Assembly: GCA_036768485.1 (NCBI GenBank)
Contig: JAVLUZ010000645.1
Coordinates: 248,001 to 312,000 of the forward strand
From: Mermis nigrescens
Lineage: Eukaryota > Nematoda > Enoplea > Mermithida > Mermithidae
Length of the DNA: 64,000 bases
Direction of reading: 5' to 3'
Shown here: in pieces, positions 1 to 64,000 of the stretch
Position numbering within the stretch: the first letter of the stretch is position 1
Layout: the number at the start of each line of letters is the position of its first letter
Position numbers and translations under genes: made by a program
The notes under the pieces: generated by a model
What the model was told of the DNA's origin: nothing
Seen by the model: only the letters and a program-made list of their open reading frames with translations
The model's database searches: none

Positions 1-285
1 CTTTTTATTAGCATGATATTGTTCGTAAACATTGCATCTCATTGCAAAAAAATACAATCTAGCCTACTTTAAACATAGAGAAAGACCTACTTAAAAGTCC
101 CATTGGGAAAAATCAGCGTACATGCTGCATAAGAAAAATTAGCTGCGACAGTTTTTGTTTTTTTTTGAAAAATTTATAGCTTCATATGCAACTGCTGACA
201 TTAAAGGAAGATAACAACGTTAGACGGAAAATACGAGTAAATTATATTAAAATGTATGCCAATTAAATGATGTTACTACCTATCG

Positions 286-702
286 CATAGGTGCACAAGG
301 TCAGGGTCGGCAGGGGGGTGAAATGCCAAAAATCTAAAACAGTAAATTTAACGTTCACGATTTTTTTTGCTGTTTTAATGATCAAAATGGTCAAAATAGC
401 CTATAAAACGTTTTTTGTGTTAATAACACATTTTAAAAGCATTTTTAGTCCATTTTGACTGCATTATATCACTTTTAACACTGAAAAATGCACAAACTTA
501 TCAATTTTGGGCGCTTTTTGAGTAAAAAGTACTTAAAAGTACTAATTTGGCGCGAAGCGCCGGAAAAATTTTGACATTTTTACTGATTTTGATGTCAAAA
601 ATGATGCAGAACAAGACCTGTTTGCTCAAAATCGCTGGACAGTACCGGTCTAGCTGACTTCTCAGGGGGTAATATCCCCCTCACCCCCTATGTGCATGTG
701 TG
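286..702 (+). mobile_element. hAT-like non-autonomous element, family A
   Basis: About 417 bp with no coding capacity. It is closely matched in reverse orientation by 18877-19284, which fixes both ends (CATAGGTGCAC at the left, the complement of a similar end at the right). An ACCTATCG-like 8-mer flanks it imperfectly because another element (708-1247) has landed in the right flank. It contains one GGCGCGAAGCGCC mini-hairpin near 551. Confidence 0.6.
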
Positions 703-707
703 ACCTA

Positions 708-1247
708 TAGTCTGTTTCATTTATCCGAGAGCTTTTTAAATATATGTTTTCAAAGACTACATTAACTCCTTCTTTCTTCTTTACTGTAGGTCATAAGAGC
801 TCGATGTAGCTATAGCAAATGAGGTTTTCTCAATAAAATTTTTGGCGGCATAATTTATTCTCGTCTTCCAGCAAATTAATCGACTTGCCCATAAAAGTCA
901 AGCATTCAGCTTACCTCAAGTTGACACTTTAAACACAATAGACTATATTTTGAGAAGCATTGTGAACACCCGCATAGCTCAGTAATAAAACGTCTGCTTG
1001 CCGTCGAAGCAACCCGGGTTCAATTCCAGCCATTGCCTTTTTATTCAGCGCACTTACTGTAGTATGTCCTAGCACTGTTTAAATGCCTGAATTAAATTTA
1101 TATGGACGGTCTAGTGCATTAAAGATGGAAGAATACAAGCCGCTCGCTCTCACTGATCTGTCAAATTACAGTAAATTATCTTGTTACGCTTACTGTAGCC
1201 TTCGAAAAAATTCACTGCAAAAGCTCTCAAATAAATAAAACAGACTA
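708..1247 (+). mobile_element. TA-flanked inverted-repeat element carrying a tRNA-like segment, copy 1
   Basis: About 540 bp bounded by inverted repeats of roughly 30 bp (TAGTCTGTTTCATTTATCC at the left; its complement ending CAGACTA at the right) and by TA dinucleotides at 706-707 and 1248-1249. A second copy at 30089-30631 is similar along its whole length. The TA duplication fits Tc1/mariner-type integration. No transposase is present, so it must move in trans. A tRNA-related segment sits in its middle. Confidence 0.8.
968..1033 (+). other. tRNA-like segment (A and B boxes) inside the repeat
   Basis: Shows an A-box-like TAGCTCAGTAA, a perfect 5-bp anticodon-type stem (TGCTT/AAGCA) around a 7-base loop, and a B-box GGTTCAATTCC. 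The acceptor stem does not pair and the T stem is broken, so this is a tRNA-derived fragment or internal promoter rather than a functional tRNA. If the loop is read as a normal anticodon loop the triplet is CGT. Confidence 0.5.
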
Positions 1248-2322
1248 TAATTAAAGTGAAATTCTGCATTGACAGAAACAGCAAACAAAAGGCAGGCGCA
1301 GCATCAAACACATCAGTGTGTAAAACAAACACAACAATGCGTTTGCCATTAAAAATCGCAGGTAATGGACGAAAGCACAAGAACAAAATAGAAATCAGTC
1401 ATTGAGCAAGGCAATATGAATTAAACCGGCAAAAATGAACAATCAAGTTGACGCGTCAGCAAATGCAAATGATTCTAGAAAATTGATGAACCGCTTACAT
1501 TCCAAAAATGGAGACATTAATTTGCATCGATTTAAACATACAAAAATTTTGGAATCCGTTCGATAAAGATGGCGCATGAGAATTATAGTCAAGTTTTGTA
1601 ATTATAAGTGAATGATATTCTAAGAAGGTTTACATAATGTACATACAAAATATTCCAACATTAAATACTGACCCAAAAATAAAATAGTACACCTGAATCT
1701 GGAGTTTCATAAAGCGATCCAAAAAGAAGCCAACAGGTTACTTAACCTGAATAGACCAATAAGTCGCAAAAGTTTCACGGTTTTGCTGATAGAACGTTTT
1801 TTTAACGGAAATTCACATTAAATGCGTCTCAAAGCGAAGATTTTAGCTTGATTATACTATTTCGAAAAAATATTTCTCATTTTAGTCAACTTTGAAAATA
1901 GTGAATGTTTGCGAATCAAGATGATTATTTATTAAAAATCAGTCAAAAAAACTTTGAAATAAAAAAATCTGATCAAACAATATGCAATACGGAGTAAAAT
2001 ATTGGCATTAGAAAACATGTGCATGATTAATACTTCTCCCCTTCACAGCTCAGCAAACACGGGCTGTAGAAGAATTTAAGGGTCAGATTTATTATTTTGA
2101 TGTTACAAAGAACATTTTCAAAAAGCAATATTGAGCGTAAATAAACAAAATTAATTTTGAAGTGTACCGCTTAGGACAGGGCACATTTTTAAGATAATTT
2201 GCACGTTCCATCTAGTAAGTGGAGATGACGACAGAAAACATATTTTTTCCGTTCCAGACTCTTTACACTAGACCGCTTATTAATTTGAAAATATTACTCC
2301 TTCAGAATAAATTAAAAACACT
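1248..2322. other. AT-rich non-coding stretch
   Basis: No splice-bounded exon, RNA gene or flanked repeat could be supported here. Open frames are short and of biased composition. Confidence 0.5.
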
Positions 2323-2916
2323 CAGTGGCGGATCTAGGATTTTCCTAAGGGGTGGCGGCATCCCAACTTCTCCAAAAAAACAGTCGAAAATAGGTCCAAA
2401 AATTTGCCCTTAACGGGCATATAGGTTTTTTGGTGTTTTACATCGTATACTTTTACATAAAATCACTTTTGACACAATGTTTTTCTTGAAATTTTAAAAT
2501 TTTAGACAATTTCGTGCGAAAAAATCATTAAATTTCTATGACTTCAACAAAAATCTGGCGCGAAGCGCCTGAAAATTTGTGAAATTAAGGCGGATAGACG
2601 TCTAGAAGCATGATTTACTGCTTGATTTCCAGTATTTATAGCATTTGATGCAAAATATCGAAATTTCTACTTGAATATAGAAGAAAACTATGCAAAAATA
2701 GCTGTTTCTGCTGCTAAACTTGTTTTAAAACCTACATGAACAGAAAATGGCTTCCAGGTCGCCAAGAAAGTAAATAAATGTCATTAATAGTATCATCCGG
2801 CGCATAGCGCCGGAAAAATTTGAGAAATTATGGTCACTGACGGCCAAAAATCATTGCAAATTGCATAACCATTCTTTATCTCGCCAAATATTCTTGACCG
2901 ATGGGGGCCGCCCCTT
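2323..2916 (+). mobile_element. hAT-like element, CAGTGGCGGATC family
   Basis: The left end is CAGTGGCGGATCTAGGATTT. An exact 8-bp AAAACACT lies directly before it (2315-2322) and directly after the right boundary (2917-2924). The right end keeps only the inner part of the inverted repeat (AAGGGG complement), so the terminal ~24 bases seem to be missing. It contains two GGCGC-GCGCC mini-hairpins near 2559 and 2798. Related ends are seen at 8379 and 18365. Confidence 0.6.
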
Positions 2917-2924
2917 AAAACACT

Positions 2925-3921
2925 TCACTATAATGCAAAACTGTCCACATTTTGAAACCAATCAGACTGAATCGAATACAAAACTATCATTATTTATTAT
3001 TTTTTTTATTTCATTCATTTATTTAGTTATTTATATACTTTCTATTAATGTTTCTTTTTTATTGTTATTAATATTAATATGATTATCATTATTATCATTA
3101 TATTTATTTGTAGTTTCTATAATTTTAATTCGTTTATCTATTTATTCATTCTTTTTATTTTTTGTAATTAGAGGCAGTCTAGCCGCCTAGACTGGTGCCG
3201 CTAGGTTGCAGTGACTGTCAGAGGATTGAAGGCACGAAACTGTAGCAACCTAGTTCCTCTCTGATGACCTCGTCTGTTTATATAATTTTTTTGTTCCATT
3301 TTTCTTTTTTCTTTTCTATGTAAGTTTTCGTTTTATAATCCTATCTATTTTTCTTTTTCAATTAGACTCTTGCGCCTCATAAAACATGTAATATCTCATA
3401 ATATAATTTTGTTAGGTACACTTGTGCTATTTCACGCGTTCTGTTTGTTTCTTTCTTACTATTAGCATGATGCACCTCTATATCTGTCTTTCTTTCTTCT
3501 CTTTTTTAACTTTTTCTCTTTTCTTTTTTATTATTTGCTGTTTCATTGATCTATTTATTTACTTATTTATTTTTCTCCTCATTTTCCTTATTCTTTTTTA
3601 TTTGCTTCTTTCTCGTATTGACGACTTCTTACTATTACATAGGTATGCTTCTGCACATACAAACAGTAGGAAACCGTCTACTTTACAGTTTTGTGCAACA
3701 ACCACAAAAAAACTTTTATTATCAGATTTGTAACCTAATCATCAAGGGCAACATTTAAAAGAAATTTGGCCCCCTCAGATCATTTGATTTTTCGGTTTAC
3801 AGTTACACACTCACCACTAACTCGATATTGAGTGCAAACAAAAACAAAAAAGGGAGCATCGAGTTTTTTATCATCTACCTTTAAAAAAGCCGCACCACCC
3901 AGATACGTGCCGTAATAGCTT
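2925..3921. other. T-rich low-complexity DNA with a small hairpin block
   Basis: Long runs of T and TTTATT. The long open frames in it are hydrophobic composition artefacts. Around 3172-3285 there is a compact GC-richer island with two clear stems (CAGTCTAG/CTAGACTG and CTAGGTTGC/GCAACCTAG). No gene is recognised. Confidence 0.5.
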
Positions 3922-4054
3922 TCAGGGGGACATATGTTGAGAGTACTCAAGTATATTATAGGTACGCATTAACGCGCCACCTATGACAATATAATATGCT
4001 GGTCGTTTCTTCGCAGCTGACTCACTCGAAAATAAAGATTGCAGTGTCACTAAC

Positions 4055-4177
4055 CTCATTTCATGCGCCAATACGGGGCCATTGGGTTCCTTCCCAAAGT
4101 CCACAAGGAAATCTTCATCGAGTTCCATTTTTTCTTTAACAAGATCGACATTTATCCGTACCATGCAAGAGCCACGT
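4055..4177 (-). CDS. SELENBP1: SELENBP1 exon 10 (penultimate)
   Basis: 123 nt between a TTTTTAG acceptor and a GTTAGT donor, leaving phase 2. It encodes [17 protein letters not shown] and [19 protein letters not shown]. The family continues with RYPGGDC and a few more residues, so one short exon remains. Reading through instead would add about 46 unrelated residues ending at 3922, which I consider unlikely. Confidence 0.92.
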
Positions 4178-7100
4178 CTAAAAATTTCCGACCTTACTGG
4201 AAATAGGAAGCTAGGAAGCTTAAAAATGTTCACAATCACGAAAAAATAGCGTTAGGCTTTAACAATTTTGAAAAACTTTCAAAATATATATACTCGTCAA
4301 CACACAAGTCAAATAACTACGAGTATACAATTACTATGATTGCACTGAAAGCAATCAGGTTGTTCTGATGATATTTAGAAGCAGTTTATCATTAAATAAT
4401 TCAGCAGATTCAATGTAAAGAACATCCGCGGACGAGCTTTTCATTTCAATTTCATGGCAGAACAAGATGAAAAAATCAAAAATACAGAAAATGATAGATC
4501 TTCGAAGCTAAATAAATCTGCTTGATGTTTCTCAGGGCCTCAAATCGCTAAGTAAGCCGTTGCGGAAAGTCACACCTGCTGATCCATCTTAATCGTGGAT
4601 TCTACACAACTGCTGAACTTTTGACAGGTCTGCCGGATTCTCGAGCATAACTTCGAAATCCCCCCTCTTCCCGCGCCCATGTCTGGTGTTATTTCTTTCT
4701 AAGCCTCATAATTGTAGAAGCCGGTGATAAAATAGCAGATTACTTGATCATTTCGGGATAAAATTGTTTGTCCCACGTACTATAAAGCGACGAGGTAACG
4801 TACAATCTTTTGCCATCGAGACTCAGTTGCAACATTTGCGGACCACCTTCCAGTTTTCGTCCCTTCACAAAACGAGCCTCTGGCTGCAAAAAATATTCCG
4901 ACTGATTCGTCAATAGATCTCAATAAAACGATTATCCCCATAAATTTTCAAAAAGAAGGAAATGATAATGATAGGAGCAACGAAAATTTTGTCGACGTTT
5001 CTCATCAAACTGTGCGTATTGGGGTGAAACTCTTAGAAATCCCGATCCCATTGTGATAAGGACCGTTGAGATAATATAACGGCATAAGTACTGTCGCCCA
5101 TTTCCTCATAGAAAATTTTCGAAGAGGATATTGAATGATAATGAAAAATTATAATAATAAATGATAATAAAATAAATAATAATAAGGAATAATAATAATA
5201 AATACCTGTCACTGTAAAAAAATCTACAGTGTGATGAAACCATTACGATTCGTACATAGGGTTGGGTAGGGTATTTACCTGTTCATAGTTATCTTCCAGA
5301 ACAACAACTGGGCCTGACTTGGTAATGCAACCGCCTAAATTGATCTAAATTAAACGAAAAACCTTAATCACAAAAATTATCCAAAAGCGATACAATTATG
5401 TGACGTACTCGACTAACTAAACGAGGTGCAAACTTGTCTTCAATATTGTACTGATCAACGAATCCGTGAAGCCAAGCGCTTAAGTAGATGTAACGATCGT
5501 CCATTGAAATGGTAATATCAGTCACAACAGCTAAAAAATTATATCGAAACACATCAAGTCCATTTTATACATAAGTCGCTTGAAAACCGATTGTCCTTAT
5601 AACTGTTACACACAATTTCTTCATTGCTCTATACCCCCAGAATAAAAAAATTGCAATGAGGCGAAGTAAAGGCCAAAAATGGATGAAAATTTAAAATTTT
5701 CTCCAAGAGTGCTTCAAATTGGGCATAAATTGTTTAATAGCATAGTTTTACCACTATTTCAGCGTTTACACCAGTTTTTCAAGTCATTTTAGCCTAAAAA
5801 AGCTCGATTTTTGCGCTCCCCTGACCGGCTGACATCGGCCATGCGGTGCATCTATGGTCTCGGATTACACATCACAGGGGCCTTGGGGGAAGACCCAGTA
5901 GGGAAAAATGAATTATTTGGGAAAAATTAGGCAAATAAAGGATAAAACGCCTGAAAATAAAATTTTTAAAAGTGCTTGGAATCTTATCAACAATCTACGA
6001 ATTTAGGATAGTTTGTACGCCATTTTAACACGTGTAAAGGTCAATTTAACTCTAAAAAGTAAAATGAAACTATGTAAAACTGATATTTTTTGGTGGATTT
6101 CAAGTCGCTCTGCAAAATTTTGACTTTTGCTTGTTTCCAGTCTTAATTTTGTTTATTTTCCCTGAAAAGTTTTACCATTTGATCTTATAATGGTTTTAAA
6201 CCCTCTCCAACCCCATATGAATCTCTGATCCTTATATGACGACGCAAGGCAATGAAGATTAATTCTTTGTAATTCCAATGGTTTCCTAATCCAGTCTTTC
6301 ATATAACAAAAGTAAAATGTAATACAAAGACAAAAAGCCAAAAGTTCCTCATTTGATTCTAAAACATACGAGTATAATTAAACTATAATTCACTTGTCTT
6401 AAATACCTGAGTCAAATGCGATCTACTATTATAGGATTAGAGAGACTGTGTGATTCGCAGCAGTTATGCATTATGTCTTCTCAACACATGACAAATAGGA
6501 ACTTTTAAATGAAATTATTGCTTTTGATCAAAAGCTGAAATCACTAACCATATTAAAAATAAGCCCAAGAGAATGAGTCGAGTAATCAAACATTATCCAA
6601 ATAAGCATAATAACAAACAATATAGGATATAATGCGTTTTTCGGCGATATATTTATGACATAAAAATCAATTTAAATTGATAATGCTATATGTAATGTTA
6701 TGATATAACAGAAAGTTTAGGCAGATTATTCGGACTTAAAAAGAGCGATTCTCTTGAATTCATGCTCGAATGTAAGCTTTTCAAATTTTCAAACAAATTA
6801 TTTTATATTACCTGGTACCGATTCCATTATGAAGCCTTTTGCGCTCAATGGATTGATTTTCATCACTTTGTCGCATTTCCAAACATTCTATAAGCATAAT
6901 TAGGTACACATAATATTATAATTTTAAGTTTGTTCCACTGAGCTCAAAGCCTACTTTATCCTTGTATAAGTGGAACAAGCTTGATGCCAAAGCTGAAACA
7001 ACATAGCCATGAACACTGTCCGGATCGTGACACATTCGGATTTCCAGGGTCATACAACCATCTTGTGCACCCAAATCTATCGTTTGTTCCAATTTCTCCG

Positions 7101-10100
7101 TTTCCCAATTCCAGAAGTACAAGTGATGACCGTAGTTTGCTACGAATAGGTTTAGTCAAAAAATGCAATAATTTTAGCAAGAAAACGAAAGAATGATCTA
7201 TGTAAATTGCTTTGACAGGTGAATAGACAAACAGGGTGTCCCACCTAACTATCCCACCTGTTTTTAATAATAACTCCGCTAATTCTTCATATTTTTTAAT
7301 GATTTTTGTACATGTGTAACTGGAAGGTCCGATAGGAAACTGTATGACAGGATTTGCTTGCTTTTGCTTGTTTGTGGTGTAAGCTACATAAGTTTGTGTA
7401 AACCTTAGTATTTTGTAGGTTGTCACCTAAATATACAAACTATTATCTCGTGTTAAGTCAATGGATTCCTAATATTTTGAAAGTTTTCTTGAGCGAATAT
7501 AGAATGTCTAGAATATAGAATGTATAATAGGCCATTGATTGATAAAGTTTGACATGATTTGGTTACATTCAAAAACATAGCATTTCCACAGAACTGACTT
7601 TACTTCGCATTGCTAAAATTGTATTACTGACTTTTGACAGCAATTTCTCACAAATTTATGTAAACCTATCCAACGGTTTTTTTCGATTCACAAGCATTCA
7701 TATGCAGAGAATTCTTTATATTCATTGCTTGAGAGGCATGATTTGTGGACTATTTTTTGATCGCAAAATAAATAAGTTTTAAAGGGAAAGACTATCAGAA
7801 AATCTAAGGTTTACACCAACTTCTGCAGTTTACACAATAGGCTATCAAAACTAATCAGACCTTGTCAGTCTGTTTCCTATCAGATCTCCTATCTAATCCA
7901 AAAAATTCAAAAAATAAGAAAATCAATAAAGTTATTATAAAAAACATATAGGACAATTAGGTGGACACTCTTAATTTATTTTTTATGATAAAAGTCGCTT
8001 TGGCATAAAATTACTGTGTTTAAGAGCTCGGGCAGTCTTCCTGCCTTTCAACAAAAAATTAAGAAATAGGCAAAAAACCTAGTAAATACCCATCTATATA
8101 ATATTTGTGCATTTTTTTAGATAAATCTTGTAACCTGCTGTTTACTCTAAATTGTAGAAATACCATATATTATCTTACAAAGATCGTCGGGTTTCAGGCC
8201 GTTTTTAATCAAGCGAGGCGGACCCCACGACGTACTGATCAATACATTGTGTCTTGGTTGATACCAAAAATCATAACCAAATGGCAAATCGTTCGACCAT
8301 TTTCGTTCAAATTCAAAAGTATCACCATTTATCAGCGCGAAATTCCCTGAAAATTTCAGCCAATAAATAAGTTTCAACCAGTGGCGGATCCAGGATTTTC
8401 CTAAGGGGGCGGTACTCCTAAGAGGGAGCGGAAGCCTGACTTGGGCGGAAAAATTAGCCGTTTTAACTCGAAAATCGCTAAAAATTGCTCAAAAATCCTT
8501 AATTGTGCGTAGCATATTTCTTCATTGCGCTGAAACTCGAAAACCTGGCGTGCAATGCCCAAAATGATTCTCGCGTGATATCAATCATTTTGACAAACGC
8601 GATATGCACTCATAATATTGGTAGTGATTCGCACTTCGAAAGATATACAACTCTTTTGAATGATTTTATCAAAAGTTTGAATTAGTCCGAGATCATTACG
8701 TATTTGACTTTGCTTTTTGACTATAAAAAATTTCTTCATTATTCAGAAAGTTGCATTGCAGACAGTGATCGGACCGAGCGCCTTGGCCTCGGCCTCGGCA
8801 ATCCTCGGCGTTTTTTGGAGCCTCGGCCTCGGCGCCAAAGGCGAAGCTGAAACGTGCCGAGGCGCCGAGGGTTAAAATCAAATTTGAATAAGTTTAATAT
8901 ATCCGTTGAATATTAACTATTTAGAACGCATCTGCAGTACACAGGCTATTTTTTACCTTGTATAGACTTTTCTTATGGTTTTAGTAGCGTACCCAGTTAC
9001 ACCAAGTTACATACAGCAAAGTGCCAATTTATTATTCATGTGATGACTAAGTTTTAATTCTCATGCTCGCTACATGGATCGGAAACACACATTCCCAAAG
9101 GGGGGTTGAGGGAGGGTTAGTACCCTCCTCTCAGGGTACAAGACTCAAGTCACTGTCAAACGATTTTTGGTGAAAAACTTTTGAATAATTTTTGAAGTTA
9201 AATTTTACTATGGCAAAAGTGCAGCTAACTATTAGAATTTCACGAAGTGATACAGTATTTTTGAATGTAAGCAAGAGTGAATAGACTAACTATCACTATA
9301 AAACATGCATGCAACAGCTCAAAAATTTCGGGAGGGGCTCCTCGGCATACATGTAACGGCTTGAAATTCCGGGCAGGGGTCCCTGGCCATTTTTAGAAGG
9401 AGGGGATTAGCGACTCTAATTTTATGTCAAAAATGACAAAAGCACCTAAAAATAGTCAACAAAGCGCAAATTTTCGCCAAAAATGGGGAGGGTGGGTCAA
9501 AATTTTCTGACGTTGGAGGGAAGAGTGTGGGGAGGACATCCAACCCTGGTTGGATGGCGAATTCCCCAAACCCCCGTTACACGTATGGTTTTCGGCCATT
9601 TTTATGGGAGAGGGGTAAATGATCACAAATTTTCGGCCGAAAATCTCAAAAACGCACCTAAAAATGGCCAATAAATGCAGGTTTTGCCAAAAATAAATTT
9701 TGGCTCGTGCATGTTTTTGGAGCCATTTTTATACAATGTTAAAATACTTTCTTGGACAAAGTGATAATAATTATATCGTTTTTCAGTATATTATAGGAAA
9801 TTACAAAAAAATTTCGGCGCTTCGCGCAAAATATCGCTAATATACTGTATTTAGATTGAAGCAGGGGAAATAAACACTCCAAAATCAATTTTTGTGTAAT
9901 CTAGGCATCTTTATGCAGATTTAAATATCTTTTGTATCTATTTATACTGTTTTTAAAAATTTTATGCAAAATAAGTACTATTTAATAACTTTGCACTTTT
10001 TTGCCGTTCAAAGATAAAATTGACTAATTTATCCTGATGTTGCATTGGATTTCTAAACACAGTAGTGCTTATTACAAGATTTAATTGGCATATTACAATA

Positions 10101-13100
10101 TCTGTTTGTTTTAGCTTTCTCAGTCGAGTTTTATGTGTAAATTTCATCAAAAGCTGATAAAAATTTCGGCGCTTCGCGCCGAAGTAATATTATCAACTTA
10201 TCACATTTAGGGCCACGGATTTTTTGTATTCGGCAAAGATTTTTCATAATGTAAAGAATGTTTTCAGGACCGTCTTTGTACATGCACAAAGATTTTTGGA
10301 GAGACAAAAAGTGTAAAAAGGTGTAACATTTCCGAAAATGTTCGGCGCATCAGTAATTGTCTGTTCTATATATCTTTAAAATAGTAGAATTTGCATTTAG
10401 AATGGAAAAATGTCAAATATTCAGAAACCCAGGAATTAGCTAAGATACACTACCAAAGGTCGAAAAACCCTGTTTACCACACTAAATCGCTACTGTACCA
10501 TACTATAATAGTACACAAAAATTTGCATGTACAAAATGTTCAAAGACTTTTGGATACCATCTTTGTACACGTAAAAAGGTATCTAGCACAAAAAAAAACA
10601 CTGTTTAGGACTGCATGCCGGTTGCAGGTCACACACTGGCAGTATATCAAAATGTGTATGTTTAAAAATATATTTATATAAAATATCTGCAAAAATTTGT
10701 TCGCTCATACAAAGACACTACTTAATTTACTGGTCCCCCATTTTGGGATTTCACCCTTCTTTCAACTCTGGACCTTGGGAAACTATGATCGGAAAAAACA
10801 GTGCAGTTTCCGTCATATTACCCGCCACACCAGAATTGGATGACCGAAAAAGCGTGTTTAAGCACAACAATGGCTACAGTTCTGTTTTTACTTAGTTTAT
10901 TTCGTTTGTTCATTTATTTCTTCGACACTGCTTTCTTATTTATAGTAATGAAAGTGTTTATGTGCTTGTTCAGCCATATTTTTTAAGCTTTTCCAAGTCT
11001 TCATCAACAGCAACTTGTTAAATTAAGTATGCTTTCATGCTGCTGACTTTATTCAATAAATCCTTCACACATTTAATCTACTATATTGAAAATAAAAATG
11101 AATTGTTTGACATTCGATAAAGTGTTCAATATTACGATTATTCTCTAGCTCATGTGTAGGGCTCCCATATGTCCTTTTTTTAAGAGGACAGTCCTCTTAT
11201 TTGCATCAGCGTCCTTTTTTTAAAACCTGTCCTTTTTTCCCTCTCTTTCGCTACTTAGCCTGAAAAAATCTCTACACAATTACGGTTGTGTCGGGTGACT
11301 GACCATTTGCGAAGGATTTTGTTTTAAATTAATGTTGTACCGTTATTATGAGCATTGCAGTTATATGATGGACGTTTTCTAGTCTAACTTTTTTTTCTTT
11401 TAGGTTAATATAGTTTTATTTACTGTACTTATTTTATTACCCCGTGATTTTGCATTATTCTGAACTGCTCATTTTGCCATAATAAGTAGGGTGTTAAACT
11501 TTTCATTCTGCATTCAGAACGATAACTTACTTAGACAAATTCAATCTACATAGCAATAAGTATGTTCATTGATCTCATTGTATTGGTCTTGTATTAACTT
11601 AGTTGTGTATGATTTCAGTAAACATTTGTCAATTTAGACTTTTTGCGAAAAATGTCCTTTTTTCTGGCATAAAGTATGTGGGAGCCCTACTCATGTGCAT
11701 ACAAAATATTCTAACAGTACTATTTATGGGTACAGGTCAGTGATCGTACGGGGACCCCGACCCCGAAAAACCCCGGCATAAACCCCGACCCCGACCGGGG
11801 GTATGATTTTTCGAGTCGGGGTTGAACCTTATTTCGGGGGTGAAATATAGCATTTTATTTGTTGGTACATAGAAGAATTGTATAAATAGCGAATTAATTC
11901 GTAACAAGGGCGATTCATTCACTAGCAAAATTAACATGTTAAACTCGACACTCGCGATATTTCATAAAAAGTACGCCTGGTCGCCATGTTGTTTAGACGT
12001 ACATACATGTTCGCATATTTTCCATTATGAAGTGCGCCGAAATTACTGCGAAATCACAGGCGTAGCCGGGGGAGTGGAGGCACATGCCCCCGCCCCGGAA
12101 TTTTTCAGAAATAATGTTGATTTTTCTGGCGCAATGTGTCCAGAACATTGAGTTTAAAAAGGCACAAAGTCAAAATTTTCCGGCGCTTCGCGCCGAGTCA
12201 TTATTATTTATTGTTATACAGATCCAATGAATTTAAAAGCTTGAATCTCTTAAAATAATCCAGCACTTCACAGCACTTTAGTGATTTAGTGCACTATTAG
12301 TTCATTGAATGAAACTGCACATGCTTGTTGAACATAATGGTAAAGGTGCGAAAATGTTTGCGTACCAATTTGTCTATTCTCTGCTTTGTTTTTCTTTCTT
12401 TACAAGGACACATAATTCCATTTTAAATGAAAGGAAAGGCCAAATTTCTTGTGTTTTTGCGCATTTTCTGTTTTCTGAACTAGTTAATAAGAAGGCCACT
12501 AATGGGCCTGAAAATGGTAAGAACAAAATTCTCATTGATACATCTTTCAATGACTTATTGGTTGCGACCATACGTGGGCAGCAAGAAAATTCTGGGGGGT
12601 CCAAGATTTTTGAAGGTCAAAAAATGGCCTTAAAAATGGTGATATGGCGATAAAAACACCATTTTTCGACGTTTCTCATCAAGCACTATCCATTGGCATC
12701 AAAAAATTGCGAAAAAAACGAAAAAAAATTTCAAAAATTGATTTCTGGGGGGATCTTTTGATTTCTGGGGGGTCTTTTGGTTTCTGGGGGGTCCAGACCC
12801 CCCCAGATCCCCCCACGCCCATGTGTGGTTGCGACCCGTTGCTGCGCTACATACTTAGCAGAGGTCGAAAAACGCATTTCAGCTCAGAAGTTTTGTGCAG
12901 TGTAGGTGTTCATCAATTTTAAGTATTTTTGGACTTAATTCAGAATCAAGATTTTGCCAATTTGCGAAAATTTTAACTTTACTAATAAAAAATTAGAGTG
13001 CTTTTTTACAAATTTTTCGGGGGTTCTGCTCTGGACATCGCTGGGGGCGCTTGAGCGCGCCACCCCAGACCCCCAGCCGTAAAATCTTGTTCTACATGTT

Positions 13101-16100
13101 GAAAGAGATTTTTAGGAGGACAGAAAAGGTAAAAGGATTAGGAATTTTTAAAAATTTTCGGCGCTTCGCGCCGCAATTAGTTTATCTGTTCTGTATGATT
13201 TAAATGGTATAAATTGAGTTTAAAGAGTAAAAACGTCAACATTTTCCTGCGCTTAGCACCGCCGATTATTGTCTTAGGGCGGTAAAATATGACTGAATTT
13301 CTTGATGATTTGCGCCACTTATGATTTCCGAACTGTTTGTCAATAAAAAGGCGTAAATTCTACATGAAAACGGTAGAAATTTCGAAAATTTTCGGCGCTT
13401 TGCGCCATTGACTCCTCTACAATCAGTGCGCCATAGAAAACCGTTATGAAAAGACTGTGGAAGAATACGAAAAAGCGAAAGCCATGTTTGAACTTGGAAT
13501 GAAAATAAAATGTTGAACATAACCAGGTTTATTAGTATGCTCTACAAACAAGTGAAGGTATCGTTTTTATCCTTTTCAAATTGGTATGCAATCATGCAAT
13601 GTTAATTGTTAATCTTCAACCCCGACCCCGACCCCGAAAACCGGGGTTTTTCATCCCCGACCCCGACCCCAATCGGGGGTGAAAATCGGACCCCGTACGA
13701 TCACTGGTACAGGTATCTAAGCTTGACCCTCGGCATTACCCTCGGCCTCGGCCTCGGCATCGGCCGAGGCAAGGATTTTAAGTCGCCTCGGCCTCGGCCG
13801 AGGCCGAGGGTCCAAAAAGTACCCTCGGTCCGATCACTGATTGCAGACATTTTTTCTTTTAGGTTGAACAGAGATAACTATAATATTCGATTCCGTTTGC
13901 GTGGACTTGAAGAATTCCAGTTGACGGATACATGATAATACATGGAAATTTGAGGATCAAATTTCCATGTGAATGCCTAAAAATTACCTTGAATGCAAGG
14001 GCGAGTGCACAGCATGGACGGTCAGGGAAGCCAGCCAGATTTTTTATGTTAAAATAATCAAAATTATTGAAAATAAACTATTTAAAAAATTAAAAAACTA
14101 AAATAAATGAGTTAAAATGGCCTAAAAATTGACAAAAAAGCTAGAATATCGTAAAAACTACTCTAATTCACGTTTCTTGTAAATTTCATAAACTTTTCAA
14201 AAAAGATTATATTCTTATTCATTTTTTGTTATTTGTAGAATATTATTTTTTTGCTGAATCTATTATAGTCAACCGGATCCATGCCTTCTTTATATTCTAC
14301 GAACAGGTCAAGCGAAAAGACCTCAACTAAATATTAGTCAAAATGTCTGGCTGTGATAAAATGTGACAATTTACCACAAGCATTCCCTTCTTTGTCACCT
14401 ATAGTCGATATGAGAACTTTACCATTGGGAAGGCAATGCGTTGTATGAGGAAAGGTTAGACCATGTTCTTTTAATTCAATGACCTGAAACAACGCTAAAT
14501 AATCTCTGAATGTTAAGACTTTCTTTTCTTGATTACCTTTTCAATAAAGGGATGAAGCGGATCTTTTACCGCGTTGACCGCATAAACTCTATCAGAATGC
14601 AAAGTTGGCAAAAGCATGTGAGTTCTTTTCATATTTCCCAGACTATTTCTGCAGCCCACGCAGTGGTTCCAGCCAAAATGATGCAGCTCATCCCCCTTGC
14701 ATGGCATAAAAACTCTATGAACGACCTTAAAATAGAAAAAATCACCATATAATATATTTAACAAACTTATAAAGATAGCTTGTTATTTAAATAAGAAGCA
14801 AGCTTTTGGGCTTAAACAATTAAGTATTGCATGTTCACTTTTCAACTTCAATTCAGTGAAGGGGCGGTAAATAAAGGAAAACTCATAAAATCTAACCTCT
14901 TAATTTAAAAAATAGTTCATTATCTGCGTCCGAAATGGAAAATTCAAAGTTTGATAAATAAAGCTAATTTTGGCCTGAAACGGGTTCAAAAATTGAAAAA
15001 TCACTTTAATTCATTTTAACAAGTCTGTAAGCGGTAAGGCAATTTGTCATTTATTTCTTTAAAAATCTTGCATTGTTGGTATAAATTACTTAATTGCACT
15101 AGCTACATGTCAGCTGTAGCATATCATAAAAATAAACTTCTAATTTTTGCTTATACATTAGACTTGCTTTCAAAAATGTCGTCAAGAAAATCTAATTGTG
15201 ATTGCTGGCAAACAAAACAACAATATTCTTTTTGCTATTTTAATTATTTAAATGGACACAATCCAGACTCTTTCACATGTAACATGACAAGTCTAACAAT
15301 CTGAAATGGGGAAATGAAATACAGATCCTTCTGAATCACCAGGCACTGGCCGAAGAAATTAATGACTGCTGAACCTAAGTAGTTATGCGGGCGTCCCTGT
15401 ATTCAATGTTATAACATAGCCGCCTATGTTGAAGCATAGGCGGGCGGGCCTAAACTTGCTCCCTAGGGTGGGGCCAGAGAGCAATGCTGTAGCATAGGCA
15501 GTGCTGAAGGACAGACGGGCGTGACTGGACCCGCCTCTTAGCCTGAGGAGAGGGAAAGGGGGTGAGGGGAGGGAAAGGGGGTGAGGGGAGGGAAAGGGGG
15601 TGAGGGGAGGGAAACGGGGTTTCCAGGGAAACTAGAAATTATTGATCTTTCATGAATAGGCCTAAGGGGTCTCTGCAGGATGGGGGAGCACTCCCTTGTG
15701 AGGGAGCCTATAAGCCTGAGCAATCCTGGGAAGGTATTGGCGCCCAGACCTTCCCATAGGGCGGGGAAGTGGCACAAGGAGAGCAGTCCTGGAAATGGGG
15801 GTTCCCCAGGAAACTATGATTATTAATTGATAATTTGGAGATAATGATGGGAAAATGGCTAACCTAGTATATTTATGACTGAGAGAGGAGTCTTAAAAGA
15901 AGGGGAGGGCTAATTATTAATTTATTTGCATCTGCCTGCAAGCCGAGGCAACCCCCTGAAAAAGCAGTGTAAAGTGGGGCTTTTAAGCAGTCTGGTCGAA
16001 AATTTTTTAAATTTTTATGCGTGCACTGGCATTATTGTAATTAAATCAAAATGATCAAAAGCAGCATGCAAGTGACTTACCTTTTTAGCTTTAGGTCCTT

Positions 16101-19100
16101 CAAAAAATATAACATTGCCTGAGTATACTATGATTTGGTAGTCAGGCGCTAGTACATTTTGGATTTTTTCTACAGCATCTATACCATATATTTCTTCATT
16201 GGTGCTGAGGTTAGCCTTACCCATTAAGTCTAAAACTAGCTGCTTTTGCGAAGTGCAACGGTTTTCATCTCCTTTTTTAATAGTCTCTTATTTATAGTTA
16301 TTGTCAAGCTTTGCAATTCCTGTTACAACAGCACAGGGTAGTGATAAAGTATCATCTGATGCAATTTTACTGAATGCTTCTCCATTTTTGCAAAATGTTC
16401 TAACATCTGAATGAAATGTACTCAAACCTCAAAACTCCTTTTTAGATTAAGCAACATTTTCCATAATACTTGAAACGTTGTCAGCATTCAAATATTGGCA
16501 TTGAGCTAATGGGACTATCAAACGCTCGTATAAACTTGGGTGCCTAATTTCAATGCCTACTATACAATCTGCAGGGTAGTCACGTAACATTTTCTTGATA
16601 ACATCTTCAAAAATTGGTTCAAAACCCTCAATTATATTAGGGCACTCATAAATGTTTCCATACTTTAAGAGAAACGTTTTTGCAGTAGATTTAAACCTAT
16701 GAAGAGAAATGGGTGGAAGTTCACATACTTCATAATATTGATTTACATCCAGGTTTAAGCAAAACAAGTCAAAATGTACTCTTATTTACAGACAAAACAT
16801 ATAAATACTAGAAATATTTTGTTGCTGTAACTTATGGTTTGCTTGTACAAAAAAAATGGAAGAATTGAGATAAATCAGAAAATTACCATTTACTGAAGAG
16901 GGGAAAAGCTTTATGGACAGTCAATCTGACCGCCTATAGAGCTATGTGGTAGAAATCTGGAGCGCCCCATTTCCCACCTGGGCCCGGTTTCCGAATGAAG
17001 GGGTTAAGCTAACCCCGGGGTTAAATTCAATAAATTTCATCGAGACGAGGGTTAAATAATTTATCCCCGGTTTCCGAATGAAAGGGTTAACTAACCCTCA
17101 AGGGTTAATTTTAACCCTTTGGGGTTAACTTAACCCCAGGGTTAATTTAACCCTTGGGGGTTAAGTGCGCTGTATATAATATGCATTTCATATCAGTACT
17201 TATCTCTGGTTTCCGAATGAAAGGGTTAAATTGTTTGGGGTTAATTTTTCATATTATGCCTTATAAAAGTTAACCCTGGTGCGTATCAGGATTTATTTCT
17301 GCAAACTGTATTGGTCGCTCACGCTTTGGTGTGTATAAGAATTCTAAATAGATTTGAATTTTGTGCTAATGTGACAAAAAGTGAATTGAATTATAGTCTG
17401 TTTTATTTAACTTTGCGGTTTTCATTTGAATCTAATCAGGATGAAACAGGCTACAAAAAGGGATTAAATTTTTATGCAGTAATGCGCTTTGAAAATGGCA
17501 AACGTATCCTCATAACTCGGTATATTAAAGAACATCGAAACTATGGTGTTCGTTCATAACACTTTTACTCACTTTAAATTTTTTAAAAACTTGAAAATTT
17601 AATGAAATGGACTATACTGTGTAAGTTATATTTATATATTCGATATACAATGAAATGCAGATTCCAGAAATTTTGATGTTTTTAAAACATTGCCAATATC
17701 ATGAAATTTTTGATCGTTCAGTTCTAAATTTTTTATTATCGGAATTGTGAGTCTGACTATCTTAGCGGTTTATCATACGGGTTCTATTCCGAGTTAGATG
17801 ATTCCATTTTAATATTGCAGGGGTGGATTGAAGAGGGATCAGGGGACGGCCGCCCTCCTCACATCGGTTAAGAAACTTGGCGAGATAAAGAATGGATATG
17901 TACTTTGCAACAATTTTTGGCCATCGACCATCGTAATTTCTCAAATTTAACACCTTCTTCCACTTTCTTGGTCTAAAAGCCATATTTTTATAATGTTCTT
18001 CCATTTTTAGGATAAATTCTAAAAAATGTGCGCTTCGCGCTAAATGCTTTAATGCAAAGGAACAGAATTTAACGAATTATTATTATCTCAAAACGTCTTT
18101 CTGTCGAAATTCCACAATTTTTACGGGGCTTTGCGTTGAGTTTTAGCTGAAGTTGAAGAAATTTAAGCACCTTTTGGCACAAAATTATTCAGATTTGTGA
18201 ATCCGCACCAGAAATCATTTTGACCAAAAGTAGGCAATATAACACGGCAAAAAAACGTCATTCTGCACGTGAGTAGCAGGTTTTAAACTTATTTTTGATT
18301 GTTTTGATAAAAGTTGGAGTACCTATCGGCCCCTCCCCCTTACAAAAATCCTAGATCCGCGACTGAATCAAAATTATGTATGTAGTATATAAGTAGGTCA
18401 AACTCATTATTTCCATTAAATTTGACAACTCGCAAGTACAAGTACATTGCAATAGTGATAGATGCGAAGTGTGCTTGCTCATGCTCGGAATTATTCAGAA
18501 ATATCGATTAGTTGTTCAAACTATCAACTGTGTATGCCCTAACTACAAACGCAATGCAAAGGTACACAAATATGTGCACATTGAATGCATAGAAGTATTT
18601 AACCCCCGAGGGTTAATTTTAACCCTTGAGGGTTAGTTAACCCTGGGGTTAAATTTCATTCGGAAACCGGGGATAAAGTTATCCCCGGGGTTAACTTAAC
18701 CCTGGGGTTAACTAACCCTGGGGTTAATTTAACCCCGGGGATAGTTAACCCCTTCATTTGGAAACCGGGCCCTGATGATTCAACTTTGCTATTTTTGTCA
18801 TAAAATGAGTTTCCAGAGAGATTTTTTTGAAACAAATGCAGGCAGGTGGTACTTGAATATACAAATGTGCCCCAGGCACACATGTACATAGGGGGTGAGG
18901 GGGCATATTACACCCCCCTGATGGGTAAGCTAGACCGGTACTGTCCGGCGATTTTGAGCAAACAGGTCTTGTTCTGCATCATTTTTGACATCAAAATCAG
19001 TGAAAATGTCAAAAAATTTTCTGAGTACTTTTAAGTACTTTTTACTCAAAAAGCGCCCAAAATTGATAAATTTTTGCATTTTATTAGTGTTAAAAGTGAT

Positions 19101-22100
19101 ATAATGCAGTCAAAATGGACTAAAAATGCTTTTAAAATGTGTTATTAAAACGAAAAAAACGTTTTATAGGCTATTTTGACATTTTGATTATTAAAATCGC
19201 AAAAAAATCGTGAACGTTAAATTTACTGTTTTAGATTTTTGGCATTTCACCCCCCCCTGCCGACCCTGACCTTGTGCACCTATGGCCCCAGGTGCTGCGA
19301 ATTTAATAGGGCCATGCAAGAAGCAGGGCAGCCAGTGCTGAAGCACTACACTGAGCAGCAGGCTGAGGAGGAAAAGGCCAAGGCTGCTTACTAAAAGTGT
19401 ATAAATAAGGGTGCACACCAGGTATACAATTGTACATGTTACAACCAACTTGTCTTCTCCTGGCAAACTAGCGAAACATCATTTTGTTCAAAGGCTCATT
19501 GAAAAAGCAATTAACTGCTACTTGAGCAAAAAAATGTTCAAAATATAGGTTCGTGTTTCTAGGGAGGGATACATGAGTGAAAAGTTTAAAAAAGAGCAAC
19601 ACAGCATTGACAACGCCTTCTGGGTTTTGGGCAAAATATAAAGCAAACGATTTTGAATGAAGATATTGATGCTATATGTAGTCTATGGTCGTTGTTTGAC
19701 ATAAATGGAAAAAAAACATATGAGAAAATTTTGTACAAAATTGTATCAATTATCATGTAAATTGTGTGTTGTAATGTTAATAAATAAAATATAGAAAAAA
19801 ATGAAAAGAAAAAATGGATAAAATACTGAACAAATTTTACTATGATCCACAAAGCGGGTTCACTGGCGTCAATCAACTTTACATTCGAGTGAAAAAGATT
19901 TGCCCAACCGCCAAACTGGAACAGGTAAAAGCATGGCAGGAAAAACAGCCTACCTACACTTTACACAAACCCACATTCAAGCAATATTCTCGAAAAAAGT
20001 CCTAGTGAGCGAGCAGCATGGATGAGCAGTGGCAGGCTGACTTGGCCGACCTTCAATTTTTAGCCGACCACAATGATAATTCTAAATGCCTACACAACTG
20101 TATAGGGCATTTTCTCAAAGTATGCATGGTTCATTCCACTAAAAAGCGAAAATTCTAAAGATATTGTTGAGGCTTTTAAATAGATTTTTGCATCATTTGG
20201 CTGCAAACCCTATAAGCTACAAACGGACACAGGATAAGGATTTGTAAACAACGAGTTTCAGAAATTTTTGAAATCGGAATTTGTCAAGTCTTTCACCACT
20301 AAAAGCGACATGAAAGCATCTATACTGGAGCGTTTCAATAGAACACTTAAAGAACACATATGGAGGTATTTTGCTAAAAGCAACACGTAAGTATATTGAC
20401 ATTTTGCCAAAAATTAGGAAAAATTACAACAATTTGTTTCGTAAAACAATAGGTATGTGTCCGGTGAATGTGATGGCTAAGAACAAGCATGAAATATTAA
20501 ACACAGCATTCCACCATACTGGTGATAATCAAACTGAATTCAAATTCAAAATTGGCGATGTAAAGTGAAATGTACATTCAAAAAGGGGTTCTGGCCTAAT
20601 TGGACCAAGGTGCATTTTTAATTAGTAAAGATACGCTAGAACCCCACCCGTCTATGTTTTAGAAGACCAAATGGGCGAAAAACTAGATGGTATTTTTAAC
20701 AAACCCAAACTGCAAAAGATTAACATTTCCACTGACAATCTGTTCATTATTGATAAAATTATAAAAATGCGAAAAAGAGGCGTAAAAACTGATTATTTGG
20801 TACATTGGAGGGGCTACCCGCCCAAATTCGATTCATGGGTCTCTTATGTGCTGAAAGTAAAAATAATGATTCTGCCTCTTTTGAATTTTAAAATATGGAC
20901 ATTGGACAGTGTTTTTTAAATCATGCGTTGCTCTGTTTGTCTCAAAACACGTACTTTTCTGACACCGCACTTGGCGAGTATTTTTGGCCAAAAATGAGCA
21001 AACAATATAGGCAAACATTGCATGAAATAGATGAACAAGCCATTTCTGGCTTCTCATAGTTTATCAGAAAATGCTTAGAAAGAGGCGAATTGAGCACACT
21101 TTTCAATTTATGGGAATTTTTAAGCCCAGAGGCCAAATTTTATTATGCAAATCTTTACATAAAAAACCTTGATGAGCACATCACCTCATCAATGTCAAAC
21201 ATTCTAATCTAAAAAGTACAAATTTTTTGTAAAGTTTGGAAAATTTCTCGCAAAGTTTAGAAATTTTTTTTTCGTAAAGTTTGGAAAATTTTTTGTAAAT
21301 TTGGAAAAATATTTTGTAGTTTGGAAAATTTTTTGCAGAGTTTGGAATTGATTTTGTGTGCTTAAGCATAGGAATTTTGCAGACTTTGGAAAATTTTTTG
21401 TAGAATTTGGAAAATTTTTTGTAAACTTTGGAAAATTTTTGTAAAGTTTGGAAATTTTTTATAAAGTTTGGAAATTTTTTTGTAAAGTTTAGAAAATTTT
21501 TTGTAAAATTTTGAAATTTTTTTTTGTAAAATTTTGGAATCTCTATTTAATTTGACATTGCTTCAGGATTGCTGAAATCATCTTATATGCTATACATGAC
21601 TCGTATTTCTGTTTTGCTCCTGCTAGAACCATTTTTCCGCTTGTGAAGAGTAAAAAAGTCACATTTCTAAATTGGTATACTAAGCTGGGAAATAATTCTA
21701 CTTCATACATGCATTTTCTTTTCACCAGCTCATAAAACTTACAAAGATCAATGCAAAATCCTAAGTTAGCTGAGCCAACAAACAGCTCAGGCTTTATTTT
21801 CAGCATTAAATTCTTCATCTTTAATATATGGATGAATGCCTTTATCATATTTTTGCCTTCTTGCGTAGTTTTAGGTCCAACTCATACAATTTTGCCTGAC
21901 TTGAAAATCAGAAATATAGCCGGGAGTAATCAAAATATGATGCCTGAAAATTTTAGGTGATTGTATTGCACAGTATTTGGCAATTCAGGATAGATGTCAT
22001 CTAGATTTAGCGTATTTAGTAGTGCTGTAGTTAGCACAATGATCTCTATTGTAATCATTTTCTATAAATACCTGTATATAAATCATTATTTATAAACAAA

Positions 22101-25100
22101 AATGATTTTCAAACTCCCTTTTAACTGTCTTGTCTCTGGTCCAACAAAGTCTAGCAAAACTACATTTGTCGAACGATTAATCAAAAATAGAGCACATTTG
22201 ATTGATAGCAAAATTAAAAAGATTTTGTGGTGCTTTGCAGAAAATCAACCACTTTATAGGCTAATTGAAAATGTTTTATTTATAAAAGGGCTTCCTGATA
22301 TTTCATACTTGAAACACTTTAGTCCTGTACTGCAACTTTTGATACTCAATGATCTGATGCAAGAGAGCAAAGGCAATGCTCAGATTGTATGTGTAGTTGT
22401 CATCATTGGAACATTAGCATTATTCACATTGTTCAAAACGTGTTCTTTGATGGACTGAGAACTTCATGCATAAACTCTGACTACATAGTTTTATGTACAA
22501 ATCCTGCCGATCAATTACAGGTGCAAGTTTTATCTCATCAGCTTTATCCTGCCAATCCAAAATGTTTTCTAGAAGCCTACTCCGGTGCTACTGCTCAGCC
22601 ACATGGTTATCTCTTGATTGATCTGACTCAGAATGCTAGAGATGAACTTAGGCTAAAAACAAATATCTTAAGCAATCATACAGCTCATTAAAACAATTAG
22701 CGAGGGATTAAAAATGGTTAGTCAGAACGAAAAATTTGACTACACAGAACATATAAGCTTGCAGTATGACGATAAGAAGTAATGCTGCTGTCTAAAACTT
22801 AACACTGAACAGTTCAAAGCTTAAAATTAACAACACATTTATTGTACATGCTGGGATTCATAGAAAGCCAACCCAGTAGTATAAATTATACTGTCGCACA
22901 AGAATTAACCCTAGCTGCCCATCATTCTCCTGATATGCTAGCTGGTGTCACGCTCCAATAGTGCCTAGAGTAGGGCCATAACATTTGTATTATTTTTTAC
23001 GTACTAAAAGGAAAATATCTAATATTAGGTGATTTAATTATTGATAGTGATAATCAGTGTTTTTTTTGTACAAGGTCCGTTTGTACATGTACAAAGATGG
23101 TCCCTAAAAGTCTTTGTACATTTCGTACACACAAATTTTCGGGTACTTTAACATGGTACAGTAGCGATTTTAGTGTGGCAAAAACAGAGTTGTTGGACCT
23201 TTGGTTACGTATTTTAGCAATTTCTAGGTTTCTGAGGGCAAAAATCAGTAATAATCATCTCAAAATGGTGCAAGGCGCCAAAAAATTTGGCATTTTTCCT
23301 TTCAAAATGCAATTTCAGAAATTATAAAGATATATAAAACACACAATTGCTCATTTCGGCGCATAGCGCCGAGAATTTTTGCGAATTTCGAACCTTTTTT
23401 GCAGTTTTTGTCTTCCAAAAAATCTTTGTACATGTACAAAGACGGTCCCCAAAAGTCTTTGTATATCGCGAAAAATCTTTGCCGAATACAAAGAAAACTG
23501 TGGTGATAATTAAAAAATAGAACAGCACACTTCGAAGACTAGTGACAGAGTTTGTAAAGGAGAAAATAAGCATACAAAATATACAATTCATAGGTTTGCT
23601 AACACGCTCATAATTGCTAATATATATACAAGTCGCAAGTATTACTAAAGACAACTATGTGCTAGAAGAAGAATCTCAAAACTCTCTTTCGAAAATTTAT
23701 TCAGTTGGAAGATACTAAGTTAGATTTACATTTGGTGATTCATTTTGATATCGTTTTAGGGAATGCGGATTATGAGCTTTATATTATTATTATTACATAT
23801 TTCATAGAATTAGGTGTTTAATATGTATGTTTCGCACGGGGTGAGCAAATTACAGTAGATGAATAATACACATGAATGCTAGAGTAAGCATTATAGTATG
23901 TAAATATTTTAGAGTCAGAAATTTGTCAGTTGGTGATCAGAAAATTAATGCCTGTCTGGTTTCTAGGGTTTAAATGAATTTTCTGTGGAAGTTCTAGTGT
24001 CTGTTGGTTCCTGGATGGAAGCAATTAGGGGTTAAACTTATTTTAAGGGTAAAGAGTTTTACATAACTTCCGTCAGGAAACATTATTTGATATGAGCATT
24101 TATTTTGCGAATATTCAAGGGATTTCCATATAGTTAAGATGATTGTAGTAGACAATGATGCATAAATTTGCATACGATGAATATGAATCAAAGCCTGAAT
24201 TAACCTCAGCCGTTTCAAATGTTTGCATCAATGGTCTAGCTTTAGAACAAAATAGGGAATAGATTTGGACTTTCGATGAATAAGATTTTTGGGAGTTGGG
24301 AAAAATAATAACACACATCAAATATGATTAAAAGGAAATATGCGCGCAAAATATTGTTACTTAGCTTATATGAAACAGAATTAAATAAAAATATATGAAA
24401 GTGTTCTATATGAAATTCCTTAAAGAGAATTTGAAGAAAAATTCACGCTCTGTGACAGTGAGATATATAATTTTTATGTGTATTGTGATATAGTTGAGCC
24501 TCAAATAGTCGGAAATCTTTTTGCGCCCCTTCTGCAAGTTGTAAATATTGAAGGAAAATACATGGAATTGTAAATCACTCGTACATTAGTCCACATTATA
24601 TACCTGTACTCAAGAAAGCATTCAACACTGTTGAGATGAACATTAAAAGCGACCAAGATAAACCGTGCCCTTTGAATTTGGCAAAACTATCATAAAATTG
24701 CATTTCAGACGTCAATAGGCTATAAATATCACCTTTTATCAAATATCATAAACAGGACAAAAAAAATTATAATCATTTCTTATTGCACCTGCTTTGCCTG
24801 GACAATGGATCTACCTTTGCCTTAGGCAACAATGTTTGGTCCATGCTCAATGCTGAATACAAACAAAGTTTAATTTTAATACTATATGATGCAGAGGCTT
24901 TCAAAAACTCTTCCCATCTTATCAAACAATCTTTCACTCTCCGAGATTTGCATGCTCTAGCTAATCTGTGGCACAACTTTAATGATCCACAAAAGAATAT
25001 TATGCATACTTTCATGAACGATCGATTGATTAGCATATACTTTGTTGCATAATACTTAAGAATTAAGCATCAGTTTACACTGCTTTTTAATGGGGTTGCT

Positions 25101-26721
25101 GCAGCTTGTGGGCAGATGCAAATCGATTGATATTTAGGCCCCTCTTTTGATACCCCTCACAGTCATAAATATACCAGGTTCGTCATATACCCATCATTGT
25201 CTACAAATTTCAGATGAATCTGACCACTGGTTCGCGAACTAATAAAAATTAATCAATAATCATAATTTCCTAAGAAGCCCCACCACTCCATTTACTATGA
25301 CTGTTGTTCTTGTGCCACTTCCCCTCCCTAATGGTAGGCCTGGGCGCCCTTAAGACGACCTCCCCAGGATCGCTAAGGCTTATAGGAACCATTCTCAGGG
25401 AGTGCTCCCATCCCTTACACTCAAAATTCATTCGTGGAAAAAAATCAATAATCATAAATCAATAACCCTCAGGGACTCCTTAGGCTTAGGTGGCAGGTCC
25501 AGACACGCCCATCTATCCTTCATCACTGCCTATGCTACAGCATTGCACCCTGGCCCCATCCCAGGGAGCAAGTTTGGACCTGCACGCCTATACTTCAACA
25601 CGGGCTATGTTATAACATTAGATCCAGGGACCAGTGTTTTTTTGGAGGTCCGTTTGTACATGCACAAAGATGGTCCATAAAAGTCTTTGTACATTTCGTT
25701 CACACAAATTTTTGGGTACTATAATATGGTACAGTAGCGATTTTAGTGTGGCAAAAACAGAGTTGTTCGACCTTTGGTTACGTATTTTAGCAATTTCTAG
25801 GTTTCTGAGGGCAAAAATCAGTAATAATTGTCTCAAAAAATTTGGCATTTTTCCTTTCAAAATGCAATTTCTGAAATTATAAAGATATATAGAACACACA
25901 ATTGCTCATTTCGGCGCGGAGCGCCGAAAATTTTGCGAATTTCGAGCCTTTTTTGCAGTTTTTGTCTTCCAAAAAATCTTTGTACATGTACAAAGACGGT
26001 TCCCAAAAGTCTTTAATACATCGCGAAAAATCTTTGCCGAATACAAAAAAACGTGCCAGGGACACCCACATAACTACTAACCCATTCAAATAGTCTGCAA
26101 TACTCAAATGCATGAAAGAACTAGTTTGATAATTTGCAATTAAAAAATGTAGCTGGTCTAATTAGGTTAAAAATAAGCGCGTGCAAGGCGGGATTTTAAA
26201 TCACCTTGCCATCTATGTAATCAGATAAAACAGTTTGAGAATCTAATTTTGGGGCGTTCTGCAAGAATCTTCTGAATTCTGTTCAGATCCATCAGACCTC
26301 CATGCCTTTGTGTTACCTGACCCATCTAGTGATTAAGCCCAGAAGAGCAAAACTGTTATCTCATTCAACACTTTAAAAATTAAATCGAATCTTCGATTTC
26401 TATTCATTTTTGGCTTTACTTTTTTTATGCAGATGTTCTTCCGTTTCTTCTCTACTGGGAAGTCAAGGTATACACATGCTAATTTGTATGTAACTTAACT
26501 ACTAAGCTAAAATGCACGAAAAATCAGAAAACCCTTACATTGCAAAATGTTTTTGACTGATCATCGATATCAATTACTGCAATATAATCGGGCGAGGTCA
26601 AATTAGCATTCACGCAAATGACATACATGATCTTTTCCCTTGGCCCATTAGTAAAAGCTTCGATCGGCGATTTAAAGTTCAAAAGGTCATCTGCATTTGG
26701 CGATCGGCAACACTCGGCCAT
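4055..26721 (-). CDS. SELENBP1: Selenium-binding protein 1 / methanethiol oxidase (whole gene, ten exons)
   Basis: Ten coding exons on the minus strand join in frame with GT-AG introns: 26721-26539, 14725-14537, 14483-14375, 8346-8179, 7139-6955, 6887-6812, 5530-5409, 5344-5279, 4883-4744, 4177-4055. They give 1361 nt, about 453 residues; the human protein has 472. Family hallmarks read in order: [11 protein letters not shown] near the start, [86 protein letters not shown] and [17 protein letters not shown]. Members of this family are cytosolic copper-dependent oxidases that convert methanethiol to hydrogen peroxide, formaldehyde and hydrogen sulfide; that activity is family knowledge, not shown here. 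The start is an ATG at 26721 with the expected N-terminal spacing. A last exon for roughly 12-14 residues should lie below 4055 but was not found. Introns 1 and 3 are inflated by nested transposons. Confidence 0.93.
4744..4883 (-). CDS. SELENBP1: SELENBP1 exon 9
   Basis: 140 nt between a TTTGCAG acceptor and a GTAATC donor. It encodes [20 protein letters not shown] and [14 protein letters not shown], among the most conserved stretches of the family. Confidence 0.95.
5150..5213. repeat. AAT-type microsatellite
   Basis: Imperfect run of AATAAT, AAATAAT and GATAATA units inside SELENBP1 intron 8. Confidence 0.7.
5279..5344 (-). CDS. SELENBP1: SELENBP1 exon 8
   Basis: Twenty-two codons, phase 0, between a AATTTAG acceptor and a GTAAAT donor. 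It encodes [16 protein letters not shown], matching FLGGSIVKGGPVQVLED. Confidence 0.92.
5409..5530 (-). CDS. SELENBP1: SELENBP1 exon 7
   Basis: 122 nt between a TTTTTTAG acceptor and a GTACGT donor. It encodes [20 protein letters not shown] followed by [11 protein letters not shown], matching [21 protein letters not shown] of the family. Confidence 0.94.
6812..6887 (-). CDS. SELENBP1: SELENBP1 exon 6
   Basis: A 76-nt mini-exon between a CTTATAG acceptor and a GTAATA donor. It encodes [20 protein letters not shown], equivalent to the EKVIQVPPKKVKGW segment. Confidence 0.9.
6955..7139 (-). CDS. SELENBP1: SELENBP1 exon 5
   Basis: 185 nt between a TTCGTAG acceptor and a GTAGGC donor. It encodes [15 protein letters not shown], the [17 protein letters not shown] block and [11 protein letters not shown], matching the YGSHLYVWDW and IPLEIRFLHNPDA region. 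Confidence 0.94.
7232..7972. mobile_element. Inverted-repeat element in SELENBP1 intron 4
   Basis: The left end reads CAGGGTGTCCCACCTAACTA. The right end, read on the other strand, is AGAGTGTCCACCTAATTGTC, so the termini form an imperfect inverted repeat of about 22 bp over 741 bp. No transposase and no clear target duplication. Confidence 0.55.
8179..8346 (-). CDS. SELENBP1: SELENBP1 exon 4
   Basis: 168 nt between a TTTTCAG acceptor and a GTAAGA donor, phase 1 in and out. It contains [20 protein letters not shown], nearly identical to vertebrate SELENBP1, and the start of the next propeller blade. Confidence 0.95.
10214..10603. mobile_element. hAT-like element, TTTGTACA family D
   Basis: Internal TTTGTACATGCACAAAG motifs and a right end of AAAAAAAAACACTG identify the family also found at 23055, 25632, 40918 and 56986. 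It is flanked by TTTAGGGC and TTTAGGAC, a 7/8 match to a target duplication. Confidence 0.75.
11157..11689. mobile_element. hAT-like element with TAGGGCTCCCA termini
   Basis: 533 bp bounded by TAGGGCTCCCATATGTCC and the complementary TATGTGGGAGCCCTA, flanked by exact 8-bp CTCATGTG at 11149-11156 and 11690-11697. No coding capacity. Confidence 0.85.
11738..13706. mobile_element. hAT-like element with CCCCGA repeat arms
   Basis: Termini CAGTGATCGTACGGGG and complement CCCCGTACGATCACTG with exact 8-bp duplication GTACAGGT at 11730-11737 and 13707-13714. The subterminal arms are tandem CCCCGA/TCGGGG units. It differs from its host element mainly by CGTACGGGG instead of CGGACCGAGG, so the two are sister families. 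It carries several GGCGC mini-hairpins and the nested insertion 12569-12827. Confidence 0.85.
12569..12827 (+). mobile_element. hAT-like element, GGGCG-CCCC family B
   Basis: 259 bp beginning CATACGTGGGCAGC and ending CACGCCCATGTGTG, flanked by exact 8-bp GTTGCGAC. The body carries the family signature ATTGGCATCAAAAAATTGCG and G-rich/C-rich ends. Other copies lie near 27917, 29533, 39512, 39697, 42086, 47339 and 58664. Confidence 0.85.
14375..14483 (-). CDS. SELENBP1: SELENBP1 exon 3
   Basis: Thirty-six codons plus one base between a TTTCAG acceptor and a GTAAAT donor. It encodes [19 protein letters not shown] and [13 protein letters not shown], aligning with the AFLHTSHCL and GDVKGNGKG region of the family. 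Confidence 0.92.
14537..14725 (-). CDS. SELENBP1: SELENBP1 exon 2
   Basis: Sixty-three codons between a TTTTAAG acceptor and a GTAATC donor, phase 0 at both ends. It carries VVHRVFMP and the conserved [12 protein letters not shown] block with metal-ligand-type histidines and cysteines. It is separated from exon 3 by only 53 bp. Confidence 0.93.
15378..15976 (+). repeat. Left terminal inverted repeat of the Maverick
   Basis: About 600 bp. It matches the reverse complement of 25070-26078 (without the hAT insertion) through AGTAGTTATG, AATGTTATAACATAGCC, CAATGCTGTAGCATAGGC and, at the inner end, AAAAAGCAGTGTAAA. Confidence 0.85.
15541..15618 (+). repeat. G-rich 20-bp tandem repeat in the left TIR
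   Basis: Four near-identical units of GAGGGAAAGGGGGTGAGGGG. The corresponding part of the right inverted repeat lacks the array, so it expanded after insertion or was lost on the other side. Runs of four to five G give quadruplex potential. Confidence 0.8.
16015..16767 (-). pseudogene. Maverick-type DNA polymerase B, N-terminal fragment
   Basis: Two minus-strand stretches (16767-16447 and about 16440-16015) belong to one decayed frame with an internal stop. The second has [34 protein letters not shown] and HFDLITIMP, the pattern I associate with the N-terminal region of Polinton polymerases. Nothing of the exonuclease or palm motifs is left: the fragment ends 40 bp from the inverted repeat, so the rest of the gene, normally over 1000 codons, was deleted. 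The assignment is by recognition of short motifs only. Confidence 0.5.
16978..18774. mobile_element. Inverted-repeat element with GGGTTAA-rich arms
   Basis: About 1.8 kb inserted in the Maverick. The left end GGGCCCGGTTTCCGAATGAA and right end complement match, and both arms (to ~17270 and from ~18598) are arrays of GGGGTTAA/TTAACCCC in both orientations. No convincing target duplication and no transposase. A second element occupies its interior. Confidence 0.7.
17818..18365 (-). mobile_element. hAT-like element, CAGTGGCGGATC family, diverged copy
   Basis: The right end, read on the minus strand, is CAGTCGCGGATCTAGGATTT, clearly related to 2323 and 8379. The left end CAGGGGTGGATT is a weaker match. 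It contains GCGCTTCGCGC motifs. No clear 8-bp duplication. Confidence 0.5.
18805..19395 (+). pseudogene. Small Maverick open frame split by a transposon
   Basis: A short frame starts at the ATG at 18805, is interrupted at 18876 by the element 18877-19284, and resumes in the same frame after the duplicated 8-mer to a stop at 19393-19395. Removing the insertion and one duplicate leaves about 57 codons, cysteine-containing (MCPRCCEF) with an acidic-basic tail ([13 protein letters not shown]). Function not recognised. Its continuity across the insertion suggests it was intact until that event. Confidence 0.5.
18877..19284 (-). mobile_element. hAT-like element, family A, reverse copy
   Basis: 408 bp flanked by exact 8-bp GCCCCAGG (18869-18876 and 19285-19292). 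In reverse orientation it matches 286-702 nearly throughout, except that the GGCGCGAAGCGCC hairpin seen in that copy is missing here. Confidence 0.85.
19814..20919 (+). pseudogene. Maverick integrase with C-terminal chromodomain, broken
   Basis: From the ATG at 19814 the N-terminal region ([20 protein letters not shown]) is open for 63 codons, then a decayed DDE core follows across frames: [26 protein letters not shown] and [14 protein letters not shown] carry the three acidic positions. A linker and, from 20671, a chromodomain ([18 protein letters not shown]) close the protein. Retrovirus-type integrases with chromodomains are standard in Mavericks. Several stops and shifts make it inactive. 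Confidence 0.85.
20940..21212 (+). pseudogene. Unidentified Maverick frame downstream of integrase
   Basis: One frame reads about 90 codons to a stop at 21210 with a single internal TAG. Its sequence is protein-like ([33 protein letters not shown]) but matches no family I know. It could be a conserved small Maverick protein or the far end of the integrase transcript. Confidence 0.4.
21225..21540 (+). repeat. Tandem array of GTAAAGTTTGGAAAATTTTTT units
   Basis: About fifteen degenerate ~21-bp units built on GTAAAGTTTGGAAAATTTTT, lying between two Maverick genes. Interrupted near 21345-21375 by non-repeat sequence. Confidence 0.85.
21543..22058 (-). pseudogene. TATA-binding-protein-like gene of the Maverick
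   Basis: A single minus-strand frame of 171 codons from the ATG at 22058, with two in-frame stops (codons 43 and 59). It has the two-repeat architecture of the TBP saddle. Repeat 1 shows [19 protein letters not shown] and FKSGKIV.VGPK, aligning with LDLKTI, AEYNPKRFAAVIM and FSSGKMVCTGAK of animal TBP. Repeat 2 shows [26 protein letters not shown] and [18 protein letters not shown], aligning with YEPELFPGLIYRM and IFVSGKVVLTGAK. TBP binds TATA boxes and nucleates transcription; an element-encoded version could direct transcription of the element's own promoters. It is divergent from the ATPase gene 43 bp away. Both stops lie in repeat 1, so it is now a pseudogene. Confidence 0.8.
22059..22101. 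promoter_or_regulatory. Divergent TATA-rich promoter between TBP-like and ATPase genes
   Basis: Only 43 bp separate the two start codons. The spacer holds CTATAAATA (22062-22070) and GTATATAAATC (22074-22084) plus TTTATAAAC next to the ATPase start. Confidence 0.5.
22102..22691 (+). pseudogene. Maverick packaging ATPase (A32/FtsK-HerA type), frameshifted
   Basis: Frame one (22102-22458) starts [20 protein letters not shown], a Walker A region in which the glycine before lysine is serine, and has the hydrophobic strand LLILNDLM in place of the usual DD Walker B. A shift near 22380 moves to a second frame ending at 22691 with [43 protein letters not shown] and HGYLLIDL, all typical of the C-terminal half of Polinton and adintovirus ATPases. 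These enzymes drive genome packaging into capsids. Walker substitutions and the shift indicate loss of function. Confidence 0.85.
23055..23502. mobile_element. hAT-like element, family D
   Basis: Starts CAGTGTTTTTTTTGTACAAG; flanked by exact 8-bp GTGATAAT (23047-23054 and 23503-23510). 448 bp, no coding capacity. It contains a GGCGCATAGCGCC hairpin near 23357 and the TTTGTACATGTACAAAG palindromic motif twice. Confidence 0.9.
23511..25069. other. Maverick interior without recognisable genes
   Basis: AT-rich. The only longer frame (about 24783-25052, plus strand) has protein-like stretches such as [19 protein letters not shown] but no ATG start and no family I recognise. Capsid genes expected in a complete Maverick are not visible. 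Confidence 0.4.
25070..26078 (-). repeat. Right terminal inverted repeat of the Maverick, interrupted
   Basis: Reverse-complement partner of 15378-15976. A hAT element (25632-26055) has inserted about 15 bp from its outer end, leaving the terminal CATAACTACT at 26069-26078. Confidence 0.85.
25632..26055. mobile_element. hAT-like element, family D, inside the Maverick end
   Basis: Starts CAGTGTTTTTTTGGAGG; flanked by exact 8-bp CCAGGGAC (25624-25631 and 26056-26063). Very similar to 23055-23502, including the hairpin GGCGCGGAGCGCC near 25912. Confidence 0.9.
26539..26721 (-). CDS. SELENBP1: SELENBP1 exon 1 (start codon)
   Basis: Sixty-one codons from an ATG to a GTAAGG donor, phase 0. It encodes the N-terminal strand with [13 protein letters not shown] and [10 protein letters not shown], matching the family start. 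It has the cysteine pair AECC where vertebrate proteins have a KCGNC-type site. Confidence 0.9.
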
Positions 26722-27916
26722 TTTCTCAATAGTTTGCTCAAACGGAAAGAATAAGTCTCATAAAGAAATGCACACTGAAAAATTATTAATGGACATGAAA
26801 AACTTTGAACAGGTAAGTGGTAGATAAAACCCCTTTCTCTAAGGCATTATTTCAGTACATTGTGTGCAACAAAAACTTCTAAAATTTACGAATTAAGGGC
26901 ACTGAAAAGGTATAAATGATGCCAAACGATTTTGTCTTTATTTCTAAAAATAAATATGTTTAAATTCAATTCAACCTTTTGAATTAAAAATTTAGATACA
27001 AAATAAATTTATATATTTATACATAAAATAACATAATACAACTTATAATCTAGTGTTTTCTATGAAGCTTAAGATTTACAGCTTGTGATATGAAAAGGTA
27101 TGATTTTATATTATGATAATAACGATTTCCTGCATTAATCACATCAGGCACTAAAACAAGCCGATTACTGCAATGCAACTTGTGCGCGTGATAAATATGA
27201 TTGATAAGAAACAATGATCGTCAAAATGAGAAAAGTAAACAAATGATGGCACAGTAGATTCGTTGAGTCAAACCAAATATTTCCACTTTATGTGACCTTG
27301 AATTTATTTGCTTAAACCACGGCCCAAATTGATAGCTGCGTTATAACTAAAAACGTCACCTTAATAGCTAAGAATATATTTATACTGGGTAGGTAGGTAG
27401 GTACTCTTGAAGCCCATTCAAAAATAGCGTTACAATTAAGCATAAACGCCAGTATAAAGCAGGTCCATCAGTATAAGCTATCAGCTAGCAGAGAAGTCGC
27501 GTTATATGTTCTCAGCGTATGAGAAGCAGGTGGTTGAGCAATTGGGCAAGCTAAGTAAAAGGGAGTGCAAAAAGTTATTGGCGAAATGAAGAGTCGAATG
27601 ATTTCTCACACAAAGTAGTTTTTCGTTGGACATTTTCGAACCAGCAAAAATCTACAATTACGGTGGACGCTCTCTTTAGACATTGTGCAGAGATATTCCG
27701 ATTCTATTTTCAAGAGTCTAATACGGACCTTAATTAACCAAGAGATTAGCAGAAAAAATTTGTATAAGACTTCTCTGCCCACAGATGAGTAGGCAGTAGG
27801 TCTATCCATAACACATTAACGGATTGGTTTCAATTAGCAGGATGGTGGTAAAAAATTTAAGGATGGAGAATTAGGAGCAGTTAGAAGTCAATTATCGGTA
27901 GGTATTTTATATGCCT
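26722..27916. other. Upstream region of SELENBP1
   Basis: Likely holds the SELENBP1 promoter and 5' leader on the minus strand. AT-rich, with a short GGTAGGTAGGTAGG run near 27388. No core promoter element can be assigned by eye. Confidence 0.4.
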
Positions 27917-28177
27917 CATGCCTGGGCGTGAGGGGTTTTGGGGTATGCATCCCCAGAAATCAAAATACTCCCCCAGAAACCAAAATAACCCCTCAGAATT
28001 CAATTTTTAAATTTTTTTTGGTTTTTTTCGCAATTTTTTGATGCCAATGAATTATGCTCGATAAGAAACGTTGAAAAATGGTGTTTATTCGCCATACAAC
28101 CATTTTTAGGGCCATTTTATGACCTTTGAAAGAATTTTGCACCCCCTTCCCTAGAGCTTTGTTGCCGCCCACCTATG
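27917..28177 (-). mobile_element. hAT-like element, family B
   Basis: Bounded by CATGCCTGGGCG and CGCCCACCTATG with the family body (AATTTTTTGATGCCAATG in this orientation). No clear duplication, so possibly an older copy. Confidence 0.7.
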
Positions 28178-28366
28178 AATACGACCAATCCATTTTGAGT
28201 TCGAAACAGCAGCACTTGATGACCGCAGTTCAGCACATTTATACAAGATGTAAGATAAGAAACTGGTTTAAAAAAGGCATTGGTTTTAAGGCATGCCATT
28301 GAAGTAATCTGATACATTTATCATACATATTTACATAAACACTAAGAACTATGGTATTCATATATG

Positions 28367-28572
28367 CAGGCACGTAGCTGTGGGGAGAATAGGGATTTTT
28401 TCAGAATTCAGAGAAAAAACCAAAAAAATTCAGAAAAAAAACCAAAAAAATTCAGAAGAAAACCGGAAAAATATGACTTTTTACACGTTATTTTGTCCCA
28501 TTTTTGGCTAAGACCCCCAAAATTTGTGTTGGTTCCCCCCCCCCCGAATTAGGAGGGCCAGCTACGTGCCTG
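28367..28572. mobile_element. hAT-like MITE with CAGGCACGTAGCTG termini
   Basis: 206 bp with perfect 14-bp inverted ends CAGGCACGTAGCTG and exact 8-bp duplication CATATATG on both sides. Related to 60636-60797. Confidence 0.92.
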
Positions 28573-28580
28573 CATATATG

Positions 28581-29133
28581 AGGAATCGAATTTTTTTAGT
28601 TTGTTAATAATAAAAACAAGCAGACTCTATTTTGATGTCAGGACTAGTTTTTGGATGCATACCACTATAATAAATTCTTCCTGCATCCAAATTTTTTCTT
28701 TTGTGTGATCATCAAAGTGTTTTTTTGCAAAGACAGGCGCACAATTTATTCTGCACAGCAATCTATACGTATTTTTTTTAAATTTGCAAAATGGAAGTAT
28801 TCTAAAATTCGCCCCCCCATTTTTCCATTTTCCGGCTTTTATACATTTTTTCCATTTTCCATCTCCGGCTTTTACCTTTTTTCCCCTTTTTCCATTTCCA
28901 TTTCCACATTTTCCCTTGCCTCCGCGAACCGATTTCGAATTTTTTTCCCATTTCTCGAAATTTTGGTTCACAAAAACCCCTAGATGAGGAAAAAACGGTG
29001 CCTCCCAGAACAAAATCCTAAATACGGGACTAGGCCTGATCCTGTAAATCGATTTTGATTGAATTTTTAGACATAAGCTGAGTTTTATATAAAATAGAGT
29101 TTCAGACTGCTTAGGTCGATTGAGCTCCCGCTT
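28581..29133. other. Pyrimidine-rich low-complexity stretch
   Basis: From about 28800 to 28930 the sequence is mostly CCATTTTTCC, CCGGCTTTTA and TTTTCCCC units. The lysine- or phenylalanine-rich open frames in it are compositional. Confidence 0.5.
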
Positions 29134-29141
29134 CTGACGAC

Positions 29142-29527
29142 CATAGGCGTAGCCAGGATTTTCGCCAGGGGGATTCCGAAAAAATTTTTCGTCTAAAAAA
29201 CGCGTAAAAACGCGCGGGGCCGTTGAATAACGTGTTTTTTGGGCTTTTCACATCATACTGCACGATTTGAGCCATTGAAAAATTAAATTTTCTCAAAAAA
29301 TTTTTCATGTTTTTGACGGAAAAAATGCTTCTTATGCCCGCGAAGCGCTAATTTTTTGATTTTCCGCCAATAAAACGGTAGAAACTGCCAAATAATAGAA
29401 TAAACCGGCGCGAAGCACCAAATTTTTCGATTTTTCATCGCAAAACAACATCACGCAACCATATTGTTCACTTTTTGAAAATGTAAAAATTTTCCCCAGG
29501 GGGAATCCCCCACTGGCTACGCCAGTG
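29142..29527. mobile_element. hAT-like element with GGCGTAGCCA termini
   Basis: Left end CATAGGCGTAGCCAGGATTT, right end complement CACTGGCGTAGCCAGTGGG; flanked by CTGACGAC and CTGACCAC (7/8). Contains two GCGCGAAGC-type motifs near 29338 and 29407. Confidence 0.8.
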
Positions 29528-29532
29528 CTGAC

Positions 29533-29798
29533 CACACCTGGGCGTGGGGGTTTGGGGGGTATGCAACCCCCAGAAACCAAAATACCCCCCAGAAATCAAA
29601 ATACCCCCCAGAATTCTATTTTTGAAAATTTTTTTCGTTTTTTTCGCAATTTTTTGATGCCAATGGATAGTGCTTGATGAGAAACGTCGAAAAATGGTGT
29701 TTTTATCGCCATACCACCATTTTTAAGGCCATTTTTTGATCTTCAAAAAAATCTTGCACCCCCCCCAGAATTTTCTTGCTGCCCAGTGCCCACGTATG
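29533..29798 (-). mobile_element. hAT-like element, family B
   Basis: CACACCTGGGCGTGGG to GCCCACGTATG, flanked by GTGCTGAC and TAGCTGAC (6/8). It starts 6 bp after the previous element. Confidence 0.75.
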
Positions 29799-30088
29799 TA
29801 GCTGACGACAGAAAGCTGCGGTAATATTCTGCCTGGTGCACACCCACCGTTTGTGTGTACACATAGGGTTTCTACAGTACACGTGTTAGAGGATATAATT
29901 AAGCATATAATGGTACCTGCATTATTAGATTCTATTCGTTTACGAGTGCGACGTTTTTACTCGTGACATTTAAAACTGTTTTAAACGCATTCATCATCCC
30001 CTATCTCAATGATTCGAACGAACTTCTGTTATGTATAGCCAGTTTAATAGTCTGTTTCACATGACTTAGGTCATAAATTATAAAACTA

Positions 30089-30631
30089 TAGTCTGTTTAA
30101 TTTATCCGAGAGCTTTTTCAGTAAATGTTTCCGGAGGCTACAGTAACCCTTTTTTCTTATTTACTGTAGGTCGCAAGATCTCACTGTAGCTACGTAGCAA
30201 AGAAGAGTTTTCAATTACATTTTTTGCGGCATAATTAATTCTCGTCTTCCAGCAGATCAATCAACTTACAGATAAAATCACGCATTCAGCTTATCCTAAG
30301 TTGACATTTTAAACTAAATAGACTAAAATGCTAAGAAACGCCGCGAACTCCCGTATAGCTTAGTGGTAGAACGTCCGCTTGTCGTCGAAGCAACCCGGAT
30401 TCGATTCCAGCCGACAGCTTTTTATTTAGCGCACTTACTGTAGTATGTCCCGGCGCTGATTAAATGCCTAAATTAAATTTATATGGACGGATTAGTGCAT
30501 TTAAAATGGAAGAATTCCAGCCACTCGCCCTCACTGAGCTGATTTGTCTAATTACAGTAAATCGTCTTGTATCGCTTACTGTAGCCCTTAAAAAATTGAC
30601 TAAAAAGCTCTCGAATAAATGAAACAGACTA
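30089..30631 (+). mobile_element. TA-flanked inverted-repeat element carrying a tRNA-like segment, copy 2
   Basis: 543 bp, same family as 708-1247, flanked by TA (30087-30088 and 30632-30633). The related empty site at 43760-43770 has a single TA at this position, confirming both the boundaries and TA duplication. Confidence 0.88.
30350..30412 (+). other. tRNA-like segment inside the repeat
   Basis: A-box TAGCTTAGTGG, stem GCTT/AAGC around a loop with CGT in the anticodon position, and B-box GATTCGATTCC. Better preserved boxes than copy 1, but the acceptor stem is not closed. Confidence 0.5.
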
Positions 30632-30828
30632 TATCTCCGACAATAAGTTGACAGATTGTGATCATAGCATTGATCTGATATATGATTATTGAAGCCCTCA
30701 GCTTACTGTCATTGAAAATTCTTAGAATTTAATGCACGAAATTATGTGAAACAGACTATAAATGTCACGAGTAAAATCGTCGCATTCGAAAACGAATGAA
30801 GACTATTGTCGCAGGTACATCCGAAAAC

Positions 30829-31504
30829 GAAGTATATTCTGCCGCCTGCAGAAGGAAGTTGCACCTCCGATGTAAAAATTCATAACATGAACAGCATATT
30901 CCTAAGAGAAGCAACCACTAATCAAAAGGCGACATGCGCACACAAACGAACAAAATCTTGTGATGCAGGTACTAATATATGCTGTCATGCCTGGTAGCGG
31001 ACAATATATAATAATCGTAATACTGTAGAGATGGCTCTACACCCCATTTTCGTTGCGTTGGTTCAACGCGAAATTCCATTCGTTTTGTGCTATTTTGTAC
31101 ATACATGCCGATGACTGTTTGCCCCAGATGCTCAAATTTGTGCTTAATTTCCATTTGCATGTCATCGCTGACCACTCAGCATAGCGCTTTAGTGTGTCGC
31201 CCGGGACCACTTTCCCTCTTAAAATTATCATATCTTCATTTCCTTTCCCACACATATTTTCAATAAAAATCCGGGATAGGAAAATGGGCACTCGAGCTTA
31301 ATGCGACTTGAGTACGAATTGGTATGTGTGCTATCATATCATACGTGTGTTAAAACTCCATATGTGTGTGTCTCATATTCGTGTCTATTTTGTTTGTACA
31401 TTCTTTACCGTAAGCTTTGCCCATAGGCCTATTGTTATTCTCATAGATCCATTCCGCGTTTCTTTGTCCGCGTTTGATCCGCCTCTTTTCGTATCGTTTA
31501 AAAC
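30829..31504. other. Unassigned stretch before the gypsy LTR
   Basis: Overlapping minus-strand frames of 67-84 codons at 30972-31291 look somewhat protein-like but lack splice context and recognisable motifs. Confidence 0.3.
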
Positions 31505-32004
31505 TGTAACCAAAAAGAGGTCAGGAAATCTAGTAATTTAACACCTGCCCCTCTCAGACTACAATGTGGGGAATCGCTATGCTGTAGTACATACGACAAT
31601 CCCTAACGCAGAGTAATATATTAAATAATAATAATAGCATTAGGCCCAAAATAACAATACGCCAAATGAATACGTAAATAAATTGCGGTAAACACCGCCG
31701 CCCGACTCAGCTTCGCGTCCTAACTCTCGACTGACAAAAATCGGCCGAAAAAGGCAAAGAACGACGACAATACGCCAAAATATTTAAATAGAATTCAAGA
31801 TGACCAAAAACGACGCTTTTGGAAAAGCGTCCAGAATTATTAACCGGAAATGAGCATTAGGCAAGATAATTGCATGAGATACATAATAAATGAACAAATG
31901 TCTACAGACTGTACGTAATAAAGAAATTTGCATCAAAAAGCAAGGATTAGAAAGAAAATCAGTTAATCTTTGTGTTAATTTCTTTAATTCCTATTCTCGT
32001 TACA
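31505..32004 (-). repeat. 3' LTR
   Basis: 500 bp starting TGTAACCAAAAAGAGG and ending TTCTCGTTACA on the plus strand, with TGTAAC/GTTACA inverted ends. Matches 38847-39346 base for base as far as I can compare. Confidence 0.95.
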
Positions 32005-32044
32005 CTCCTTACGCCTCAAGAGAAGACCCCCAGTTCTACAAGAA

Positions 32045-32293
32045 CTAAGAACGCTCTGAAACGAATCGGCTGAAACGACAAGTGTCGCTAGCAGCAGCTT
32101 GCTGTCGATCCTGCCGATCCTCTCGTCCTGTGGCTCGACCTCCGTTTCTCGCTTCGCGTTCCAATCGTGGCACCAAACGACGATGCGTGTGGCGACGATC
32201 TTTTAAAACCGTGCGCATCGCTTCCGCCAGACTCTTGGCCGGACGACCCAACTCGGCCTGCGCTTTGGTCAGCAACCCTTTGCGTTGTCCTAT
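32045..32293 (-). other. In-frame 82-codon extension after the exonuclease stop
   Basis: Directly after the TAG that ends the exonuclease (32294-32296) the same frame stays open to 32045. The product is highly charged (RTVLKDRRHTHRRLVPRLER, GREDRQDRQQ) and as GC-rich as the exonuclease gene. It could be reached by stop readthrough, or the TAG could be a new mutation splitting one 461-codon gene. Confidence 0.5.
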
Positions 32294-33433
32294 CTAATGG
32301 GAATTGATTTGCATGTCCAACCTCTGACGGAGCAGCTCCTTCATCAATTCAGCATGGTTGCCGCATGACTTGCGATACAATTCAAACCATTGGCCCAAAA
32401 ACTCGTTGCAGAAGTAATTCCATGGCGTACTGTAGTCGTACGCCTTCCTCCACGCTTTCCGGAAGTCATACGCATCCCTTTTGACGCGCCGATCCAGTTT
32501 GAAAGGCAAGGACTCGAGGCGCCCAGCCGCCACAACCACAATATCATTAGCACAAGCACACGGGGGAGAAGTCTCCCGAACCGCGACAGCCAAACCAAGA
32601 TGCGTTCTCAGTGTGGCCACCGTTGTTCCGACTGTCCACACGCCCAAACGACTCCATAGCAACCCAACATCCAGGGATGCAAGTGCATCCCGTGCAGCAT
32701 ACAGGACCATCGATGACTTGAAATTTTGAAAGTCCTTATTCCAATAGAACATGATCCCTCGCTCCTCCTTGGAAAGCTCGAGACCAAACCCGCGTGCCAC
32801 GAACGAAGCCAGAGTGGCTTTCTTGGACGACCAAGCCTCCGGAAAATCATGGATGCGACCCTGCTGCTCGACCAGTCGATAGTGTTTGAGCAAATCGAAG
32901 ATACCCCCACCATCGATCCTCGATCCTCCAAACGTATTGCCAATGGCGCGAACGTCCTGGTCGAAGTCTTGCCCGAAACGCAGCACAGCCTTGTCCATGA
33001 ACAATCGGGCCAGCGACTCGGGCACCTTTTCGAATTTATGCAAATCGAAGATGTAGACAGTTCCGTCGATCTTAGCCATCTGCAGTATCCGGGCGAAGCC
33101 GCCCTTTTTCGTCTTGGCAATCTTCGGCGCCAACAACTTTTTCTGGTTGGAATGCCATTGTTCGTACGGTCTGCTCCCATTGACGAACTCTGCATCAACC
33201 CCCAACACCACCGGCACATTTTCCGCCCATGGCTTCCTCAAAACCGCCACCGCCTCATCACACTCGACAATCGACTGCACCGTCCGAACGTTGCGAACTT
33301 GCAGGGGCTGACGTCCCAGAGCACGCAGCCATACCAATCGCAAACACTCAAATTTCGGGCCATCAACCTCGGACAGGCCCTCATTAGAATTCTGAGGTCG
33401 ACCAAACACTCCTCCGCTAAGCAATATACTCAT
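32294..33433 (-). CDS. DEDDy 3'-5' exonuclease encoded in the env position
   Basis: 379 codons from an ATG at 33433. The exonuclease core spans about residues 75-265: Exo I GVDAEF (D80, E82), Exo II GQDFDQDVRAIG (D160), and Exo III YAARDA (Y245, D249), with the helix KATLASFVARGFGLELSKEE before it, the order seen in WRN/EXD2/RNase D relatives. All four acidic residues and the tyrosine are present, so it could be active on nucleic acid ends with two metal ions. Residues 1-70 and 270-379 are unassigned. It lies 142 bp past the pol stop and before the 3' LTR, where gypsy elements keep env. It is markedly richer in GC than the AT-rich gag-pol, suggesting capture from a host or other genome. A pyrimidine-rich tract ending in AG upstream (minus strand, about 33510-33480) could be the acceptor of a spliced subgenomic mRNA. 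Confidence 0.85.
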   Translation of the reverse strand: MSILLSGGVFGRPQNSNEGLSEVDGPKFECLRLVWLRALGRQPLQVRNVRTVQSIVECDEAVAVLRKPWAENVPVVLGVDAEFVNGSRPYEQWHSNQKKLLAPKIAKTKKGGFARILQMAKIDGTVYIFDLHKFEKVPESLARLFMDKAVLRFGQDFDQDVRAIGNTFGGSRIDGGGIFDLLKHYRLVEQQGRIHDFPEAWSSKKATLASFVARGFGLELSKEERGIMFYWNKDFQNFKSSMVLYAARDALASLDVGLLWSRLGVWTVGTTVATLRTHLGLAVAVRETSPPCACANDIVVVAAGRLESLPFKLDRRVKRDAYDFRKAWRKAYDYSTPWNYFCNEFLGQWFELYRKSCGNHAELMKELLRQRLDMQINSH

Positions 33434-33574
33434 GTTAAAGATAGCTCAAAACAAAAATCATTAACAACGTTCAATTCACTACAGGGCTTCAAGAGTGTGA
33501 GGAGGAAAGGTATAGAAAAAATTGTAAATAAATAAAAACTAAATCAAAAGTTTGATTAGTTAAATAAATTAATA

Positions 33575-36163
33575 TTAAGCTTCAGAAGGTACTGAAGCAT
33601 TAGACGCAAAGTAGTCTTTACGTGCTAACTCGTGTGCTTCAGAAAATCCCTTCATGCGATTATTACCAAACAAGTGAGTACTTGTTTCAAACGAAAGCAC
33701 TTTTTCCGAATCACAAAGTCCAAAGCATTTCTTCAAAACGTAGAAGCGTACTGGAATTTTCTCGTAATCTTTCAGATTTAGTTTTGCTGGAATGTCCGTA
33801 AAATTGATAATTTTAGCTGGCCAAAACGGATAACCTTTTATCTTCGCAAAAACTACGTCGCCAACTTTGAAATTCGGCCGTAATTTCGAATTTTCAAAGT
33901 TTTCCGCTTTTTTCAATCGATTTACATGCACTAACTTTGAAAAGCGTTCGTCCGCCATCAAAGCTATTTTTGCGTTTAAATCCGAAATTTTTTCGATTAT
34001 TTTGAATGGTCCATCCCATTTGAGAGCTAATTTGGGAGAAACTCCCTCGCCCAAAGCAGCCTTGTGTAAGTACACAATATCACCAACATTAAAGTTAATT
34101 TGAACAGAATGTTTGTCATACTGTTCTTTCTGGTGTTTTTGCGCCTTTTCAATCGATTTTCGAGCATTTTCTTGCATTTCGGATAAAGTATTTTTCAGAA
34201 AATCTAGAAAGTTCTCTTCTGAAAATACAGAACGTTGATCTGGCGAAATTTGGACTTCTAATGGATATCTAGGTTCTCTACCATACATAAGCATGAATGG
34301 TGAGATGCCAGTAGATTCCTGGCAACATGCACGATACGCAAAAAGTACAAACGGCACATATAAATCCCACAAAAGTGGCTGTCGAGAGACTAGAGTAGAT
34401 AAAGCTGATGCTAAAGTGCGATTAAACCGTTCTACCAAGCCGTCAGTCTGGGGGTGATACGCCGAAGTAAAAATTTTTTGTACTTCCAAAATTTCGCAAA
34501 TTTCTTTCAATAATTTCGACGAAAAATTCCCACCTTTGTCCGACAAAAGCTGTCTAGGTGTACCATGCCGACAAACAATTTCTTTCACGAAAATATTAGC
34601 TATAGTAGAAGCTTTCAGATCACTAATGGGGTATGCCTCCGCCCATTTTGTTAAATAATCTAGGAATACTACAACGTAGCGATTTCCACTTGAAGCAATA
34701 GGGAATTCCATACAGTCAACAGCTATTTTATCCCAAGGGCCTTCAACAGGAATATTTTGCAAAGGAGCACGTACTTTTGTTACCGGTGACTTACGCTTGA
34801 TGCATATCTCACACGTTTTGCACCATGCTGTAACGTCTTCCGTTATAGTAGGCCACCAAAAACGCTGCAAAATTTTACCCATTGTTCTAGCTATCCCGAA
34901 ATGGGCACCGAATTCGGAGTCGTGTAGTTCTTTAAGCACTGTGGGAATCCACTGGCGCGGAACGACTGTTTGCCATATCATCGCGCTGCTCCTCTTCGGT
35001 CTGTACCGGCGAACTAAAATATTATTTAAAATATCGAATTCATTTTTAATTTCCAATGGGCATTCATACGATTTAAGCTGTTCTTTAATATTACAAATGA
35101 ATTCGTCTTTTTCTGCCTCGCTTTGAAATTCATTTTCAGGTTCCTTTAAAATAACCGGCGCAACGTTTTGATTTCTAGAAAGCCAATCAGAAGCTCCATT
35201 TTCTTTCCCAGGCGTAAATGAAATTTCAAAATCAAATTCTTGAAGCTTTAAAGCCCAACGCATTAGCTTCCCACTATGATCTTTTAAATTTAATAACCAT
35301 TTTAAAGGTTTATGATCTGTCATAATTATGAATTTATTTCCATATAAATAATCTTTGAAATATTTAGTAGCCCATACAATACAAAGAGCTTCACGTTCGA
35401 TAGTAGAATAGTTACATTCATGAACATTAAGAACGCGAGAGGCATAGGCAAGCACCCATTTTTCTTCTCCTCGTTTCTGGCTCAAAACTGCCCCCAATGC
35501 ATTGCTGCTTGCATCAGTATTTAATACAAAAGTAGCACTTGAGTCAAAAACTGGAAATCTCAGAATCGGGGGATTAATAAAATCGCTTTTCAATTCTTCA
35601 AATATTTTTGTATGTTTCTCTGTCCAAACGAATTTTACGCTTTTGCTTGTTAATTTATATAACGGACCAACTTTCTTAGCTAGATTAGGTACAAATCGTT
35701 TAAACCATTGCACACTACCTAAGAACGATTGCAATTGTTTTACAGTCTTAGGAGGTTCTGCATTGACAATAGAAGAAACCTTCTTGGGATCAGGCTGGAT
35801 CCCTTTCTCAGATACCACATGACCCAAGTAGGTCACTTCGGACTGTAAAAAATTGCATTTTTCCGGCTTTATCTTTAAATTCACCTTTCTTAATGCCGAA
35901 AATACGTCGCTTAGATCTTTCAAATGTTTCTCGAATGATTTAGAGAATACCAAAATGTCGTCTATATAAACTAGACATGAACGCCATTGTAGGCCAGATA
36001 GAGCAATTTCCATAATTCTTTGAAAATCTGCTGGGGCATTTTTAATTCCAAAAGGCATTACCGTAAATTCGTAGTGTCCAAAACTTGTAGTGAAAGCGGT
36101 TTTCTCCCGGGAGTCCGGGTCCATTTCTATCTGCCAGTAACCAGAACGCAAATCAAGAGTCGA
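33575..36163 (-). CDS. pol: Gypsy pol: reverse transcriptase, RNase H, integrase, PWWP
   Basis: About 860 codons continuing the polyprotein after the frame break. RT has the catalytic VYIDDILVFS (about residues 61-70 of this part). RNase H has NTDASSNALGAVLSQ and DHKPLKWLL. Integrase has the HHCC zinc finger (HDSEFGAHFGIA to CKTCEIC) and the DDE core (DCMEF, LLSDKGGNFSS, ERFNRTL). Unlike chromoviruses, which end in a chromodomain, the last ~100 residues begin VGDVVFAKIKGYPFWPAKI, a PWWP domain of the HDGF/LEDGF type that in other proteins binds histone H3 methylated at lysine 36. The first codon of the open stretch is not a start; it is entered from the upstream frame. Confidence 0.93.
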   Translation of the reverse strand, partial: STLDLRSGYWQIEMDPDSREKTAFTTSFGHYEFTVMPFGIKNAPADFQRIMEIALSGLQWRSCLVYIDDILVFSKSFEKHLKDLSDVFSALRKVNLKIKPEKCNFLQSEVTYLGHVVSEKGIQPDPKKVSSIVNAEPPKTVKQLQSFLGSVQWFKRFVPNLAKKVGPLYKLTSKSVKFVWTEKHTKIFEELKSDFINPPILRFPVFDSSATFVLNTDASSNALGAVLSQKRGEEKWVLAYASRVLNVHECNYSTIEREALCIVWATKYFKDYLYGNKFIIMTDHKPLKWLLNLKDHSGKLMRWALKLQEFDFEISFTPGKENGASDWLSRNQNVAPVILKEPENEFQSEAEKDEFICNIKEQLKSYECPLEIKNEFDILNNILVRRYRPKRSSAMIWQTVVPRQWIPTVLKELHDSEFGAHFGIARTMGKILQRFWWPTITEDVTAWCKTCEICIKRKSPVTKVRAPLQNIPVEGPWDKIAVDCMEFPIASSGNRYVVVFLDYLTKWAEAYPISDLKASTIANIFVKEIVCRHGTPRQLLSDKGGNFSSKLLKEICEILEVQKIFTSAYHPQTDGLVERFNRTLASALSTLVSRQPLLWDLYVPFVLFAYRACCQESTGISPFMLMYGREPRYPLEVQISPDQRSVFSEENFLDFLKNTLSEMQENARKSIEKAQKHQKEQYDKHSVQINFNVGDIVYLHKAALGEGVSPKLALKWDGPFKIIEKISDLNAKIALMADERFSKLVHVNRLKKAENFENSKLRPNFKVGDVVFAKIKGYPFWPAKIINFTDIPAKLNLKDYEKIPVRFYVLKKCFGLCDSEKVLSFETSTHLFGNNRMKGFSEAHELARKDYFASNASVPSEA

Positions 36164-38739
36164 AAAAAATTTGCACCCGACAGGCTATCCAAACATTCCT
36201 GGAGCCTAGGAATCGGATAAATATCGGTTTTGGTTACTTTATTTAAACCGCGATAATCTACAACAGGTCGTGCCGTCCCATCTTTCTTTTTAACAAGAAA
36301 CATGTTAGCCGACCACGGACTTCTGGAAGGAACAATTATTCCATCCTTTTCCAATTCTTTCACGATCTTTTGCAACTCCAATTTTTGCCGAAATGGAATT
36401 TGAAACTGCTTTGCTTTGACTGGCTCATGATCCCCCGTATCAATTTTATGCTTAACTATGGTTGTCCTACCGAGGGAATCATTGCCTGAGCTGAAAACAT
36501 CGGAATTCTTTGCAAGCAAATCTTTAAGTTCTTTCTTTTGCTGTTCGTTCACTGAAAATTTCGCCTTTTCGAAATATTGCTCGATGCAGTTTTTTATATT
36601 TTTAGCATTATTTTCGCCCGTCGAAAATGAGAATTTTTCAATAGAGGTGAAGTCCTCTAGCCGACCCACCTGTGTACCGGCTTCAATATGAATAGGCTTA
36701 TTATGCACATTAAGTAAACGTACAGGCACAGAATTAGTTTCAGATGTTATTAAAGCAGCAGCTACGAACAAAGATGTTTCGCTACATAGATTTTCATCTG
36801 GAACAAATAAAGCTTCCTTTTTCGTATTACAGTTTAATAACTGAGCATTAAATAAAGCTTCACATCTTGCAGGAATGAAAATAGAATCCGTAGTGCACAC
36901 GTATGCAAGATTAGAACCAGATTCCAAGTTACTATAAATAGGCTGATATAAAGAAATTTTTTCACCATTTATAGTACTATATCCGTCAGCTATATGAGGA
37001 ATTACGTAATGCTTATCGATGAAATCGCATCCAAAAATGATGTTGAATGGTGCTTTTTCTACCAACGAAAAAGTTTCGTTAAAAGCTTGATTTCCAATGG
37101 TAAAATCTAAAACTAATTTACCTAAAATATCAAGTTTTGAGCAACTAGCAGTTCGACATGATGCTATCGGCTTTCCTTTTTTCAGATTCATCTTTAGGTG
37201 CATGTTTACGAATTCCATAGATATAAGAGTTACGTCGCTTCCAGTATCAATTAATGCATTAGTTTCATTACCGTTTATGCACATTTTCACTATCGGCAAC
37301 TTACGTTGTCTCATCATTCCTACCGTACTAGAATTCGGTCCTTCTAGCTCCATAAGTCGTTTCACCAATTCCGCATTTTGCTGGAGAAGCTGCTCTAACG
37401 TGTCGCCAACGGTATTCGTCGAACTCCTCGGCGAACTATCGTTATAATTTTCGTGAGACGTCTTTTTAGAAAGGCTAAGTGGCCGATTTTCGAATTTCGG
37501 ATTTTCAAAGGTGCGCGGCCAATTTCCTCGAGGCTTGCCAGCAAACGCCGTTGGACATTGATAGCTCAAATGTCCTTTCCCGCCGCACCTGTAACAATTT
37601 AAAGGCGAATTAGCTTTACTATATTGACCCTTTGGCAACATAGGTCTAGGAGCATTATATCGTTGATAATTATTAAAATTTGGAATATTACGCTGATAAT
37701 TATTATAATTTGAACTGCTAAAAGGCCTTTGAGTTAGAGGCTTTTTCTGCCATCTATCCAAATTTTGATTCGAATCAGTTTTGTCGCGATTTTCACCCCT
37801 TTTTTCTGACGATAAATTTGTTTTTATCTCTTTTAATTGTTGCGAAAGTTCACTGATAGCCGACCATAATTTTCCGTCGTTTCCTTCCCCAGTCCTTACA
37901 GTCAAAACTGACTCGGGTTGAGAAGATTCAGCTCCCAGCACAGGTATGCCAGCCCACATGTCAGGCTTAAACGGAGATTCTACTCTTTTTGCGATTTCCA
38001 AAGCTTTTTCTAACGTTTCAGGTGTGCCAGAGATCGTGAAAATGTTATGATATTTAGGCAACAACCCATTCATAAATTGCACTTTTATAAGCGTTTCCAT
38101 TTCCGCCTTATTATTCGCTAAATTAGGATAAGCTCGTTTACACATAGTCGTAAGTTTATGGCAGAACAGATCTATTGATTCATTTCTTTCTTGTTTTCTG
38201 CCATGAAATTCAATGATCGTTTTTTCTCGAACGGCTGGAGGTTGAAAATGATTGATTAAATAAGCTTTTACATTTGCATAATCGTTACGTTGATCTTCAG
38301 GTATTCCAAAAAATACTGAACGAGGATACGATAACAAGCAAAGAGGTAAAGCAGCTAATTTAACTTCATCGTTTAATCCACCCGCTGATGATAACGAATC
38401 AAATTCTTCGAAAAAGTGAAAAATGGACTTGCCCGTTTCACCGGCAAATTTTTTGACACTTCTCTCGGCAATTTGAAGAAATTGCATTCGCTGCAATGCA
38501 TTTACTACTTCAGAATTTTGCGCCATTTTCTCCTCGTTTTCAGATTCAAACTCAAATAAATCGAAAGCTCGACCGAGTCTACAAAATTCTTTAAAAATTT
38601 TACCTTCGTCGAGGCTACCTTTTTCTTTACTTCCTTTTACTACCGAAATTTCTTCTCGTCCTTTCTCCGAATGAGCTCTGCTACGTGTCTCAACCGCTAA
38701 TGGTGGCAACGAACGATGACTGGATCGCGGACGAGGCAT
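36127..38739 (-). CDS. gag: Gypsy gag, protease and start of reverse transcriptase
   Basis: 870 codons from the ATG at 38739. Gag core at about residues 85-260 (FFGIPEDQRNDYANVKAYLI, INHFQPPAVREKTIIEFHG); a CCHC zinc knuckle CYRCGGKGHLSYQC near residues 382-395; an aspartic protease with NALIDTGSDVTLIS near 494-507; and the N-terminal RT fingers from about 765 (DGIIVPSRSPWSANMFLVKK, ARPVVDYRGLNKV). It terminates 13 codons after SGANFF because an A-run at 36163-36169 is one base out of register with pol. As gag, protease and RT are otherwise in one frame, this is damage or a sequencing error rather than a gag-pol shift site. Confidence 0.93.
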   Translation of the reverse strand: MPRPRSSHRSLPPLAVETRSRAHSEKGREEISVVKGSKEKGSLDEGKIFKEFCRLGRAFDLFEFESENEEKMAQNSEVVNALQRMQFLQIAERSVKKFAGETGKSIFHFFEEFDSLSSAGGLNDEVKLAALPLCLLSYPRSVFFGIPEDQRNDYANVKAYLINHFQPPAVREKTIIEFHGRKQERNESIDLFCHKLTTMCKRAYPNLANNKAEMETLIKVQFMNGLLPKYHNIFTISGTPETLEKALEIAKRVESPFKPDMWAGIPVLGAESSQPESVLTVRTGEGNDGKLWSAISELSQQLKEIKTNLSSEKRGENRDKTDSNQNLDRWQKKPLTQRPFSSSNYNNYQRNIPNFNNYQRYNAPRPMLPKGQYSKANSPLNCYRCGGKGHLSYQCPTAFAGKPRGNWPRTFENPKFENRPLSLSKKTSHENYNDSSPRSSTNTVGDTLEQLLQQNAELVKRLMELEGPNSSTVGMMRQRKLPIVKMCINGNETNALIDTGSDVTLISMEFVNMHLKMNLKKGKPIASCRTASCSKLDILGKLVLDFTIGNQAFNETFSLVEKAPFNIIFGCDFIDKHYVIPHIADGYSTINGEKISLYQPIYSNLESGSNLAYVCTTDSIFIPARCEALFNAQLLNCNTKKEALFVPDENLCSETSLFVAAALITSETNSVPVRLLNVHNKPIHIEAGTQVGRLEDFTSIEKFSFSTGENNAKNIKNCIEQYFEKAKFSVNEQQKKELKDLLAKNSDVFSSGNDSLGRTTIVKHKIDTGDHEPVKAKQFQIPFRQKLELQKIVKELEKDGIIVPSRSPWSANMFLVKKKDGTARPVVDYRGLNKVTKTDIYPIPRLQECLDSLSGANFFRLLICVLVTGR

Positions 38740-38824
38740 TCATCTTTTTTAATAGCAAATCACCAATCCAATCCGTAAATGATTTCGTGATAGTTCACTC
38801 GGTCCTAAATAGAACAAGAGTTCG

Positions 38825-38842
38825 ATGAATGTGGGACCTCCA
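38825..38842 (-). promoter_or_regulatory. Candidate primer-binding site
   Basis: Four bases inside the 5' LTR the minus strand reads TGGAGGTCCCACATTCAT. A TGG start complementary to a tRNA CCA end is the usual signature; the tRNA is not identified. Confidence 0.45.
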
Positions 38843-38846
38843 AAAT

Positions 38847-39346
38847 TGTAACCAAAAAGAGGTCAGGAAATCTAGTAATTTAACACCTGCCCCTCTCAGA
38901 CTACAATGTGGGGAATCGCTATGCTGTAGTACATACGACAATCCCTAACGCAGAGTAATATATTAAATAATAATAATAGCATTAGGCCCAAAATAACAAT
39001 ACGCCAAATGAATACGTAAATAAATTGCGGTAAACACCGCCGCCCGACTCAGCTTCGCGTCCTAACTCTCGACTGACAAAAATCGGCCGAAAAAGGCAAA
39101 GAACGACGACAATACGCCAAAATATTTAAATAGAATTCAAGATGACCAAAAACGACGCTTTTGGAAAAGCGTCCAGAATTATTAACCGGAAATGAGCATT
39201 AGGCAAGATAATTGCATGAGATACATAATAAATGAACAAATGTCTACAGACTGTACGTAATAAAGAAATTTGCATCAAAAAGCAAGGATTAGAAAGAAAA
39301 TCAGTTAATCTTTGTGTTAATTTCTTTAATTCCTATTCTCGTTACA
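38847..39346 (-). repeat. 5' LTR
   Basis: 500 bp, same sequence as 31505-32004. It should contain the element's promoter and polyadenylation signals; none could be pinned down. Confidence 0.95.
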
Positions 39347-39511
39347 CAATTACGCTGATTGGCTGAATTTTCACTGCTTTCGAATCGCCTTACTATAAAA
39401 AAGTCAAGAATTTTGAAACAGTAATGCTTCTTCACAAAAGCTTAATACGCAGTCTGTCTTTAAAAGGTCGACCGAGACGCGGCGTTTCTTTGGCTCGGAC
39501 CGGCTGCCGAG

Positions 39512-40044
39512 CACACCTGGGCGTGGGGGCGTTTGGGGGTATGCACCCCCAGAAACCAAAATACCCCCCCAGAAATCAAAATACCCCCAGAATTCAATTT
39601 TTGAAAAATTTTTTCGTTTTTTTCGCAATTTTTTGATGCCAATGGATAGTGCTTGATGAGAAACGTCGAAAAATGGTGTTTTTATTGCCCTACCACCATA
39701 CGTGGGCAGCAGCAAGAAAATTCTGGGGGTGCAAGATTTTTTTGAAGGTCGAAAAATGGCCTTAAAAATGGTGGTATGGCGATAAAAACACCATTTTTCG
39801 ACGTTTCTCATCAAGCACTATCCATTGGCATCAAAAAATTGCGAAAAAACGAAAAAATTTCAAAAATTGAATACTGGGGGGGGTATTTTGATTTCTGGGG
39901 GGTATTTGGTTTCTGGGGGGTGCATACCCCCCAAACCCCCCCCCCCCCACGCCCAAGGTGTGCCTACCACCATTTTTAAGGCCATGTTTTGACTTTCAGA
40001 AAATCTTGCACCCCCCCCCAGAATTTTTTTGCTGCCCACGTATG
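39512..40044 (-). mobile_element. hAT-like family B element, interrupted by another copy
   Basis: Starts CACACCTGGGCG, ends GCCCACGTATG, flanked by exact 8-bp CTGCCGAG (39504-39511 and 40045-40052). Without the insertion 39697-39962 it is about 260 bp. Confidence 0.9.
39697..39962 (+). mobile_element. hAT-like family B element nested in 39512-40044
   Basis: 266 bp, opposite orientation to its host, CATACGTGGGCAGC to CCAAGGTGTG, flanked by exact 8-bp CCTACCAC (39689-39696 and 39963-39970). Confidence 0.9.
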
Positions 40045-40052
40045 CTGCCGAG

Positions 40053-40909
40053 TCGTTTCTTGCTCGCTTGTTCTAGCACTTTTCTTCCTTTTTAATTTTG
40101 AATCCAGGAAATTTAAGCGGAAATTTCAAAAAGTGCAAGTCAGCGTTAGCAAAAAAATTTTATTGGCAACGTGGCACGAAAATACGGACAGAAGACTAGT
40201 AAATTGCAGTATTCTTACTCACCTACAACGTAAATTTGCTCAGAAAGTTCATAGTATTACTTGGGTACAAATGTCAAATTTAAATCTAACAATATCGCTA
40301 AATGTCGTTTTTACGCTGCTGAAAACGAGTAGTACTGTTGCACATTGCTGGTGATGGTGGTGTACGACGTTATACTTCCCGGTGAGAACAAACTCTTGCC
40401 CTTTCCGGGATGCGCTATGACAAACGGCACTGTAGGCATGTGCTCGAGTCTTAAAGAATAACAATTTCTAAAAAATTCAAATTGACTGATGTTGAGTGTC
40501 CACAAAATGAGAAAAGACATGAAACTTTAGAACCAAATTACATAAGAGCACGGAGGAGGAGGAATATACCGAATATCGTTTTTAACATTGTTATCAAACG
40601 TTAAACCTCCCTTATTATGATGCCATTATATTGTCATAACTTCTAAAAACATTACACTGTCATGTGATTACCTAAAAAAGCACTGATAGACAATTTTAGA
40701 AACGTTTTGTGCTAAACACATTTCCTTACTAATTATGTAACTCTCGAAATTCTTTGACTTCAACTTAATCTCCTCATCATCGATCTTTTAACTCACGGAT
40801 GAAATGTTACGCGTGGACAAGGCCGATCTAAATGAATTAAAATTTTAGAATGAAAGAATTGTAAAAAATCCAAAACGGAATTCGGTGTCGTTTAATTTAA
40901 TTTTATTTA
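40053..40909. other. Non-coding stretch
   Basis: No exon or repeat boundary could be supported. A plus-strand frame at 39989-40354 overlaps a transposon end and is not considered real. Confidence 0.4.
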
Positions 40910-40917
40910 ATTCCGAG

Positions 40918-41659
40918 TGCACTGTTTTTTTTGTACGAGACAAAGATTTTGAGGCTCGTACAAAGATTTTCGGAGCCATCTTTGTACAATGTACAAAGAC
41001 TTTTGGGGCAAAGTAATGAGTAATTTTAACGTTTTTTAGAGTATTTTTTAGCAAAATTTCTAAAATTTTTCGCGCTTCGCGCCGAGTATCATAATTACAT
41101 TCTATTTAGCTCCAAGCGCGGGCATTTAACACTCCAAAATCTATCTGTAAGCATCTTTGTACAGATTGAAGCATCTTTTACATCTATTTCCACTGTTTTA
41201 TAAAGATTTTATGCAGAAAAAAGAACTATTAAACAACTTTGCACTGTTTTCTGCCGTTTGAAGATAAAATTGACTCTTTTATCTTTGCGTTGCATTAAAT
41301 TCATAAGCTAATTGGTGTCTATTATGAGATTCAGTCAGCACATTGCAACCGCTTATTATTTATAATTGTGTAACACAAGTCATTTTAACTTACTGAGTCG
41401 AATTTTATGTGTAATTTCAACCTAAGACTCATGAAAATTTTGGCGTTTCGGGCCGAACTAATATAACCAGCTGAATTTAGGACAAAGTTACACCTTTTGC
41501 GAAGCGTGCGGGTCACGGATAACAATCTAGTAGTATGTAAAAATGTGTACATTCAATTGCATATCTATACGTTATATGTACAAAAAAATTTCGCTCGTAC
41601 AAAGACTTTTCCGGAGATCTTTGTACATGTACAAAGAGGCTCGTACAAAAAAAACAGTG
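40918..41659. mobile_element. hAT-like element, family D, long copy
   Basis: 742 bp from TGCACTGTTTTTTTTGTACG to GTACAAAAAAAACAGTG, flanked by ATTCCGAG and ATTCCGCG (7/8). Has GCGCTTCGCGCC near 41076 and many TTTGTACA/TGTACAAAG motifs. Confidence 0.8.
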
Positions 41660-42085
41660 ATTCCGCGTAGAACCCAGCATCGAAAAGCAGTTTATGCAAA
41701 TTTAAGCAGAAATCCGTTCACAACTTTCTTCGTATTTATCTGAGGACAGTTGCATGCAAAATGGGTAACAGCCAAATTCTAGGGGTCCGATTGGGCTGAA
41801 TAGCTCTCATAGCACCAAAAATTTTATACGGGGTCTATCGATTTTTGGGCGGGTGTCTTTCAGATTCTGGGGTCTACCATACATGGGCATCAGCCAAATT
41901 CTGTGAGAGGGGTCTTAAACGACAAAAATCCCAAAACATACCAAAAAGTTCAATTCTGGGGGTTAGCGATTTTTGTGGGCGTTTTTCAGATTCTGGGGTG
42001 TAAACCCTTACCCTCCCACGCACATGTGTGGATCAATCCCCCACGCCAATGTGTGGTCGCGTGCCCCCTACAAAGCGGTGATGAA

Positions 42086-42351
42086 CATAGTTGGGCGGCA
42101 CCAAAGCTCTGGGGGAGGGGGTGCAAAATTTTTTCAAAGGTCGAAAAATGGCCTTAAAAATGGTGGTATGGCGGAAAAACACCATTTTTCAACGCTTCTC
42201 ATCAAGCACTATCCATTGGCATCAAAAAATTGCGAAAAAAGAAACAAAAATTTTTCAAAATTGAATTCTGGGGGGTGTACTTTGGTTTCTGGGAGTTATT
42301 TTTTGTTTTATGGGGTGCATACCCCCAAACCCTCCCCCACGCCCAGGTATG
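42086..42351 (+). mobile_element. hAT-like element, family B
   Basis: CATAGTTGGGCGGC to GCCCAGGTATG with the family body; flanks GTGATGAA and GTGGTGAC (6/8). Degenerate G-rich fragments of related elements lie at 41770-42060. Confidence 0.7.
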
Positions 42352-42359
42352 GTGGTGAC

Positions 42360-42670
42360 CCAGTGCGCTCAAACCCATAGGTTCTGCCCAGTAGAACGCT
42401 ACATTAGAGGTTCGTCCCACGCAGATCCTTTTGGGCTGCTCTCCCAAAGGGCCTCTTTGTTAGGAGGGGTAGTGTAAGTGAGGCGGCACTTACACGCTAA
42501 TCGAGCCCTGGGCTATTTTTAGCTCTTCTCTTTGCGCTCAAACCCGCAGCTTGGTTGCTTCATCTCTATGTAGATGAAGTGACGCGATTTCTTTTTTTGT
42601 TGAGCACTGGTTAGGCTCGCGCAACCGGCCAAATACTGACCGGTGGCAGCACTCAAGCTGCTCAGTAGGA
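42360..42670. other. Hairpin-rich GC block
   Basis: Around 300 bp of unusually structured sequence: stems AGTGTAAGTG/CACTTACAC, CTTCATCT/AGATGAAG, CCGGCCAAATA/TGACCGG and CCTTTTGGG/CCCAAAGG in succession. GC content is well above the surroundings. It resembles a structured RNA or 3' region of the minus-strand membrane gene, but I could not match a known RNA class. Confidence 0.35.
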
Positions 42671-42686
42671 CTCTACAACTAGAAGC

Positions 42687-43109
42687 TTACCTTCTATTCT
42701 GATCCAAATTAAGACGACGATTACGGCAGTATAGCAAGCTGTATAGAAGAACTACCCAACAACAATGAAGAAAACAAGCTCCTCCGAGTATCCCACCAAT
42801 GATACTCAAAATTAGGATCGTATTAAGCTTTACTTCACCATTACTTGTACCGTTAGTCACGAACGTATTGGGATAAACTCCAGCAGTAAATGAATCATTT
42901 AGGGTATCGTTACCAACCTCAGAGTCGCTCAAATTCTCAGAGATTATGAAATTAAACCCTGAGGTATCATTGTCATTGATAATGGAAGAAGAGTTATTGT
43001 ATGTGACGCCTACGGATCCAGAATTCGTCGAGACCAAGCAGAATAAGGCTATGTAACATTTAAGCATGTTACGTGCAGACGCCAAGGGCGACGGCCGACG
43101 ATGCTTCAT
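42687..43109 (-). CDS. Small type I membrane glycoprotein, unidentified
   Basis: 140 codons from the ATG at 43109 to a TAA. A basic N-region followed by CYIALFCLVSTNSGS is a signal peptide (about residues 16-32). The ectodomain (about 33-93) is Ser/Thr/Asn/Asp-rich with six or seven N-glycosylation sequons (NSS, NDT, NLS, NDT, NDS, NGT). A transmembrane segment ILILSIIGGILGGACFLHCC spans about residues 96-125, and a short basic tail CRNRRLNLDQNRR follows. The final codons overlap a GTAAGC donor (42685-42690), so the protein may continue in a downstream exon. No family is recognised; the layout suggests a surface or receptor-like protein. The ATG at 43067 is an alternative start that would still leave a signal peptide. 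Confidence 0.55.
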   Translation of the reverse strand: MKHRRPSPLASARNMLKCYIALFCLVSTNSGSVGVTYNNSSSIINDNDTSGFNFIISENLSDSEVGNDTLNDSFTAGVYPNTFVTNGTSNGEVKLNTILILSIIGGILGGACFLHCCWVVLLYSLLYCRNRRLNLDQNRR

Positions 43110-43724
43110 GCGACTTGGCGGAAATGTACGACATGACTGAAATTGGAGCAGCAAATTGAGTGTAAGAAAAGCGGAATTTTCCGGGCGACGAAACACTAAA
43201 CCCCGGTCTTAAGAAATGAAATAATGTTTAAACTGAACGTTTTAACCGCAACTGATTAAGTTTAACAAAACTTGCAGTATCCACGGGTTTACATTTTTGC
43301 GGAAATGTGATGTTGAAAACGCATGGCATGTTATTTGGTGTATTACAACAATGTTGATGACTGACCATTTATGGACAAAATTACGTTTTGGAGGTCTGGA
43401 TGGGGCGAAATCATAAAAAAGTGCCAAAATTATTTTTTATGTCCTACCTTAATTTGCGGGGTTTTTAGGATTGTCTGGGGTCAAACTTCCTAAACGACGC
43501 ACGCCCATGTGTTTGACTGATTCGTTTTGGTCTACTTGTTATGAAGAAATTGGCGCTGCGCACCGCCACATTCAAGCAATAGGAAATTTTATATTTGGTT
43601 TACTACACTTAGCTTTTAATTTAAAGTATTGTAATCAGTTTATTAGTTTGCTACAGGAAGCAAAGTATTACGTACATCATTTTGCCAGTTTTATGGGTTG
43701 TTCGCGGGTATAGGGCGAGAATTA

Positions 43725-43887
43725 TAGTCTGTTTCACGTAAGTTCGGTTATAAATTGTAAAAATATCTCCGACAATAAGCTGACAGATAGCGATGATAGC
43801 ATTGTCTGATATATAATTATCGTCACCCTCGGCTCACTGCCGATGAAAATTCTTAAAATTTATGCACGAACTTGTGTGAAACAGACA
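43725..43887. mobile_element. Short TAGTCTGTTTCAC inverted-repeat element, uninterrupted copy
   Basis: About 163 bp, TAGTCTGTTTCACGTAA to GTGTGAAACAGACA, preceded by TA. Same family as 30048-30757 without the nested insertion. Confidence 0.75.
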
Positions 43888-46249
43888 ATTGCGATTGTAA
43901 AGAAGCGTCACCCATTTGCTTCGAATTAGATCTTAAACTAAAACGACAAAGTTAAGGAAGTTTTTTAACCTTTAACTGTTATCTGTCTCCTTAATTTAAC
44001 AGCCTTTTCGCCACCACATGAATCGGCTTCAAAAGTGCTTTAGAAGATGCAGTTTTGCTGCTGGCTGTTCGATACGCTCGTACTCTGTTATATTACTCAT
44101 TTAGTTTAGTTTACAACGTTTTTATAGAGCTTTAAACTTTTTCTAAAGGCTTTTGAGTCTCGAATAAATGAAACGGACCGTAATTTAATGACTGCGCATT
44201 CCATTTACTAAATGTGTGAATATTAAGTAGTTATTTCACAATGATTTTTATTTTTTAATTTTCAGTCATGCGATACACCTGCCTACATGTATTTTGAATG
44301 CTTCTATGAGTAAAATGTTCACTCTGATGCCTAAGTAGATACCTACTATTCGAAAGGAAATGAAATTTTTATCGTTAAATAAAAGCGTGTGTATGTACGA
44401 GCGGCGGGCATTTTTCATTGAGCAGCATCATTCATTGTTCATTTTGCGGCAAAAAGTTCAACGATCTTTAAATGACCCGTGCGTTTATTTTCTAGTCTCA
44501 TCGCGTTTCACAAGCAACGCAATATCTAGTGTCCGAATTTTCGTCACAAAAAATTACGCACCTTATAAACGATCAAAAAACATCATCAATGTACGTCTGT
44601 GTGTGTGCTCGTTGCGTGCGGAACTGGCATCCGAAAATGTTAGGGCGCTAAGTACCAAAATTTTACTCTGGACGCTATGGGAAATAAATGTATTCATGAT
44701 TTTGGCGATGACGTTGATTAAGAGACACCGGGCCTATGCGATAGTTTTCCATTGCGTAGCTGTGCGGCCAGATATTTTGAAAATTTGACAAAATAATAGT
44801 ATGCAAATGCTACATATTTTCGCCTTTCACCTTATATATTATACACGACTAGAAAATAGCATCTAAATAAATAGGGCTAGATTTATCTAAACCAACGCGG
44901 TCCTATCCGAAACCACACTCTCCATACCTACAATAATAATTTGGAGAAAATATAGTGGACTCGCGAACAAGGTTAAGAATACCATAACCGGATTCGTCGC
45001 CGTATTCGTTTTCAAAGACGGGCAACTTTTTACCCCGGTGGCAGTTTTATGAAGTTGTGTTGCGTACTGCGTATTTGCTCGTTCGCTCGCTTTTTAGTGG
45101 GCGCCCTAAGTTTCAACTGCAACTTATTAAACTATGCATAACGCATACCGAATAGTTTGCGACTAAATTACTTGTGAATTATGTTAGTAACCCGTACGAC
45201 TTGTGCATTCATCAATGTATAATAGTTGGAATAGCATCTATACCTGCTTCTCTTGTGTTTCAGGAGCCCAAATTTTTGGAAGATAATTTTGCAGATTTTA
45301 CGCCGTACCTGCACATATATAACTCAGTGCTACTTTCGAACGCAGCGATAAAACTCAACTTTACTGTGACGTTCGAGTGCCTGCACTCAAAAGTACCGTA
45401 CAGTACACCAAATTTATTACGGGTCGGTGTATTTCTGTAATATACGAGTATTCTGTCTTGATGATGATGTGCGACAAACGAATTTATAATTTGGATTGAA
45501 CGCCGCCGCCACCGTTTAATTGCCGATGGCTTCGCAAATTTGGCATAGCGACGATGTCTTTGTCTTTGCTCGATTGCATATTTGCCATTCCTGAATTTTC
45601 CTTCGACGAAAAACAACGTCCGCCGCTTTATTAGTTCGACGTCGAGCCAACGAAATTTTCGTCTATTTTGATTAAATTATATATCTTTTTAACTCATGTT
45701 CGATTAATCCGCGGGTTAATTGGACGTCATTGGGATAATTCGACCAATTCGCTTTTCAAACCCGATTTTAAATGTGGAAGCATAGTAAGCGTTCAAAATT
45801 CGGCCATTCTTTTTTGCTACTGGCGGGCATGCACAGCATGGGAATTCGAAAGGGAGGTGGGGGCAAAATTTTTAAGTGCTTTTTTTGGCCCAAAAACGGA
45901 AAATACGCATCAAAATTATCGTTTTTCGGCTTTTCTGTCGATGCTGTACCTTTCTAAAGCGTAAAAACATAAAAAGATTCCGAGACAATTTAGAAAAATT
46001 CAATTAAATTGGACAAAATATAGTCAAAAATGAGTATATGCGGCGCCAAGCGCCAGAAATTTGATACTTTTGAGCAAACAGATAGAGAAAGCCGCTTAAA
46101 ACAGTGCCTTTTATACGAAATTTCTGGAAAGGAAGTCGCGGATAATGGAGGGGTGAAAAAACTTTAAGGAGAATGGAACCCTCTACCCCCTAAGATCAAG
46201 TTTGGTTGGGTTTCGATTTTAACACTTTCGGTGTACTCGTATTTTGCAG
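43888..46249. other. Region upstream of the first resolved EPS8 exon
   Basis: A decayed end of the tRNA-carrying repeat family is visible at 44150-44180. An ATG-started 142-codon frame at 44360-44788 has no recognisable domain and is probably chance. The 5' exons of EPS8 may lie here but could not be identified. Confidence 0.35.
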
Positions 46250-46345
46250 GTCGGACGGCGAGGTCGACGACGCCGACGTACTTCGTGGAACATTTGGCCA
46301 CGTTTCGGGTCGGTCCTCAATTCGGTACGTTCAGCATCAAGGCAT
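46250..46345 (+). CDS. EPS8: EPS8 exon: start of PTB domain
   Basis: Acceptor TTTTGCAG, donor GTACAG; phase 1 at both ends. Encodes STTPTYFVEHLATFRVG, the family signature. The intron begins inside a degenerate repeat, so the donor is slightly uncertain. Confidence 0.82.
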
Positions 46346-49300
46346 GTACAGCTTGGGAACTTTTGGGGGAATCTGCTCCTAAAATTTTCTTGAAGTGTCT
46401 TCTTAAGGCATAAAAACGATTCGGTCAAAAACGTCATTTTTCGACGTTTCTGACGATACACAATGCTCTTTCTTTGTAGAATATGAAAACGTAGGAAGTT
46501 TTCCCCTTAAAATTTAGTGACATGAAATAGTGCATTGTTCAAATTGATACTTTTTGCAGTCAAAAAATCACTAAAAACACCTAAATCTACAACTTTTCGT
46601 GCCTTTTTTAAACAGAAGATTGCTGTGGATCAGCAGCATTTTGCGGGCGTCAACAGACATTTTTGAGGATAAAAATTCATAAACCCTGAGAATGCACTTT
46701 TTTACGATTCTTATGTAATATGTAAAAGTTATTTAAATTAGAAATTAAGTAGAAATTAATGCTTGAGCCAAAAATTAGAAATACCGATATAAAGGCTCAT
46801 TAATCTAATGAATCATGATTCAGTTATGACCGTGGATGCACAACATACATAGTCTGTCTAGGGTGAACTCAAAGAGTTTTTTGAGCCAAAATGGCCTCAA
46901 AAACAGGTATACGAGTAAATGCTGAAACGGCGTTAAATTATGTTAATTCTCAAACTTTCTGATCAATTTCAAGCACTTTTGCAGAAAATTTTTATTTTCA
47001 TCCTTTTTTGGCCTTCATTTTTTTGTTTCCCACAAATTTCCTAATTTTTCAAAAACCTAAGTGCGTGTCTGGCTGTGGCTGGTAACAGTCTTGTAGGAGA
47101 ATCTCATACACGCATCGGTAAGGCTTAAATTCTGAAGAATTCAAAAATTTTCAACGATCGAAAAGGGCCAAAAAATTGCCTAAATGGGAAAACAAGATTC
47201 TCTGCATTTCTAATCATGTTCTAATCGCTTTCATCGAAAAATTGCGAAAAAATAAGAAATTCAAAAATATGGAGATTCTGAGCGTATGTGTGGTTCTAAC
47301 CATTTGTAAGGAGTCTGCTAGGCTCCGGGGGTATGATCCATAGGTGGGCAGCACCAAAATTCTGGGAGTATGCAAGATTTTTAAAGGTGAAAGAATGATT
47401 TAAAAATGGTGGTATGGAAAGAAACGCCATTTTTCACCGTTTCTCATCGAGTACTATCTATTGGCACAAAAAGTCGCGAAAGAAACAGAAAAATGCCCAA
47501 AATTGAATTCTGGGGGAGTATTGCGTTTTTTTGAGGATATTCGGCCTTCTGGGAGGGGTGCATATCCCCAAACCTCCTCCCCCACGCCCACGTGGTCTGT
47601 ACAGCCCGAAACCCTAACGCCTTTTGTTGGAAAAATTTGTTGGCACATTATGTCCTTTTCCTTCTTTTGAAAACTTATTTTTATGATTTTAACTTTTACT
47701 AAAGTTTGCCAGTAGATTTTGAATCGAGATTCTGAATAGATGGTGAATGAAAAAGAGTAGGGTGTGGGAACAAGTCTCAACATTTTTTCGAAATTTTGTA
47801 TAAAAGTCTGCGAATAAGCACTTTATTGTACAGGCTTGATTGATTGGTCCCAGTGTGCACATGCAGACAAAGTAACTAAAGCTGGCCGTCAGATATTTTG
47901 TTGTAGTGTTCTTTGATAAGTTTTTTAGTAAGCAAATTTGTATTTAAATGAAAAATTATATTTTTATACCTTTTCTCAATAAGTGCTTATCTTATCCATT
48001 TCGGTGAATTTAGGTCAGCAATTTAGTTTTTGATCTAAAAATTCTTTTAATGGCAAATTTTAAAATTTTGTGTAGATTTTGCCTTTTTTAGAACTTTTTC
48101 GTTAAAATTAACTTTTCTGAATTTTAGAAGCGACTGATCATGAAAGAATAGTTTTGAAAAATGAGCTTGCTAAGCGAGAGTTGTAAACTAAGAGGAGCTT
48201 AAAGTTTAAACCTACCATTAAATTATAAAGATAATAATAAAAGATTTAAAGGTTTTCTTTAAATCTTTTATATGGTAGGTTTAAACTTTAAGCTCCTCTT
48301 AGTTTACAACTCTCGCTTAGCAAGCTCATTTTCCAGAACTTTTCTGAATTTGTTTTCAATTCTTAAATATAGGATGATTCATTTTATTGTGCAGTGATTA
48401 CATGTTTTACGCCCTTGATCTCTGTCGCACTATTTTCACCCACTTCCTCTTCCTACAGGCGTACAATGGCCCGAAGATGGAATAAAAAAGCTCAAGGAAA
48501 TGGAAAAAACGTCAAATGTATGGGCTCAGAAACTAAACCTAAAATTATCTCAAGATACTATTGTGCTGGAAGACGAAAATGGGGTTAGTTTCGTTGTGCT
48601 TATATTTTATAGCGACAGACGGTTCTCCAATTGTATTTTTTATGTTTCCGCAATATAATTGAAAAACTAAGTATTGTGAATTTTTACATTGTAATTACGT
48701 CCAACTGCCTTCTTTCTGACCAGGTACTGCAAGTCTGAAACAATCTATGCCATACTGCTCCATTCCAAACATTTTTTAAAATTTAATTAAATTAATTTTA
48801 ATTACATTCATTATGCAGATCAAAAAGCGCTGAAACAACGTTACCTACAACATCACCTCATGCACTACATCTATTGTAGCTTCTGATAAATGCATTAGTC
48901 ATCCTTAATTTCTCCCTTATCAGTGAAAAAGTTCCATTCGAAATTGAGTAGAACAGTTTGAGGCTTTATTTATTAATTCGCTCATTTTTTCGAAATTTTA
49001 GTCGTTTCTATACAAACTTTCGCTTTTATCAAATACCTACTCACAAAAGTGGCTTAGAATTTTATCGCTATGATAATAAATCTAATCTTAGTAAGACATT
49101 GATGGCGGTTATTATGACGGCGTCTTATCGTCATGCATGGCATGATGTGACGTTTATGAGTAATTATTTATAAAAATCAAATAATACAATTATTATGGAT
49201 GTTATCGTTATAATTTTTAGCATTAATTTATTAATGCTGAAGCTGTCGATTATAAAGTATATTGCTGTCTTCTATTGCTCTGCGTAAAATGTAGAAATTC

Positions 49301-52300
49301 GCCTTTTTTTATAATTTCTTACTTTTTGTCTACTTTTTACTTTCCTTTACCAAAAATTTCTACCCGCTTAATTTTTGGCAATTCTGCCAGCTAATTTACC
49401 AAAAGGAGAGCAGAGCATAGCTCTAAATTCTAATAAGATAAAAGTTAACAGAAGTTTCAGTCGACTAGTACGATTGTGCCTTTGTATTATAATCACATTT
49501 GCACGTATTAATTTGCCGTCATCCAAATTTTGGGTTTTTGGAACCGGTTTCATCCGATTGATTTATGCCCAATTAAGCATTCCGTGTTAATTTATCTAAT
49601 TCGCGTCGTTTTAGGCTCGACCGAGATGCCGATTAATGTTTCATATGGACATCTTTTTTATCACTAATCGAAGCCAATGTGGATTATTTTTTATATCAAA
49701 AAATGTATCGTGCTCTGACAACAAAGACGCATTAATTATGCGTTTGTCAAATCGCGATTACTCTCGAAGCCTGTTTGACAAAAACGCTTTTTAAAAGTGT
49801 TCACGGTCTATTTAGTCGGCATTGTATGTAATTCGGTTGTTTTTGTGTGGGTAAAATCCACTTTTTATCCTTATCGGTACGTAATGTAGATAAATTCTTT
49901 GTTGAGGATCTTCCGAAACCGCACCGCCCGAGTTTTCGGCACTTTTCGGCGTGTTCCGCGAAAGGGAAGTGGAAAAAATTGGGGGCATCCCGCCCCAAAA
50001 AACTAACCCCGCTTCGCGCGTAACATAATCGTTACGGGAAGCGTGTTAACTGCAATTTCGGCGGTTAATTTTTAAAATATCGAGATACGGTACTTTTTTC
50101 GCCCATCAATCTAACGAACGTGCTAAAACTGGATTAAAAAATAGTTTGAATTCGGATCGGTTTAACAATCTTGTCTACGCATTTTCGGCAAATATTTTGG
50201 CAACCGCAAAAGCCACGCATTCGTACGCCCTGCCCCAAATTAATATTTTGACTAGATTGTCTTCGTTTGAGCGATGTACTAATTTAACTAATTAACGCGT
50301 ATGCCGAACTCGCGCGGCTCGATCGACTAACTATAGATAATCAATCGACGAATGAAAAAATTGACGAAAATGAAACGTTTCGCGCGATTTTACGCCGATG
50401 GTTGTTTTTAAGGGCCTTCTTATTTGTCGCCCGAGGCGTTTTTCTCCTCGAAACGTCCCGCGCTTAATGCGATCGCGGCAATTAGCGCGCGTTTCGACTT
50501 TTTGGGCGCCGAATGCTGAAATGTTTGGCAATAAAATGCCTTGTAATGCGAGAACGATTAATGGGCGGTACAATCATCCTTAAGAAATTTTCTATTTTTT
50601 TACTTTTAAAAAAGAAATGGCCGATCGAGCCAAAGCATGATCGTAATTTTGGTATTTTTTTGTGGTTTCCGAAAAGAAATGGCCGATCGAGCCAAAGCAT
50701 GATCATAATTTAACAGCTAACGCTCGCCTCGAGAAACAAATCGATTACTCCTTAATTGTCGCCCTTAATTTCGTAAACGCTAAATGGCGCGATTGAACTT
50801 GCAACAGGAACCGTTACACCAGTTTTTGGGCCAAACTGAATCTGAATATTTGAATCATTACCCGCATCTACATTTGAAACACGATAAAAATTTTTACTGA
50901 GCGAATCATCCACGTAGCCCTCCCTACTATCTTTGTTAAGCAGCAAAAACCAGTTCAAAATTTCACGTTGATAAAATTTTAATAGAAGGCAAAGACCCGT
51001 ATCCTGGAGATCTAAAATCTATTCACCCACCCCCTACCCCTGGAATTTTTTCGGAAGTTTTTTTATCAGTTTTTGGCTTTTCTAATGTGAAAATGATTAA
51101 ATTTTCGGCGCTCGTGCCATTAATCCGATTAATGTCATCATTCGATAACTAAATCAATATTTGCAGAACATTAGCGTGTGTCTGACTGGATTAAAATATT
51201 CAGCGCATGTGTGATCAACATCATAGTGAAATCTGGTAGAAAACATTATAGGGCAATAAGAATAAAAATCAAATTATTAGTATCGTTTTATCCCATATTT
51301 TCAACAATTTTGGCATAATAATAATAATAATAATATAATTTCCCTTTAAAGTAACAATAAAAAAATCATGTCTTCATTGGAGCACCAAATCCTTTCAGCA
51401 CATTGTGCCCATGCACAGCCTGCCTGGTCTAGAAGTCAGCCGGTCGAGGGTAGGGGGCATATTCGAGCTTTTTTGGGCCAAAACACATCAAAAATTGGTA
51501 TAAATGCTAGCATCGTGTTGAAACTATGCTAATCTACAGTTTTTTTCATAAAAGTTCAAGCAAGTCTTCATTTTGCCTAATTTTTCTAAGAAAATTTCTC
51601 ATTTCTCCTTTCTGGGCCCCACGTGCATGTCTGATTGTGCATATCAGGAAAGCCATAACATCGTTGGATGAAGCGTAGCTAAGAACAAAATTGCATAGCT
51701 TATTCTTCATTATATAACCCGAAATCAAAAATTTTGATTATCGTATTATATCTTTTCCAAATTATCGAAATCGCCGTCAGGGCTTTCTTTTGAAACAAAG
51801 CGCTTCTTGCATCTCGTGACAAGAATAAAGGAACTTTTCGTGAATTAAATTAGACGGAATTATTAGGATTTTGTAGAAAAACTGCAAGTATGGTCATTGT
51901 TTAATTAATCATTTATGATCTTATTATGATTAATAATTGTTATAGTAATTATTCTTAGGATCTGGTGGAAAGGTTGTAATTATTCTAATTATTTAATTAT
52001 CATTATCTTATTATAATTAATTACAGTCATAGTAATTCTTCTTAGGATTTGGTCGAAAGATTCCCGAAAAATCTCGTCAGCGAACCGTTCGCGTACACAT
52101 CCGGCGCCGCAACCACCTCGACTATCAAACGCGTTGGGGATTATGATAATTTATTGATATTGAAAGTTAGCGAACCGCCAAGATCTACGTTTAGTAGCGC
52201 AACTACTGGTGTCGCTAGTGAAGCCAATTTTCCGGCCGAAATGCATATTTTTAGATGTCCTCGGCATTCGGTGAGATGCGACATATTATGTATTGCGACG

Positions 52301-55300
52301 ACTTGAAAAATAGTTCCAATGAATTCCAGACATGCACAACGTGTGAATTCTGGGGGAGGGGCAAAATTAAAATTTTTAAGGGTTTAAAATTAAAATTTTT
52401 TTATCTATCAAAAACCAAGTTTAGGACGTTTGTGATCGCGCTCTTTCTTTCTAGAACATACAAACTCTTGAAAATTCTAAAAGAAAATGAAAAAAATATT
52501 GAACAAATATAGTTAAAAATGAGCACATGGTGCTAAGCGCTGATAATTTAGCAATTTTGAGCCGAAAGACGCTAAAAACGCTTAAAACAGTATCTAATTT
52601 TACGAATTTTTTGAAAATAAAAAATTCTGGGGAGGGTCGAAAAACTTCTAACGAGGGGGATGAAAACCTGTCTTTGGATTGAAAACCCACCAAATTATCC
52701 CTGCTCGAATTATCTTCAGATCGGAGTTCGGATATTTGTTATTTTTGGACATTTTTGCTGATTTCGATTTAATTGATCATTCGGATAGACTTATTGCCGC
52801 ATGTTTAAAAACGTGTTATGCATTAGAACGGCTTGATTCTAATGTATTGTTATATTAAGTAAAACACTATAATCAATCCATAATTCATCTCAATCAAGCA
52901 ACGCGTACAATTTACAGCGCCAAAGGAGTGCCACAAATGATACTTTTAATTTAAAATCCAATTGCATTATGTCCACACCACTTTTTGCGTTTTGTTTTAG
53001 AACAACTTATCGTATTTTTAGAAAGAAAAAATTCTCCGAAACGTCCCATAACGACGCTTTAAATGATGAATAATCGATCGTTTAATTTATGTTTCTATTT
53101 GCAGGCCTCTGAAGTGGCAGCCGCCATTAACCAATTTTTGACATCAACCGAAGTGCCATTAAAACCGTAAGTTAATTATTATTGATTTTAATTAATTGAT
53201 TATTCATATTATTATGGCCTATAAGTGATTGCCATCAATAAATCATTCAATTTATTGATTTTGATTATAATTAAGTTTGATTTACTATTCTATATGAACC
53301 ACTAATATTATACCCGTGTTATAGTCCATTAATCTATTATGGTCCGTATGAACCTATGTGCTTATTTATACACAGCCCGTCTTTTTCGCTTTTTGTTCAA
53401 ATTAATCTTTTTTTGCAAACAAAATTTTTTTGAGGAAAACGTTTAAGCCTTCCTAAGTTAGTGCACTTCTAATTATTATTGACATAGGCAATTTTTTATT
53501 TAAGTTTCTACTTCTCCTATCGATTAAAAATATATCAAAAAATTGACTTTGTTAAATCAAAACCGGGAGCAATACACGTCAGTGATGAGGATTTTTCCAT
53601 GTGTACTACTGCAGAAACATTTTGAATTTTTGGCTCTAATAATCAAATTCTGGGACCCGTGGGAACAACAATTTTTTTCGAACGTCAAAAAGATCAAAAA
53701 AGTGGGTTTGGGACAAAAAAAGCTATTTTTCGACGTTTCTCATCGAGTCATCATCGATTAGTAAGAATCGCGAAAAACGAAAAAGTTTGCAGATATTCAG
53801 TTGTGTGGGTTGTTTGGTTTTTGGATTCTGACGCTCTAAACCTCACACGGCCCCTCATGTCCATATATGGTTTAGACCAGACATTCGTGAGGGGATTTGG
53901 GAGGTCTCATGGAAAAATTGAAAATTTTGTAGGGAAAATTAGGCAAAATGTAGGCCAAAAGTGGATAAAAATCGAAAATTTCCTTCACAAGTGCTTGAAA
54001 TTAATGAGAAACTGTGGAATAACGTAGTTATAATGTCATTTTAGTATTTATTCAGTTTTTGAGATCATTTTGGTCCAAAAAAGCTCACTAACGACCGTAC
54101 ATATAACGGCTTTAAACTTCGGGCGCGGGGTTCACCGGCAATTTAAGGAGGGATGACCTTTAATTTTTGGCTAAAAACAACCAAAAAACACCTGAAAATA
54201 AGCAAAAAAATTCATTTTTTCCGAAAATTGGTTGGAGTCAAAACTTTTCTGGCTTTGGGGATGGAGGATTCTACCCTCTTACATGTATGCTGACGACGTC
54301 TAGACTGGCTGACCCCCAGATCGACCATGCGGTCTAATCATATTCTAGACCCTGAAGCTTCCACCTGCATTTCTGGTTACTTTAATGTGTGTGAGTTATT
54401 TGTGGCTCAATATAGCACCCTTCGTATTAAGCGAACCTACTCAAGATAAATCCCGTGTTATTCCGGTGCCAGTGCAGATCGAGACTACGGGGCCCGCGGG
54501 TTATTCCCACGCCCCGGGTGCCGCTATGCCGTCGTCCCAGCAGCAAAGCTGGGCGCACACGTCGCGCAGGCGTTACAAAAGGGACGACGGGGGCGATTCT
54601 TACGCGGCCACGCAATTCAGAACGCGGAGAGCCTCAGGGGAATTGCCCTCGGGCGGACTCAGGTATCAACAGCAGCTCGGTGGGCCAAGGACCGATGCGG
54701 CGGTCGGGGGAGGAATTATGTCTAGGTCCTATTCCGAACATCCGATTGGCACCGCATTCGACAGCGATGTGGTAGGTTGAAGTTCTGTTATAATCTTAGA
54801 TCGATACCAGACATGCACCTGGGAATTTGGAGGCCCAGACCCTTTAGAATGGAAAAATGGGGAATTTTCTGGGGAAATGAGGCAAATTGAGGGCCAAAAA
54901 TGGATGACAATCGAAAAATTTCTTCAAAATGCCCAGTTACTGTCCAGAAACTGTGGATTAACATAGTTTTTATGCTACCGTTCTACCTGTTTATCAGGTT
55001 TTTTGGCCAAAAAAGTGCACTAATTTACCCACCCCAGACGGCTGCTGAGTGCTAACCCCGCAGACCGATCATGCTATGCGTCTATGGATGCGCAGCAATG
55101 CCGGTCTGGGGATTAGCTGATTGTATGGAAGTCAGCCAGAGAGCTTTTTTAATCAAAATGATCTAAAAAATCGGTGCAAATTATACAATCGCGTAAGAAC
55201 GATATTGATTTATAGTTAAATCAATTTCGATCTTTTTTACAAAAAAATTGATTCTCATCTAGTTTTGCCTTCATCTTCATTGTTTTACCCTTAAAATTCT

Positions 55301-58300
55301 CAATTTTTCATTCTAGAGTCTTGCCTCCGAATCTCTTCTCATGCATGTCTGACCGGAACCAGACGAGTGTACACATGAACGTTGAGAGAGATTTGGACCT
55401 CTACAAAATTCACGAGATACCCGCAAACATGAATTAGATTTGGAAACTTTTTTCTTCTTTTTTTCGCGCTTTTTGAGGCCACTGATTGGGTAAGAAACGT
55501 TAATGAAATCTGTTTTATAATCAATTTTCGGCCTTTTTCCTCTTCGATAATTTTTGGACCCCATATGCTCATGGCCTTGTATGGACGTAATCGTAGGTTT
55601 CACTAAGTTGTAGAGAAATCCTAAATTGCCATAATTGTGCATTGAAAGATATGCGCAGTCGTGCCTTTAGCATATTTACAGTCCTAAACCATTAATTACG
55701 TTGTCCAAAGGCTATCGTAGAACATTCTTTATACGAAAATACGTGCAGCACTTTATAATTTATTGTCCTTTCTTCGGCACTTTATCTTTATTGTTACTTT
55801 TTCTCATTTTTTGTTGTTGTTTTTATGTAGCTTTGTTTTATCGACATAATTTTCTTTCAAAATCTAAACCCTACCCAATTCCAAACATTCACGCTTCGGG
55901 GTAGCCTAAAATATTCTGGCTTTATTTACACATTGCCAAAATATTTATGCGTAATCGTTACAGTTTGTTTGACCATTATTCTAACCGCGACCGGATTTCG
56001 CTCTAGATTCAAAAAAAGATCTACAAATATTGTTGCTTCGCGATTTGTCAAGCGACTTTTTACTCAACAATTTTGTAATAAGTGTTCCCAAATAATTGCT
56101 CCTCTCTAACGAAGCGAAATGACTCATACCTGTTCTTCATTGCGATGACGAATAGTCGCTAATTTTGGCTTTTTTATTTAAAGTTTACTTTGAATCACGT
56201 CGTAGTTATTCTGTGTCGTCTGATGCTATTATTTTTGAAAATGGTCGAGTCAAAAAAACGTTTTTTTCGCGCGCTTTTTTTGTCGAAATTTATGATCGAC
56301 GTTCGTAAGAAAAGAGTAAAAAAGTGAAAACGCTTTAGATTCACTTTGCCTTTATTGTTTCATGACGGATGACCGAATGAGAATGTCGTTCCAACCGGGG
56401 CTAAATAATTTGTGCGCTTTTTTCGCAATAAGGTGATATCTCGAAAACCAGTTCTGCCCGCCTTTAACCACAAGCATTACATGACCGCGCTGAGGGGTCA
56501 GTGTTTTACTAGGCTAAAACTGTCTTAAAAATTAGCAACAATTTCAAAATAGCGCGTAAACTATTTTAATTCGCAATTTTGATTTGATTTTCGCCCGCTT
56601 TAAGCTTTAATGCGCCTCGGTTTTTCCAGAACATTTCATGTTAGTGTCGAACCTCTTTGAAATTAGGAACTGAAGTCAAATAAACATGCTGGCGGAACAG
56701 TATCGACTATTTCCTACAAAATGCTTTTTCAAACTTATTACTCTAAAGAATTTCCGAGCCATTACTTTTCTGAAAAACTTATTTTCTGAATAAATGTGAC
56801 TCTAAGCTGTGGATAAGCAGAAACTTAGAAAGTTCTTAGATTTTGCAAAAATCATAAATTATAGATTGAATTGCATATTAAAAGTGGATATCCTATACCG
56901 GAAGGTTGATGAATTAATCAATTTGCAAAAGAAAAACTATGAATGTAAAAATCACAAGTAGTAACAAATAATTTGAGCCTTGAATCAGTGTTTTTTGTAC
57001 TCGGCAAAAATTTGTACCGATGTACAAAGACTTTTCGGGACCGTCTTTTTACATGTACAAAGATTTTTGGGACGACTAAAATTGCAAAAAAAGGTCTAAA
57101 ATTCGCAAAACTTTTCGGCGCTTTGCGAAGAAATGAGTAATTGTGTGTTCTATATATCTTTACAATGGCAGAAATTGCATTTCAAAAGGAAAAATGTCAG
57201 ATTTTTGGCGCTTCGCGCCGTTTTAAGACGATTCTTAGTGATTATTGCATTCAGAGACCCAGAAATTAGCGAAAATACACTGCCAAAGGTCGAAAAATCC
57301 CGTTTTACAACACTAAAATCGCTACTGTACCATATTATAGTACACACAAATTTGCATGTACAAAATGTACAAAGACTTTTCGGGACCATCTTTGTACATG
57401 TACAAACGGACCTTGTACAAAAAAACACTGCCTTGAATTATTTCAGTGATCGAGCAACGAAATAGACATGAGGAATGATGAGTTCTTAGAGTTTAAATCA
57501 TCCCACATCTTTCCTCTCACAGATCTATTTTTACCTCAGCTGTAAGAACTGATACGAAGTAAAAGTGATTGATGAGCTGGTTGTTTTAAGCGTTTATGTT
57601 TTTATCTATTTAAAGCTAGGCGGATATCCCAAATATTTGAATTTTCCGAATCTGCTCAGATTTCCCAATTTTCCAAGTTCTTAGCATAATCGTCTTGCCT
57701 TTATTCAGTATTTAAAAACCGATTAATGATCATGCAGTAAAAGCTTGTCTCCTCCAATCCAAACAGAACGACGTCCTTAAACCTATTTAATATAGAATTC
57801 GAAGTCAATCTTCAACAAGATAATTTTAAAAAGTTTAGAAAAAAGAGAAATCAGTTTCTACCGTTTTAAGTATTTCGTGACTGGCTGAATATCTAGCCTT
57901 GCTTAAGCAAATTACTGTAAATATGCAGATCATAATTTTGGCAGTAAAAGGTCAATTAGTGAATGCTCTCCCTTTGATTTTAAGGGTAAAACTTTGTGAA
58001 ATACGACAGCTCCCAAAAATTTGGACTTCTCTGTCATTTCTGCGTTTTGAAGCACTGTGCGTTAACAATAGGATGAATCGGATTTTCCAAAAATTTTTTC
58101 TCCGAAAAATTTTTTCTCGCTCTCCTAAGACTACGGATCTACAGATTCAGACGGCCGAAAATTTAGGACGCTATCCTTAATTGAGATCGATCGACCTTTA
58201 TGCAAAGTCTATATTTTGATATTACAAAGACTGCCTTAATTTAAACGAACTGGTATCGCATTGTGCTACCTAATAACATTTTAGTTTGACCTATTGAAAA

Positions 58301-61300
58301 TTTTTCCCCAAATAGGCTCATTTTCTTGAATTATTTTTTAAACGACAAATGCTATTGCTATACTAAATCTGGACACACGCTCGGTCCGAAAAAAACGTGT
58401 TGCGGACAAAAATTTAGAAAGGGGCGTCAACGTTGTCCTTGACTTTTTTGAAACCAGTTATTTAGTACATTCAGAGGTAAATTTTTCGAATCGTATTTCA
58501 AAGCAATCAGCGCGTGTTCATTATATTGATTTTTATCGCGGCAATACGAAACAAAAAGTTTGTTGCAAACAAAATATGAAATAATCGATATATTCGCGTA
58601 TTCGGGCTCTATATGTTCGCATAACGAAATGAATTATAAAATTTTCTTAAAAGGAATCCTACACACATCTGGGCGTGGGGGGTTTGGGCTTATGCACCAC
58701 CCCGAGAAGCCAAAATACCCCAGAAATCAGAAATACCCCCAGAAATCAAAATACCCCCCAGAATTCAATTTTTGAAATGTTTTTTTTTGTTTTTTTTCGC
58801 AATTTTTCACGCCAATGGAGAGTGCTCGAAGAAAAACGTTGAAAAATGATGTTATTTTCGCCATACCACCATTTTTAAGGCCATTTGTTGACCTTTGAAA
58901 AATCTTGCACCCCGCCCCCAGAATTTTGGTGCCGCCCACCTATAATTCTACAATATAATATGCAAAAATATCGATTTAGCACTAAATAAGTCAAAAATTA
59001 CTTAAACTAAATTTATTAAGCGATGAACTGTACTCGTAAATGCAACGTTGCAAAAAAACTGTTAATCTGCGAAATCGAAATTAGAGAAGTCAAAGAATCG
59101 AACAATCGCGCATCGCTAAAAACCGAAAAATGTAGTACTGTAAAAAATTGAAAGAACAAATTTAAAAAATGATAAAATCTTGTCATAACTGCATCTGTTT
59201 TTGTGATCGTATTTAGGAGATTCTCCCAACTTTGAGATGTTATTCACTAGTATCAAGTGACACTTTATTCACGCATCTGTGGTTTGTAGAGCTTCATTTT
59301 GAATAGTTCCCGTTCTTAATGTCTTCGGAGAGATAACAAATTTTTATTCCTCCGAATTTCAATAAAATATCTGAATATTATCAGTTGACTAAAAATTTTG
59401 ATAATTCCATACAGACCCGTGTCCAGGATTCGGCCGAGGAGAAGGAGCGGACCCAACGATAAATTGGTCTATATCTTAGAAAATTCGTCGGATAGCTCGC
59501 AAAAATCCCAATTTTCGACGTTTTTGACATGTTCTATCTATTTAAGATAATAGAATTCAAACTTTGAAAAAAAATTTTACCTAATACAAAAAGCTGTAAA
59601 ATGTGTCATTTTTTGGTCGCGCGTGGGCCAAAATGATAAGAAAATACTTAACATCCGGCGCGAAGCGCCGAAAATTAGAAAGATTATACGTCAAAGACAG
59701 TCGATTTTTCCATCTTTCCGTGCATTATCTTGCCTTTCAAAATTTTTTCCGGCAAAGGGATGGGGGCGGCCGCCCGCCTTAAACACGGCCCTGATTCCAT
59801 ACCTAATATCAAGCGAATTCGACCGATGAAAATTTCCGTACCTACTAAGCCCAAAAGTTGAATCCTATTATCAACGCTATCATTTCCCTTCGTGGCAATT
59901 ATAAGATATAAAGGAAGGATTCGTACGTTATTAAGTGGAGGTTGAAATACGTCGTAAAGTATCGTAGAAAAATCTTAGAATGCGACTGTTCTATTCAAAC
60001 AAAAGAAATTTATCAATTTCTTTAAAAACTAGTAAAATTAGATAATCGAAAAGAAAACGATGTTTTCTAATATGTAAAATTTTGTTACCTTCTTCAGAAT
60101 ACGCTCAATTGCTACATCGACGACATAGAACGCTTCGTAGCCAGAGTTCAGTCGGCTCTGGCCGCTCAGAGGGATTTGAGTCAGCTCAGGCATCAAAGAG
60201 AGGCCACCCTGACCAGAAGGCGCAACGCTCCTCCTCCTTTTCTTCCACCTCCCAGCGCCAGCGAAAGTGTGCTTCAGTCGAGAGCCGTCTTGCCCTCTGA
60301 ACCCGAATATGTTGACGTTTTGACCAAGTTCAAATATTGCTTCAATATGCTGGTAAGGACCATACGTGTTTGTGGAGGCTTTGAGGGATTTCAACCCCCA
60401 AAATGGCCACTAACCCCCATCAAAACGACCGCGACCCCCAGATTGTCGATTTTCCGAAAAATCGTAGCACGCTTTTTACGCATTTTGTAGCTTACTTTTT
60501 GCTCAAAAGTGTCAAACTTTCGGCGCTTTTCGCCATATATTCATTTTTCGGCTATATTTTGTTCAAGTTACTAGACTTTTTCAATGTTTCAAATTTTTCT
60601 AATGTGTTTTTATGTTTTTTTGTCTTAGAAAGAACCACACACGTAGCTGGCCCTCCTATTTGGGGGGGACCAACACCAATTTGGGGGGGTCTAAACCAAA
60701 AATAGCACAAAATAACGTGTAAAAAGTCCTATTTTTCAAATTTTTCTGAATTTGGGGGGTCCGGACCCCCCATTCCCCCTCACAGGCTACGTGCCTGGAA
60801 AGAACGCGCATTGTCTGAAAGCGGTTTTGACGTATGACCTTGGTTTTTTAGCCCAAAAAGGCACTTTCGAAAATTTTCAGCGCTCGATCCCCAGAATCCC
60901 CGCTCTGTACATTAGTAAGCTCAACTATAATTGTTTTTGGGGGACTGAAACCTCGCCAGAATAGCTGCTGACCATCCACATATACTGATGTCCTCTGAAT
61001 TTCTAATTTTACGAAAAAAACATTCGAAAAATCGTCGTTTTGAGCGTTTTTAGTGATCTTTTTGCTTTAATATATCAATTTATGATTTTTTAAAATTACA
61101 AATCAGTTTCCACTTTTTTGTTCAACCTTTCTATGTCCTAAAAGGCATAAAGAAGAAAAAACTTTTACGCGCTGACCCTAAGAATTCTCACGCTGTACAT
61201 TGTGCCCGGAAATTTTCTGGTCAAATAAACACATTAATCTTAATTCAGTGTTGTGCTCTCATTGTAATGTTGGGCTCTAGTGTTTTAAATGCAAGCTATT

Positions 61301-62326
61301 TTCATGACGTTTATTCATTTCACTCCGAGTTGGGTTTAGAATTTCTGGGGATCTATAGCTTCGGAAGCTAAAGAAAGACAGCGCATTTTTGAGCGCTAGT
61401 ATGCAATCTTCACGTATAGCTTGATAATTAGATGAATTTATATAAATTTTTTTATCTTAGCGTTTTAGTCGTAAAAATATCTTACCTATTGTCTTTAATG
61501 AGTAATTTTCCGGGAATAATTGAGAAATAGCTTGCCTGAAAACACGACAAAACGTTTCTTACTTGAGAAACAAACCGCAATCATTCAAAATTCTTTACGA
61601 ACAAGAAGGTTAAATCCATTTACATGTAAAATTCGCTGCATCAGTATTTTTTTCATAGTACGATTATTTCTCTAAATCGTGATTTCGTTGTTTTAATGCG
61701 ATGTCTATTGTTCTTTCTGCTATTATTTACATGAATTATGAAAGAGGCATCGATGCTGTATTATTTATTTAATTAATGCATGATTTATATTACTTAGTAA
61801 TATTATTTGCACTAAGTTTACTGAAATGCAATAAATTTATTCACCGGCTTTTATTTGTACTCGTATATTTATTTGCCTAATAATTTAAGTATTTTCCTAC
61901 TAATTTTAGCGTATTTATTGATTTTTGTTTTTGTTCCGTCATTTTTTTAATTTTATTTAAATACTTATTATTTTCATTTTGTTTTTTTATTTTTTAATAT
62001 TTTCCGTTACATTTTTCTTTCTTCATTTTTATTCCTTTTTGAAAAATTGTTATTTTCCAAACATCCTTTCTGCTCGCATTTTTTATTTTTAAGGGCAAGC
62101 TGCAGCCCCACATTCACGACCCTGACGCACCTCAATTGATCCGTTATTTATTTTCGCCTTTGCTCGTCATTTTGGACGCGGCTCGTTGGTCTTTAAATAA
62201 AGACGTCGCTCCCCAGATCACGTACCCCCCGATAACTAGAGACGCGCATCTGCTCTTATCGCAAAGTTTGTCGCAACGGGAATTCGACACGTGGATGTCG
62301 TTGGGCGACGCGTGGAAGAATTTTCC
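46250..62326 (+). CDS. EPS8: EPS8-family actin regulator (seven internal exons)
   Basis: Exons 46250-46345, 48459-48583, 52046-52270, 53105-53166, 54432-54771, 60098-60352 and 62094-62326 join in consistent phase (1336 nt, about 445 residues). The first four form the PTB domain: YFVEHLATF, EDGIKKLKEMEKTSNVWAQK, LEDENG-DLVERFPKNLV, LLILKVSEP, EMHIFRCPRHS and an alpha-helix AAAINQFL. Exon five is a proline/serine/arginine-rich linker. The last two are the conserved middle region: LNCYIDDIERFVARVQ, FKYCFNML, LQPHIHDP, LIRYLFSPL and WMSLGDAWKNFP, closely following mammalian EPS8 in order and spacing. EPS8 binds receptors and Abi1/Sos1, caps and bundles actin, and acts at stereocilia and microvilli tips. 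Upstream start and downstream SH3 and effector region are missing, off-window or unrecognised. Confidence 0.9.
47339..47594 (+). mobile_element. hAT-like element, family B
   Basis: CATAGGTGGGCAGC to CACGCCCACGTGG with the family body, in an EPS8 intron. No clear duplication. Confidence 0.65.
48158..48332. repeat. 61-bp perfect inverted repeat (foldback)
   Basis: Arms 48158-48218 and 48272-48332 are perfect complements, starting AAAATGAGCTTGCTAAGCGA. The 53-bp loop holds its own 13-bp stem AAAAGATTTAAAG/CTTTAAATCTTTT. It lies 126 bp upstream of an EPS8 exon. Confidence 0.95.
48459..48583 (+). CDS. EPS8: EPS8 exon: PTB strands
   Basis: Acceptor CTCTTCCTACAG, donor GTTAGT. 41 codons, WPEDGIKKLKEMEKTSNVWA then LNLKLSQDTIVLEDENG, matching DDGIRKLKLLDAKGKVWTQ of mammalian EPS8. 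Confidence 0.9.
50612..50705 (+). repeat. Direct repeat of GAAATGGCCGATCGAGCC
   Basis: Two near-identical ~32-bp units, AAAGAAATGGCCGATCGAGC and onward to GCATGATC, about 63 bp apart in an EPS8 intron. Confidence 0.85.
51900..52060 (+). repeat. EPS8: Tandem duplication of an intron-exon boundary
   Basis: TTCTTAGGATCTGGTGGAAA at 51952 and TTCTTAGGATTTGGTCGAAA at 52039 are copies 87 bp apart, with similar AT-rich sequence before each. The second is the functional EPS8 acceptor; the first reads DLVERL then a stop. Confidence 0.8.
52046..52270 (+). CDS. EPS8: EPS8 exon: PTB core
   Basis: 75 codons, phase 0, acceptor TTCTTAG, donor GTGAGA. Encodes DLVERFPKNLVSEPFAY, DYDNLLILKVSEPP and FPAEMHIFRCPRHS. 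A copy of its 5' splice boundary lies 87 bp upstream. Confidence 0.9.
53105..53166 (+). CDS. EPS8: EPS8 exon: PTB C-terminal helix
   Basis: 62 nt, acceptor TATTTGCAG, donor GTAAGT. ASEVAAAINQFLTSTEVPLK fits the C-terminal helix of the PTB fold. Confidence 0.82.
54432..54771 (+). CDS. EPS8: EPS8 exon: linker
   Basis: 113 codons, GC-rich. The donor GTAGGT gives FDSDV joined to NTLNCYIDD, matching IDRDVQILNHILDD of EPS8, which fixes the 3' end. The acceptor (ATTAAG at 54431) is the least certain; phase is consistent. Contains low-complexity SQQQSWAHTSRRRYKRDDGG. Confidence 0.75.
56986..57430. mobile_element. hAT-like element, family D
   Basis: 445 bp, CAGTGTTTTTTGTACTCGG to GTACAAAAAAACACTG, flanked by exact 8-bp CCTTGAAT (56978-56985 and 57431-57438). 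Contains the mini-hairpin GGCGCTTCGCGCC near 57204. Confidence 0.92.
58664..58944 (-). mobile_element. hAT-like element, family B
   Basis: CACATCTGGGCG to CGCCCACCTATA, flanked by ATCCTACA and ATTCTACA (7/8). Confidence 0.82.
59412..59793 (+). mobile_element. hAT-like element with CAGACCCGTGTCC end
   Basis: 382 bp, CAGACCCGTGTCCAGG to AAACACGGCCCTG, flanked by exact 8-bp ATTCCATA. Contains a perfect GGCGCGAAGCGCC at 59658. Its left end mimics an exon (CAG acceptor plus a short open frame) but is transposon sequence. Confidence 0.88.
60098..60352 (+). CDS. EPS8: EPS8 exon: conserved middle region, first part
   Basis: 85 codons, phase 0, acceptor CCTTCTTCAG, donor GTAAGG. LNCYIDDIERFVARVQSAL, a basic stretch, the proline run APPPFLPPP and EPEYVDVLTKFKYCFNML. 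Confidence 0.92.
60636..60797. mobile_element. hAT-like MITE, relative of 28367-28572
   Basis: 162 bp, CACACACGTAGCTGG to GGCTACGTGCCTG, flanked by exact 8-bp GAAAGAAC. It begins 283 bp after an EPS8 exon. Confidence 0.88.
62094..62326 (+). CDS. EPS8: EPS8 exon: conserved middle region, second part
   Basis: 77 codons plus two bases, acceptor TTATTTTTAAG, donor GTTAGT. GKLQPHIHDPDAPQLIRYLF, then FDTWMSLGDAWKNFP, aligning with HIQNPSAVDLVHFLFTPL and RQLWMSLGESW. Confidence 0.92.
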
Positions 62327-63833
62327 GTTAGTTTGTTAAAATTTGAGGAAAGCAATCAAAAATTTAAAAAATCAAAACAGAAAAAATATAAAAATAATAC
62401 AAATTAAATAAATAATTTATTCGCGGATTTCCAAGCTTAGGATGGTTGATGACCTTATCGAAACGCTAATGACCTCTGCGAAATTCTGGCTATCATAAAA
62501 AACTATCTATTTTGCGCGTTTTTATCAAATTTGTCTTTGTTGATCGATTTTTGGCGTAATTTGCGCCAATAAGTCAGTTTTTCCACGTATTAATTTTTTT
62601 GTCAATTTTTGTTGTTTTACGTTTCAAGTAGGAGACGCATTCTCAGACAGGTCGAAAAAGTCTATTCAATTATTTGCGCCATAAGTGGTCGGCTAAATCG
62701 TGGGGAAGCTTGTGTGTGTCCAGAAATTTTAAAAGATCAAGATTGATAATGCGACAAAACCGTATTTTTCGAGGTTTATCATTGAGTTCTATCCGTATGA
62801 ATTAGGAAATCGGGAAAAAACGAAAAAAATAGAATATTTTATTTCGGGAAAATCTGCGGATTCTAGAGTACCGATCCCTGATCTTCTACGCGCCTACGAT
62901 TATGTGTGGTTTCAGCTCCGCTAATCCAAAAAAATTAACTTTAGTTAGATTTTTGGGACCGGTCCCCTAAGCGACCAAGTAAAATACGGGAAGGCGAATC
63001 GTATTAAAAGTAAAATTATTATACGAAGGTAGTTTAAACTGTCGATGAGGTCTTCTTTACACTGCTGGATTATTTGCAGCCAACGTACGATTCTAAATTT
63101 TAGTAAATTAATTATTTAACGTCGCATATGCACGAGCTATTTGTCATGAAATGGCTATTAAAAATTAAAAATTATAAACAATTTTGAAACTTTAGGAAAA
63201 TTTTAATGTTTGCGAAAAATTTTTTTATTTCTTGAGAATTATGAGAACTTTTTTAATTTCGAGAAAAATATTCAGAAAACCGAACGATGTAGAAATAGTT
63301 GGTCTATGAAAAGATTGAGTTATATCTATTATTTTAAAGTGAAATATCAACCTCAGCGATGCCGACGAGACCGACGTTTGGAACATTGCAGCGGGAACGA
63401 CGAGGATTAATACATCACGTAATGCTAGTTATTACAGACAAATATTTGTTTAATCCATAATGCAATTTTCATTCTCAATTTTTATATAATTTTGCCAAAA
63501 TAAATTAAGCAGATTGGATTTGCGGATTATCTGATGTGACATAACCGATTCCTTATTGAAATCGGAGAACATGCTTATAGCATTGGATATGATAGCTAAA
63601 TCTATAAATAATATAAAATAAATTATACATAATCCTAATAGTTAAATAAATGATAAATTTTTTATTATTAATTTGCGTGAATAAATTTAAACCTTTGAAG
63701 AAGCACTCCTCTCATTGAAAAATTCCGACGAGAAATTCCAATCCTAAATATGTATATACTTCGTGGCCGGTGGAACAGCCAATCATTGGTGCTTTTGAGC
63801 GTGGGGCGACATACGTATGTTTATTTGGTGATG
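62327..63833. other. EPS8 intron or downstream sequence
   Basis: AT-rich. Acceptor-like CAG sites at 63078 and 63355 open short frames that do not resemble the expected EPS8 continuation. No exon is called. Confidence 0.4.
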
Positions 63834-64000
63834 TCTCAACAGTCCCACCAGTCCCAACAGCCCCACCGTCCCAACAGCCCCACCAAAAATCCCAACAGCC
63901 CCACTCCGTCCCAACAGCCCCACTAATCCCAACAGCCCCACCGTCCCAACAGCCCCACCAATCCCAACAGCCCTACCAATCCCGACAGCCCCATAATCCC
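63834..64000 (+). repeat. CCCAACAGCCCCACC minisatellite
   Basis: Tandem 15-20-bp units TCCCAACAGCCCCACC with variable AAT or GT spacers, about ten copies, running off the right edge of the window. Confidence 0.92.

Follow-up and report, generated by a model that had tools for sequence, protein, structure and literature searches.

DEDDy exonucleases are known as third open reading frames (ORF3) of the long terminal repeat (LTR) retrotransposons Juno and Vesta of bdelloid rotifers, and also from Athena/Terminon, as described in the accessible text of the original report (Rodriguez, Kenefick, Arkhipova 2017, PMC5408684). According to the same text, the DEDD motif of these ORF3s has become DEED, pol of Juno and Vesta contains a dUTPase, and the exonuclease ORFs have no coiled-coil or membrane domain and do not depart significantly from neutrality. 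The extra ORFs are missing from the earliest branches, and were judged to be relatively recent, patchily distributed and gained at least twice. Processing of cDNA or RNA ends was suggested as their role, both there and in the accessible part of a 2019 review (PMC6431247). According to the accessible part of a 2019 opinion paper (PMC6338049), the DnaQ-like exonuclease is well known as an accessory domain; Ustyantsev 2017 (PMC5348765), which that paper cites beside this statement, makes no mention of exonuclease, DnaQ, PWWP or DEDD. Viral ExoN proteins can serve in immune suppression (arenaviruses) or proofreading (nidoviruses), as stated in the accessible text of PMC7968707. They resemble the present case as 3'-5' exonucleases on a mobile genome, but they are of the DEDDh type and belong to RNA viruses, and no kinship is claimed. 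A literature search over titles and the opening parts of abstracts, with few subscription papers covered, returned no report of a DEDDy ORF3 from a nematode.

Here, we analyzed such an ORF in Mermis nigrescens, in a window (the whole stretch of DNA under study) of 64,000 nucleotides on contig JAVLUZ010000645.1. Compared by published description, the likeness to Juno and Vesta is in an RNase D/WRN-type DEDDy exonuclease encoded as ORF3, 3' of pol, in an LTR element. In contrast to the bdelloid elements, those of Mermis keep DEDD, and their exonuclease is found in every group of the exonuclease-bearing clade that was sampled and is constrained between lineages. No match to dUTPase, the Juno/Vesta feature, was found in the window frames or in the frames scanned of four other loci (L041-L044).

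The element occupies positions 31505-39346 on the minus strand of the window (Table 1). The first-pass annotation had placed a 379-codon ORF downstream of pol, inside the LTRs of a gypsy retrotransposon, and this placement holds: the domain order between the LTRs is protease (PR), reverse transcriptase (RT), RNase H, integrase (IN), as in Ty3/gypsy elements, and the ORF follows pol. Its strand is minus, which corrects that annotation. The RT of the window copy is broken, because gag-protease-RT and the remaining pol occupy different frames, with the frame change at 36127-36151; in L041, which belongs to a related subfamily, the corresponding stretch is read in a single frame. Inspection of the flanks of the window element by eye detected no 4-6 bp repeat that could be a target-site duplication. 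Identical LTRs yet no target-site duplication at 31505 and 39346 may point to inter-element recombination or to an assembly join. A 195-bp repeat flanks the element on both sides in three copies (27910-28104, 29526-29720 and 39505-39699), 72% and 87% identical to the reference copy. The tRNA and Rfam scans of the window gave no matches.

Table 1. Features of the LTR retrotransposon in the window.
Feature	Position	Strand	Evidence or remark
5' LTR, 500 bp, TGTAAC...GTTACA	38847..39346	-	full-length identity to 3' LTR
Primer-binding-site-like TGGAGGTCCCAC, 4 nt inward of 5' LTR	38831..38842	-	read from sequence; presumably resembles the tRNA-Gln 3' end
gag, protease and RT start, open frame of 870 aa	36127..38739	-	CCHC knuckle, RVP, weak RVT_1 start
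Remaining RT, RNase H and integrase, other frame, 858 aa open	33575..36151	-	RVT_1, RT_RNaseH, Integrase_H2C2, rve
PWWP domain, HDGF/LEDGF type, integrase C-terminus	33617..33862	-	PF00855, E = 5.3e-10
AT-rich spacer, GC 0.255, 141 bp, pol stop to exonuclease ATG	33434..33574	-	
Putative DEDDy 3'-5' exonuclease ORF, 379 codons, truncated copy	32294..33433	-	PF01612, E = 3.1e-5; profile match to WRN/EXD2/mut-7
In-frame continuation past the stop, basic C-terminal region within the open frame of longer relatives	32048..32293	-	tail identity 97-99% in L002-L005 and L008
3' LTR, 500 bp	31505..32004	-	identical to 5' LTR

The ORF encodes a putative DEDDy 3'-5' exonuclease, as judged from its residues and profile matches. 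The match to DNA_pol_A_exo1 (PF01612), at 24.3 bits, is just above the cut-off of 23.6, so that this search does not refute the exonuclease identity proposed in the first-pass annotation, and all five active-site residues named there are present: D80 and E82 (D-x-E), D160 (D), Y245 and D249 (Y-x3-D). A nine-sequence profile, which includes the window copy, matched WRN (E = 3.8e-11), EXD2 (3.1e-8) and a mut-7 homologue (2.8e-5) in the PDB, and PF01612 was listed at E ≤ 1 for all nine members (best 3.6e-10; first member 4.8e-5). The likeness to WRN, EXD2 and MUT-7 thus consists of the catalytic motifs and the domain; unlike these proteins, the element ORFs are without a helicase, and in groups A and B (see below) they have a shared GRxPLxxR-like lead motif and their own C-terminal region. 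With the window sequence alone, the PDB search gave only chance matches (two cofilin-like, E of 0.5-0.6), and its single-sequence AlphaFold model had a pLDDT of 32. Protein-database searches with the queries P0001, A1 and A2 yielded no matches at E ≤ 0.01 among 7998, 7999 and 5076 candidates, respectively; scans of viral_contigs with these queries and the window pol frame found no relatives, and the best PHROGs match had an E of 0.25.

The gene had been described as intact. The frame is indeed open for 379 codons, but in the sister copies L002, L003 and L004, which are 98-99% identical to the window query, it runs uninterrupted to 462 codons, and in the window copy the in-frame stop is followed by about 82 further open codons. 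Therefore, the window ORF is truncated at the C-terminus by an in-frame stop. The basic C-terminal region that it lacks is alignable between group A families.

The genome searched comprised 523,963,438 bases in 860 contigs; the published assembly, per the accessible text of its description, totals 524,220,005 bp over 867 scaffolds, with repeats making up 83.98% (PMC10989877). The window protein matched at least 136 genome stretches, which are not to be equated with elements, at E ≤ 0.01 (108 of 807 candidates scored). Among the 30 exonuclease loci listed, which include two duplicates (L026 is the L008 element and L027 is the L006 element), 27 had a pol-like sequence on their own strand at a distance of up to about 1.5 kb, the exceptions being L019, L027 and L029. 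Many of the exonuclease-bearing copies are broken. Exonuclease-bearing elements have moved recently: L011-L014 occupy four different sites and share 99.9-100% identity, all four with an exonuclease ORF that is open over 444 codons, and the LTRs of the C128 copy are identical across the 542 bp aligned.

To describe the distribution of the gene, we used the integrase half of the window element as a query, which gave at least 94 genome matches (93 of 4532 candidates scored). At 56-100% identity, 49 of the 53 pol matches were followed by an exonuclease match 145-1287 nt downstream (one place is entered twice among the 53, and 82 of the 136 exonuclease matches were used in the comparison); the other four are partial pol matches. 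At 40-46% identity there were 41 matches, and all five of those sampled, which belong to groups C and D below, had a downstream exonuclease ORF (profile E of 4.5e-42 to 1.1e-16). Thus, other copies do carry the gene, and we reject a one-off host-gene capture, the outcome under which the initial interpretation would have failed.

The relatives include the following: (i) group B (L033, L036, L045, L047 and L048), with the integrase upstream of the exonuclease, drawn from a genome search with PF01612 (22 matches) and six further stretches; (ii) group C, with a 538-aa ORF in L053 and an ORF split over two frames in L051; (iii) group D (L052, L054 and L055), with the exonuclease domain in the first half of open frames of at least 900 aa. 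PF01612 is below the cut-off or has no match in groups C and D, a result that counts against the explanation that we favor below. The group D ORFs (L052, L054, L055 and L061) extend several hundred residues beyond the domain, with no significant Pfam match there. Elsewhere in the genome, PF01612 genes lie in exons at L035 and at L031, which we take to be Rrp6-like.

Six other integrase lineages, hand-picked from 150 matches, served as a control. One of the six (L061) has the exonuclease (E = 5e-47), and none was found in L056-L060 in the 3.6-3.7 kb examined per locus; over that span the best exonuclease E in L056-L059 was 0.06, and no ORF after the integrase exceeded 203 codons. It should be noted that in L060, of an exonuclease-less lineage, the integrase is followed by an ORF3 of another kind (1508-3631, plus strand), which has at least 708 codons and no Pfam match. 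In the integrase tree of 19 sequences, the 14 exonuclease-bearing ones fall in groups A-D, separate from the five without the gene, with a support of 61 for the node joining these five and no outside root. With this support and rooting, a single gain in the clade is the simplest reading, not proof. The exonuclease, present in all groups A-D sampled, looks old and near-universal in one clade.

Co-divergence with pol is indicative of the age of the gene. Across 89 pairs, which are not independent, exonuclease and pol identities are correlated (Spearman 0.77), and the two trees of 12 loci show no conflict among nodes with support of at least 90. A weak conflict, which counts against our favored explanation, concerns L009, placed with L002 in the exonuclease tree (support 85) and with L011/L015 in the pol tree (75). 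An alignment of the group A profile with that of group B spans 226 columns (probability 99.5) and starts from the shared GRxPLxxR-like motif ahead of the domain. Given this alignment and the co-divergence, the exonuclease probably predates the split of the groups.

The late capture implied by the first-pass annotation is not supported, given this co-divergence and the clade-wide sharing of the gene. The composition difference on which it drew is real (GC of 0.529 in the window exonuclease ORF and 0.379 in gag-pol), but we reject it as a mark of recent capture, because GC and GC3 of the exonuclease ORF exceed those of its own pol in each of the 14 loci used, among which three nearly duplicate other loci. 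Synonymous divergence was higher in the exonuclease than in pol in 64 of the 89 pairs. Of the 19 pairs whose pol is not close to saturation (pS below 0.65), 18 show this excess, the exception being the near-identical L036/L038. For example, synonymous divergence is 0.031 in pol and 0.107 in the exonuclease of L011/L015. Local module exchange or a regional mutation bias could account for the synonymous excess and the high GC; wholesale exchange of the ORF between clades is rejected on the identity correlation and the agreeing trees.

We aligned 11 ORFs drawn from groups A-D, whose identity to the first ranges over 20-54%. Of 295 gap-free columns, 17 are the same in every ORF; these include all five catalytic residues, with a chance probability of 3e-7 if columns are exchangeable. 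In two other copies, L040 and L046, the catalytic E is replaced by K, a point against the favored explanation. Nei-Gojobori ratios, where dS was finite, were 0.17-0.63 for the exonuclease, many pairs of which were saturated, and 0.08-0.23 for pol. The codon bootstrap gave pN/pS of 0.34-0.58 for five between-lineage exonuclease pairs, with pS near saturation, and 0.19 (95% interval 0.09-0.35) for L052/L054, the one pair that is not saturated, computed over the full length of the long ORF. Among the newest copies of the window family, identical pairs aside, there is no sign of constraint, since the exonuclease has 5-10 nonsynonymous and 0-2 synonymous changes; pol has 0-1 changes. Hence, as read from these ratios, the exonuclease amino-acid sequence is constrained between lineages and not among the newest copies. 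Nonsynonymous divergence is higher in the exonuclease than in pol in 88 of the 89 pairs.

Two companion domains were found in these elements. In groups A and C, the C-terminus of the integrase carries a PWWP domain of the HDGF/LEDGF type (window, L012, L030, L062 and L063; PF00855, E of 2e-15 to 5e-10). PDB matches of this domain in the window include HDGF (E = 1.4e-9) and PC4 and SFRS1-interacting protein, i.e., LEDGF (E = 2e-8). Two of the three group D frames scanned gave a PWWP match below threshold, and there was no match in three group B frames (L033, L047 and L048) or in two exonuclease-less frames (L056 and L060). Chromoviruses bear a chromodomain, and LEDGF tethers the lentiviral integrase; the likeness is in a chromatin reader beside the integrase, here a PWWP domain within the element's own integrase frame. 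No PWWP-bearing retrotransposon was found in the literature searched by title and opening of the abstract. The other companion is a Monjiviricetes-type fusion-glycoprotein-like domain (PF24664, also a weak PF00606), found in both group B elements examined, L043:268-4872 (E = 1.3e-17) and L044:2-3679 (E = 5.6e-16), each on the plus strand. It lies in the same open frame as RT and upstream of it, and the exonuclease lies downstream of pol. Such a location for an env-like domain is unusual. A 19-residue stretch with hydropathy of at least 1.6, the usual threshold for a membrane-spanning stretch, is absent in seven of nine exonuclease ORFs, including that of the window (maximum 1.17); L011 (1.64) and L045 (2.06) exceed it.

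The recurrence of the exonuclease across an element branch with its active site preserved suggests a real job for the elements, and the gene is very probably a conserved functional exonuclease gene of the clade. We propose that the window ORF is a truncated copy of the third gene conserved in one Ty3/gypsy-type clade. Its product would be made as a separate protein, from its own open frame outside Gag-Pol, would be catalytically active, and would serve the element in trans, as an accessory factor. Its most likely action would be the shortening of RNA 3' ends, which would blunt host small-RNA silencing at the level of guides or of amplification templates. This explanation as a whole, a third gene of the clade encoding such a trans-acting accessory exonuclease, falls somewhat short of probable. 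Its counter-silencing part is put forward tentatively; it is favored because the exonuclease is not part of the polyprotein, evolves fast except for a fixed core and has group-specific extensions, and because viral ExoN can suppress immunity. The mechanism itself is a guess based on the fast change around the fixed catalytic core and the separation from the polyprotein. No sequence feature points to RNA rather than DNA as the substrate, which counts against it.

Action of the exonuclease on the element's own nucleic acid, through cDNA 3'-end trimming, removal of misincorporated or displaced ends, or RNA 3'-end maturation, is a serious possibility, and we consider cDNA or RNA end processing nearly as likely as counter-silencing. 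It fits the best-scoring PDB relatives, WRN and EXD2, and the gap between the LTR end and the primer site (about 4 nt in the window and 5 nt in the C128 family, whose LTR end is inferred from sister copies), which would need removal; processing of RNA/ssDNA 3' ends is also proposed in the accessible parts of PMC5408684 and PMC6431247. The same proposal is strained by an exonuclease frame that is separate from pol in the loci examined and diverges faster than pol, and by the five other integrase lineages sampled that show no exonuclease in the 3.6-3.7 kb examined. In addition, LTR ends are normally trimmed by the integrase unaided.

It is improbable that the gene is a passenger of no benefit, derived from a host exonuclease by an old capture. 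The neutral-looking changes at the tips, the many broken copies and the bdelloid ORFs with no significant departure from neutrality (accessible text of PMC5408684) are what a passenger would show, but a pN/pS well below 1 between lineages already strains this idea, as do the catalytic residues invariant in 11 of 11 aligned ORFs and the retention of the gene in all four exonuclease-bearing groups, in two of which (A and B) the ORFs are open over 431-499 codons. The "env slot" of the first-pass annotation is right for the position after pol, and replacement of env in entry or exit is "formally possible" in the accessible text of PMC5408684, but we reject it as most improbable, despite the two ORFs with a hydrophobic stretch, because the window copy and six others have none and both clade-B elements examined carry the fusion-glycoprotein-like domain as well, so that the exonuclease is not simply an env substitute.

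Returning to the counter-silencing accessory exonuclease, a broader version would have a single old gain make the DEDDy exonuclease the hallmark of a large nematode gag-pol-exo clade, as a dedicated counter-silencing nuclease that was later combined with a PWWP integrase (groups A and C, with D as a weak case) or, in group B, a class-III-like fusion glycoprotein; we consider this version rather unlikely. What appears to be new is the deep, near-universal presence of the gene in one clade, the between-lineage constraint with intact DEDDy residues, and the combination of the exonuclease with a PWWP-bearing integrase or a fusion-glycoprotein-like domain.

The authors of the rotifer study, in its accessible text, could not tell whether the exonuclease ORFs benefit the element (PMC5408684). 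The use that a retrotransposon has for an exonuclease becomes testable in Mermis, because one genome offers many lineages with and without the gene, young, near-identical copies with an open ORF, and invariant active sites. Should small-RNA silencing be what the exonuclease acts on, this would be a case of a counter-defence gene carried by an animal transposon.
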